This document shows, one piece after another, positions 1-40,152 of a stretch of DNA of 40,152 nt. The notes below the pieces were generated by a model, which was given only the letters and a program-made list of their open reading frames with translations, made no database searches and was not told where the DNA came from. Position numbers and translations under genes: made by a program. Numbering within the stretch: position 1 is the first letter of the stretch; the number at the start of each line of letters is the position of its first letter. The stretch comes from a virus, in the IMG/VR virus record IMGVR_UViG_3300031898_000274, positions 1-40,152 of that record. One strand, 5' to 3'.

Positions 1-1383
1 CTATTTCCTTTTTCGGTAGATTTTTATGCCGTCTCTTTCGGTGATGTATTCGAAGGCTGCCTCGATGAGTTCTTTGTCTTCGTCTATGGTCCTAGCCACT
101 TTGCACACGTATTCGTCGTTTTTAAAGTTGACGAGCTGAGTGTATTTAAGCGTGTTTTCGATTTTTCTGTGTCCTAGCAGTTGCATGACATAGAGGATGT
201 CTTTGGTTCTGGCGTATTCCATAGTGGCTTTCCAGTGTCTGAGCGTGTGGAAGTGGATTTGTAGGATTCTTGGGTTTCCGAATTTGTGGGCTATTCTTCT
301 ACGTTGTTTTCTGAAAGCCTTGCCTAGGTAGAATTTGTCTTTGTACGTGAAGATTTTGTCTGTTGTTTTCGGTTGGTTGCCGAGCATACATGCAAGTTTA
401 TTGGAGATTCTGAATATCCGTGGGTTGCTGCCTTTCTCCGGCATTATCCTTATCGTGTTGTTCATGGTATCAATGTCTGTCCATCTGAGCTGGAAGGCTT
501 CGCCACTTCTCATCGCTGTTTCCTTGAGCACTTGGAGAAACGTTGCCATTTGAGAGCCGCAGCCAGCTATCAGATCGTCTATCTCGTTTTCGATCGGGAT
601 GAAAGGCAACTTGAAAGTTGGTTTGTATTTTGGTTTTTGCCAAGTCAAGCCTTGCAGCTTTAGGAAGAGTGTGTAGGCTTTGGCGGCGTTGTTCTTTCTG
701 CCCAAGCCCCAAGTTTCTCGTAAGGCAATTGTATCTTTCACGCTGTCAGGGTCTTGAAGGTTGGCTCCATCTTTAACGAGCTTCCCTAGGATGTAGGCGT
801 AGCATGTGATTGTTGCTTCCGAGTATCCGTCTCTCTTGAGTTTCCACATGAATTCAACGATTTTGCCCTTGACTTCAGCTTGGTTTAGTGTTGTGGCTCC
901 CGCTGCCTGTTCCTGGGTTCGGGATTCCATGGCTTTAACCGCCTCGTGCTGATTGCACGCTACGCGGCGGATTTTTGGCCCCGGCACGGTTGTTGACTTA
1001 AGGGCGCCATGCGGCGGATATCTTAAGTCGCCGTGTCGGTTCCTAGTAGAAGGTTTGTCCAATCCGCTTTTTAAAATCAATGTATGAATTTTCTGATGGT
1101 GTTCAGATGGTTCAGACGGGTCTGAGGGGTCTAAGCGGGAGAATCGGTAGGCGCAGTTGCGGCATAGGTAGCGTTGGGCTTCGCCGAAGGCGGTGTAGCG
1201 TACGCCGTCTCGCCAGACCCTTTGGCTGCCGCATTCTGGACAGCGTGGAGCTGGTGTGGTTGTGGTGTTTGAAGAGGCAGGTGTCGCTGGAAGCTTTGGA
1301 CCCGAACCCAAGAGCTGGCTGCTGGTTTCTGGCTTCCAATTGTTTTGTGGCGCAGCCCTGTCTTTTTCTTCCACCACAACCAT
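1..1383 (-). CDS. Tyrosine recombinase (integrase) with N-terminal zinc ribbon
   Basis: Site-specific recombinase likely to integrate and excise the viral genome. The 460-residue product has a C-terminal tyrosine-recombinase catalytic domain with R292 (in AMRSGE), K317, the H379-T-L-R382 box, H405 (LLGHRK) and nucleophile Y414 (TLKYTQ). A SAM-like core-binding domain lies at about 165-250. The N-terminus carries a zinc ribbon, C48-P-E-C51 and C74-R-N-C77, followed by a low-complexity linker. This is longer than the usual 300-400 residues because of that extension. It sits at the window edge, as expected of a provirus integrase. A tiny zinc-ribbon gene ends 7 bases upstream. The ATG at 1383 keeps the zinc ribbon; an internal Met at 152 would give a conventional-length enzyme, so the true start is less sure than the identity. 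Confidence 0.9.
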   Translation of the reverse strand: MVVVEEKDRAAPQNNWKPETSSQLLGSGPKLPATPASSNTTTTPAPRCPECGSQRVWRDGVRYTAFGEAQRYLCRNCAYRFSRLDPSDPSEPSEHHQKIHTLILKSGLDKPSTRNRHGDLRYPPHGALKSTTVPGPKIRRVACNQHEAVKAMESRTQEQAAGATTLNQAEVKGKIVEFMWKLKRDGYSEATITCYAYILGKLVKDGANLQDPDSVKDTIALRETWGLGRKNNAAKAYTLFLKLQGLTWQKPKYKPTFKLPFIPIENEIDDLIAGCGSQMATFLQVLKETAMRSGEAFQLRWTDIDTMNNTIRIMPEKGSNPRIFRISNKLACMLGNQPKTTDKIFTYKDKFYLGKAFRKQRRRIAHKFGNPRILQIHFHTLRHWKATMEYARTKDILYVMQLLGHRKIENTLKYTQLVNFKNDEYVCKVARTIDEDKELIEAAFEYITERDGIKIYRKRK

Positions 1384-1390
1384 AATGAAG

Positions 1391-1507
1391 TCAACGTCCT
1401 TGACGCTTGAAGTACCAGTCGCATTTTGTGCAGAAGCCAGCGTTGAGTTTGGCTCCGCACTTCGGACAAAAGTTGCAGTCAGATAGGCTTAGGCTCATTG
1501 TAGTCAT
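1391..1507 (-). CDS. Zinc-ribbon mini-protein (38 aa) upstream of the integrase
   Basis: A 38-residue reading frame, ATG at 1505-1507 and TGA at 1391-1393. It encodes a compact double-CxxC protein: C14-P-K-C17-G and C26-T-K-C29 with D30-W-Y after the second knuckle. That spacing is typical of archaeal zinc ribbons. The gene ends 7 bases before the integrase start, on the same strand, so the two are probably co-translated. An alternative ATG lies three codons in. The function is unknown; candidates are a small DNA- or protein-binding adaptor or an excision/control factor. The identity as a real gene rests on the Cys pattern and tight spacing, not on homology. Confidence 0.6.
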   Translation of the reverse strand: MTTMSLSLSDCNFCPKCGAKLNAGFCTKCDWYFKRQGR

Positions 1508-1526
1508 GGCTATCTTAACTCCGAGC

Positions 1527-1787
1527 TTAGGCGTAGAAGAGTTCGTTTAAGACGCTTGTCTGGACTTTTATGAAGCCTTCAGCCTTGCAGAAAGCTAAGA
1601 TTTTGATGAGTTCCGGGTCTTCGTCGTTTTTGAATTTTTTGGTGTAGCCGTATCTGCAGACGCGTACTTTGATTTCAACGCCGTCTTCGGCTTTTCTAAG
1701 CTGATAGGATGACCCAGATCGGATGTTCTCAGGCAAGTAGCGAGTGTATCTTGCTATGTCTTCCCAATCTTCAACCAAATCGACCAA
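1527..1787 (-). CDS. Hypothetical protein, 86 aa
   Basis: An 86-residue soluble mixed alpha/beta protein with no family that I recognise. It reads from a TTG at 1787, preceded by a good archaeal ribosome binding site (AGGTGA, 7 bases upstream), which supports the start. The N-terminus is acidic and the middle basic (KVRVCRYGYTKKFKN), with no membrane segment. It is the first gene of a minus-strand run leading to the zinc-ribbon mini-gene and the integrase. The palindromic operator at 1845-1863 lies about 60 bases upstream. It may be an early control protein, but nothing in the sequence proves this. Confidence 0.6.
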   Translation of the reverse strand: MVDLVEDWEDIARYTRYLPENIRSGSSYQLRKAEDGVEIKVRVCRYGYTKKFKNDEDPELIKILAFCKAEGFIKVQTSVLNELFYA

Positions 1788-1844
1788 ACAGGTCTCACCT
1801 TTAATTATGGTTCATTGAAAAGTTTAAGGACTTTCTGGCGTCAG

Positions 1845-1886
1845 CAAAGTATAGTATACTTTGGAGAGGCTCGCAAAGTACAGTAT
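1845..1886. promoter_or_regulatory. Candidate operator: perfect palindrome plus a direct repeat
   Basis: Bases 1845-1863 form a perfect inverted repeat: arms CAAAGTATA (1845-1853) and TATACTTTG (1855-1863) around one central base. The left part recurs as a direct repeat 29 bases further on, GCAAAGTAYAGTAT at 1844-1857 and 1873-1886. The site lies between the minus-strand integrase cluster and the plus-strand gene at 2184. It looks like a dimeric repressor site controlling the integrase side; the cognate regulator is not known. Confidence 0.55.
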
Positions 1887-2183
1887 CAAAAAACGGACAT
1901 ATCTAAATATTGTCCATTCTCATCCCAAACTTTGCTCCACTGTTTCTATTCTTCTAGAAGATTATTCTAGCGAATGCTTATGAGGAGCGACATGTCCCTT
2001 TTTCAGATAGATAGAAATGAGTGGATTGAACTCTGCCAAAATATCAGAATTGCTGTTTCATAATCATTATAAAGTGTCTGCTATTTCAATCGGAATAAGT
2101 GATGTCACGAACCTTGAACTAACGAAAAATTTAAGCCTTAAACAGCGATAAGGGTTGGAGGGAAGATTAAGGAAGGAAATATT
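1887..2183. other. AT-rich intergenic region
   Basis: About 300 bases without a convincing gene. A 27-codon frame begins at 1980 (with an inner ATG after a GAGGAG motif) but looks too short to assert. A TATA-like stretch (AAATTTAAG, about 2125-2135) lies where a promoter for the plus-strand gene at 2184 would be expected, and AAGGAAGG just before that start may be its ribosome binding site. Confidence 0.35.
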
Positions 2184-2564
2184 ATGACTATCGGAAGTAG
2201 TGTTACAAAGGCGACACTTTTTCCTGAAGAGCTTATTGCAGCTATTCTGTTGAGCACTTCCGGCAACATTTCTGATTTGTCACAGAAACTCACGGAATTG
2301 AAAGAGCGCGGAATCGACATTGGATTTATTGCACTTAGAAGAGCTCCAGATGGAGTTTATTCGGAAGATATAGATCAGTACATTAGCTATTTGCTAACTT
2401 TTGACTACGTTAGAGAACGCAGTCCAACTGTAACACTTTCAGAAAAAGGGAGAAACCTCTGCGCAAAAGTCGTCAAAAATGCGTACCAGCGAAACCCCGA
2501 TGCTGTTGGCAAAATGGCCGAGATTCTCAATCTCGATATTAAAAAACTGATACGCTCGTCATAA
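2184..2564 (+). CDS. Winged-helix-like hypothetical protein, 126 aa
   Basis: A 126-residue soluble protein. The central part (about residues 55-95) contains a Y-S-E-D-I-D-Q-Y segment followed by YLLTFDYVRERSPTVTLSEKG. This resembles the last helix and wing of archaeal winged-helix proteins, where a residue run ending in LSEKG is common. The N-terminal half predicts helices. A purine-rich AAGGAAGG lies just upstream of the ATG at 2184. It ends 7 bases before the convergent HD-hydrolase gene. Likely a small DNA-binding or adaptor protein; the winged-helix call is by pattern only, and no specific family is recognised. Confidence 0.65.
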   Translation: MTIGSSVTKATLFPEELIAAILLSTSGNISDLSQKLTELKERGIDIGFIALRRAPDGVYSEDIDQYISYLLTFDYVRERSPTVTLSEKGRNLCAKVVKNAYQRNPDAVGKMAEILNLDIKKLIRSS

Positions 2565-2570
2565 GGTGTC

Positions 2571-4187
2571 TCAACTTCGAGCTTCAAAAGTCTTTTTTGC
2601 AATTTGCCTAACGCTCTCTCTCTTAGCCGCTGAGAGATCTGAGGATACGAAGACTCTCAGTTTTAAGCGAGCTTTCATCTGCAGTTTTAGGAACCCTTCA
2701 ACGATGTCAGATTTTTCAACGAGCCTCACTGTACCATAACCCGAGTTATTTCTGGACAAAAGGTTCACTCCTATTTCTTTTGGGTGATAGGCGTCTGGAG
2801 GCGGGACTGTTATGAGGATTTTCCAAGAATTGTCTTCTAGATTTGCGCTTTTAGCCAAGATATCTCTCCACTCAGCAGGCCTTTGAATGTACACGGTTGT
2901 TTTCTTCTCAGGAATTAGCATGCTTTCAACGAAGGCTCTCAACTCAGCATTGTTCTCGGCTAGGGGACTCTTTAGTGGCAGTTCATAGACTTGGGAAAAT
3001 ATATCTCCTTTGACAATCTTGAGTGCTAGTTTGAAGCAAGGCATCGATGGCGAAGCAAAATGAATCAAAGTACTAAGTAATTGATCATCCCCGAGGAGAA
3101 TTAAGTCGTCGAGAGGTATCTTGAATGCATTACTGAAATTGTTAACAGCACTCACTATCATTCCTTCAGCTGCAGTCTTTATTGGAGATTCATAACAGTT
3201 AACATACATAGCATCTCTCGCATACAAGAAATGTTCTATGTGATACAATGCCTCCATAGAATAAGTGAGAGAGTAATGGTCATCGCTAACAAAGGGTCTT
3301 ATTGACTCTATGAGTCCTCCCATGCTTACAAAGCCCAATGGCAGACCAGTCATGTGCGCATCACGTAGCAAATAATCCATTCTATCAACATCAAGAGGAG
3401 AGTCAATTATGTTGGCGACGAGTTCCGAATAGCCGGACAACTTAGTTTTGTCCGGTCCAAGAATGCTTTTCACAGTGTCTGAATTGATTTCAAGTTTTTT
3501 AAGTAAATCCTGAAGGTAATTCTCTATATATAAGCCTGAAAAATACTTGTCATAATGCCCGTAATAAGGAATTTCCTTCTTCAAACCGATATATCGATCG
3601 AGACAATGTCCAAAAGGCGAATGACCTATGTCGTGTAATAGGCTTGCAGCTTTTGCCTCCAACATAAGTTTTTTCTTATCTTTGGGCGCAAGCACTATTG
3701 ATTTTTCTCCTGAAGACGAATATACTCTTCCGTGCCGTTGGATAGCGTCAAGAGCCGTTTCAGCGTTTTTACAAACTCCCAATGAATGAGAAAGGCGAGT
3801 ATGATTTGCCGTTGGAAACTCCAGATAGCTAAAAGACAATTGATTTACGAAATTTAGCCTCTGAACGAGCGGATGCATCATCAGTGGAACAAGCTCTCTT
3901 TCAATCATGATGTATCCATAAATCGGGTCAACTATGTTAAGTCCATCTGGTAAGATTTTATAGTCCTGAGTTTCCAGCCACAAATTTAATGAGGCTTTGA
4001 TAAAACTTGGAAGTTGCTGGGTTGAAAGTGCGTCAATTTTGTCCTTCATTTCCTTGGTGATGTTTTCACTTTCTGCCAGCTTCTTTTTATATTCTTCAAG
4101 CTCAGATCTGAGTGTTTTGATATCTTCTGACGCCTGCTTTTCTAAAAGCTCCCTTACTTCCTTTGGCACCGTAAATTTTCTGTTCAT
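2571..4187 (-). CDS. HD-domain phosphohydrolase (SAMHD1/dGTPase-like)
   Basis: A 538-residue enzyme of the HD superfamily. The metal-binding signature is clear: H129-T-R-L-S-H134-S-L-G-V, then L-L-H185-D186-I-G-H189-S-P-F-G-H194, and a later DVDRMDYLLRD block (D266/D268 region). This arrangement is that of SAMHD1/Dgt-type dNTP triphosphohydrolases. Residues 5-55 form a charged coiled coil, an unusual N-terminal addition. The start codon overlaps the stop of the upstream membrane winged-helix gene by 4 bases (ATGA), so the two are translationally coupled. By family knowledge it may hydrolyse dNTPs or related nucleotides and so control nucleotide pools or take part in defence. The substrate cannot be read from the sequence. 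Confidence 0.85.
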   Translation of the reverse strand: MNRKFTVPKEVRELLEKQASEDIKTLRSELEEYKKKLAESENITKEMKDKIDALSTQQLPSFIKASLNLWLETQDYKILPDGLNIVDPIYGYIMIERELVPLMMHPLVQRLNFVNQLSFSYLEFPTANHTRLSHSLGVCKNAETALDAIQRHGRVYSSSGEKSIVLAPKDKKKLMLEAKAASLLHDIGHSPFGHCLDRYIGLKKEIPYYGHYDKYFSGLYIENYLQDLLKKLEINSDTVKSILGPDKTKLSGYSELVANIIDSPLDVDRMDYLLRDAHMTGLPLGFVSMGGLIESIRPFVSDDHYSLTYSMEALYHIEHFLYARDAMYVNCYESPIKTAAEGMIVSAVNNFSNAFKIPLDDLILLGDDQLLSTLIHFASPSMPCFKLALKIVKGDIFSQVYELPLKSPLAENNAELRAFVESMLIPEKKTTVYIQRPAEWRDILAKSANLEDNSWKILITVPPPDAYHPKEIGVNLLSRNNSGYGTVRLVEKSDIVEGFLKLQMKARLKLRVFVSSDLSAAKRESVRQIAKKTFEARS

Positions 4188-4582
4188 TTCTCTTTCTCCT
4201 TTGAATAGATTTCACTAGTTTCTATAAGTCCTCTCCTTTTTAGTCGCTTAACGAGGTTTTGAACTCTCTTTACTTCCAATTGCGTGACCTTGCATAGATC
4301 CTCTTCTGTCCACTCTCTAAATGGATTACTCCAAATCATACTTAGCAACTTTTTTTCATCCTCTGAAACCTTGAAAAGTTTGCAGAACAATGAATATATC
4401 ATTTCGGCTCTCGCAATCAAAAAAGGCAATGCAGGTACAATAACCATCGCAATTAGCAGAAGAATCCTTTGGGAAGTTTCCAGTTGAGAGAGAAACTTTG
4501 AAAACTCAGGTAATAGGAGAATAATTACCGTGATTAAGTAGGCGAGGATGGACACAATATCGATGTATCTTAACCTTGCCAC
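4184..4582 (-). CDS. Membrane protein with two TM helices and a C-terminal winged helix
   Basis: A 132-residue protein. Two hydrophobic segments (about residues 8-27 and 39-60) form a membrane hairpin. The remainder is cytosolic and ends in a winged-helix-like domain (about 75-125) with the pattern WTEEDLCKVTQLEVKRVQ followed by a basic KRLKRRGLIET recognition helix/wing. It precedes and overlaps the HD phosphohydrolase by ATGA, which points to a two-gene functional unit. A membrane-tethered DNA-binding-type domain coupled to a nucleotide hydrolase suggests sensing at the membrane; that role is inference. No promoter is obvious beyond the AT-rich region upstream. Confidence 0.7.
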   Translation of the reverse strand: MARLRYIDIVSILAYLITVIILLLPEFSKFLSQLETSQRILLLIAMVIVPALPFLIARAEMIYSLFCKLFKVSEDEKKLLSMIWSNPFREWTEEDLCKVTQLEVKRVQNLVKRLKRRGLIETSEIYSKEKEK

Positions 4583-4921
4583 ATGGAAGCACTCTCAGCA
4601 TCGATATTTCATCTTCGTTTATTTATCTCTTCTCAAATAGTTTTAAATTTGGTGACCAATATGCCTTGATCCTATGTGCAGGTTTTAATTGAACGTGGAA
4701 ATGTCAACTCTTTCTATCAGAATAATGCAAAAGAAAGAGCGCCGCCTATCGCAAGTCCGAATGTCATAACTGCCTAAAGCATAATCTTGCTGAGCCTGCT
4801 AAGCCAATCAGAATGAGGGCTAGAGAGCTATGGTTCGAATATACATTAATTAGGTAAAAACTGGGCTGCTATCAAATCTCGAAGCGGAGCAAACATATGA
4901 CACTCAAGTGCGTGCTCTTTG
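4583..4921. other. Intergenic region, no gene seen
   Basis: About 340 bases with no supportable coding sequence. A GGTTCGAAT string at 4832-4840 resembles a tRNA T-loop, but the flanks do not pair as a T-stem. A 16-codon hydrophobic frame on the minus strand (about 4715-4770) is too short to call. The part next to 4582 is AT-rich and may hold the promoter of the membrane/HD pair. Confidence 0.3.
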
Positions 4922-5311
4922 TTAGGTCATGTGAGACGTCAAGGCGGCTAGTGTTGCGATGATGGAGTCCTCTCCTGCTGTTTGAATGAAATTATCCAGG
5001 TTAATTTGGTTGAGTAAGAGAGCGAGATATACTCTAGGAGTTAGTTGGTGAAGTGTTGCTTGGAAGCCTGCTTGCGTCTTTCTTGTTCCGACTTTTTCAA
5101 GGTAGCCTAATTCCTCTAGAGCCCTTACTCGGCGGTTTACGTTGGTGTATTTTGTGTGTTTCAGACCCTTTTGGGTTTTAACCTCTTTGCATACTTCGTA
5201 GATTGTTAGCGGGCCTTTGAGGGCAAGGATGTGGAATAGAGCCTTATTGAGCCTTGCTTCGCGTCCTTTGAAAACTGAGAGTCTTCCACTTTCTCTCTTG
5301 CCCTTCGCCAC
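4922..5311 (-). CDS. Winged-helix transcriptional regulator, 129 aa
   Basis: A 129-residue DNA-binding protein. Residues 20-80 have a classical winged-helix pattern: LNKALFHILALKGPLTIYEV, a basic recognition region (TKYTNVNRRVRALEELGYLEKVG) and a wing with TRKTQAGFQATLHQLT. The N-terminus is highly basic (MAKGKRESGR). Just upstream at 5384-5554 lie four copies of a TTTCGGC-GT-GCCGAAA palindrome, the layout expected of an autoregulated repressor. It follows RadA and the 88-residue basic protein on the same strand. A role as the regulator of the early region is likely but inferred. Confidence 0.75.
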   Translation of the reverse strand: MAKGKRESGRLSVFKGREARLNKALFHILALKGPLTIYEVCKEVKTQKGLKHTKYTNVNRRVRALEELGYLEKVGTRKTQAGFQATLHQLTPRVYLALLLNQINLDNFIQTAGEDSIIATLAALTSHMT

Positions 5312-5383
5312 ACGACATACTCACCAAGCAACCCGCTAGAATGAAAAATGGCGCTGAAGTATCCTATCACGTTAATCAACACG

Positions 5384-5554
5384 TTTTTGTATGCTGAAAT
5401 CTGGGCGAAAACGTTTCTGCGTGCCGAAACGCCTATAGGCGGAAACTTTTCGGCGTGCCCATATTTAAGGCGAAAATGCATCTTCATGTAAAAATCGTGT
5501 CTATGAACTGCTTTTTTGAGGTAATTTTTCCGAGGTGTTTTCGGCGTGCCGAAA
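5384..5554. promoter_or_regulatory. Array of four imperfect palindromes (TTTCGGC-GT-GCCGAAA)
   Basis: Four related 16-base elements: 5384-5399 (11 of 16 matches to consensus), 5414-5429 (15 of 16), 5448-5463 (13 of 16) and 5539-5554 (perfect, with 7-base arms around GT). The first two are each preceded by ACG. The first three are 30 and 34 bases apart, about three helical turns, and lie directly upstream of the winged-helix gene at 5311; the fourth lies inside the 3' end of the next gene. This is consistent with cooperative binding of a dimeric regulator. Confidence 0.6.
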
Positions 5555-5767
5555 CGTTTTTGCGGGGTGCAAAGTGATTAGGATGTGGTCGTTTTTGCGG
5601 GTCATGTCTATTTCTAAGTGCTGGTTGAGAAACGGCTTGATCATGTCGTGGAGTCTGCTGGGTATGGGCACAGAGATGCGTTCATGCTCGTAGGCGTATT
5701 TTCCTTTGAGGTAGCGCTTTCTGCTCAGCCTGCGATATAGCTTGATTGTTGGGTCGCCTCTAGCCAT
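5501..5767 (-). CDS. Basic hypothetical protein, 88 aa
   Basis: An 88-residue, strongly basic soluble protein of unrecognised family. The first third is rich in Lys, Arg and Tyr (KLYRRLSRKRYLKGKYAYEH); the middle (ISVPIPSRLHDMIKPFLNQH) resembles a strand-helix unit and is followed by a short beta segment ILITLHPAKTF. The ATG at 5767 has GAGGAAG upstream. It lies between RadA and the winged-helix regulator, on the same strand, so it may belong to a recombination operon and bind nucleic acid. Its 3' end contains the perfect copy of the palindrome repeated upstream of the regulator. Confidence 0.6.
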   Translation of the reverse strand: MARGDPTIKLYRRLSRKRYLKGKYAYEHERISVPIPSRLHDMIKPFLNQHLEIDMTRKNDHILITLHPAKTFRHAENTSEKLPQKSSS

Positions 5768-5824
5768 AAGCCTACTTCCTCACTTCGCCTTGGCCAAGTT
5801 CCGTAGCTTTAGTGATGTTAGTGC

Positions 5825-6787
5825 TTAGCTTTGTTTCTCTTCTTCAGCGTCTTCTATGCCTTTCTCGGTTACTTGGAAGGCGCATTCACCTTCTGGTAGG
5901 CATGGAGAGTCGAAGACCTTGGCTATACGCTTTGATCCCTTGCTTCTTCTCAGCCAAACTCTGGTGTTGCATGCGTGGGCTAGAATGTTGCCTCCAGCTG
6001 GTCTATCCGTGACTCCGTATCCATACGATGGTGTTGGGTCTGATTGAGCTTGGTTAGTGACCACAACTGCCAGGTTTAGGATTTCTGCCAAGCGCAAGAG
6101 TTTGTGCATGTACAAGTTGAGTTTTTGCTGCCTGTCAGCCAATGTTTCCCTTCCCAAGAACTCTCCTCTAAAGTGCGAGATAACCGAGTCAACGATTACC
6201 AGCTTGACCTTTTCCTCAGCGCATTTTTCGAATGCGTTGTCGAGTAGGAACATTTGGTGGTCTGATGTGTAGACCCGTGAAAGCATTATGTTGTGTAGTA
6301 TTTCTTCTGGGTTGGAGCCATTTTGAGCTGCTATTTGATGGATGCGTTGGGAGGTGAATGTTCCTTCGGTGTCGAAGAATAGTACGCTTCCGCCTAGTCC
6401 TCCGTTTTCTGGCTTGAGTTGGGCGGTGATGCACAGCATTAAGCAAAGCTGGGTTTTTCCTGATCCATACTGACCTACAAGCTCGGTTATAGCTTGGGTT
6501 TCTACTCCGCCTCCTAGAAGGCTGTTTAGGGCTCTGCTTCCCGTTGTGCACCGCATGCGGTTTTGAGTCATCTGCCAGTGTTCCCAAGCCGTGATAAACC
6601 TGAAGCCCATGGCTTCCCGAGCGGCATCAACAATCTTCTGGGCGCTTTCCAGATCGTTATAGCCAGCCCTTTCCTTCAACTCTCGTGCGGGAGTAACAGC
6701 CAAGGTTTCAACGTTTGCAAAACCAGCTTTCCTGAGTCTTTCAGCCGTGGCTTTGCCAACACCCTCAATTTGCTCTAGTTCCAACAT
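5825..6787 (-). CDS. radA: RadA-type recombinase
   Basis: ATP-dependent strand-exchange protein of the archaeal RadA/Rad51 family, 320 residues from the ATG at 6787. That start is chosen because GGAGGA lies just upstream and the product then begins with the RadA helix-hairpin-helix domain (IEGVGKATAERLRKAG, residues 7-22). A longer frame to 6892 adds 35 proline-rich residues without homology. Walker A is GQYGSGKT (105-112) and Walker B KLVIVDS (195-201). An FRGEFLGRETLADRQQKLN segment matches the RadA loop region. Length equals cellular RadA, so it is full-size rather than a truncated RadB. It would promote homologous recombination during viral replication or repair. Either a captured host gene or a viral paralog; not decided here. 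Confidence 0.92.
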   Translation of the reverse strand: MLELEQIEGVGKATAERLRKAGFANVETLAVTPARELKERAGYNDLESAQKIVDAAREAMGFRFITAWEHWQMTQNRMRCTTGSRALNSLLGGGVETQAITELVGQYGSGKTQLCLMLCITAQLKPENGGLGGSVLFFDTEGTFTSQRIHQIAAQNGSNPEEILHNIMLSRVYTSDHQMFLLDNAFEKCAEEKVKLVIVDSVISHFRGEFLGRETLADRQQKLNLYMHKLLRLAEILNLAVVVTNQAQSDPTPSYGYGVTDRPAGGNILAHACNTRVWLRRSKGSKRIAKVFDSPCLPEGECAFQVTEKGIEDAEEEKQS

Positions 6788-7103
6788 GAATCCTCCTCGG
6801 CGATGCCTAATTTTTGGCTTACAATCAGCTTTTAAAGGCGGCGGCGGAAAGTCATGAAAGCAAGGTGAGGGATATAAGTGAAAGTATTCCAAGAGCTGCG
6901 ATAGTTTTATTTTAAAGATTGCTGGAGATGCTTTTGGTTCCTGCTTGAGACTGGTTTCTTTCTGAACTTATCCCTCGGATCGAAGCCATCTTAGGCGGGA
7001 ACCGCCTCGAAATAGAGGTCTTTTGGCATTACAACCCCGTTTTTAACAGATATTTAATAGAACGTCAGCCTAGAGGTATTTTTGACGATCCGAGGGATAA
7101 GAA
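6788..7103. promoter_or_regulatory. Divergent regulatory region with a 16-base inverted repeat
   Basis: Gene-free region between RadA (minus) and the small-gene operon (plus). It contains a perfect 16-base inverted repeat, CTTATCCCTCGGATCG at 6967-6982 and its complement at 7086-7101, 103 bases apart; the right arm includes GAGGG just before the ATG at 7104. Between the arms are a 6-bp hairpin AGGCGG-GAA-CCGCCT (6993-7007), an overlapping alternative CCTC/GAGG stem (7005-7018) and a TATA-like TATTTAAT at 7051-7058 suited to the plus-strand operon. TTTAAAATA-type sequence on the minus strand near 6910-6920 may serve RadA. Confidence 0.5.
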
Positions 7104-7277
7104 ATGCAAAAAACCGTGTGTAGATTCGATATCTTGGCCGCCGTCTTCCCCGAAAGCCTATGCAAATACACATCAACATGCGAATCCACAATCTTTTGCC
7201 AAGCATACGCCGAAGCCAACGAAAGGATGCAAGAACGATTCGCACGGATGCAAAAAGCCAAGGAGGTGATCGCATGA
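7104..7277 (+). CDS. Small cysteine-containing protein, 57 aa
   Basis: A 57-residue frame, ATG 7104-7106 to TGA 7275-7277. GAGGGATAAG precedes the start, and the stop overlaps the ATG of the next gene (ATGA), which strongly suggests a real translated gene. Cysteines at 6, 20, 26 and 32 could bind a metal, and the C-terminal half (AEANERMQERFARMQKAKEV) is an amphipathic helix likely to form a coiled coil. No family is recognised. It is the first gene of a three-gene plus-strand operon that also encodes an AbrB-like protein, so it may be a small regulatory partner. Confidence 0.6.
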   Translation: MQKTVCRFDILAAVFPESLCKYTSTCESTIFCQAYAEANERMQERFARMQKAKEVIA

Positions 7278-7450
7278 CAGAGGAAAACAAACAGACGTTT
7301 CCAACAGAGACGTCAATCAACAAGTATGGCTTTCTCTACTTGAACAAAGAGGTTCTTGCGGCTCTTGGTTTTCAGAAGGGCGACAGAGTGACTTTGCGCC
7401 AGACGCCTGAAGGACTGCTTGTAACGAAGGAAGTTAAAGAGGTGAGCTAA
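7274..7450 (+). CDS. AbrB/SpoVT-like swapped-hairpin DNA-binding protein, 58 aa
   Basis: A 58-residue product from the ATG at 7274, chosen because AGGAGGTGAT lies directly upstream; an in-frame extension to 7160 lacks such support. The core NKYGFLYLNKEVLAALGFQK-GDRV with the following LRQTPEGLLVTKE fits the beta-alpha-beta swapped-hairpin fold of AbrB/SpoVT regulators and antitoxins. These act as dimers that bind operators, often their own. It overlaps the upstream gene by ATGA, and the next gene begins 2 bases after its stop. It could be an antitoxin or transition-state-type regulator; no toxin gene is evident beside it. Confidence 0.75.
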   Translation: MTEENKQTFPTETSINKYGFLYLNKEVLAALGFQKGDRVTLRQTPEGLLVTKEVKEVS

Positions 7451-7452
7451 AA

Positions 7453-7611
7453 ATGGTCAAGAAAGCCGTCATAGTCGTTTCTCTTGTAGAGGAAAGCGCA
7501 GAGAAGCCGAACTTAGAGATTGAGAAAGAGATAATCAGGGAGCTTTCAAGAGAACCAGCGAGGATTCCCTGGCTGAAAAAAGTTGAGAAGGTCACAGTTT
7601 CAGAAGCTTGA
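7453..7611 (+). CDS. Small hypothetical protein, 52 aa
   Basis: A 52-residue frame from ATG 7453 to TGA 7611, with GAGGTGA at 7439-7445 as ribosome binding site inside the end of the AbrB-like gene. The product has a beta strand at the start (KKAVIVVSLV), an acidic helix (EKPNLEIEKEIIRELSRE) and a short C-terminal IPWLKKVEKVTVSEA segment. This strand-helix-strand arrangement with the IPW turn resembles many small archaeal viral proteins but matches no named family that I know. Co-directional, tightly spaced third member of the small-gene operon. Confidence 0.6.
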   Translation: MVKKAVIVVSLVEESAEKPNLEIEKEIIRELSREPARIPWLKKVEKVTVSEA

Positions 7612-7735
7612 CTTAGCTATCTTGACTCTCTTCTTTTTCCCATTTTCTTTTCCCAAAAAGGAAACTTTTGTCCATCATAGCAAAGCTGCAACCGTTGAAT
7701 TTATTAACATTAAGTTCATTATTTTCATCAGGAGG

Positions 7736-7809
7736 TGCCCCCGACGGGAGTTGAACCCGTGTCCCCCGTTCTAAAGACGGGGAGGCTTTGCTTATTACCC
7801 CACGGGGGC
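7736..7809 (-). tRNA. tRNA-like gene with apparent UUA anticodon (suppressor-type)
   Basis: A cloverleaf folds on the minus strand: acceptor GCCCCCG/CGGGGGC (7803-7809 with 7737-7743), D-stem GGGT/GCCT with a 10-base loop, anticodon stem CCCGT/ACGGG with loop CTTTAGA (7770-7776), a 4-base variable region and a T-stem ACGGG/CCCGT with loop TTCAACT. The discriminator is A, followed by CCT, so CCA is not encoded. Loop geometry puts UUA at 34-36 (7772-7774), which would read the UAA stop codon. The arm resembles archaeal tRNA-Gln (UUG) with one changed base. The D-loop lacks the usual G18G19, so the gene may be degenerate. No room for an intron (74 bases). Confidence 0.7.
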
Positions 7810-7816
7810 ACCGCTT

Positions 7817-7852
7817 TTCAGTAAAATTCAATACTGAATTGCAGTATATAAT
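7817..7852. promoter_or_regulatory. Divergent promoter with TTCAGTA/TACTGAA inverted repeat
   Basis: A 7-base inverted repeat (TTCAGTA 7817-7823, TACTGAA 7832-7838, 8-base spacer) lies beside a TATA-like TATATAAT at 7845-7852. On the minus strand the TATA box is about 35-43 bases upstream of the tRNA-like gene; on the plus strand it is about 50 bases upstream of the gene at 7903. A second TATA-like TTTATAAG lies near 7875-7882. A shared regulated promoter is plausible. Confidence 0.4.
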
Positions 7853-7902
7853 AGTTACGGAAGAGCAGTAACATTTATAAGATACCGAACTGTAAACCAG
7901 TA

Positions 7903-8586
7903 ATGAAAGAGTTGATATTAATGAAAATCGGGAATAAAGTAGTTCCAGATACTAGGCTACCAGATTTGATTAATGCAGTCAAAACTCTCTATGGTAAGTT
8001 CGGATCTAAAGAGATAGACGATGAGACCGCGTCAAGGCTTTTGGGGCACTCGACTTCCAGAAGTGGAGCCTACATGCAAAAACGGGCTGACCTGAGGTCG
8101 TTTAGCTTAATAGAACCAAGAGGACCGATAAAAATCACTGAAATTGGAAGAAAAGTCAGCTACCCCGCTAATCAGAAAGAGGAACAGGAAGGACTAATTC
8201 AAGCTGTTTCAAATGTTGAATTGTGGAAATTGATTTACGAAAAATATACTGAAAAGGGGCTTACTTTACCTTCTGACTTTTGGACTGATATTCGAGTATG
8301 GACAGAGCTTCCACCAGAAGAAGCTAAAAAAGCAGCTGAAATTGTCAGAAAAGCTTATTCTGAGGATACGAGATATATTAAGCCAATAATTGAGGAGATT
8401 GAGATGACTAAAGAGACACAAGCTGTCGCAATTGACACATCTACGGCAAAACCTCAAGCAGAAGTTGAAGAACTAAAATTTGGAGATAACGTTAGAATTT
8501 GGCTTCCGAAAGAAGGTATCAAAGAGGCTTGGAAAAAGGCAAAAAAGATGATTGACATCTACCTAGGTGTTGAAGAGGAAGGTTGA
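7903..8586 (+). CDS. Hypothetical protein with winged-helix-like N-terminus, 227 aa
   Basis: A 227-residue soluble protein. The N-terminal half (about 15-110) reads like paired helices with ETASRLLGHSTSRSGAYMQK and a wing-type IEPRGPIKITEIGRKVSYP. This is reminiscent of DUF5343-type archaeal proteins with a winged-helix core. The middle contains a helical LIQAVSNVELWKLIYEKY segment; the C-terminus is a linker and a basic helix (EGIKEAWKKAKKMIDIYL). Start could be 7903 or the ATG at 7921; a TATA-like box near 7878 would place transcription start close to either, so a leaderless mRNA is possible. It stands alone between the tRNA-like gene and a convergent gene. Function unknown. Confidence 0.65.
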   Translation: MKELILMKIGNKVVPDTRLPDLINAVKTLYGKFGSKEIDDETASRLLGHSTSRSGAYMQKRADLRSFSLIEPRGPIKITEIGRKVSYPANQKEEQEGLIQAVSNVELWKLIYEKYTEKGLTLPSDFWTDIRVWTELPPEEAKKAAEIVRKAYSEDTRYIKPIIEEIEMTKETQAVAIDTSTAKPQAEVEELKFGDNVRIWLPKEGIKEAWKKAKKMIDIYLGVEEEG

Positions 8587-8605
8587 ACTCCATCACCCCC
8601 GTTTT

Positions 8606-10117
8606 TTATTTCAACAACTTCCCTAACCGAGGTTGAATTCTCGCCTTTCTAAGATTTCCCTTTAAGAGAGAAACACTTGACCAAAAAAGATAGACTTTAG
8701 TTTGTAATAACAATGCAGTGACATAGATAAGTTTGGCTAGTTTTTCCAGTGTTGCTGACTGCACTCTTTGCTTGTATAACTCACGTTTTCCGTACGGTTC
8801 GTGGTAGAAAAATTCTTTCAGAAAGCGCAGATGCACATTCTGCATGAAAGCACGACGGATCTCCCACAATTGCTCATCTGACAAGTTATGGAGTTTATCC
8901 AGAACGTATTTTTGGCTCCCTAACAAAGCCAAGCTGAAGCCCAGATTTGAAAGCACCTCTCGAACGACTAGAGCGTGTTTCGGCGGAGGCTGCTCCATAA
9001 CCTTCTGCATTCCTGCACGCTGGAAAAATGGGTTATATTTGGCCATAACCGCGATTGTTTCCACGTAAGGCGTGCCAGCAAGCGGCAGTGTTTCTCTTAC
9101 GAGTCGTTGACCCAAACCTATAGTGCGATATTTAGGGTGAACAACAACCCGCATGATGACGCTCAGCTTTCGATTTAAGTCTTGCACGCTCATTTTGGGC
9201 AGAACTTTGAGGCGTCCAGCAACGGTCATTCCAGGATAGCAGTAAACTATGACGCCTGCAACCTCAGAGCCACGTATCGCACGAAAAATCTTCCGCACAA
9301 TTCCAACAGTGTGGCTGCGATAGTGGAAACCAGCCAGCAACTCATAATCAGATCTTGTGCCTTCCTCTATGCGAATTTCCTTCATTAGGCTGCACTCCTT
9401 AGCCGGCTCATTTAGATAATAGCGCACTTCAATTTCTTTCCCAAAACGCTTGTGAACATGAACTGAAGGCTTCAGGTCTTCGAAAAGGTCTGTGTGCGTT
9501 GTGGCTGCAAGAACCGCCTTTCCCTCTTGACGAGCCAGCTTCTGAAGATTATAGGCTACTATTTTAGCTGTGTCTCTATCTAGCGTGGCGCAGAATTCGT
9601 CCATAACCCAAAACTGAGCTTTGCTTTCCATCATTTTTGCGATTTTGTAGCGGTATTTCTGTCCATCAGATAGCTGTTCAAAGCTACGCAGAAACAGAAA
9701 AGCATCATTCAAACCCACTTTGCTAAGGAGCTCTAATGCTTCCTCAACGGTTTCGCCAATAGTTTCGACAAGGGGTTTGCCTGGCTCTGGTTGGATATCC
9801 GAAATATTGATTAATGAAACTTCCATGTCTTGCTTGATGTCTTTCTCCAGAGCTTTCAACAGAACAGACTTGCCTGAGCCGGAATCGCCTGTTATGAGCG
9901 TGATGTCTTTGGACCCAATTTTCAACTCCACGTTATCATAAACCACAAACTTTTCCCATTGGTCCAAGCCTAAGCCGAAGCTTTCAGCAACAGCCACAAC
10001 CCTTTCAGTCGGTTGAGGAGCAGCAGTTTCATAACTGATATTGACTATGAATTTGCCGCTGTTTCGGTCATATCTGCGGGCCCACTGTGTGATTCGGAAA
10101 AACTCTCTTCTTCGCAA
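8606..10117 (-). CDS. ABC-type ATPase fused to a GNAT acetyltransferase (COG2401-like)
   Basis: A 503-residue two-domain protein. The ATPase half has Walker A GDSGSGKS (77-84), signature LSDGQ (149-153) and Walker B FWVMDEF (169-175), with no membrane segments, so it is a soluble ABC ATPase. The second half (about 245-400) is GNAT-like, with VVVHPKYRTIGLGQRLV matching the acetyl-CoA pyrophosphate loop. This fusion is the known COG2401 arrangement, found in archaea and tailed viruses and of unsettled function. A helical C-terminal tail of about 90 residues follows. The only start close to the upstream stop is TTG at 10117; a weak point. It sits just after the tail hub and a 28-residue basic gene. 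Confidence 0.85.
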   Translation of the reverse strand: MRRREFFRITQWARRYDRNSGKFIVNISYETAAPQPTERVVAVAESFGLGLDQWEKFVVYDNVELKIGSKDITLITGDSGSGKSVLLKALEKDIKQDMEVSLINISDIQPEPGKPLVETIGETVEEALELLSKVGLNDAFLFLRSFEQLSDGQKYRYKIAKMMESKAQFWVMDEFCATLDRDTAKIVAYNLQKLARQEGKAVLAATTHTDLFEDLKPSVHVHKRFGKEIEVRYYLNEPAKECSLMKEIRIEEGTRSDYELLAGFHYRSHTVGIVRKIFRAIRGSEVAGVIVYCYPGMTVAGRLKVLPKMSVQDLNRKLSVIMRVVVHPKYRTIGLGQRLVRETLPLAGTPYVETIAVMAKYNPFFQRAGMQKVMEQPPPKHALVVREVLSNLGFSLALLGSQKYVLDKLHNLSDEQLWEIRRAFMQNVHLRFLKEFFYHEPYGKRELYKQRVQSATLEKLAKLIYVTALLLQTKVYLFWSSVSLLKGNLRKARIQPRLGKLLK

Positions 10118-10120
10118 GAA

Positions 10121-10207
10121 TTATCGTTCGCTCCTCCACCATTCATTCTGCTTCTTTTTCCGACCCTTCTTCCAGCGATAGAAAGGCGGTTTAGCTCTGC
10201 GACCCAT
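10121..10207 (-). CDS. Basic mini-protein, 28 aa
   Basis: A 28-codon frame, ATG 10205-10207 to TAA 10121-10123, between the tail hub (stop at 10210) and the COG2401-like gene (TTG at 10117). The product is extremely basic and aromatic (RRAKPPFYRWKKGRKKK, then WWR). The tight fit, 2 bases after one gene and 3 before the next, argues for translation, perhaps to couple the downstream TTG start. It could also bind nucleic acid. No homology is known to me, and it is short enough to be chance. Confidence 0.45.
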   Translation of the reverse strand: MGRRAKPPFYRWKKGRKKKQNEWWRSER

Positions 10208-10209
10208 GG

Positions 10210-11805
10210 CTATAGTCTCCCGATTTTGTAGCGAGCTAAACTTCCAGTCTTGCTTCTCAAGGCGTACAAGTAGTCGGCGAGCAACGGCGGCTCTTTACCC
10301 AGTTCTAAGGTTATTTCTAAAGTTTGAGTTTCCGCAATTAATCGGTATTCAGGGATGACACGGTAATATCCGTCAACATTCTCGTTTGGTAATGTTACCC
10401 AAATGCGGTCAGCAGCCAGAATTGGTGTAGTGCCATAATCAATAACATCGCTTGTGACTCGAATATATTCAGCTGGACTACTGAGATGGTCATAAAGTGC
10501 CTTTGCCCTGAGCAGACATTCATTGTCGCTGTGCAGCTCTTCGTCTGTTTCAGCTAGCTCTCGTGAGCCTGAGCCATACGTGGCGCTCCATCGTGCGCTG
10601 TTGAAGAAGAGATTATCAACCCAGAAGCTGCCTGTTCCAGTGCCAGAAAACCACATGTCCCAGAAGACTTCGTTGATTATTTCCCAGTTGAAGGTGCCCG
10701 CTTCAACAGCTGAGCCTTGCCATTCATTGGCGTATTTTTTGCCTGCATTGAACTTTTGCAGAAGCCACTTGTCAGCTTGAATTTGAAACTCTCGGAACGC
10801 CCAGTTTCCGAGGTTGTCTTGAAGAATTATTGTGGCTTGTCCATTGAAAGATGATTCACGTCTAACCTGAAATTGTATGGTTGGGTATTTGTTGAGGTTT
10901 GGTTGCCAGCCTGATGGAATGATTAAGCGGAGGCGTCCGTAATAGTCAGGCGTGCCCGTTGTATGCTTAATGCTGTAAGAGCCCACAGCCTTGGTGGTGT
11001 TGTCAAGAGACACGCTTCCAGTGCCTGTTCCACTCTGCCAATCATTAATCGTGTCGCTATTAATGTCGAGAGCTTCGGTCCAAGAGTCACCATTAGTTGG
11101 ATATTTCTTTTCAGCAGCGCCGTAAACGAAAACCTTGTCTCGCTTGCGGAAAATGCTCTTTCGATACTCACTGACCTCTAATCGTTCAGATAGACTCACA
11201 GATGATGTTTTGCCGTTGCGTGGGAAGAACTCGAACTTGCCGTCTGGAGCCACCCTGAAGTCAAATCCGATGACTCCAGCCTTGTCTGCGGTCTTTGCTA
11301 TGTATTTGAGTATGTCGAAGACTGGCGTGTTCTCGTATTCCAGCTTCGTGTACGTAGTATCGGTGTTTTCTATGAGTTCAGTTGTGTCTCTTACGTGGCT
11401 TAGACCAACATAGTAGTCGATTAGGTCTTTAACAATAGCCTCGCCTTTCTGATTCTCATAGGTTTTGGTTACAACTCGGCGAAAGAGTCGTTCTCCCCAG
11501 CAACGACCCAGAACACGCAGATAGTTTTCGCCACGGGAATCCGATAGAGCCTTGATTTCCTCAACCGTAATAGTTGCGATTAATGGGTTGTTGGCACCTC
11601 TTCCCATGCTAATGCTTCCGTCTACGCCCACATTGATGGGATAGGTTCCGCCTAGGCTGTACTTTTTGTCAAAATTCTGCAACAAACACTCAAAACTACT
11701 CACTTCATCGGTTGCTCCCAAATGCGCCCTCAACTCTAACACGTCAGCTTGAGGCGGCGCCACAGACCCGAAAACAACAGCACAAACAGGCAAGGCAACG
11801 CTCAA
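10210..11805 (-). CDS. Tail hub/baseplate-like protein with inserted beta-sandwich
   Basis: A 531-residue virion protein. The ends (about 1-235 and 410-531) look like the phage tail-hub fold: a start with ELRAHLGATDEVSSFECLLQ, a FDILKYIAKTADKAG segment, and a C-terminal YYRVIPEYRLIAETQTLEI, as in gp27/gp44-type or Tal-type hub proteins. Between them, residues 240-405 form an insertion with DWQSGTGTGSVSLDNTTKAV, SYSIKHTTG, IQFQVRRESS and FWVDNLFF, a pattern typical of carbohydrate-binding-module-like jelly rolls. It directly follows the tape measure (ATGA overlap), the usual position for a distal tail or hub protein. It probably forms the tail tip; the insertion may bind surface glycans. The sugar-binding role is inference. 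Confidence 0.75.
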   Translation of the reverse strand: MSVALPVCAVVFGSVAPPQADVLELRAHLGATDEVSSFECLLQNFDKKYSLGGTYPINVGVDGSISMGRGANNPLIATITVEEIKALSDSRGENYLRVLGRCWGERLFRRVVTKTYENQKGEAIVKDLIDYYVGLSHVRDTTELIENTDTTYTKLEYENTPVFDILKYIAKTADKAGVIGFDFRVAPDGKFEFFPRNGKTSSVSLSERLEVSEYRKSIFRKRDKVFVYGAAEKKYPTNGDSWTEALDINSDTINDWQSGTGTGSVSLDNTTKAVGSYSIKHTTGTPDYYGRLRLIIPSGWQPNLNKYPTIQFQVRRESSFNGQATIILQDNLGNWAFREFQIQADKWLLQKFNAGKKYANEWQGSAVEAGTFNWEIINEVFWDMWFSGTGTGSFWVDNLFFNSARWSATYGSGSRELAETDEELHSDNECLLRAKALYDHLSSPAEYIRVTSDVIDYGTTPILAADRIWVTLPNENVDGYYRVIPEYRLIAETQTLEITLELGKEPPLLADYLYALRSKTGSLARYKIGRL

Positions 11806-12353
11806 TATTCAACGCCTCTGCGATAATACTCCTCCTCGCCAGCTCGCCTAATCGACCTCGATGGTGTTCTCGCAAGCTCCGCATTGTACTCCGCTTGGGC
11901 AGATGCAGCATCCCGGGTTGTTGAAGCAAGCCAAGCCATGTAGGCTGCGGTGGCAACAATCAAGCCGACGCCCAGTGTGAGCAGAGCGATTTTCATGGCT
12001 AAGGCAGCGTTCAAACCCCAAGTTGCGATGGTGGCTGCGATTTTAGCCTTAATCAAAGCCCAAAGGCTTGTTTGATGTGCTATTGTGGCGCCTGTTAGGG
12101 TTGTTTGAACGGTTGTTCCCGCGCCCATTGAAACATTGTGCGCTGTTTGAGCTGCAGTTGTGGTTGTCAGCACTGCTTTTAGGCTGGTAAAGAGGTGGAT
12201 GGTTGCCATTACACCGCTTACTGTTCGTCCTATCTGTGAATCAAATAGACCGAAGGCTGAGCCCATGTGTAAGACGTCATGGACAATGGAGCGGAAGGCG
12301 TAGCTCGCACGGTTTTCGGCACGGATTGCAATCGACACTTCATGGAACGACAT
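11802..12353 (-). CDS. Short tape-measure-like protein, 183 aa
   Basis: A 183-residue protein, rich in Ala and Thr, with long hydrophobic helices (about 45-70 and 95-145, including ALLTLGVGLIVATAAYMAW). The N-terminus SIAIRAENRASYAFRSI resembles the start of tape-measure proteins. It lies between the gp10-like protein and the tail hub, the classical tape-measure slot, and overlaps the hub gene by ATGA. At about 1.5 angstroms per residue it would specify a tail of only about 27 nm, far shorter than usual siphoviruses (tape measures of 600-1,500 residues). It could instead be only one part of the tail core. Confidence 0.65.
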   Translation of the reverse strand: MSFHEVSIAIRAENRASYAFRSIVHDVLHMGSAFGLFDSQIGRTVSGVMATIHLFTSLKAVLTTTTAAQTAHNVSMGAGTTVQTTLTGATIAHQTSLWALIKAKIAATIATWGLNAALAMKIALLTLGVGLIVATAAYMAWLASTTRDAASAQAEYNAELARTPSRSIRRAGEEEYYRRGVEY

Positions 12354-12724
12354 TAGCCAGAAGCCTCCCTTATTGCGTCTCTTATGGCTCGATTGACATG
12401 TTGTGCCAATCCAAGCATGCCCAGTTCTAAGGCGCGGCTCAGAAACCGTCTGGCCTGCATGAATCTAGTGCCTAACTCTACAAAAACGGCGTAGGGAGCC
12501 CTTGCCCCAAGCTTGAACGCCCATTCGCCCACTCTTTGTGCAAAAATCGTGCTGGCTAAGTAGCCTGTGCGTTTAGGCGCTAAGCTTTGAGCCCGTGTCT
12601 GCATGGCTTGAACTTCAAAGTCTAATGCCTCACCCACATACTCACGCATGTTCTGGTCTAAACTATCCAGTTTACTACGTAGCTCGGGAATGCCGTGCAC
12701 ATCCACTTGCATTTCAACCGACAC
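12353..12724 (-). CDS. HK97 gp10-like tail completion protein
   Basis: A 123-residue neck/tail-completion protein of the HK97 gp10 family. Family marks are a VDVHGIPELRSKLDSLD beginning, a central LAPKRTGYLASTI and the C-terminal YAVFVELGTRFMQARRFL. It joins the head connector to the tail in related phages. The GTG at 12724 is preferred: GGGAGG lies 9 bases upstream and the frameshifted chaperone reading frame ends at 12714, overlapping it slightly. An ATG at 12784 in frame adds 20 basic residues without a ribosome binding site and would lie inside the chaperone frame. Its location after the chaperones, rather than before the tail tube, is unusual. Confidence 0.8.
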   Translation of the reverse strand: MSVEMQVDVHGIPELRSKLDSLDQNMREYVGEALDFEVQAMQTRAQSLAPKRTGYLASTIFAQRVGEWAFKLGARAPYAVFVELGTRFMQARRFLSRALELGMLGLAQHVNRAIRDAIREASG

Positions 12725-13249
12725 GATGATGCGCCTCCCGCTTGGCTTTAGCCACTTCCTCCTCTGTCTGGCGATCCATTTCACTCAGAATCACAGTGAA
12801 GGTCTCGATGTCTCTTGCTGATTCTTTTCGGATTTCGCTGGGCAGCTTGTTAAATTCTTTGCAGAGTCTGTACTCGGTGAGCGCTGGGTGGGGCTTGCCT
12901 CTTCGGATGGCTCTGATAAAAAACGCTGCTCATCTGGAGTGATGCCACAGAGTTTGTTAGCTACTTTGGAAAATAACTCGCCTAACTCGATGGGAATGCC
13001 ATCTTCTTCACCTAGCAGTTTCCCTAGGCTAATGGGCTTTGAATTAGGCTGCTCCCGAAGACTAGCAAAAATTGTCTCAGCTTGGATAGCCACAAAGTCG
13101 CTGTTAATGACTTGTCCTGTGATGTGATGGTACTTGGTCCATTTTTGGATTATGCGGCTGCGTTTAGCCCACGTTATCTCTTGGAAGACGTAGCGTCCAG
13201 CGTACTGTTCTCCGAAGCGATTGTCTAACTCAATGACTTCTCTTCGCAT
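12714..13249 (-). CDS. Tail assembly chaperone, -1 frameshift (GT) product
   Basis: Predicted fusion made by -1 ribosomal slippage at 12917-12923. Residues 1-111 come from the zero frame; the ribosome then continues in the -1 frame from ATC at 12917-12915 to TGA at 12716-12714, adding 67 residues (178 in total). The added part is coherent and typical of GT C-termini: LTEYRLCKEFNKLPSEIR, then an acidic DIETFTVILSEMDR and EEEVAKAKREAHH. Tail chaperone pairs of this kind coat the tape measure during tail assembly. The -1 frame stays open across the whole gap up to the next gene, which the zero frame does not explain. Confidence 0.75.
12791..13249 (-). CDS. Tail assembly chaperone, zero-frame (G) product
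   Basis: A 152-residue protein encoded just after the tail-tube region and before the tape measure, where tail chaperone G lies in lambda-like and many archaeal tailed viruses. The N-terminus (ELDNRFGEQYAGRYVFQEIT, then WAKRSRIIQKWTKY) resembles tail-chaperone N-domains. The C-terminal 40 residues are Ser/Pro/Thr-rich and low in complexity, as expected where zero-frame coding is not the main constraint. A slippery heptamer is in the correct phase at codons 109-111. The ATG at 13249 overlaps the upstream small gene by 20 bases. The annotation depends on position and the frameshift more than on detailed homology. Confidence 0.75.
   Translation of the reverse strand: MRREVIELDNRFGEQYAGRYVFQEITWAKRSRIIQKWTKYHHITGQVINSDFVAIQAETIFASLREQPNSKPISLGKLLGEEDGIPIELGELFSKVANKLCGITPDEQRFLSEPSEEASPTQRSPSTDSAKNLTSCPAKSEKNQQETSRPSL
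12917..12923 (-). promoter_or_regulatory. Slippery heptamer U UUU UUA for -1 frameshifting
   Basis: On the coding (minus) strand the codons are CGT TTT TTA, giving the canonical X XXY YYZ heptamer T TTT TTA in the right phase (CGT is codon 109 of the frame beginning at 13249). Downstream, a CAGAG and a CTCTG about 40 bases apart could form a stem. Both known requirements, phase and an open -1 frame running on for 67 codons, are met. Confidence 0.75.
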
Positions 13250-13436
13250 TTTGAATCATCTCCATGATCGCTATCCGATTTTTGATTGCCGTGTTGATGT
13301 CTTCAAGCACGATGTTCTGCATCCACTTGGGCATCTTCAGAATGCGTTCGCCAAGGGTTTCCCACATCTTCATCCATTTTCTCCGCAAGGCTACCTCTTG
13401 ACCGAAACCTTCCAAAACCTCAACTTTTACAGCCAA
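13230..13436 (-). CDS. Small helical tail-region protein, 68 aa
   Basis: A 68-residue, mostly helical protein between the tail tube and the tail chaperone. Its TTG start at 13436 has GGAGGG 6 bases upstream, which supports translation. It is Met/Lys/Trp-rich (KWMKMWETLGERILKMPKWM), with no membrane segment. The end overlaps the chaperone start by 20 bases. It is unknown in function, but its position suggests a tail assembly factor. Confidence 0.6.
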   Translation of the reverse strand: MAVKVEVLEGFGQEVALRRKWMKMWETLGERILKMPKWMQNIVLEDINTAIKNRIAIMEMIQNAKRSH

Positions 13437-13448
13437 GCTTAACCCTCC

Positions 13449-14303
13449 TCAGCTGATGACAACGTCACGGGCAACAAATGGCGCCCTTAGAGAAACCAGA
13501 TCCTCAATCTTTGTCGGAGAGCCTACTTTCTCCCACTTGCAGTACTTGAATAAAGCGCTGTTGGCTCCACCTAAGCCGAATTTGAGACTAAACTCGCTGT
13601 CGTTGACAACGTCATCATATTCCTGCTTGCTCTCAAACTCAAAGGTCAACTCGCCTGTCAAGACTCGATGACGTTCTTGGAGATATTTGAGCAGATGTCC
13701 GCTTGTGCTTCTGATGACTGGCACTCTTTTGAAGTTGTTTTCGATGGTGAATTTCCAGTCGGTTACTCTTTCAACGGCAGCTAAGCCTGTGCCGTCTGCA
13801 GCTCCTCGTTGAACATAGCTTTCGTGGTAAGGAACCACTCCACTGTAATCGGCGTATGTGGCTCCAGTGATTTTAGCGGTTCCAACAGCGATATCCTGAC
13901 CGATTAGCTCAGCCGTGGCTTTTACAACATCCTCAATTGAGCACTCAACCGATACTTTGTCCATTCTGCAGCCTTTATGCAGCAAGTCTATGATGCTGCT
14001 TGTTTTCTCGTAGAAAACCTCGATGCTCAGCGAGTTCAGAGTCTGTATGTGCTGCAGAAAGTTAATTGGTGCATCGCTAGGAAGAGCATACGCAACTTTC
14101 AGGTCGACGTGTCTTAGTCCTCTGCGGACAGTCTTTAAGTCTCTTGAGCCTATGCCTCTAACCTTGATTAATCCTGGGTCTAAGGCAGGTTCAACGTTTT
14201 CCGCTGTTGCAATTCCGAGCATGCTCGGGTTTGTTGGTGTTACCCCGTATGTTGATTCTTGTACGTAGTAGATTTTGGCTTCGTGTGCTCCATATACACT
14301 CAT
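13449..14303 (-). CDS. Major tail tube protein
   Basis: A 284-residue protein likely to polymerise into the tail tube. The N-terminus (KIYYVQESTYGVTPTNPSML) is a hallmark of the tail-tube family of archaeal and bacterial siphoviruses, where a residue string like ESTYGVTP begins the first strand. The rest is beta-rich, with LTGELTFEFESKQEYDD and the closing LRAPFVARDVVIS. It follows the tail terminator and precedes the chaperone genes, the standard order. GAGGTGA lies 9 bases upstream of the ATG at 14303. Length is at the larger end for the family, with no obvious inserted domain. Confidence 0.85.
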   Translation of the reverse strand: MSVYGAHEAKIYYVQESTYGVTPTNPSMLGIATAENVEPALDPGLIKVRGIGSRDLKTVRRGLRHVDLKVAYALPSDAPINFLQHIQTLNSLSIEVFYEKTSSIIDLLHKGCRMDKVSVECSIEDVVKATAELIGQDIAVGTAKITGATYADYSGVVPYHESYVQRGAADGTGLAAVERVTDWKFTIENNFKRVPVIRSTSGHLLKYLQERHRVLTGELTFEFESKQEYDDVVNDSEFSLKFGLGGANSALFKYCKWEKVGSPTKIEDLVSLRAPFVARDVVIS

Positions 14304-14318
14304 TTTTCATTTTCACCT

Positions 14319-15299
14319 CTATGTTGCCTGAACATTCTCAAACAACCATGATTTCACAGTGAATTCTGTTCTCCAAATGAAGGGCTTAACATTCACTTGG
14401 TCCTCGTCACGATAAGAAACAATGTCGCAGTAGGTGATGCCTTCAACCGTGACAACGCATTCCGAATAGTCACAGTACAATATGGCTGCGGTTACGCCGT
14501 TGCTTGGGTTTGTGGTTCTGGCAAGCAAGTAGACGTAGCCGCTGCTGTCGATGAAATCTGTCAAGTTTGAGGTGAGCGTAATTGTGATTACTTCGTCTGC
14601 TCCGCCGGTTCCAGTCGCAGGGTTCTGCCAAGCTGAAGCTGTAAAATTCCAAACCTTAATTGTTGTGCCGTTTCCACCTGGCGCTGTGCCATATCCCTCA
14701 AACTTCAGAACTATTTTCTTTACAACTTTCTCGTCTGAGTCGATTTTGAATCTGAAAAGCATTAGTACATATTCATTGTTTACTGTATGAATCTTTGAGT
14801 ATCTAACGTCATCACTATACCAAATCTTTTCGTATTCCGTGTTTGTCAGCTCGGTCCAGCTTGCAGAGGTAGGAGATAATTCACTGCTTGAGCCTGCATG
14901 ATAGGCTTTGTGCGTGCCTGTTGTTTGCCCGACTCCAACAAAGTTGTAAAGCGTTTCATTGGGCTTGTTTCTCTTCTCCCTTATGATGCGGTTGATTTCT
15001 GCTCGCATGCGGTCTCGCATTTTCCGTCCTGTCATGGCTACGCCTTCCTTGTCGATTGCCCAAACATTGACCAAAAAATAGCCAACTCGTTTACGTGCCG
15101 TTCCTGAGAATCCGATTTTCTGGTCTTCGCTGCGGTCAAGCCCAACCGTTACTTGTCCATCATAGTTTTTGAATAGTTCGCGGTCATACCATTCGCTTGA
15201 TACGAGCACGCTGGCTAAACCGCCGTCATCTCTAACAACTCGCATGTTTTTACTGAGCAAACGAACAAGTGTGGTTACTGGGTCCTCTATGTCAGGCAC
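14319..15299 (-). CDS. Tail terminator-like protein with inserted beta domain
   Basis: A 326-residue virion protein. Residues 1-115 resemble tail terminator or neck proteins: an N-terminal helix (TTLVRLLSKNMRVVRDDGG), beta strands with VGYFLVNVWAIDK and a GRKMRDRMRAEINRIIREKR helix. The last 30 residues (VKPFIWRTEFTVKSWLF) complete the fold. An insertion at about 120-290 contains a Gly/Thr/Ser-rich beta sandwich (YGTAPGGNGTTIKVWNFTAS, then SGYVYLLARTTNPSNG) resembling extracellular binding modules. It lies between the head-closure protein and the tail tube, the usual place for the terminator. The normal family length is about 130-150, so the insertion more than doubles the protein. A glycan-binding role is inferred. 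Confidence 0.75.
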   Translation of the reverse strand: MPDIEDPVTTLVRLLSKNMRVVRDDGGLASVLVSSEWYDRELFKNYDGQVTVGLDRSEDQKIGFSGTARKRVGYFLVNVWAIDKEGVAMTGRKMRDRMRAEINRIIREKRNKPNETLYNFVGVGQTTGTHKAYHAGSSSELSPTSASWTELTNTEYEKIWYSDDVRYSKIHTVNNEYVLMLFRFKIDSDEKVVKKIVLKFEGYGTAPGGNGTTIKVWNFTASAWQNPATGTGGADEVITITLTSNLTDFIDSSGYVYLLARTTNPSNGVTAAILYCDYSECVVTVEGITYCDIVSYRDEDQVNVKPFIWRTEFTVKSWLFENVQAT

Positions 15300-16707
15300 C
15301 TAAGAGCCTCCTCAAAACAGCTTTTCGGTAGACAGTTTCGCCTTTGAAATCAAACTCCTGAATATCCAAAACCTCGTAGTCAACGCCTTTGCGACGTATC
15401 TTGTCATGATGCCTTATGGGAGCAAAAACGTGAATAGTTAGGTAGTCGTTGACGATGTAGCCTGGCTCGATTAAAACCTCGTCGACTCTGACTGGAGAAA
15501 CAATTGCTTGAATATCCGTGCCTTCACCGTAAGAAACCTTGTCGGCTGCTTCTCTGACTGGATACAGAATTACGTTTTCGCCTTTGGAGCGCAAAATTTG
15601 TGTAAAGCGTGTTAGTGGGTATTCGTAGTTTAGATAGAGCAGTGAGAGCCAAGCAACAGTAGCCATAGCTTGCTTGTTTTCCACATAGCTGTAGTCAGCA
15701 TGCTTGACGCCCCAAAACATGAACTCGCTTTGATGCTTATCGATTATTTTCATGCTGAACTCAAGGCTTGCTTTGTCGTGGTTTTTGCGGATTTTCCACA
15801 AGATTCCAGACGTAACCGCATCATAGTAGTCGCAAGCTGGAAAGCGATTGACAACATCGATGTAGCCTGCCCAACAGATGGCTGGGTTGTAGGCAGGGTA
15901 TTGGGCGCTGGGTCTCATCGTGTTAATGAAGTTGTAAACCTTCTGCGCTGTTAGGCTCCAGCCTTCATATTCATAAAGCCCGAGCAATGCGTAGGCGAAA
16001 GGATCGTCATAAATCTCGTTTTCAGTCAAACCTACCCTATGCCAAGCTCCGTCTCCGCTTGGTGGCGGTCGATACTCAAGCCAAAGGTCCTCGAACCCGG
16101 AACGCAGAAACGCTATAGCCTCAGACATCATTGTGTTATATAACGTTGCGTTTGTCGGGTCTTCTGTGACAAGCATTTTTAATCCGATGAAAGCATAGAG
16201 GTTTTCAATGTCCATTTGATAAAGCCATGCGTCGTTTATGTCGACTGCTCGCAGAAATCCACCGTAATACTTGTCGTGTATGCCTGCTGGAGGATGCTGC
16301 ATGTTATAGAGGAAGGTTGCTCCGGCGAGTTTTGCGCCATTGAGATATCCGACTGTTCCAGTTAACTTGTAAGCTTTGATGAGAGCAGGAATAACTCTGG
16401 CTGCATCAACGCTATAATAAGAGCTGCTTGTTTCAGTGCTTTTAAAACCGCCATAAGCCTTCTTTGCTGGGTCAGTGTTTTGCTGGGTCAAAATCCAATC
16501 GGAGAGACTCACAACTTTGTTATAGATATCCGTTTGTTTGCTGGCGAATTGAGAATCATAGTAAGCTTCATAGAGAAAGTCAATAGCAAATGCAGTGGCA
16601 AAAGCAGCTCTACCCCATGTGGGATCTGGAGTGTTTGGAGGAATAACGTAAACATAAGGCGCATAATCCATTATGAACTGGTAATAGGCATTAGGAACAA
16701 CGCCCAT
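15292..16707 (-). CDS. Head-closure protein fused to an alpha/alpha-toroid (glycosidase-like) domain
   Basis: A 471-residue protein of two parts. Residues 1-365 are helix-rich, with repeated aromatic helix pairs (WGRAAFATAFAIDFLYEAYY, then VVSLSDWILTQQN, and DPFAYALLGLYEYEGW) and Gly-Gly turns, the look of six-hairpin glycosidase-like (alpha/alpha)6 folds. Acidic residues at E230 and D234-D235 could be catalytic but this is unproved. Residues 366-471 resemble an SPP1 gp16/HK97-type head stopper, with VSPVRVDEVLIEPGYIVNDY and DYEVLDIQEFDFKGETVYRK. Its start overlaps the adaptor stop as TAATG and it overlaps the terminator gene by 8 bases. Typical head-closure proteins are about 100-120 residues, so the toroid is an extra, probably projecting from the neck. 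Confidence 0.7.
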   Translation of the reverse strand: MGVVPNAYYQFIMDYAPYVYVIPPNTPDPTWGRAAFATAFAIDFLYEAYYDSQFASKQTDIYNKVVSLSDWILTQQNTDPAKKAYGGFKSTETSSSYYSVDAARVIPALIKAYKLTGTVGYLNGAKLAGATFLYNMQHPPAGIHDKYYGGFLRAVDINDAWLYQMDIENLYAFIGLKMLVTEDPTNATLYNTMMSEAIAFLRSGFEDLWLEYRPPPSGDGAWHRVGLTENEIYDDPFAYALLGLYEYEGWSLTAQKVYNFINTMRPSAQYPAYNPAICWAGYIDVVNRFPACDYYDAVTSGILWKIRKNHDKASLEFSMKIIDKHQSEFMFWGVKHADYSYVENKQAMATVAWLSLLYLNYEYPLTRFTQILRSKGENVILYPVREAADKVSYGEGTDIQAIVSPVRVDEVLIEPGYIVNDYLTIHVFAPIRHHDKIRRKGVDYEVLDIQEFDFKGETVYRKAVLRRLLGA

Positions 16708-17066
16708 TATGGTCCCTCCAGCAGGCTTATGCCATGCCTTTTTTGGCGGGCTATGAACCGTTCAACTTGCTCCCGCAAGAATTCAAGCTGTTTTCCAGCA
16801 TTCGGAGAAACACGTAAATCTCCAACACTGAAGTCTAACCCAACAGCAGACCCGCCTGTGACCTTGCAATAACTGTAGATTGCTGATAGGTTGCGGATGG
16901 CGTTGGCTTCTGCTTCTGTGCAATTTGAAGCGTCAAGCGCTCTCCCGATTTCTTCGCTTAAGAAGGCTACAGCCTCGTCTCTAAAGGCTAGGACATCCGT
17001 GTCACTGATATCAGACTCTGATAAACCTAAGCGTTTACGAATCTGGTCGGCGGTAACTGCAACCAT
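16707..17066 (-). CDS. Head-tail adaptor (gp15/gp6-like connector)
   Basis: A 119-residue helical protein of the connector type that binds below the portal. It shows TADQIRKRLGLSESDISDTD, then an AFRDEAVAFLSEEIGR helix, a NAIRNLSAIYSYCKVTGG helix and a final RVSPNAGKQLEFLREQVE with a basic tail. That matches the helix bundle of HK97 gp6 / SPP1 gp15 proteins in order and size. It is the first gene of the minus-strand connector-tail operon, and the next gene starts within its stop (TAATG). A gene-poor, AT-rich stretch of 145 bases upstream separates it from the divergent plus-strand terminase operon and must hold both promoters. Confidence 0.75.
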   Translation of the reverse strand: MVAVTADQIRKRLGLSESDISDTDVLAFRDEAVAFLSEEIGRALDASNCTEAEANAIRNLSAIYSYCKVTGGSAVGLDFSVGDLRVSPNAGKQLEFLREQVERFIARQKRHGISLLEGP

Positions 17067-17211
17067 AGAGTATCCAAAAACAAAAAGATGAGAAGAAACT
17101 AAAAAACAAATCTTGAATTACGCTTAAATTTAAGAAAAAATCAATTTAGCAGCAGATAAATTAAAATAAACTTCAAGATTTGCTTAAAAAAGCCGAACAC
17201 GTCTTCTTCTG

Positions 17212-17631
17212 TTGGTAATAAGTTTGAACAAGCTTCAGAAACAACTACAAGGCATCCAGCTAGGCGACCTTGTTGAGGTTACATGGCTTGATGCAAGCCG
17301 TGGAAAACTTGAGACTATGGAGCAGATGCGTGAAGGCGGCGCATCTGGAGCCGAAATCGACTTGCCTGTTTCAAGCTGGGGCATATACATCGGCGTCTTT
17401 GGCAGGGTCGCACAGCACATTGTTCTGGTTGCGAATCGGTGGCTCTATTCTGAGGGATATGGACAGATCGACTGTACTATTATTCCGTTGGGCACGGTTC
17501 AAGACATTAGGCTGTTGAAGTCGGGCGTTATGAATCTCGAAAAGGTTCGGGTGTGTCAGCAAGCCTTCATCCATGGCAGAGCAAGACGAATGATGAGAAC
17601 AATAACAATTTTCGGGAATAATGAAAAATGA
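17212..17631 (+). CDS. Hypothetical protein at the head of the terminase operon, 139 aa
   Basis: A 139-residue, mostly beta protein of unknown function. The beginning (LQGIQLGDLVEVTWLDASRG) and middle (SWGIYIGVFGRVAQHIVLVA) resemble SH3-like barrels that often bind nucleic acid or cap a particle; this is a structural guess. The C-terminal part is basic (HGRARRMMRTITIFG). Start is either TTG 17212 or TTG 17224; no clear ribosome binding site is seen, so transcription may begin close to the start. It overlaps the next gene as ATGA, making it the first gene of the holin-like/terminase operon. Confidence 0.6.
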   Translation: MVISLNKLQKQLQGIQLGDLVEVTWLDASRGKLETMEQMREGGASGAEIDLPVSSWGIYIGVFGRVAQHIVLVANRWLYSEGYGQIDCTIIPLGTVQDIRLLKSGVMNLEKVRVCQQAFIHGRARRMMRTITIFGNNEK

Positions 17632-17873
17632 GAAACCCACTTCGCAAAGCCTTGACAAAAACCATTCCAGTTAGGAAAGGCAGACCAATTGAGGTTCCGC
17701 CAAGCCAGAAGCTGCTCTACGCCGTGTATTTCAGCCTGGGCATGGTTGCCTGCTTAACAGCTCTTGAAATTGTGCATCTTGTCGTCTTAGGCACATGGAA
17801 CGCTGAAATCTTCACGGTTATTGCTGGCCTCGTTGGAAACATCACGGGAATATTTCTAACGCAGAAGGTTTGA
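17628..17873 (+). CDS. Holin-like small membrane protein, 81 aa
   Basis: An 81-residue protein with a basic N-terminus (RNPLRKALTKTIPVRKGRP) and two hydrophobic segments (about 29-51 and 58-78) separated by a short turn. Such small two-helix proteins with a charged end are typical of holins, which make the membrane leak at the end of infection. The ATGA overlap with the upstream gene and the adjacent start of the small terminase show co-translation. There is no sequence proof of lysis function, and no endolysin is next to it. A second two-helix gene at 30474 has similar features. Confidence 0.6.
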   Translation: MRNPLRKALTKTIPVRKGRPIEVPPSQKLLYAVYFSLGMVACLTALEIVHLVVLGTWNAEIFTVIAGLVGNITGIFLTQKV

Positions 17874-17875
17874 AA

Positions 17876-18319
17876 ATGGCAAGAGGCAAACCATGGGCTG
17901 ATGAGGAAATCAAGCTTTTAATGGAAATGGTTGCTCAGGGCATGAATTCTCAGCAAATCTATGATAGTGGTAAACTTCCAGGCAGAACCTATCGAGCCAT
18001 CGTCAAGCAGCTTGGAGAATGCGGTAGTATAGTGTACACTAAGCCCGCTGTAATAGTGCGCACTATAGAGCCATCGAAACATGAATTGAGTATGGATGAG
18101 GTTGTTAAGCGGTTTAGCACAGCTTTCAAACAGATATGCGAGTTAAAAGAGCTTGACAAACTAACGCTTGAGCGGTTTCGCATTATTTTCCAAGCAGCCA
18201 AAGACTATGGTCCTCTATTGAAGTTTTATGAGAATTGGGAGGTTATGGAGCAGCGTGTTGCAAAGATTGAGGAGCTTCTGGCGGAGCTACAGGCTCGGAA
18301 GACTCGAGAAAAAAGTTGA
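17876..18319 (+). CDS. Small terminase subunit (TerS-like), 147 aa
   Basis: A 147-residue protein immediately upstream of the large terminase. Residues 1-50 form a helix-turn-helix with WADEEIKLLMEMVAQGMNSQ and GRTYRAIVKQLGE, the usual TerS DNA-binding element. The C-terminal half is helical and ends in a coiled coil (MEQRVAKIEELLAELQARK), suited to oligomerisation. ATG 17876 is preferred over TTG 17870 because AAGG precedes it and it begins MARGKPW. It would recognise viral DNA for packaging. Two matched palindromes inside the gene (18030-18041 and 18054-18065) may be its target site. Identity rests on position and the helix-turn-helix; sequence homology to any named TerS is not claimed. Confidence 0.75.
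   Translation: MARGKPWADEEIKLLMEMVAQGMNSQQIYDSGKLPGRTYRAIVKQLGECGSIVYTKPAVIVRTIEPSKHELSMDEVVKRFSTAFKQICELKELDKLTLERFRIIFQAAKDYGPLLKFYENWEVMEQRVAKIEELLAELQARKTREKS
18030..18065. promoter_or_regulatory. Paired palindromes TAGTGNNCACTA inside the small terminase gene
   Basis: TAGTGTACACTA (18030-18041) and TAGTGCGCACTA (18054-18065, extending to ATAGTGCGCACTAT at 18053-18066) are two perfect palindromes with the same arms and different centres, 24 bases apart. They lie within coding sequence reading SIVYTKPAVIVRTIE. Packaging initiation sites of tailed phages often lie in the small terminase gene, so a pac-type site is a reasonable candidate; a transcription operator is the alternative. Confidence 0.45.
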
Positions 18320-19640
18320 GGAAGCAGACCAGCAAGCTCGAGAATTACTCAGAGAAGAAGAGGTTGAAATTAAAGGACCAGTGGATTTTGCAGAGACGAT
18401 TTTGGGAATGAAGCCCTTTCCCTATCAAGCCAAGCTTCTTGAAGACACGAGCAAGCGTATTGTGGCATGTATGGGAAGGCAGACGGGTAAAACCACGACC
18501 ATAGCTATGAAAGCCATCCATTTTGCAGACGCCAACCCAAAAGTGACCGTGTTGATCACGGCTCCAAGCCTTCGCCAAAGTATGATAATGTTTGACCGCA
18601 TAGCCACGTTCGTTTATTCCTCAGCAGATCTCCGAAACAAAGTAGTGAGAGCGACAAGAACATTAATTCACTTTGAAAATGGAAGCAAAATAATCGCCTT
18701 GCCCTGTTCTGAGAATTTGCTACGTGGGTACACGGCGCACATGGTGATTCTTGACGAGGCGAGCTGGATTCCCGAGGAAGTCATTACACAGGTTCTTTTC
18801 CCAATGCTGACCACAACACAGGGTTATGCGATTTTTCTGAGCACGCCTTGGGATAAAAATCACTTCTTTTATCGAGCCTTCGTAAATCCAAACTACAAGG
18901 TGCATAAAGTCAAGTCTGAAGAATGCCCGCTTGTGACCCAAGAGTTTCTCGAGGAGATGAGGGCAAACATGACTCGGGAAGCCTATTTAATGGAGTATGA
19001 AGCCGAGTTTGTTGAAGCCTTAAACAGTTATTTCCCACAAGAACTTATCCGTAAATCCGTTGAACTCTCCCAAAAGCTTGGTGTTGAACTCTATACAAGC
19101 CTTGAAACGTCTTTCCCAAGCGGTAACTACTACGCTGGTGTGGACTTCGGCAAACTCGCCGATTACTCAGTGCTCACGGTTTTGAAACGTGAAGATGACA
19201 CACTTAAACTCGTTTACCTGCATCAGTTTCCGCTTGAAACCCCATACAGCCAAGTGATAGGACACATGGTAAGAGCTAACCAGAAATTCTCGTTTAGAAA
19301 AATGCTTGTGGACCAGACGGGTGTAGGCGAACCCGTAACCGAGGAAATATGCGCTCAGGGCATAAGAAACGTGGAAGGAATAAAATTCACGGTTCAAACC
19401 AAGGAAGAGCTGCTCTCAAGCCTCAAAATCGTCATGGAGCAGAACCGTTTGGCAATACCATATCATAGGCAACTGTGCGAGCAAATTAATGAGCAGCAGT
19501 ATAGCTACAGCAAAAGCGGGCACCTGCAGTTCAGTCACCCAGAAAACGCTAAAGACGACATGCTGTGGGCATTAGCGCTAAGCGTCTATGGAGCAAGAGA
19601 GCTAAGAAGACCGCCAGCGTTCACTTTCGGACGAGAGTAG
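18228..19640 (+). CDS. terL: Large terminase subunit (ATPase-nuclease)
   Basis: Packaging motor that pumps DNA into the capsid and cuts it. The 470-residue protein has an ATPase domain with Walker A GRQTGKT (83-89), Walker B MVILDE (172-177) and a coupling FLSTPW motif (about 203-208). The nuclease domain has Y-A-G-V-D306-F-G, D362 (LVDQTGVG) and the D443-D444-M-L-W block, the RNase H-like acidic triad. The start is uncertain: ATG 18228 overlaps the small terminase by 92 bases, with GTG 18255 or TTG 18258/18267 as alternatives; the first 30 residues are non-conserved and basic. It runs opposite to the capsid and tail genes. Confidence 0.92.
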   Translation: MRIGRLWSSVLQRLRSFWRSYRLGRLEKKVEEADQQARELLREEEVEIKGPVDFAETILGMKPFPYQAKLLEDTSKRIVACMGRQTGKTTTIAMKAIHFADANPKVTVLITAPSLRQSMIMFDRIATFVYSSADLRNKVVRATRTLIHFENGSKIIALPCSENLLRGYTAHMVILDEASWIPEEVITQVLFPMLTTTQGYAIFLSTPWDKNHFFYRAFVNPNYKVHKVKSEECPLVTQEFLEEMRANMTREAYLMEYEAEFVEALNSYFPQELIRKSVELSQKLGVELYTSLETSFPSGNYYAGVDFGKLADYSVLTVLKREDDTLKLVYLHQFPLETPYSQVIGHMVRANQKFSFRKMLVDQTGVGEPVTEEICAQGIRNVEGIKFTVQTKEELLSSLKIVMEQNRLAIPYHRQLCEQINEQQYSYSKSGHLQFSHPENAKDDMLWALALSVYGARELRRPPAFTFGRE

Positions 19641-19805
19641 CCCTCCCTTTGTGAGTTCCCAAAACAGAGCCAAGGATTCTTATTTTCTCACCACTAAAAA
19701 TCAACAACAACCTAACCGCAAAATAGAAGAAACTTATGTTTATTGCACAAAAGGGTTTTTATGCGTTCGTTGTGCATAGGCTGGCATGCCTTCGGTGGTG
19801 ATACC

Positions 19806-20285
19806 TTGAGCAATATAGCCGAGGTCTTTGATAAGGTCTATGAACATTTCGAACATAAGTCGGAATTTATCTCAGTTTTTGTGAAGTACAATAGCCGAGA
19901 AGAAGGGTGGTTCGGTGCAGAGATAACATGGCTTCTTGACAAAATGGGTGTAGAATTTAAACGTGAGGAAAAATTTGTCCCTGGGAAGTTTGTTGATTTT
20001 CGACTTGACCTTGATGACGGAGAGCACTTCATTGAAATGAAAGCACTACTCCACGGACCTAAGCCAAACTTGAAGAGGATAAAGAATGATTATGAGAGAT
20101 TAATCACATGGCAGCAAGGCTACAAGTGGCTCTTGATGATTGCCTACCCATATTCTAAAGAGCAGTGGCAGACTTGGTTTAGCCAGATGACGGAGACTTT
20201 TCCGCAAGTGCAACCAACAAGAATGACGGACTTTCCAATTTCTGAAGGTCAGAAGTGCACCATCATAGTTTGGCGGATTTTATGA
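19806..20285 (+). CDS. PD-(D/E)XK-like nuclease, 159 aa
   Basis: A compact protein with the PD-(D/E)XK core: a helix with FGAEITWLLDKMGVEFKREE, then F-V-D64-F-R-L and, after 12 residues, F-I-E77-M-K79-A. This D...ExK layout is the active site of restriction-like nucleases. The rest is mixed (WQQGYKWLLMIAYPYSKEQW). Start chosen at TTG 19806, with GGTGGTG five bases upstream; upstream in-frame starts at 19761 (ATG) and 19743 (TTG) add poorly structured residues. It follows the terminase gene on the same strand. It might serve in DNA processing, recombination or exclusion of other elements; function is not decided by sequence. Confidence 0.65.
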   Translation: MSNIAEVFDKVYEHFEHKSEFISVFVKYNSREEGWFGAEITWLLDKMGVEFKREEKFVPGKFVDFRLDLDDGEHFIEMKALLHGPKPNLKRIKNDYERLITWQQGYKWLLMIAYPYSKEQWQTWFSQMTETFPQVQPTRMTDFPISEGQKCTIIVWRIL

Positions 20286-20366
20286 TTCAGTATACTCTAA
20301 TCATCACCTTTTTGGTAGCTTACGGGAGGTCTCCTCCGTTGAATGCTGAATTTTGGACAGACCTGC

Positions 20367-20636
20367 TCACTTTTGGATGAGAGTAGGTTTGAGATTGGCT
20401 GCAATCTTTTTTGCTTCTAAGATGTGCTCTGCCGTTTGGCGTCCAGCTGGCGAAAGCCTGCTCAGTCGTCTCGGCGCATGAAATTCGCTTATTATCAAAC
20501 CTTCCTCAGCCAAAAACTTGAGTAATCTGCAACAATGTTCTTGGGTGATGCCGACACGTTTGGCTATCTGATTATTTTGGAGAGGTTCCTGCTCGAGTAA
20601 GGCGATTAATATTTTCTGCTCAACAGTGAGTTCCAT
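20367..20636 (-). CDS. Winged-helix regulator, 89 aa
   Basis: A small DNA-binding protein. It contains a textbook winged helix-turn-helix: LTVEQKILIALLEQEPLQNN, then QIAKRVGITQEHCCRLLKFL (recognition helix) and a wing LIISEFHAPRRLSRLSPAGR. The remaining 20 residues form a helix that may dimerise. It is transcribed away from the RusA-like gene at 20770, with 133 bases between the two starts; that gap contains an AATATTTGAACTCAAATTCAAA-like motif (arms TTTGAA/TTCAAA), a likely operator. It probably controls itself and the neighbouring gene. Confidence 0.75.
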   Translation of the reverse strand: MELTVEQKILIALLEQEPLQNNQIAKRVGITQEHCCRLLKFLAEEGLIISEFHAPRRLSRLSPAGRQTAEHILEAKKIAANLKPTLIQK

Positions 20637-20678
20637 GTCTTATCACGTCCACAACAGTTTCTAAACTTATAAACAATA

Positions 20679-20732
20679 TTTGAACTCAAATTCAAAAAAT
20701 AAAGCGGAAATGAGGTTTTTAAACTATAAAAG
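20679..20732. promoter_or_regulatory. Divergent promoter: TTTGAA/TTCAAA element and TATA box
   Basis: TTTGAA and TTCAAA arms (about 20679-20696, 6-base spacer) lie near the start of the winged-helix gene, and CTATAAAAG (20724-20732) is a strong archaeal TATA box about 40 bases before the ATG at 20770, giving an expected transcription start near 20755. Similar TTTGAGTT/AAATATT text recurs near 30390-30410 and 30653-30668. Confidence 0.45.
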
Positions 20733-20769
20733 TAGGCACACCGACTATCATTTTTAGAGTTGTGGTTCC

Positions 20770-21501
20770 ATGAGCGCCGATGTAGCCAAAAAACACATAC
20801 TCAAAGATGTAGAACGAATGCTCAAGGGCATAGAGGACTCCGAATCAGCAGCACTTTCAGTAATCGTTCCTATATCACCAAAAACGTTTGGAGGTTACAA
20901 TGATTCTTTATTTAGAGAGCGGGTTAAAAGTAGTATTTTAAGAGAAGTTGGTCCATGGGATAGGCAACCTCTACTTGATGCTTCAATAATTCTTAAGTTT
21001 GGACTGTCTGAAGACAGATTCAGAAATGGTAACGACCTCGATAACCTCGCAAAACTCGTATTAGACGCTCTTTCCCTTGAAGTTAAGTCAAAAGGCACTA
21101 TTTGGAGAGGATATGGGATTATAAGGAATGATTCGGATGCGTTGGACTTGGTCCTTATTAAACGTCTGGCTCAACCTGAGTACATAAAAATTTTAGTTTA
21201 CCCTTGGGATGTAGCAGAAGAATTTCATGACGCCGTTCTAAAAGAACTGCGTGGTGCCATTATAAGCCCCATAACAGGGATTCAGAAAAAATACATCGTT
21301 TTTGAAGATCTTAATAGAGCTACTGGTCCGAAGGTTCACAGCATAGATTGTTCTTATTATAAGAGGTGGCTTAAAAACCCGACAACTACAACAACTTGGC
21401 ACGGTCCCTTTGACGCACTTGAAGAAGCTCGGAAAATCTGTGAAAAGCTCTCTATAAAAAGTAAGTTCAAATGTTCAGAGCATAGTTGTGCAAGACTCTA
21501 A
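20770..21501 (+). CDS. RusA-like Holliday junction resolvase with C-terminal Ada-like zinc segment
   Basis: A 243-residue protein. Residues 25-135 match the RusA family: GNDLDNLAKLVLDAL (D89, D91, N92, K95, D99) with a later IIRNDSDALDLVLIKR (D121/D123), the acidic residues that bind metal. RusA resolves Holliday junctions as a dimer, and many tailed viruses carry it for packaging or recombination. The C-terminal 55 residues contain VHSIDC194, a GPFDALEEARKIC segment and KC235-SEHSC240, a pattern resembling the Ada-type Cys/His zinc module found on DNA-repair proteins. This combination is unusual. Start ATG 20770 follows a TATA box by 38 bases. The resolvase call is fairly firm; the zinc module is a pattern guess. 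Confidence 0.75.
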   Translation: MSADVAKKHILKDVERMLKGIEDSESAALSVIVPISPKTFGGYNDSLFRERVKSSILREVGPWDRQPLLDASIILKFGLSEDRFRNGNDLDNLAKLVLDALSLEVKSKGTIWRGYGIIRNDSDALDLVLIKRLAQPEYIKILVYPWDVAEEFHDAVLKELRGAIISPITGIQKKYIVFEDLNRATGPKVHSIDCSYYKRWLKNPTTTTTWHGPFDALEEARKICEKLSIKSKFKCSEHSCARL

Positions 21502-21578
21502 AACTGCGAAAGATTTCGCTTCTACTTTACCTTTAAAGTCCATTAAAAAATGGGAAATGAGGCTTTAGGCTTCAACGC

Positions 21579-21749
21579 TTATTTTTTTGGCTTCTTTTCT
21601 GCGGTTTTCTCTGGTTCTTTTGGCTCTTCAACAGGCTCCAGAAAGTCACGTCCAGCATAGCTCTCTGGCAGTTCCACTATGTCGCCAGGCAGATAGTCTT
21701 TGCCTTCGTAACCGAAGACTGAAACCTTGCGCACCCTAAACTTCAGCAT
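21579..21749 (-). CDS. Small capsid-operon protein, 56 aa
   Basis: A 56-residue gene (ATG 21749 to TAA 21579) starting 11 bases after the major capsid stop, with GGTGA seven bases before the ATG. It begins with a basic beta strand (KFRVRKVSVFGYEGK), then YLPGDIVELPESYAGR, and ends in a Lys/Glu/Pro-rich tail. Short proteins with a PGDIVELPE-type motif follow the capsid gene in many tailed viruses and may help head assembly. This identification is by layout and general resemblance. The gap from its stop to the RusA gene (21502-21578) shows no further gene. Confidence 0.65.
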   Translation of the reverse strand: MLKFRVRKVSVFGYEGKDYLPGDIVELPESYAGRDFLEPVEEPKEPEKTAEKKPKK

Positions 21750-21760
21750 CGCTAAGTCAC

Positions 21761-22645
21761 CTAAGTGATGCCTGTTATTTCACAGATGGCGGTTGGCCTC
21801 TTTATTCTTGGAACGACAGCTTCGTAGACTTTGAATTGATGGTTCATGTCGATTCGTTGCATGTAAAAGGTTTTGAGGTCCTGTGCCACGCATAAGTCGG
21901 CGTTTTCAGAGCCCGACTTCATCAGTATTGCGCTATCTGTTCCTCCAGCTGACGACTTGATTAGTGGTGTCACATAGATTTGTCCTTGTATTATCTCTTG
22001 GATTTTTTCAAGCTGGCTTATTCCTGTGTTGGCGATTAAAGCCAGTGCATCCATGTAGGCGCTTGGTTGAAAAATGAGGTCGTAGGGTGATGGATAATTC
22101 TTATTGAGCAGTTGTTTGGCAGCGTTGCGTACGGTTGTTAAAGCGTTTGGCGATGTTGCCCATGCTCCAGCGCTTGCCTGCGTCAATCTTCCAGTGACAG
22201 TTGTTAAGCCTTGAATGCCCAGCCTTGGCTTGCCAGTGATTTCGCCGTTGAGAATAAGCTCCTCTTCAAGCTGAGCAACCACGAGCGCTGCTGACTCTGC
22301 GTTGGCCGTGTCAAGGGGTGTTCCACTTCGTCTGGAAGCTTCCAAGTCTCGCCAATGTATTCTAAAATCTTTGTGCAGTATGGGAACAATCAATGACTTC
22401 CTCGTGTAAACGATGACGTCTTGGGCTGGTGTTTCGCCGTACATGCTGATTATGGCTTCGCTCATCTCTGTGAGCTCGTCCCATGTGACGGTCATGACGC
22501 CTACGCCTGCGAGTTGTTTAAGAGGCAAGACACGTCGGCCAACGAGCACGGGTTGAACAGCTCTGACTACGGCTTCGTCAAGTTGCTTCCATTGTTCCTC
22601 TGTGAGCGGTGCCTGTGCGGTTCCGACAAGCTGTAAGGGTTCCAT
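21761..22645 (-). CDS. Major capsid protein, HK97 fold, encapsulin-like
   Basis: A 294-residue capsid protein. The sequence strongly resembles the encapsulin/linocin-M18 branch of the HK97 fold: an N-terminal PLTEEQWKQLDEAVVRAVQP helix (encapsulins have a similar tryptophan-containing helix), LVGRRVLPL, a long VPILHKDFRIHWRDLEASRR region and SAALVVAQLEEELILNG followed by GIQGL. The E-loop and P-domain would lie in residues 60-140. It has no delta domain of HK97 type, but a separate scaffold-like gene lies upstream. It follows the decoration gene and precedes the small head protein. I am confident that it is the shell protein; closeness to encapsulin is a reading of motifs. Confidence 0.85.
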   Translation of the reverse strand: MEPLQLVGTAQAPLTEEQWKQLDEAVVRAVQPVLVGRRVLPLKQLAGVGVMTVTWDELTEMSEAIISMYGETPAQDVIVYTRKSLIVPILHKDFRIHWRDLEASRRSGTPLDTANAESAALVVAQLEEELILNGEITGKPRLGIQGLTTVTGRLTQASAGAWATSPNALTTVRNAAKQLLNKNYPSPYDLIFQPSAYMDALALIANTGISQLEKIQEIIQGQIYVTPLIKSSAGGTDSAILMKSGSENADLCVAQDLKTFYMQRIDMNHQFKVYEAVVPRIKRPTAICEITGIT

Positions 22646-22647
22646 TT

Positions 22648-23160
22648 TTAGATCACCAACCTCATCATGATGGGCTTTGTTTCACCCGCACCTGTGGATA
22701 TTGTTTCCTCAGCGTAGCCAGCTATTACTCCGCCTGGCGGAAGGCTTCCAGCCTCAGTCAAGTCGGGTTGAGCAGCAGTAGATGTCACTGCAGTGGCTCC
22801 AGACGGAACGCTAACTGACAGAGTCGCTGCGGCTTTGACTTGTCCGTTGGCAGCACAAACAAGTGCTTGTCCTTTGGTGATGCTCTGGCTGGCTGCAAGC
22901 GTTGCCACTACAACAATAGGACCCTTCAGAACTTTCACTGGAGCCTTGTCTGCGAAAGTGTCTGCAAGTTTGTATCGTGGGTCTGCGTCAAGAATGCCTA
23001 ATGGACGGGTGTCTCCGTCTATGGCAAGCTGAGCCTGATGGTCGCCTGTGCCCTTCCTAACGAACAGTCCAGGCTTTAGGGTTGTGCCCTCAGCCACGAG
23101 TTCGTCAATGATGGGTGTTCCACCCACCAAGATTTTGTTGGAGGGTTTAACATATGGCAT
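22648..23160 (-). CDS. Capsid decoration/stabilisation-like protein, 170 aa
   Basis: A 170-residue, beta-rich, Ala/Val/Thr-rich protein between the scaffold-like protein and the capsid protein. LKPGLFVRKGTGDHQAQLAI, GDTRPLGILDADPRY and ALVCAANGQVKAAATLSVSV resemble small head-decoration proteins (lambda gpD/DUF2190-type beta tulips). It ends TKPIMMRLVI. There is no membrane or signal segment. It would coat or cement the capsid. The order scaffold-decoration-capsid fits this role, and the sequence family is only broadly recognised. Confidence 0.7.
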   Translation of the reverse strand: MPYVKPSNKILVGGTPIIDELVAEGTTLKPGLFVRKGTGDHQAQLAIDGDTRPLGILDADPRYKLADTFADKAPVKVLKGPIVVVATLAASQSITKGQALVCAANGQVKAAATLSVSVPSGATAVTSTAAQPDLTEAGSLPPGGVIAGYAEETISTGAGETKPIMMRLVI

Positions 23161-23163
23161 ATT

Positions 23164-23535
23164 TTACGCACGCTCCTTGTGGTAGAGGCAACCAACCGTT
23201 AGCTTGTTTTCATCCTCGCTTGTCGATGATACCGCTCCAGCGCTGCGAATGTTCTTCACCGTTCCCTTTGCACTGTCAACCGCTTTTAGAATGAGTTTCA
23301 GCTGTGGTAGGTCCATTTTGTCAAGCTCGTCTTTGCTCCAGTCAGCCTTCTCCATGATAGTTTTGACTGTGGCTTCTTTCTCGCGGTCCACGTAAACCTT
23401 CAGTGTCTTGCTTGCTTCGTCAAGGGCTTGGCGTAGCTTCTGATTTTCACCGTCAAGTTCAACAATGCGCTTCTCTAAGTCTGCGACTTTAGCCTTGAAA
23501 GCCTCAACACTCTCATCTTCTTTATGTTGAGACAT
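23164..23535 (-). CDS. Scaffold-like coiled-coil protein, 123 aa
   Basis: A 123-residue, highly charged helical protein. Residues 8-60 are a heptad coiled coil (AKVADLEKRIVELDGENQKL, then RQALDEASKTLK). The remainder includes SKDELDKMDLPQLKLILKAV and a Ser-rich tail with one Cys. Such charged coiled coils just ahead of the capsid gene usually act as internal scaffolds that are removed by the prohead protease (encoded upstream here). It starts after an intergenic segment containing the AACCGAAATGA element shared with the protease promoter, so it may have its own promoter within the operon. Confidence 0.65.
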   Translation of the reverse strand: MSQHKEDESVEAFKAKVADLEKRIVELDGENQKLRQALDEASKTLKVYVDREKEATVKTIMEKADWSKDELDKMDLPQLKLILKAVDSAKGTVKNIRSAGAVSSTSEDENKLTVGCLYHKERA

Positions 23536-23604
23536 GTTTTCACTCAGAAAAAGGAGTTGGCGAGCTCAAATTTTATTTTAGTCAATTTCGATGACATTTT
23601 AGTT

Positions 23605-23615
23605 AACCGAAATGA
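23605..23615. promoter_or_regulatory. Shared promoter element AACCGAAATGA (copy 1)
   Basis: An 11-base sequence identical to that at 25538-25548; both lie 55-80 bases upstream of minus-strand capsid genes. On the minus strand it is followed by AT-rich TATA-like sequence. It may be a common activator or BRE-type site for the scaffold and protease promoters. Confidence 0.3.
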
Positions 23616-23673
23616 TGCGGTCTTCACAAGTTAAAATCACTATTCTTTTAAGAAGGCCCTTAACTGTTTAAAT

Positions 23674-24513
23674 GTGCGGGTTATAAATATGCTGCAAGCA
23701 GAGTTAGAAGAAAATTATTTTCTCGTGCAAATCAGTGGATACGGAAGCGAAAATATTCTAAAGAACAATATTTACAGAAATCCGGGGTGGGCGCATAAAC
23801 GTAAGGACAAAGCACATGGTTTGGTTAAGCCAGGTGACCTTTTGGTGATATACTTTGCCAGCGGCGCCATAAATTACCAAAGACAGCTTCGACTGATTTA
23901 CAAGGTTAAAGAAGTCTCAGCTGATCATGTTGAGTTCAAATTGGAAAAGTTTAGAGAAATAGACCCGCCTTTAACATTGGAACAAATCCAGACATGTATT
24001 AATGAGGGTAGCTTAAGTGACATCTTCAAAAATTGTGGTCAGCAAGGATTCAACATTTGCAAGATAAGCCCTGCCGATTACGAATCCATATTCGAGGTTT
24101 CTCCTCCACCACCAGAGGGCCCAGACGAAGCTACAATAAGCTTGGAGAGAGACTTGGAGAATTTCCTTTTAACCAAGCTCGATTCTTTGGAAAAAGGTTT
24201 AAAAACATATCAGGGAAAAACTGGGCGTCAATTTCAAGTAAAGTCAGGAAGAATCGATATACTTGCTCAGGACGAAGATAAGAATTTCGTGGTTGTGGAA
24301 CTTAAGGCGGGGACGGCTTCAGAATCAGTTTTGACTCAGCTTCTCGCATATATGGCAGATGTGACAGCAGAATTGTCCAAAGGAGAAGCAGTGAGAGGGA
24401 TAATTGTTGCTTATGATTTTGCAGAGAAACTTGTGGCAGCTGCAACTCTGTTGCCCACCATCAAACTGATGAGGTATAAGGTAAACTTTGAGTTTGAAGA
24501 AATAACGAGATAG
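23674..24513 (+). CDS. EVE-like domain fused to a NucS-like nuclease domain
   Basis: A 279-residue protein transcribed against the capsid operon. Residues 15-130 (ENYFLVQISGYGSENILKNN, then HGLVKPGDLLVIYFAS and LRLIYKVKEVSADHVEFKLE) look like an EVE/PUA-type module, a fold that reads modified bases. Residues 155-279 carry a NucS/RecB-like nuclease core: SGRID195-ILAQD, then VVVE209-L-K211-AG and Q222-L-LAYM. NucS-type enzymes cut mismatched or branched DNA; EVE-linked nucleases restrict modified DNA. The start may be GTG 23674 or ATG 23689; no ribosome binding site is clear. Its position as an inserted antisense gene suggests a moron with defence or repair function. Confidence 0.7.
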   Translation: MRVINMLQAELEENYFLVQISGYGSENILKNNIYRNPGWAHKRKDKAHGLVKPGDLLVIYFASGAINYQRQLRLIYKVKEVSADHVEFKLEKFREIDPPLTLEQIQTCINEGSLSDIFKNCGQQGFNICKISPADYESIFEVSPPPPEGPDEATISLERDLENFLLTKLDSLEKGLKTYQGKTGRQFQVKSGRIDILAQDEDKNFVVVELKAGTASESVLTQLLAYMADVTAELSKGEAVRGIIVAYDFAEKLVAAATLLPTIKLMRYKVNFEFEEITR

Positions 24514-24555
24514 TCTGACTCCTTACTGATAGGCTTCTGCCGCACAATATAGTGG

Positions 24556-25485
24556 TTAAGCCATTTTTAGTTGAGCAATCAAAGCTTTCACTCTGGCGAT
24601 TATGGCGTCTGAATCCTCATAACCTTCTCTTCGTTTTCGGATTTCATCAAGTTTTTGTCTTTCAACCTCGTTGTGTGCCACGCTAACTGTGTTTTTATCT
24701 TGTGCCATTTTGTCGCCTTCTTGCTTCGTTGCTGCCTCAAAAGTTCCATCATGATCTTGACAATGTTTGCGGGCTTGGTCTTCACTCCAAGTTTCTATTG
24801 GATATCGATAAGCCTGCTCAACTGAACCCGCATCTCTTTCGCCTTTGGGCTTGCCATAAATCACACGATAGGTTTTTCCGTTGTGTTCGCGTTCGCCAGA
24901 GCCAACAATGTTAAGCGTGTCTGGGTCCCGCAAACGACAAGCATGCTCGTTTGGGTATGGGTCTGCTCCCTTCAACGTGTCTACGCCTATTCCGCATGCT
25001 GGGTAGCTGCATCTTCCCGTCCAGTCTCCAACCGCCACGTGGTCGATTAGAATGTCACGTTTAACATAGTCGTAGTGTCTGCCGTTCCATTCACCAGACT
25101 CTGGTACACATTCCCAGAAGAACCCTATGCTCACGCTCTTAACCCTGCCACCTTTGACGTCAGCCAAATACTTTGGGCTACAGCGGTTTTTGAAGAATAC
25201 CAAGTCAGCTTTTATGCGGTCCTTGTCAAACTTGGCATTGCGGACAGTGCCCCGAATCAGCTTCGGGCTTGTCAAGATTATTTCTGGCGGGTGGTCTTCA
25301 ACAATCCAAGCGTTTTCAGCCGTGAAAGCTGCCTTCTCAACCTCTTCAGCAGACTCATAGACAAGCATGCCGTCATAGTCAAAGACGTCTTCTCGAGTGA
25401 TCACGGCAGGCACAGTCAAAGTCTCATCGTCTTCACTAACAAGCAGCCTATCAACTTCAACACTGTTCAAGCCGTATTTTCTCAA
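24556..25485 (-). CDS. Prohead protease (DUF2213-like)
   Basis: A 309-residue capsid-maturation protease. The N-terminal 175 residues match the DUF2213-type prohead protease: VYESAEEVEKAAFTAENAWI, DHPPEI, a RGTVRNAKFDKDRIKADL core, the VKGGRVKSVSIGFFWE strand and ILIDHVAVGDWTGRC. A second part (about 180-250) is a small module often appended to such proteins: DPYPNEHACRLRDP, KTYRVIYGKPKG and WSEDQARKHCQDHDGTFEAA. The tail (255-309) is a charged helix. It would trim scaffold and capsid N-termini in the immature head. The start is TTG 25485; upstream lies the shared AACCGAAATGA element, so this gene probably begins its own transcript. Confidence 0.8.
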   Translation of the reverse strand: MRKYGLNSVEVDRLLVSEDDETLTVPAVITREDVFDYDGMLVYESAEEVEKAAFTAENAWIVEDHPPEIILTSPKLIRGTVRNAKFDKDRIKADLVFFKNRCSPKYLADVKGGRVKSVSIGFFWECVPESGEWNGRHYDYVKRDILIDHVAVGDWTGRCSYPACGIGVDTLKGADPYPNEHACRLRDPDTLNIVGSGEREHNGKTYRVIYGKPKGERDAGSVEQAYRYPIETWSEDQARKHCQDHDGTFEAATKQEGDKMAQDKNTVSVAHNEVERQKLDEIRKRREGYEDSDAIIARVKALIAQLKMA

Positions 25486-25537
25486 GTCTAAACAGCCTCT
25501 TCAGAAACAAACGTGAGCCAACTATATTATTTCACTG

Positions 25538-25548
25538 AACCGAAATGA
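25538..25548. promoter_or_regulatory. Shared promoter element AACCGAAATGA (copy 2)
   Basis: Identical to the 11-base element at 23605-23615 and located about 53 bases upstream of the prohead protease start on the minus strand. An AATAATATAG-type TATA region lies between the element and the gene. Confidence 0.3.
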
Positions 25549-25593
25549 AAAACTAAAACGTTGACAATCAACAGACATAGCAGACTTTGACTG

Positions 25594-25914
25594 TCATGCC
25601 TGAGTTTTCTCCTTGAAAATTAACGATTCTCCCTCTCCTAAAACTGTAAAATGACGGTATCTCACAGCATAATCTATTAGCTCTCTAACGATTTCACCAG
25701 CAATAGCATCCAAAATCAGATCATCTTCAAGCGCATGTTTCTGGAGTGCTGGAAAGTCTACCAGAACGACAAGCCATTTACTTATCACGGTTACGCTTTC
25801 GATTTCAAAAACGCAAGGAAACTTTAGTTTGTTTAAGCGATTTTTGATTCTGGATTCTACCTCTCGAGCGTTTAAAACGAGCTGATTTCTGTTGAAGACT
25901 AATTCAACCTTCAT
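25594..25914 (-). CDS. Hypothetical protein, 106 aa
   Basis: A 106-residue alpha/beta protein with no recognised family. It begins with a beta strand (KVELVFNRNQLVLNAREVES) and a basic helix, then a strand pair VFEIESVTVISKWLVVLVDF and a long helix LILDAIAGEIVRELIDYAV. The start overlaps the stop of the upstream acetyltransferase-like gene (TAATG), so they are co-translated. It precedes the protease gene by more than 100 bases. It may be accessory to virion modification or assembly; nothing more can be seen. Confidence 0.55.
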   Translation of the reverse strand: MKVELVFNRNQLVLNAREVESRIKNRLNKLKFPCVFEIESVTVISKWLVVLVDFPALQKHALEDDLILDAIAGEIVRELIDYAVRYRHFTVLGEGESLIFKEKTQA

Positions 25915-26414
25915 TAGATTTCCATCTCACATAGAGTGTAAACCCCCTTCTTAGGAGCAAGAGGATAATCGCCTATCTTTTGTCGAATCGGAATTTTCTG
26001 TTCCATGGGGCTACCCTTGATGATGTGACAATAGATTTTAGGATGGCCTTCAGCTTTCAGTTTTTCAGCAAGAGCCTTATACATTTCAGGTGCTTCTCCG
26101 CTATAAGGGGTGAGAGGCATCACTTCAATGATTGGTGAGATTGGAATTGAATATGCTGGAAATTGGAGCCCAATAGCCTTAACTATCCCATTTTCCGAAA
26201 CAATGTAAAATCGAGTGTTAACATACTCTTCTTCTTTTACTTGATTCTGTCGCATGAAGTGACCAATAAAAAAGCCTACAGCCCATTGCCTTCCCAAAAA
26301 TCCAAATTCACTATGTAATGCCCAAACTTTCTTCATGCTATCTTCCAGTGCTTGAATGAAAGTTTCAATATCGCCTTTGCTATCAAAGTTGGCTTCTCTA
26401 ATTTCTAAGGGCAT
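25914..26414 (-). CDS. Acetyltransferase-like (GNAT-type) protein, 166 aa
   Basis: A 166-residue protein placed between a glycosyltransferase and a hypothetical gene. The layout of strands and helices is GNAT-like: an N-terminal helix (SKGDIETFIQALEDSMKKVW), a RFYIVSENGIVKAIGLQFPA strand pair, a conserved PLTPYSGEAPEMYKALAEKL helix region and a closing strand KIYCHI. The classical Q/RxxGxG/A loop is not evident, so the family is uncertain. It overlaps the glycosyltransferase stop by 17 bases. A role in modifying virion glycans or proteins would fit its neighbour, but this is inference. Confidence 0.5.
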   Translation of the reverse strand: MPLEIREANFDSKGDIETFIQALEDSMKKVWALHSEFGFLGRQWAVGFFIGHFMRQNQVKEEEYVNTRFYIVSENGIVKAIGLQFPAYSIPISPIIEVMPLTPYSGEAPEMYKALAEKLKAEGHPKIYCHIIKGSPMEQKIPIRQKIGDYPLAPKKGVYTLCEMEI

Positions 26415-27345
26415 ACCTCTTCACGGCCAGTTTAACATATTTTTCCATTTCTTTTTGGAAGCGTTTCTGACTGTATTTTTCAGCTTCTTTTCTCAAAACC
26501 TTGGGGTCATATTGCGCGTGGTCAAAGTTCTGAACAGTTTTTCTGAGGTTTACCACATAGGGCGGTTTAATCCTCACTCCAAGCGTTGGGCTGTGTATAG
26601 TTTCCTTAAATCCGCCTTCATCCACTACGATTGCAGGCGTTCCGCAAGCCATCGACTCTATGGGTACAAGCCCGAAATCCTCAAAGTAGCCAGTTTGAAT
26701 TGTGGCTTTGGCATGAGTGTAAAGTTTTGGAAGTTCTTCCTCTGTTACTTCACCCAAAACCTCAATGCTATCGCAACCTTCCACAAGCCTAAGCAAATCA
26801 TGGTTGGGGCGCTTATCACCAATGCCTCCTACGACTTTAAGCCTCTCCTCCAATCCCTTGAAGGCTTCAATCTGCGTGGTTATTCGTTTTTGCCAGTTGA
26901 TTCTTTGAACAGACAAAAAGTAGTCTCGCTTCGGATGAGAGCTTGTAGGTTTGAAATGGTTTAGGTCAACTGGCGGATAAACAACGTAGCTGTCAACGCC
27001 AAAATATTTCTTGAGCATTCTTCTGGTGAATTTTGAATTTGAAAGAATGATGTCTGGTTTCTGATGCAGTTCCTTCAGCTTATTGTTTATCCATTCCCTA
27101 TCGAGCTTTAAGACTTCCCTATGTATTGGCTCAACCATCCGCACAATCTCATTGAACATGAATGTTGTCGGGCGTCCGCTACGGTGATTATAGTAAATGC
27201 TGGGCTTGTCGATGATGTCCAAAAATATCAGGTCGAGAGGACAGTGGAATATTATTACGTCACTTTCGCTTAGTTCCTTATGATTTGCCAGCAGGAGCCG
27301 TGCTGAAAGAGCGAGTTTTATGCTTTCTTTGTCGTATGTTTCCAT
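26398..27345 (-). CDS. Glycosyltransferase family 4-like protein (major part)
   Basis: A 315-residue protein with a GT4 C-terminal domain: YFLSVQRINWQKRI, then HAKATIQTGYFEDFGLVPIE with the donor-binding E-x7-E (F-E-D-F-G-L-V-P-I-E), and MACGTPAIVVDEGGFKET. The N-terminal Rossmann half is present except for its first strand. That missing strand and the GGGERV loop are encoded just upstream in the same frame (27355-27543), separated by a TGA at 27355-27357. Together 62 + 315 residues with the gap equal a normal GT4 length of about 381. A GAGG lies 7 bases before ATG 27345, so restart is possible. It transfers sugars, probably to virion or cell-surface components; acceptor unknown. Confidence 0.75.
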   Translation of the reverse strand: METYDKESIKLALSARLLLANHKELSESDVIIFHCPLDLIFLDIIDKPSIYYNHRSGRPTTFMFNEIVRMVEPIHREVLKLDREWINNKLKELHQKPDIILSNSKFTRRMLKKYFGVDSYVVYPPVDLNHFKPTSSHPKRDYFLSVQRINWQKRITTQIEAFKGLEERLKVVGGIGDKRPNHDLLRLVEGCDSIEVLGEVTEEELPKLYTHAKATIQTGYFEDFGLVPIESMACGTPAIVVDEGGFKETIHSPTLGVRIKPPYVVNLRKTVQNFDHAQYDPKVLRKEAEKYSQKRFQKEMEKYVKLAVKRYALRN

Positions 27346-27354
27346 TCTAAGGCC

Positions 27355-27543
27355 TCACTCTATCTTTGCGAGCCTTAGCACAAGCCGTCTTTCGTGTTCA
27401 GTGCTTATCTCCTCGATATCCTTTCCTTTGACTTCTTTCAGCATAGTATAGATTTTGGCCTTCAACGCCTTGTGCATAGCCCTCATCACTCTTTCTCCAC
27501 CGCCTTCCATAGTCACCTCAAGCTTGAATTGACAAATTTTCAT
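27355..27543 (-). CDS. N-terminal fragment of the GT4 glycosyltransferase, 62 aa
   Basis: A 62-residue frame with a strong ribosome binding site (GGAGGTG, 6 bases before ATG 27543). It contains the opening of a GT4 enzyme: KICQFKLEVTMEGGGERVMR followed by AMHKALKAKIYTM. In family members this GGGERV loop follows the first beta strand and contacts the donor phosphate. The frame stops at TGA 27355-27357, but the same frame continues into the main glycosyltransferase (27345). So this is either a nonsense mutation, a sequencing error or stop readthrough. Its clean translation signals argue that the gene was recently intact. Confidence 0.7.
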   Translation of the reverse strand: MKICQFKLEVTMEGGGERVMRAMHKALKAKIYTMLKEVKGKDIEEISTEHERRLVLRLAKIE

Positions 27544-27555
27544 TCAATCCACCTC

Positions 27556-28527
27556 CTACAGTTGAACTGGGCTGAGAAGCATCAATGCTGAATTAAATTC
27601 GCCCACGCCTCCAGTCACCTTCATTTGCACTTGATAGCTTTCGTTTCCCGACTCACTTGACCAGTCTATCCATGCGGTTTCCACAATCGCCCAACCAGCA
27701 CCGACAGCCGAAGCCTCTGAACCAGTTACAGGCGTGCCGGCGTTTTGGCGCAAAACTCGTATGTATATTGTTTGTCCAGCGGTGTCGTTTTTTATGTGGT
27801 AAATGAACTTCACGTATAGTGTCGCCTTGAGCTTGAAGAGAGCAGGATTAAATGCGATGTCCGAGTTTGCAATTGTCACATAGACTGTGGAAGTTGTTGT
27901 GGCTCCCTCTGCACCAAACTTAAAGGTTACAACGACTCCTAAAACATCATTTCCGCCTTTCTCATGACTGGTGGCGTGCAGTTGATTGTGGTGTTGATCC
28001 GGGAGCACATTGAGTAAATCTGCATGGTCGACTACTCCGCCACCGCCAACATAAACACGTTTAACCAGGTCCTTTGCGTGTTTGCCGTCTACCGTGTCGG
28101 CGTCTAAACCTTTTCGTTCAATTTGCTCTGGTTTTAACTTGCCAGTTATGTCTTCAGAGTCATGGCTGTGTTTTTTAGGCTCGTGGAGATATGGTTCTTT
28201 AAGTTTTGGATGGTCTTTTTTCAACTGTTCAAAATCGTAGGGCTCGGGAATTTTCAAGTCAGCAATGTCTTTAGCTATGTGTCCGTGAGGCTGAGGCTTC
28301 TGTGGGCACACGCCTGTTTTCGGGTGTGCATATGGTTTAGGCAGCTCTGTTTTCGCAACATATTTTTCGTGCGTGTGAGTTTTTGCTGCATAGTTTTCAT
28401 GTTCATGGGTTGTGAAAAGCGTTTGTAAATGAGACAATGCAGTGTTTTGTTTCTCCAGCTGCTCCGCTAATTCTTTGGTTCTTTTTTTGATTTGTCTTTG
28501 TCTTCTAAACTCAATTAGGTTTGTCAA
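27556..28527 (-). CDS. Fibre-like virion protein, 323 aa
   Basis: A 323-residue protein next to the portal. Residues 1-45 form a basic coiled coil. Residues 40-170 are His-rich and repetitive (HEHENYAAKTHTHEKYVAKT, HGHIAKDIADLKIPEPY, KKHSHDSEDITGKL), with ERKGLDADTVDGKHAKDL, a motif common in phage tail fibres. The C-terminal 140 residues are a beta sandwich (TSTVYVTIANSDIAFN, QTIYIRVLRQNAGTPV, ESYQVQMKVTGGVGE) that may bind receptors. TTG start at 28527 overlaps the portal stop. Histidine repeats could chelate metal and stabilise a trimeric shaft. Its position beside the portal rather than among tail genes suggests a head fibre. Confidence 0.65.
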   Translation of the reverse strand: MTNLIEFRRQRQIKKRTKELAEQLEKQNTALSHLQTLFTTHEHENYAAKTHTHEKYVAKTELPKPYAHPKTGVCPQKPQPHGHIAKDIADLKIPEPYDFEQLKKDHPKLKEPYLHEPKKHSHDSEDITGKLKPEQIERKGLDADTVDGKHAKDLVKRVYVGGGGVVDHADLLNVLPDQHHNQLHATSHEKGGNDVLGVVVTFKFGAEGATTTSTVYVTIANSDIAFNPALFKLKATLYVKFIYHIKNDTAGQTIYIRVLRQNAGTPVTGSEASAVGAGWAIVETAWIDWSSESGNESYQVQMKVTGGVGEFNSALMLLSPVQL

Positions 28528-30185
28528 TATTCCAGTTCCACGTCAGTTTCTTCAATTAGTTTTTTGCCGTCTTCATCGGTAAGCACCTTTTTGATGTGGC
28601 GTTTTTTGGGTTCTCTCGGCTTAGCCGCCATGTCGGCGACTGCTTTAATGAATGGTGAAAAGTCTGGTTGCGACTGAGGCTTCAGCGGTTGATCTGGCTT
28701 CACGTAGATAGTGATGGGCTTCTTGTCTTCGCCTATTTCCTCCATCCATTGATAAAAGGTGCTTGTGCTAATGCCTAGGTCTCGGCAGATTTTGTTGACA
28801 CTGTCGCCCCGCCTGACTCTTTCGGTTATCAGCTGGTCCCAGCGTTTACCGTGTTTCTCTTCAAGCTCCAACTTGCGTTTACTCGTCCTCTCAACAACAG
28901 TTGGCTCCACAAAACCTTGACCGCCACTTGAGAGTCTAAGCAGTCCTAAAACTATGTCTCCGCCAGCAATCGGCTTCAACCCTTCAAGTTGGCGTATCTC
29001 GTTCACGGTTTTCCAGCTTGTGCTCACCTCTAAGCCACGGATTTTGTCAAGCTCCGCAGCCGCTTGGTCTCTTGGGTTGATTTCGAAGCCGCCAAGCCAA
29101 TTGATTTTATAGTGCACGTCTGGAATCTGCTTGGTCTCCATTAAGCGGTCGATTAACTCAGTTATGCCTTGCTCATATCGACTTTGACAGTCACTAATTA
29201 GTTTGAAATATTCGCGCTCATTCACTTCACTTCCAGCAAGCTGTCCAGCTTGAGCGCCTCTTAGAATGGGTAAGGGAACGCCTGAGCCCGCACTGATGTT
29301 CTCCATTATGGGCAGGTAATACGGCTCCGGGTCCAGAGACCTGCCAGCTAAACCCTTGAATTCTATCGTTGTGTTCTCGTCTGTCCACATACTTGTTTGA
29401 GCTGTTAGAGGTCCCCACTCCTCCTTATACTTTTTAATCTGCTCTTCTGTGGCGCCTTTAACCGTGACAATAGGGAAGCCGCTACCATAACGATACATGG
29501 TTTGACCCATGCCCCACCGAATATTGCGTAGAACTGTTAGGTCGTCCCAGACAGGCTCCAAGACACTTATGCCCTTATATCCTGGCTGAATTTTTCGGGT
29601 GGCAAAATGAATCACACGAGTGTGGTGAACCTCGGCTTCTTCAGTTTCGCTGATTTTTATTTTATAGATTTCTGGCAAACCGAAACGTGGGCTCTCCTTC
29701 TTCTTATCAACTTCAACATTGATTATCATTGGTGGACCGTAGGCTTCCAACGCCACAATTTTCTCAGGCTGTAAGACAGGCGCCTTTAGCGTGACACCTT
29801 TGTCTTTGTAGCCTAAAACAATAATTGACCAGCCGTATGCTCTTTCGAACACGGTTACTTGCGTAAAAACATCTTTGGCATTGAGAAGAAGTAACTCTTT
29901 CTGCACGGTCTCGTTGAATTTGGCTTGGTCAACGCCTTCTTCAAGAGGTTCAACCTCAAACCAGTTGTCAAAGATGTCATGGGCTACAGTGAAAACGATT
30001 CTGTGGGCCACGGGCTCACGTTTCAAAGCAAAAGTGATGTTTGCGTCTGTTAAGGGTTGACCGAACTCGGCTCCTAAACCCGTGTAAGTCCGCTGAATCT
30101 CAGCCTGCGTCTTGCTGGATGCGGAGTGAAGCCCGAAGAGCCTAGCAACGGTTGCCTGCGCCACCTGTTTCAGCCTAGCAGCCAC
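28524..30185 (-). CDS. Portal protein with C-terminal helix-turn-helix extension
   Basis: A 553-residue portal that would form the dodecameric DNA gate and docking site for terminase. Residues 50-410 match the DUF1073-type portal: EPVAHRIVFTVAHDIFDNWF, YGWSIIVLGYKDKG, GISVLEPVWDDLTVLRNIRW, GVPLPILRGAQAGQLAGSE and the NEREYFKLISDCQSRYEQG helix. Unusual is a helix-turn-helix at 448-484 (RWDQLITERVRRGDSVNKIC, DLGISTSTFYQWMEE), then a basic proline-rich tail. A standard portal ends near 430. The extra HTH may touch DNA or the terminase. GTG start 30185 lies 8 bases past the stop of a small gene. Confidence 0.85.
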   Translation of the reverse strand: MAARLKQVAQATVARLFGLHSASSKTQAEIQRTYTGLGAEFGQPLTDANITFALKREPVAHRIVFTVAHDIFDNWFEVEPLEEGVDQAKFNETVQKELLLLNAKDVFTQVTVFERAYGWSIIVLGYKDKGVTLKAPVLQPEKIVALEAYGPPMIINVEVDKKKESPRFGLPEIYKIKISETEEAEVHHTRVIHFATRKIQPGYKGISVLEPVWDDLTVLRNIRWGMGQTMYRYGSGFPIVTVKGATEEQIKKYKEEWGPLTAQTSMWTDENTTIEFKGLAGRSLDPEPYYLPIMENISAGSGVPLPILRGAQAGQLAGSEVNEREYFKLISDCQSRYEQGITELIDRLMETKQIPDVHYKINWLGGFEINPRDQAAAELDKIRGLEVSTSWKTVNEIRQLEGLKPIAGGDIVLGLLRLSSGGQGFVEPTVVERTSKRKLELEEKHGKRWDQLITERVRRGDSVNKICRDLGISTSTFYQWMEEIGEDKKPITIYVKPDQPLKPQSQPDFSPFIKAVADMAAKPREPKKRHIKKVLTDEDGKKLIEETDVELEY

Positions 30186-30321
30186 GCTTCTCAGCCTCCG
30201 CCTTGGCTTCCCGAAGAATCTGACGTATCACGTCTTGGATGTTGCGAGCCTGCCGTCTTTTCTGTTGGCGTAAAAGCCACTCATAGAGGTCGGCGTCAAC
30301 GCTCTGCTGGAAAATGGGCAA
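30175..30321 (-). CDS. Small helical protein upstream of the portal, 48 aa
   Basis: A 48-residue frame from TTG 30321 (GGTG 8 bases upstream) to TAG 30175, overlapping the portal start. The product is helical and basic (DADLYEWLLRQQKRRQARNI, then QDVIRQILREAKAEAEKRG), reminiscent of a ribbon-helix-helix second half or a small assembly factor. The frame extends upstream without another standard start. Evidence is the overlap with the portal gene and the amphipathic pattern, so translation is likely but not certain. Confidence 0.5.
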   Translation of the reverse strand: MPIFQQSVDADLYEWLLRQQKRRQARNIQDVIRQILREAKAEAEKRGC

Positions 30322-30473
30322 ACATTCAACACCAACAACTATTTTATGAGGCTGAAATAAAGCGATTTCTTGAATTAGACTTCAAATTTTAACTCTAGTT
30401 CAAATATGGCTTTAAACCAGAGCGTATTGAAATTGATTATGGCAGAGACTACACCTAACGGAGGTGAAGTAGA

Positions 30474-30644
30474 GTGGGATTCCAGTTTAAGCCGAAACTA
30501 GCCGCAGTCCTAGCCGTTCTCAACGGAGTTTCAGTGGGCTTAGCCTACATAGTGAGCCAGGGAAACATAACGGCAACAATCATATGGTTCGCCATAACAA
30601 CAGGCGCCACAGCAGGACTAAGCTACTACAAAGAAAAACAATGA
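30474..30644 (+). CDS. Holin-like small membrane protein, 56 aa
   Basis: A 56-residue plus-strand gene starting at GTG 30474, with GGAGGTGA six bases upstream. It has a basic N-terminus (GFQFKPK) and two hydrophobic segments (about 8-27 and 33-51) ending in a charged YYKEKQ tail, the shape of a small holin. A separate 20-codon frame from ATG 30439 (beginning MAETTPNGGEVE) overlaps its start in another frame and could act as a leader peptide. It lies between the divergent portal operon and the restriction enzyme gene (convergent). The lysis role is inferred from architecture only. Confidence 0.65.
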   Translation: MGFQFKPKLAAVLAVLNGVSVGLAYIVSQGNITATIIWFAITTGATAGLSYYKEKQ

Positions 30645-30687
30645 CTTCGAGTTTGAGTTAAATATTATCAGCCTTGTCTATTTCTTG

Positions 30688-31845
30688 TTACCAGTATTCT
30701 GTCTGAAGAACGGTCGTGATTTTTCCCCAATCGGGCACTAGCCCAAAGCCTTTAAAATAGTAACTCTTGCCCCGTTGCTTTAATATTCGGAAGCCTCCGC
30801 CCCAAAGGGAAATCATGGCTTGAAGATTCCTCCGCACCCCACGATGAGCTCTACCAAAGCCTCTTTCCATGAGTTGGTTGGCCATATGATTGAGATACTC
30901 TTTCGTGGTATCATGTTTGATTCCTTGGTTTATAGTGTCAATTTGAATATCCCAAATATACTTCATGAGTAGCAGATGCCTACCGTTTTCTAAGTATGCT
31001 TTAGCCAATGCGTTCCGAAATTCCACTGAATCCCATCCATAAGTGTCACCGATCGATAAAATTCTATTTCCTACCAAAGTAGGTTTGCCATCCATACTCC
31101 ACAGAGCGCAATGCATAAATGGCAACTTGTAGTTCAAGAACCATGACGAAAACTTGAGTCTTTTGCCAAGCTGCCTCGGAGTTCCATCGTTCGCATATGT
31201 TTTGCTTTGTTTCATCATCTCAAATACTTCAGTGAAGACTTTTTGCTTTATGTCACCAGCTGCACTTCTATGGTCGTATGAACCTTTGAGCATTAAGTAG
31301 AATTCATGTATGGACTGATCCATCCAAAAGGCCCAGAACACCTTCCCTAAAGCGGCTCTTTTTTGAAGTGGACCTAATGGGTCTCTGGGATATGGAACGA
31401 GAACTTTGAGTTGTCTTATATCCGCAGGATCATAGCAAATGACGCCTATTCTTAGGGGTATGTTCTGCACCAAGTCCCCCACGTATTGTGCAATGTCGAA
31501 GTTCTCTGCACGGGTCGGTAGGATTAATGTTGAATGAGAAAAATGGTTTAGATAGGTTAACGCCTGTCCAACTCCCATTATGTATTCTCGTCTTACTTGC
31601 TCAGGCGGTTTAAATTCAAATCCATAAGTGAGTTTTTCTTGGTCATCAAACACAAAGTCAGGCTCAGGCCACTCAGATGAAGAGGTAATAACTATGGTGC
31701 TCTTGTACAAGTTTTTCCAAGGAGACGTACCTTTGACTACATGCTCTCTAATAGTTCTTGCGACCTCAAATGCCATTTCGTCATGAGATTGGATGCTTAC
31801 TTTTTGTTCTTCTCCAGAAAGTGTCACTTGAACTGACATTTTCAT
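30688..31845 (-). CDS. Type II-like restriction endonuclease, PD-(D/E)XK
   Basis: A 385-residue nuclease coupled to the methyltransferase. The PD-(D/E)XK active site is intact: P62-D63-F-V-F, then Y-G-F-E77-F-K79 and a following helix with Q94 (GVGQALTYL). The remainder (120-385) is mixed, with helices such as GDIKQKVFTEVFEMMKQSKT and a C-terminal winged-helix-like YYFKGFGLVPDWGK, probably for target recognition. The ATG overlaps the methyltransferase stop by 4 bases (ATGA), the classical order of methyltransferase before endonuclease. It would cut unmodified DNA, protecting the virus or its lysogenised host. The target sequence cannot be predicted. Confidence 0.75.
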   Translation of the reverse strand: MKMSVQVTLSGEEQKVSIQSHDEMAFEVARTIREHVVKGTSPWKNLYKSTIVITSSSEWPEPDFVFDDQEKLTYGFEFKPPEQVRREYIMGVGQALTYLNHFSHSTLILPTRAENFDIAQYVGDLVQNIPLRIGVICYDPADIRQLKVLVPYPRDPLGPLQKRAALGKVFWAFWMDQSIHEFYLMLKGSYDHRSAAGDIKQKVFTEVFEMMKQSKTYANDGTPRQLGKRLKFSSWFLNYKLPFMHCALWSMDGKPTLVGNRILSIGDTYGWDSVEFRNALAKAYLENGRHLLLMKYIWDIQIDTINQGIKHDTTKEYLNHMANQLMERGFGRAHRGVRRNLQAMISLWGGGFRILKQRGKSYYFKGFGLVPDWGKITTVLQTEYW

Positions 31846-32726
31846 TCCTCTTTTCGCAAAATCAAACAGTATTGGTGAGCTCTATTGCCTATCCAAGCGT
31901 TGTAAACCCCAAATGGAAGAAGAGGTTTATCATCTTGCAGCCATATTTTTTCATCCTTTGGTACCCAAGCGCATGGTTCCTCGCTAAGGATTTTCGTTGT
32001 GTCAAAAGCTAAAGGGTAAACTCTACCGTCAAAGAAAACATTATTCGTTACGACAGTTAGATAACCCCTGTTTTTCGTGACTCTGTAGACTTCATTGAAG
32101 ATTTCCTTAATAGCCTTAAGAAATCCATCATAATCGTCTATGTTGCCGATATCATTAGGATCTTCGCTGTATTTTGTCTCCAATCCCTTCTCAGCCCTTG
32201 CTTTCTGTCTTATGTAATTTCTCTTCAGCTGGTTCCAATATGGCGGACTTGTAATACTGTAATCTACTAGTGGAAACTTGTTTTCTTCCCAAATCTTGCT
32301 TAAATGTCGCGAGTCCCCATGAATAACTTTGATCAGCAGCTTTTCTGGTGTTAAGCCCATGGTTTCTAAAAGATGTTCTGAACCCCTCTTTTGAGCTAGT
32401 AGCTTATCGACTCTGTTTTGAGCAACATCCGCCCATTTCTCCACAACTTCAACACCAATGCCTGACCTATTACTCTCAATACAAGCAATCAAGGTGCTAC
32501 CAGTTCCAAGAAACGGATCAAAAACTAATTCTCCTCTTTTCGTAAAGAATTCTATAAATTCCTTTACCAAAGACTCTGGAAAAGCTGCAGGATGCAATAA
32601 TTTTGCATTCTCCCTAGGAGCGGGTCTGTGTATAAACCATGTTTTCGTAAACTTAATCCACTCAGTGCCAGAGAGTTCGTTAAGTCGATTGACTGGTTTC
32701 CGAGTTTTCTTTAGCTCCATTTCCAC
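31842..32726 (-). CDS. DNA amino-methyltransferase (N4-C/N6-A type)
   Basis: A 294-residue DNA methyltransferase. Motif I is F-D70-P-F-L-G-T-G76-S-T (SAM binding), preceded by HPAAFPESLVKEFIEFFT (motif X-like). Motif IV is T-S160-P-P-Y163-W, the catalytic motif of N4-cytosine/N6-adenine enzymes. The order X-I-IV is gamma- or alpha-like rather than beta. A GYLTVVTNNVFFDGRVYPLA strand and a C-terminal RAHQYCLILRKEE segment complete the fold. It precedes and overlaps the nuclease gene, so this is a complete Type II restriction-modification pair. Upstream is a divergent intergenic region shared with the nuclease at 32875. Confidence 0.85.
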   Translation of the reverse strand: MEMELKKTRKPVNRLNELSGTEWIKFTKTWFIHRPAPRENAKLLHPAAFPESLVKEFIEFFTKRGELVFDPFLGTGSTLIACIESNRSGIGVEVVEKWADVAQNRVDKLLAQKRGSEHLLETMGLTPEKLLIKVIHGDSRHLSKIWEENKFPLVDYSITSPPYWNQLKRNYIRQKARAEKGLETKYSEDPNDIGNIDDYDGFLKAIKEIFNEVYRVTKNRGYLTVVTNNVFFDGRVYPLAFDTTKILSEEPCAWVPKDEKIWLQDDKPLLPFGVYNAWIGNRAHQYCLILRKEE

Positions 32727-32874
32727 AGATATTTCTCCGAATTTAACCTATCTTCTTTCTATTAAATATTATTTTGCTACGAGCCGCCAATAACCAAACG
32801 TATCAAGAGGCAGAAGTTTAAAATCGTAAGCGTGCGTGAGATTTAGTGCATACACTCAAAGGTCTCGGGTCACT

Positions 32875-33762
32875 ATGTCGAACGAGGAACTGAAAAAACG
32901 ACTCCAGAAAGAAATTTTGAGGACAGGATATCCTTTAGAAATTGAGATCCAATCGATTCTTGAAGAACAAGGGTGGGCTGTTTTTCCAACTCATTTTTAC
33001 CTTGACTCTCAAACGCACGAAACTAGAGACATTGATATACTGGCGTTTCACGAAAAAACGACCTTTGGAAAAGAGACGGAACCTATAGCTTTTAGTCCTC
33101 ACCTGATAATCGAATGCAAAAAGTCCGTGGACCACGCCTTGATATTGTTTAGCAGAAAGCTCAATGCTTTTACATTTTATGATTTCACAGGACATATTTT
33201 CGACTTACCTATACTTTTAAGGGAAACGACGAAATTTCCTATTCCAACAAAAGAGTTCAACCTGGCTGACCTCCTAATAGATAGCGAGCTTCACTATAAA
33301 GATATCAAAAAAGTGAGCACGCACTTTCCCCTTTTAAAGCCAGAAGGAAAAGAAAAAAGCGACATTTACGAAGCCGTTATGCAACTTGTTAAAGCGCAGT
33401 CCTTTGAAGTTAAAGAGGCTATGAAGCGGTCAGAAACAATAGCCCATCCATATCATCCTTTATTTTTCAATTTTCTTGCTGTGGTCTTCGACGGTATAAT
33501 CTTGGAGGCGACTCTGGAAAAGGGGGAAATAGAACTGAACGAGGTGGAACACGGTCTGATACGCAGAAGTTTTCAACCGGACTATGAGTATTTTGGAGGA
33601 CCGCTGCAATATACTATTGACGTAGTAAAGAAGCAGTATTTCTCAAGTTATCTATCAAAAATAGAACAAGATATTTTTTCATTGACAAAGAGAATAAAGT
33701 CCAATATAGACGTGGTCTCTAATTATTTAAAACGTAGAGAGGTTGGCGCGCGCGTGCGCTAA
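32875..33762 (+). CDS. PD-(D/E)XK restriction-like protein, 295 aa
   Basis: A 295-residue protein beginning at ATG 32875 (MSNEELKKRL); a GTG at 32836 in frame is possible but lacks support. The core is a restriction-like fold: LEIEIQSILEEQGWAVFPTH helix-strand, R-D52-I-D54-I-L-A-F, then L-I-I-E80-C-K82-K, and a following helix. The rest is helical, with FFNFLAVVFDGIILEA and a C-terminal KIEQDIFSLTKRIKSN coiled region. It resembles Mrr/HsdR-type nuclease domains. It runs divergently from the methyltransferase-endonuclease pair, which suggests association with that defence module. A hairpin followed by T residues (33880-33908) may end the transcript. Confidence 0.65.
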   Translation: MSNEELKKRLQKEILRTGYPLEIEIQSILEEQGWAVFPTHFYLDSQTHETRDIDILAFHEKTTFGKETEPIAFSPHLIIECKKSVDHALILFSRKLNAFTFYDFTGHIFDLPILLRETTKFPIPTKEFNLADLLIDSELHYKDIKKVSTHFPLLKPEGKEKSDIYEAVMQLVKAQSFEVKEAMKRSETIAHPYHPLFFNFLAVVFDGIILEATLEKGEIELNEVEHGLIRRSFQPDYEYFGGPLQYTIDVVKKQYFSSYLSKIEQDIFSLTKRIKSNIDVVSNYLKRREVGARVR

Positions 33763-33879
33763 TGATACAATATTCATGGCTACCAAACAAATAAGTAGAC
33801 TTTTTAAGCAAGACGCTAAGAAATTGTGTTAGATTTGGGCTTGGTGACACGGTTTGACATACCTAGAAAGTTTCAGCGT

Positions 33880-33908
33880 GAGATTTGCACGAGAAATCTC
33901 GCTTTTTT
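33880..33908 (+). terminator. Hairpin plus T-run terminator
   Basis: GAGATTT (33880-33886) pairs with AAATCTC (33894-33900) around a 7-base loop and is followed by six T residues (33903-33908). It lies 118 bases after the plus-strand nuclease stop and just before the convergent HEPN-type gene. Confidence 0.5.
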
Positions 33909-33966
33909 GTAGGAATAAAATTTCCTCGGTCACCGATTTTGCATAAGAAGGACTAACATTTTCTTC

Positions 33967-34785
33967 TTAGATTCTATTTTGGTTAAAATATTCGATAAGA
34001 TCGTAAATGCGCTTACAATACGGTATAAAGAGCTGCAAGTTCGCAAAAGCTAATCTTCTTTCAATCTTTCTTCCGGTAGGATGCCCTACATCATTTCTGC
34101 AATTGCGAATTAGATTGAAGACTCCATCCAACTGTATATCTAAATCATCAGAAAGCGACCTAGGGAGTTTGCCTTTGATAGAATCAAGCTTTTTTCTAAA
34201 TTCTTGAAACTTTCTGAGAATGCCAAATCTTTCTATTTCACGCTCAAATTGCCGTCTTTCATCTGGGTCTGAAATAGCTTTAGTAAAAGATTCTATGAGA
34301 AGCAAAACCGCCTTTTCCGATGCGCCTCCAAGCATCACAGTGGATGCTAACATGTTGCCTGTGAGAAATGTCTGTAAACTTTCAGTCACATATGCCAGTA
34401 CTGTTTCATCGATTGTTGGTATTTCATTGCGTAGGTATTTCAAATAACCATCGGGGTCATGTGGAAGTATCTCAGCAGCTGATAGACAATCTTGCCCATA
34501 ATTTGTTACCTTAAGAAATGGTGGTCCTGGATTGAGTTCATTTATACCCCATGTCAAAATACCTTCCACAACAAACTCACCAATTATCTCCCTCACTTTT
34601 TCACGATCCTCTTCAGGCATTTTGTGCTCTGTAACTTGTCCACCGTATCTCCACGGAGTTACTTCGGAGTAAAATCCCTTTGACAGCGCAAGATTTTCAA
34701 CTCTATTAAGCAGCTCTATAACTTGTGTTTCTGGCGTCTGCTTGAGAGCTTCGAGTACGAGAGGCCTTAGCTCTTCATAATCCAT
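33967..34785 (-). CDS. HEPN-motif protein, 272 aa
   Basis: A 272-residue soluble helical protein. The C-terminal part contains the HEPN signature R-x4-H: NLIRNCR230-N-D-V-G-H235-PTG, in a helix followed by LAFANLQLFIPYCKRIYDL. The preceding ASTVMLGGASEKAVLLLIES helix is typical of DUF4145-like HEPN proteins. HEPN domains often are RNases in abortive-infection or toxin systems. The N-terminal 110 residues have a winged-helix flavour (VVEGILTWGINELNPGPPFL). It lies alone, convergent to the upstream nuclease gene and divergent from the next, inside an accessory island. RNase activity is inferred from the motif; no antitoxin is obvious beside it. Confidence 0.65.
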   Translation of the reverse strand: MDYEELRPLVLEALKQTPETQVIELLNRVENLALSKGFYSEVTPWRYGGQVTEHKMPEEDREKVREIIGEFVVEGILTWGINELNPGPPFLKVTNYGQDCLSAAEILPHDPDGYLKYLRNEIPTIDETVLAYVTESLQTFLTGNMLASTVMLGGASEKAVLLLIESFTKAISDPDERRQFEREIERFGILRKFQEFRKKLDSIKGKLPRSLSDDLDIQLDGVFNLIRNCRNDVGHPTGRKIERRLAFANLQLFIPYCKRIYDLIEYFNQNRI

Positions 34786-34926
34786 ATTTTCACATTCACA
34801 AAAGAGCCCTTAACAGATATTAATATTTTATACTTGTATTCGGCTGGGTTCTTCGAGGACTGATTTGTTCCAAGTAAACAGATTTAAGACAACACCAATT
34901 ATTAGGAATGAAGTGAGGTAACGCCT

Positions 34927-35703
34927 ATGGAGGAGAAGGAACTATATGAACCAGCAAGGAGGTTTCTGCGCGCTCGGGGTTTGAGGGCAGTAATCACTCA
35001 TGGAAAAGCGATTGTTAAGATTTGGGTAGGCGATATTCTACCTTATAAAGAGCACGTAGAACCTGACGTGATAGGTGTCACTCGCTCATGGACCGATACC
35101 GTGTGCATTGAAGCGAAGGCCGATGTTGCAGGCAAAGACGTTTTTGAAATTTTGGGGAAGTGCATGACATGGCGTATAGCCGCTCGCAACGTCTACCTTG
35201 CCTTGCCTGTGCAGAGAGGCTTGAAAACTGATGCATTGAAGCTGCTTGGAATAGGACTAATCTTAGTAAGCGAAAAAGGTGAAGCGCACGAAGTTATACC
35301 GCCATCAGGTTACGTACCCCAAGATAGTGCGAAGAGTCAAGAGCTCTATAGCCAAGCTCTGCGCGCCGTAGCTTCAGAGTATGGGCTATTAGAAGTCAGT
35401 TACGCAAGTGCTACTTCAGTTCCCGAAGGCTGGCAAGTCCCTCTCATTATGAAAAACATTGGAGCACAACAGATCAATGTTCTGAATATTTTGATCGATT
35501 CAAAACCATTTACAATGTATAACTGCAGTGTGCAACCTGAACCGTTGTTGCCATCAGCCCCTCTACAAATAGCTCCCAACTACGAGCGCAAGCTCAGCCT
35601 TTTAATACCAAAAAGTCCAGCTTTTGAGAAGAAGTCAATACAAATAGATTTACAAGTCGAAGACGGAGTAGAGAAAGGGTTCTCTGTATATTTACCAGCT
35701 TGA
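34927..35703 (+). CDS. PD-(D/E)XK-like protein with C-terminal beta domain, 258 aa
   Basis: A 258-residue protein. The N-terminal half is nuclease-like: EPARRFLRARGLRAVI, HVEP-D47-V-I-G-V, then VCIE62-A-K64-A-D and the helix DVFEILGKCMTWRIAARNVY. This D-ExK layout is that of restriction-like enzymes. The C-terminal half (about 165-258) is a beta sandwich (WQVPLIMKNIGAQQINVLNI, YERKLSLLIPKS, SIQIDLQVEDGVEKGFSVYL), a combination I do not recognise as a known system. It is a solitary plus-strand gene flanked by the HEPN gene and the transglutaminase-like gene, as found in defence islands. The nuclease call is moderately sure; the beta domain role is unknown. Confidence 0.6.
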   Translation: MEEKELYEPARRFLRARGLRAVITHGKAIVKIWVGDILPYKEHVEPDVIGVTRSWTDTVCIEAKADVAGKDVFEILGKCMTWRIAARNVYLALPVQRGLKTDALKLLGIGLILVSEKGEAHEVIPPSGYVPQDSAKSQELYSQALRAVASEYGLLEVSYASATSVPEGWQVPLIMKNIGAQQINVLNILIDSKPFTMYNCSVQPEPLLPSAPLQIAPNYERKLSLLIPKSPAFEKKSIQIDLQVEDGVEKGFSVYLPA

Positions 35704-35795
35704 GAAGAAAAGTAAAATTGGCTTATGGGCATGCACTGCCTAAAGGTACCAGCGCTTCAATGGATTCAGTTAATAATAAGTTGGATGCTTGTTGA

Positions 35796-36518
35796 TTAGA
35801 ACAGTCTTAGGGATAAACTTTGGTCCATTACTGGTGGTGCATCAGGATCTATCACTCTATATCTACCAGCATGAATTGCTTCTATAATGTCCTCTGATAA
35901 CCAACCCGCACTAACTTTACTAACCGTGGTCTCAAGAGGAACTAGATATTTAGTCGGTGTTCCTCTTTCGCAGAGTATCATTGAAACCGTGTTCTCCTCC
36001 CGCTTTCTAAATTCATTTGGGTCTGGTATTGAAGTGACCACAAAAGCATGACCAGGTTTCAATATTCTTGCAGAACTTATTTCCACCAAAGGATTCACAA
36101 GCACCATATAGCATTTGTAACCTATTGATTCTAGAAGTGTTGTTAATAACAAGGATTTGCAGTCGCAATCTCCCGCCTTCACATACAAGGTCTCCAATGG
36201 ATCACTGATATGCTCTGCACTGACTGGGTCGTGGATATATCTTATTCCGTCAGCTACGAAACGATGTATATCGGAGATTTGCCCTACAAAATCGTTTGGT
36301 TCTCTCTGAGACACTAGTTCAGAAGCAGTCTTGCGTATTTGCGGATGCGCCTTTCTTCTACTGACATGTGACTTGACGATGTTGGCAACCTGTGACAACT
36401 CTTGGTTTATTCGATTTATTAGTTTTTGACCCGGTGGGGTCAAAGCCGATATCACACCAGCTCCAATTATAATTGCTGCGAGGATTCCTACAATACCCCA
36501 AAATCTATCGTCAGACAT
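35796..36518 (-). CDS. Membrane-anchored transglutaminase-like protein, 240 aa
   Basis: A 240-residue protein with an N-terminal transmembrane helix (about 7-25, WGIVGILAAIIIGAGVISAL). The rest carries a transglutaminase-like fold: SDPLETLYVKAGDC118-DCKSLL, the L-E-S-I-G-Y-K-C strand, and PGH157-AFVV, the Cys-His pair of papain-like/transglutaminase enzymes. A helix (NRINQELSQVANIVKSH) links membrane to domain. It is preceded by a TM zinc-ribbon gene and an RHH regulator, forming a three-gene unit. It may act as a protease or cross-linking enzyme at the membrane, possibly in cell-envelope modification or release. Catalysis is inferred; the third catalytic acid is not assigned. Confidence 0.65.
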   Translation of the reverse strand: MSDDRFWGIVGILAAIIIGAGVISALTPPGQKLINRINQELSQVANIVKSHVSRRKAHPQIRKTASELVSQREPNDFVGQISDIHRFVADGIRYIHDPVSAEHISDPLETLYVKAGDCDCKSLLLTTLLESIGYKCYMVLVNPLVEISSARILKPGHAFVVTSIPDPNEFRKREENTVSMILCERGTPTKYLVPLETTVSKVSAGWLSEDIIEAIHAGRYRVIDPDAPPVMDQSLSLRLF

Positions 36519-36522
36519 CCTA

Positions 36523-36714
36523 TCACTTCCACAGTATAGGTTTTCTACACCAAGGACACATAGGTGCCTTTACAGGCACTGGTTTTGAGCAATTTGGGCA
36601 TGGTACTGTTTCTTTGCGAATTTGACTACTCACAATTGCTGCACCTGCCAGAAAGGCGAGTAATAATCCCAACGCAACCCATCCACCGTGATCATTACCT
36701 TCTGTCACGCTCAT
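36523..36714 (-). CDS. TM plus zinc-ribbon protein, 63 aa
   Basis: A 63-residue protein from ATG 36714, chosen because GGAGG lies just upstream; an upstream in-frame ATG at 36750 gives 12 extra non-conserved residues. One TM helix (about 11-28, GWVALGLLLAFLAGAAIVSS) is followed by a zinc ribbon CPNC...CPWC and a short PILWK end. It probably displays a small metal-binding ribbon on the cytosolic side. It lies 4 bases before the transglutaminase-like gene and overlaps the RHH gene, so the three are co-expressed. The function is unknown; a partner or chaperone for the transglutaminase-like protein is a guess. Confidence 0.65.
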   Translation of the reverse strand: MSVTEGNDHGGWVALGLLLAFLAGAAIVSSQIRKETVPCPNCSKPVPVKAPMCPWCRKPILWK

Positions 36715-36949
36715 ACGCCTCCTTGTAGAAAGAAGCCAGAACCCGTGCATCTTCCATAGACCTACTAGGATAACTCTTCAATGTTTCTAAGTATGTTTTC
36801 AAGAAACTTTGACCTTCCTTTGAACAGCGAACCGCAAACTCCATCAGAGCCACCAATAGCTCTGTTCTCGTTAGGCCCAACTGCTCTACACAATGGTCAA
36901 ACTCTTTAAGGAAGTTCTCATCAATCATGAAGTTGATTATTTTAGCCAT
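36695..36949 (-). CDS. Ribbon-helix-helix regulator, 84 aa
   Basis: An 84-residue DNA-binding protein. The N-terminal AKIINFMIDENFLKEFDHCV strand-helix and following EQLGLTRTELLVALMEFAVR helix form the RHH (CopG/Arc) fold. The C-terminal half is a helix. It is the first gene of the unit with the membrane zinc-ribbon and transglutaminase-like genes. Three tandem 11-base repeats and two inverted ones directly upstream (36950-37007) overlap its TATA box, typical of an autorepressor. It would therefore control the membrane pair. Confidence 0.8.
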   Translation of the reverse strand: MAKIINFMIDENFLKEFDHCVEQLGLTRTELLVALMEFAVRCSKEGQSFLKTYLETLKSYPSRSMEDARVLASFYKEAYERDRR

Positions 36950-37007
36950 AGCCTTTATCCAACCTTTATATAACCTTTATCTAATTAAAGGTGAATTTAA
37001 AGGTTCC
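36950..37007. promoter_or_regulatory. Iterated operator: three tandem 11-base repeats and two inverted copies
   Basis: Tandem ARCCTTTATMY repeats at 36950-36960, 36961-36971 and 36972-36982, each one helical turn apart, with TTAAAGG and TTTAAAGGTT (opposite orientation) at about 36986-37006. A TTATATAA box (36966-36973) lies within the repeats. Binding of the RHH protein to every turn would block transcription. The arrangement is directly visible; the binding protein is inferred. Confidence 0.6.
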
Positions 37008-37023
37008 GCTACCTTCTGTCAGA

Positions 37024-37275
37024 TTAATTTGTCACTTCCTCGACTTCTTCCAATTCGTCTTTTGTGCTGTCCCAAGCGCTACGCATGAAGCTTGTTAGTG
37101 CCCAGTTTTTGCCTCTTTTCTCAGCTACACGTTGACCCAGAACCGCGTCGAGTTTTTTATTCATCTGTATTAAACGAGCTGTTACATAGAACCGTGTAAA
37201 CCGTTTATCGCCTAGCTTAGCTGCTACATCTCTTGGAAGCATGCCATATTCTCCTGCGCCACGCAGCTCCCACAA
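37024..37275 (-). CDS. C-terminal winged-helix part of a frameshifted gene, 83 aa
   Basis: A winged-helix segment: LWELRGAGEYGMLPRDVAAK, then KRFTRFYVTARLIQMNKKLD and QRVAEKRGKNWALTSF. The reading frame is open upstream to 37320 without a good start (the first is TTG 37275), and in that frame the preceding residues are CRDEVDKQI, a natural lead-in to a winged helix. It overlaps the coiled-coil frame at 37224-37529 in a -1 relation. So these two look like halves of one protein separated by a frameshift, either an error, a mutation or programmed slippage. As read separately it would be a small regulator. Confidence 0.6.
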   Translation of the reverse strand: MWELRGAGEYGMLPRDVAAKLGDKRFTRFYVTARLIQMNKKLDAVLGQRVAEKRGKNWALTSFMRSAWDSTKDELEEVEEVTN

Positions 37276-37529
37276 GATTTGTTTGTCAACCTCATCACGA
37301 CAAGCGGTATCTGAATATACTCAGGCTCGAAAACAAGATTATGCTCCAAACCCTTGGCCAGAAGGCGCATAAAGACCTCAATCGCCTTCAACCTCTTGTC
37401 GAGCGCCTTAAGTTTCCGCAAAAGATATTGATACTTACCCACTTTATCATATTGCGAACGTTTCTTAGGCTGTTCTTCAGCCTCTTTTTCCGTGATTTGT
37501 GATGGTTCAGCTATCAAAAACTGTCTCAA
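37224..37529 (-). CDS. N-terminal coiled-coil part of a frameshifted gene, 101 aa
   Basis: Residues 25-75 form a basic coiled coil (YQYLLRKLKALDKRLKAIEV, then FMRLLAKGLEHNLVFEPEYI). After IPLV (about residue 80) the sequence becomes Cys-rich and structureless, whereas the -1 frame continues with a clean winged helix. The start is TTG 37529 with a GTGAGG just before. The intact gene would be about 180 residues: coiled coil plus winged helix, a common archaeal regulator layout. No classical slippery heptamer is visible at the junction. Confidence 0.55.
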   Translation of the reverse strand: MRQFLIAEPSQITEKEAEEQPKKRSQYDKVGKYQYLLRKLKALDKRLKAIEVFMRLLAKGLEHNLVFEPEYIQIPLVVMRLTNKSCGSCVAQENMACFQEM

Positions 37530-37699
37530 ACCTCACAAACAATGAAAACCGCAATGTTGCTACCCGCCAAAACTGACACTGCACAAGCTACATGAACAGC
37601 TGAAGAAATAGGCAAGCGTGAAAAGTCCATCAATTTTCCGTGCCTTTCAAACAGCGTAAAAATAGCATTGTGATGATTCAGTTTCCTCACCACGAACAT

Positions 37700-38593
37700 T
37701 CACGCCACATAAGTCAGGTTCTTACTACGAGCATCCTCAGGCAAAGTCTCGGCAACATGATTCTTCGGTCGAAACATGTTCAAGAGCTCTTCCAAACTGT
37801 TGACCAACGCCTCCACCTGTCCCTCAAGCTTCTTAACCCGCTCCGGCATCAGCAAATACTCAACAGCCGCATCTCGACTCAGATGGTCAATTTCGCCCTC
37901 ATCCTCTCCTAGACTGTGATCCATCTTACGCTTGCCAGTAGCCACAGTAAAATAGCGACTAAGCAGCTGAGCCACCGGGTCGTCAACAGCCAACTCGTAA
38001 CCACGACAAACCTCGCCCTCAGTCAACCTACAACCATACTTCTGCATCAACGACCTAGCCACACGATCCGCCAAATTCTTAGCCAAAGTGAAAAGCTCTC
38101 CAGGATGATGCCCATACAACGTTTCAACATGAACAATCCAACTCCGACTAGTACGACGGACATGCACACCCTGCTCCAAGCCCAACAAGGCAGTCCAGTT
38201 AGTCATCTCGACTCTACGAAAGTCCGCTGGCAACAACCCTTCACTTACAACACCATACCTAACCTGACATTTGTGAAGCCGATACACACCCGAACCCAAA
38301 ACCTCGCCCTCACATGACCCGAGAAAATTTTTACCACGCTCAGTCAACTCATAAAACACAACACGGCTACGAACCTTGCGCCTAATCAAACCCGCCTTCT
38401 GAAGCTTCTTCAAATAGTAGCTGACATGCTGTTTGCTCCAACCATAGATGCGTCCTATCTTAGCAGGATAGTCGCCCACTTCAACACGCTTCAAAATGGG
38501 AATAACACGAGTCCGAACAGTAGTAAAGTCAAATTTGACTTTTGACTTCGAACCACAAAAATTTTTACTTCTAACCTCGGTATGCTCAGCCAA
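37700..38593 (-). CDS. Winged-helix DNA-binding protein with coiled-coil C-terminus, 297 aa
   Basis: A 297-residue protein just downstream of the HerA-like ATPase gene (8-base gap). An N-terminal winged helix is clear at about 23-90: RVIPILKRVEVGDYPAKIGR, a WSKQHVSYYLKKLQKAGLIR recognition helix and a RSRVVFYELTERGKNFL wing. The middle region (100-210) is beta-rich with aromatic residues (RRTSRSWIVHVETLYGHHPG), and the end (about 255-285) is coiled coil. It may be a replication initiator-like or partition/segregation factor working with the ATPase; that is inference from the pairing. I recognise no named family. Confidence 0.7.
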   Translation of the reverse strand: MAEHTEVRSKNFCGSKSKVKFDFTTVRTRVIPILKRVEVGDYPAKIGRIYGWSKQHVSYYLKKLQKAGLIRRKVRSRVVFYELTERGKNFLGSCEGEVLGSGVYRLHKCQVRYGVVSEGLLPADFRRVEMTNWTALLGLEQGVHVRRTSRSWIVHVETLYGHHPGELFTLAKNLADRVARSLMQKYGCRLTEGEVCRGYELAVDDPVAQLLSRYFTVATGKRKMDHSLGEDEGEIDHLSRDAAVEYLLMPERVKKLEGQVEALVNSLEELLNMFRPKNHVAETLPEDARSKNLTYVA

Positions 38594-38601
38594 AGAATCA
38601 C

Positions 38602-40152
38602 CTAGGCTTTCTCGAAGACCACGTTGGGCGCCAGTTTGAAGCGGTTCCGATCCGTGTGCTTCATCCCAAACAAGCCGTCTTTAACAAGCTGATTCAAGGC
38701 TTCATTCACAGCAGCATACGTGCAGTAGTTGGCGTCATCAATGAGTTTCTTATGAGCCTCCTTGGCGGTTTTCCAAGCGTCAAAGAGTCCCAGCTTAGCC
38801 AAAGCGAAAACCTTACCCTTCACCGTGTCAGTCGGAATAGTCACACGCTTCACCGCAGCAGGCACATCAACAACAGTCGTAACACTCTGCAACCCAACAA
38901 CAGCACTAGAAGACGCAGGCAAGCTCGAAGGTAGATACGTAGCCAATTTGCCTTCAACGATGGCGGATAAAGCCTTGTCGAGAGGCTCATACGCCTTAAA
39001 CTTCTCTCTCAAAAGTGTCATCTCAGACTTGACAGCAATGAGCTTCTCAGCCTTGTCCTTCTTCTCCTGCTCCAAAGCTTCTATGCGGTCCTCGTAAGCC
39101 TTCGTTAACTCTCCAAGCTTGGCTGTTAGGTCAGGCGTCTCTCTTGCGGGTCTTTCACCCTTGAGCATTTCTGAGATAGCGATTTTGATGTCAGCCTTCT
39201 TCCTCAGTTCTTCATTCTCACGCTTGGCTGCCTCAACCTCAACTCGCAACCGCTCAATCTCAGACTTCTCGCGTTTCTTAGCTACCAAAGCCTTCTCTAT
39301 GGATTCCTTAAGCGAACCAAGAGTCTCGTTAACACCAGCAGCGAAGGGAACAGGCGCCACAAGTGGAGTATCAGCCCCATGCGGACAGGACCTCTTCCGA
39401 ACCTTAACCCTATGCACACCAAACTTGTCCCAAACAATAAACTCGCCCGTTTCTAAGCTGATAATGTCCTTCTCCTCAATGGCAATGTGAAGCTTCTTCA
39501 CCACGTACATAATGCCAGTTCTCGAATCCAAGTCAGCAGAGCTGGTAAATTTGCCAAAGAGAATGACATTGCATTGCGATAGAGGCGATTTATGGAAATC
39601 AGCAGGCCTCTGCGTAATAAAAATAGGAAAGATGCCGATCTTACGTCCGTGCTTAGCGATGAGGCTTACCCTAGCCAAGCTCTGCTTGCTCGTTTGGTCC
39701 CACATTTGAGGAGCCCAGGTGTCCGCCTCTTCAACCGCGAGGAAAATAACTCGCCGATACTTCTGCTCGCTACGATAAAGATTCCATAGAAAATCAGCCA
39801 CAAACTTGCGCTGCTCAGCCTCTTCTTCAAGGTCACTGATGTTGACTACGAGGTTAACGCCGTTTTCTAGGCTGGCGTGCACGTACTCCTTGGCGAAGTC
39901 ATGTTCTAATGGCAAGTCTCGGAACTCGCCGCCAACAGTAACCACGTTGTTATAACGGGCTTTGAGCGTGTGCCACTCAGTAATAGGCTCCAGAATTATA
40001 GCCTGACCCTTCTGATCCAAAACATCCTCAACAACATCCGCAGCAACATTAGACTTCCCATGCCCACTCATGGCTAATATAGCAATACGCAACCCTTCCC
40101 TACGATAATCGTCAGTATCAATAACATAGTCTTCACTCAAACGAAGCCTCAT
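38602..40152 (-). CDS. HerA-like ATPase with coiled coil and C-terminal winged helix
   Basis: A 516-residue FtsK/HerA-superfamily ATPase. Walker A is AMSGHGKS (27-34) and Walker B VIFLAVEE (135-142, with E141/E142). An FITQRP motif follows at about residue 190. A long coiled coil spans about 280-400, then a C-terminal winged-helix-like region (445-510, VNEALNQLVKDGLFGMKHTD). HerA-type ATPases pump or process DNA, often with a nuclease; in viruses they may assist genome handling or partition. The start codon is exactly at the window edge, so an upstream extension cannot be excluded, though MRLRLSEDYVIDTDDY is a plausible true N-terminus. It is followed by the winged-helix gene at 38593. Confidence 0.85.
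   Translation of the reverse strand: MRLRLSEDYVIDTDDYRREGLRIAILAMSGHGKSNVAADVVEDVLDQKGQAIILEPITEWHTLKARYNNVVTVGGEFRDLPLEHDFAKEYVHASLENGVNLVVNISDLEEEAEQRKFVADFLWNLYRSEQKYRRVIFLAVEEADTWAPQMWDQTSKQSLARVSLIAKHGRKIGIFPIFITQRPADFHKSPLSQCNVILFGKFTSSADLDSRTGIMYVVKKLHIAIEEKDIISLETGEFIVWDKFGVHRVKVRKRSCPHGADTPLVAPVPFAAGVNETLGSLKESIEKALVAKKREKSEIERLRVEVEAAKRENEELRKKADIKIAISEMLKGERPARETPDLTAKLGELTKAYEDRIEALEQEKKDKAEKLIAVKSEMTLLREKFKAYEPLDKALSAIVEGKLATYLPSSLPASSSAVVGLQSVTTVVDVPAAVKRVTIPTDTVKGKVFALAKLGLFDAWKTAKEAHKKLIDDANYCTYAAVNEALNQLVKDGLFGMKHTDRNRFKLAPNVVFEKA

Follow-up and report, generated by a model that had tools for sequence, protein, structure and literature searches.

A head-closure protein with an N-terminal predicted (alpha/alpha)6 toroid in viruses of uncultured archaea

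The window, by which we mean the whole stretch of viral DNA analysed (an IMG/VR virus record of 40,152 bases), encodes an integrase, RadA and a maturation protease together with genes for a head and a tail. These include a portal protein (28524–30185; PF06381, 1.6e-32), an HK97-fold major capsid protein (21761–22645; PF04454, 5.5e-49; phrog_264, 1.1e-19), a terminase large subunit (18228–19640, plus strand; phrog_2, 3.3e-47), an HK97-gp10/Neck1-like protein (12353–12784; phrog_5, 7.4e-17) and a tail tube protein (13449–14303; PF18906, 4.7e-17), which served as the marker gene for locus comparison. All features given with window coordinates lie on the minus strand except the terminase gene. The portal protein carries a C-terminal helix-turn-helix at about residues 444–514 (PF13384, 1.3e-4; Sf6 small-terminase-like, 0.0085) and looks as if a small-terminase-like DNA-binding part had been fused to it. 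Another gene (8606–10117) joins an ABC-type ATPase (phrog_293, 1.7e-39) to an acetyltransferase-like part (GNAT, 0.003); it was found in 22 of 290 loci, many of which are too short for it.

The gene studied here is an open reading frame (ORF) of 471 amino acids on the minus strand (15292–16707), with a GGAGG site 5′ of its ATG. AlphaFold2, Foldseek and VIA-align, together with 257 homologous stretches, divide its product at about residue 365/366 into an N-terminal (alpha/alpha)6 toroid of 12 helices in six hairpins (residues 1–366; 15610–16707) and a C-terminal head-closure, or stopper, beta barrel with a conserved EPGY stretch at 414–417 (residues 367–471; 15295–15609). The model of the whole protein, built with an alignment of 52 homologues, had a pLDDT of 89.5 and a pTM of 0.90. 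We regard the two-domain architecture as nearly certain. A separately started stopper inside the gene was ruled out: because only 5 of 238 fused genes offer an in-frame start codon at the stopper together with a Shine-Dalgarno-like site, the toroid and the stopper are predicted to be made as one polypeptide.

Direct profile searches with the single window protein gave no Pfam and no PHROG matches. The best 50 BFVD matches were mostly stoppers aligned to the C-terminal part, and none of these viral proteins matched both halves. A tblastn search of 50,697 phage records returned one match, in Pseudanabaena phage PA-SR01 (E = 1), which was left out of the evidence. Literature searches found no description of a head-closure/glycosidase fusion, and the papers on Bathyarchaeia viruses that we looked into do not mention one.

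The toroid is clearly recognisable by structure. In the model, six hairpins lie between residues 6 and 360. VIA-align matched it to 3ren_B (Z = 28.4, 302 aligned residues, 3.2 Å), to the cellobiose 2-epimerase 5zig_A (Z = 27.9) and to the unsaturated glucuronyl hydrolase 1vd5 (Z = 25.6); the best 50 matches had Z scores of 23–28, almost all over model residues 1–370. Foldseek (best E = 2.2e-7, probability 1.00) matched it to sugar epimerases, GH8, GH76 and other toroid enzymes. The model and the structural searches thus place it by fold in the six-hairpin glycosidase-like superfamily. The fold is common over the whole domain to cellobiose 2-epimerases, GH88, GH76, CPF_2247 and the C-terminal domain of C5-epimerase, with a sequence identity of 6–13%; unlike these enzymes, the window toroid is joined to a virion protein. 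Profile searches of the PDB gave only weak toroid matches, to C5-epimerase (0.05–0.14) and GH76 (0.016). The C5-epim_C profile matched 41 of 52 family members (best 1.4e-5), the window protein not being among them.

The K1-lyase_Rider profile matched six members (best 4.3e-4), probably through a 68-residue insert that the alignment of 52 homologues places in loop 1, on the cleft side, of some members. Loop 1 of three loci (L044, L064 and L070) is tied to this insert site. Three broken copies of the fusion gene (L284, L285 and L286) all end at residues ~24–29, at PP(D/G)TP, which is the insert site in other members; this point of the gene is possibly a recombination hot spot.

The stopper was also recognised by fold. 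The last 112 residues (360–471), folded alone, formed a stopper barrel with a pLDDT of 86.8. VIA-align aligned 97 residues to the Pam3 neck protein 8hdr_A (Z = 12.6, 3.3 Å), and nearly all of its best 36 matches were neck or stopper chains. Foldseek matched it to 8hdr_A (1.5e-4), the T1 stopper (8.8e-4) and SPP1 gp16 (7z4w, 3.3e-3). Neck stoppers matched structurally were those of Pam3, T1, phage 812, XM1, lambda and SPP1 (gp16), and the predicted structure has the barrel fold of the Hc1/SPP1 gp16 class. Among 26 stopper domains of relatives, 20 matched phrog_939, "head protein" (best 3.6e-8), and 4 matched phrog_161, "head closure Hc1" (best 0.0013); the window's own domain matched neither. 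The protein shares its barrel with the SPP1 gp16/Hc1 (PF05521) stoppers and the Pam3 neck protein, as well as its position between presumed adaptor and tail. Most of the known stoppers have ~110–130 amino acids, whereas here the barrel follows a toroid of 365 residues. A preliminary description of this DNA had proposed, from the letters alone, that the C-terminal ~105 residues are a head stopper and the 365 front residues a six-hairpin glycosidase-like toroid. Structure prediction with high-scoring structural matches bore out both halves; the front part was predicted neither as disordered nor as a non-catalytic neck fold, and the likeness of the C-terminus to head-closure proteins was found.

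The same description had taken the connector role from gene order, and the comparison of homologues agrees: the order adaptor, toroid/stopper, terminator, tail tube was confirmed in them, and the stopper lies between the adaptor and the terminator and tube genes, the first two named by position. The presumed head-tail adaptor (16707–17066, 119 amino acids) is directly upstream, with a TAATG overlap, and conserved in 241 of 290 loci; it had no convincing Pfam or PHROG profile match. The presumed tail terminator (14319–15299, 326 amino acids), assigned from gene order, contains an inserted domain of ~170 residues (about residues 117–283), with a weak match to GH114_assoc in the window (E = 0.0033). 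Of the toroid loci, 143 have this insert and seven lack it or have it only in part. None of the six toroid-less loci has it; it was never seen apart from the toroid. The head gene block of the window also holds a GT4-like glycosyltransferase (26398–27345; 4.1e-24), and a different, GtrB-like one lies nearby in one related locus (L279). There may be a connection between the neck toroid and glycosylation of the virion or of the host surface.

Relatives of the fusion protein were encoded in 257 IMG/VR stretches. Because homologues 53–86% identical were found in at least 80 contigs, with 18 genome contigs in addition, an assembly accident is not the source of the fusion. We compared 169 distinct tail-tube loci; in 148 of them, a single ORF encodes both the toroid and the stopper. 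In two others, the two parts were in overlapping ORFs, probably through a frameshift, and 11 were too short upstream to judge. The remaining eight had a stopper without a toroid; by their coordinates, two of these start at the edge of a contig, so that six cases are real. The fusion is a property of a viral lineage, kept in nearly all of it.

Proviruses with relatives of the gene were found in Bathyarchaeia genomes, including one assembled chromosome (CP070759). When 398 genomes were sampled from the phylum, every full-length match lay in a genome that the search of the class had also found. One match was in a Njordarchaeum bin (L099), which may be a binning error. One genome assembly (Bathyarchaeota A05DMB-2, G001) has the fusion gene six times, each copy on its own contig, representing several related proviruses or viruses. 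Odd ORF lengths in five genomes (G125, G137, G099, G121 and G117) were considered as alternative architectures and rejected, since most seem to result from frameshifts or deletions in proviruses that have decayed. In another genome (G059; L280:7321–9408), a stopper domain is in frame at the end of an apparent host gene for the topoisomerase VI B subunit, perhaps a provirus remnant.

The six toroid-less loci have adaptor, terminator and tube genes in common with the window. In five loci (L279 and L293–L296), the same module has a bare stopper of ~115 amino acids with nothing added, and one stopper of this set matched phrog_939 at 9.2e-8. Because close relatives keep the module with a bare stopper, the toroid is a separable extra domain. 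The tail-tube tree requires two changes between the toroid and bare-stopper states; its root is only a midpoint, which does not tell one gain from loss.

A third arrangement was found in L347, the sixth of these loci, and in seven further contigs, where a bare stopper (in L347, phrog_161 at 2.1e-5 and PF05521 at 0.0047) is followed by a 113-amino-acid gene and a 384-amino-acid gene. The 384-amino-acid family (L347:4359–5513; also L353–L360), which lies with its 113-amino-acid companion between the bare stopper and the terminator, is unrelated to the fused toroid; in L358, the contig begins after the stopper. The family had no Pfam match of note, and its sole PDB profile match was to a GH8 glucanase (E = 0.22), where the aligned region contains an E and a D that are invariant. 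The aligned stretches presumably include catalytic acids of GH8. From this sequence likeness, the family is possibly a GH8-like toroid, and a sugar-type protein at or just after the stopper may be a recurrent feature.

Toroid enzymes bind sugars on the side with the long loops and the starts of the inner helices. We defined this cleft side from the secondary structure of the model and knowledge of the fold. The invariant residues of the toroid include D28, R104, W222, R224, D234, D235, C278, W279, Y282, Y294, Y295, D296, W332 and W353. The invariant acids D28, D234, D235 and D296 and the near-invariant D101 and E168 lie in loops of the cleft or where inner helices begin; W222, W279, W332, W353, Y273, Y282, Y294 and Y295 are invariant aromatics of the cleft side. 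Fully invariant polar or aromatic residues made up 17 of 198 positions on the cleft side and 4 of 157 on the other (p = 0.013). With a conservation threshold of 90%, the excess lost its significance (p = 0.20), and a test of overall conservation was weak (p = 0.023). The toroid is not a passenger, because it is more conserved than the stopper (mean pairwise identity 0.638 versus 0.558). Alignment of the toroid assigned no catalytic pair or motif common with a named enzyme family. It is likely that the toroid touches or cuts sugars; the most economical role for the cleft is to bind a sugar, and catalysis is possible.

The stopper of SPP1 is a hexamer; where it meets the adaptor barrel, its N-terminus fits into a crease in the adaptor ring (PMC9701221). 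By analogy, the window protein would close the portal channel after packaging with a sugar-enzyme-type toroid on its N-terminus, and, since the SPP1 stopper is hexameric, about six toroids of 40 kDa per virion would form an outer collar around the neck. They would lie outside because they are too big for the channel and because the N-terminus of the SPP1 stopper is at the adaptor junction. The suggestion of a decorated virion, made in the preliminary description, follows from the fused architecture, and each particle probably wears a ring of toroid domains at its neck; the companion suggestion of an armed virion, bearing an active enzyme, is only a possibility. Because the toroid is attached to the stopper, only filled, closed heads would bear the collar. 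The cleft would bind, and perhaps cleave or rearrange, a glycan of the host envelope or of the matrix around it, which would help the particle to cling to this layer or travel through it.

We favour, with rather better than even confidence, a neck stopper with an outer collar of six toroids that bind or process host or matrix glycans. Against it, no enzyme family in Pfam or PHROG claims the window protein, the cleft enrichment is lost at the lower threshold, some related viruses live without the toroid, and the identities of the adaptor and the terminator rest on gene order. The protein would not be at the neck if its C-terminal part were no stopper, as the missing Pfam and PHROG matches of the window sequence might suggest; the stopper fold matches, the PHROG matches of relatives and the bare stoppers in the same gene position make this very improbable. 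A purely structural toroid, stiffening the neck or aiding assembly with its cleft unused, would fit its fusion to an essential assembly protein and its conservation at least as high. We consider it unlikely, because bare-stopper relatives, which have the adaptor, terminator and tube genes too, can presumably assemble their particles with no toroid, and because invariant residues are enriched on the cleft side.

A stronger form of the favoured explanation has the collar as a working glycosidase, lyase or epimerase that cuts or remodels polysaccharide of the host surface or matrix. The conserved acids at the cleft, the enzymes among the best structural matches and the possible GH8-like replacement gene with its invariant E and D are consistent with it, but alignment showed no catalytic motif in common with a named family, the fold also fits binding only, and the GH8 match is weak. 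A working enzyme is thus quite possible, though short of likely. A bolder reading, possible though less likely than not, is that an enzyme-bearing, six-copy collar of an uncharacterised glycan-active family is armed only when the head is filled, with relatives using an unrelated GH8-like gene in that position. Somewhat doubtful is a lectin role, in which a degenerate enzyme would fix the virion to glycan of the host or to the sediment matrix, comparable to the carbohydrate-binding neck passage structures of lactococcal phages. In its favour are the many invariant aromatics of the cleft side, the existence of neck passage structures whose parts are carbohydrate-binding or pectin-lyase-like (PMC10684548, PMC4759559) and the added domain of the adjoining terminator, but strictly conserved acids would be unusual in a pure lectin.

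Decorated phage necks are already known, and decoration built into the closure protein is a variant of them. Neck appendages of the phi29 type likewise place proteins that bind or act on sugars at the neck; they differ from the window toroid in being separate proteins with a beta-helix fold on a short-tailed phage. In lactococcal phages, the sugar-related parts are encoded by a separate, variable gene adjoining the tail tube gene (PMC4759559, PMC10684548). The neck passage structure is a variable, partly sugar-related neck decoration encoded just before the tail tube gene, as here. It is a separate accessory gene, whereas the window domain is fused to the stopper, in one ORF in those 148 tail-tube loci, and kept in nearly the whole lineage.

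Stoppers are usually regarded as minimal closure parts of ~110 residues. Here, a large domain of the sugar-enzyme type has been added and kept in a widespread lineage of tailed viruses whose hosts are uncultured archaea. The fusion shows how a virion can naturally display a domain in multiple copies at one defined site. Expression and tests of the toroid domain need no cultured virus, and the domain offers a handle on how viruses of Bathyarchaeia meet the surface glycans of their hosts.
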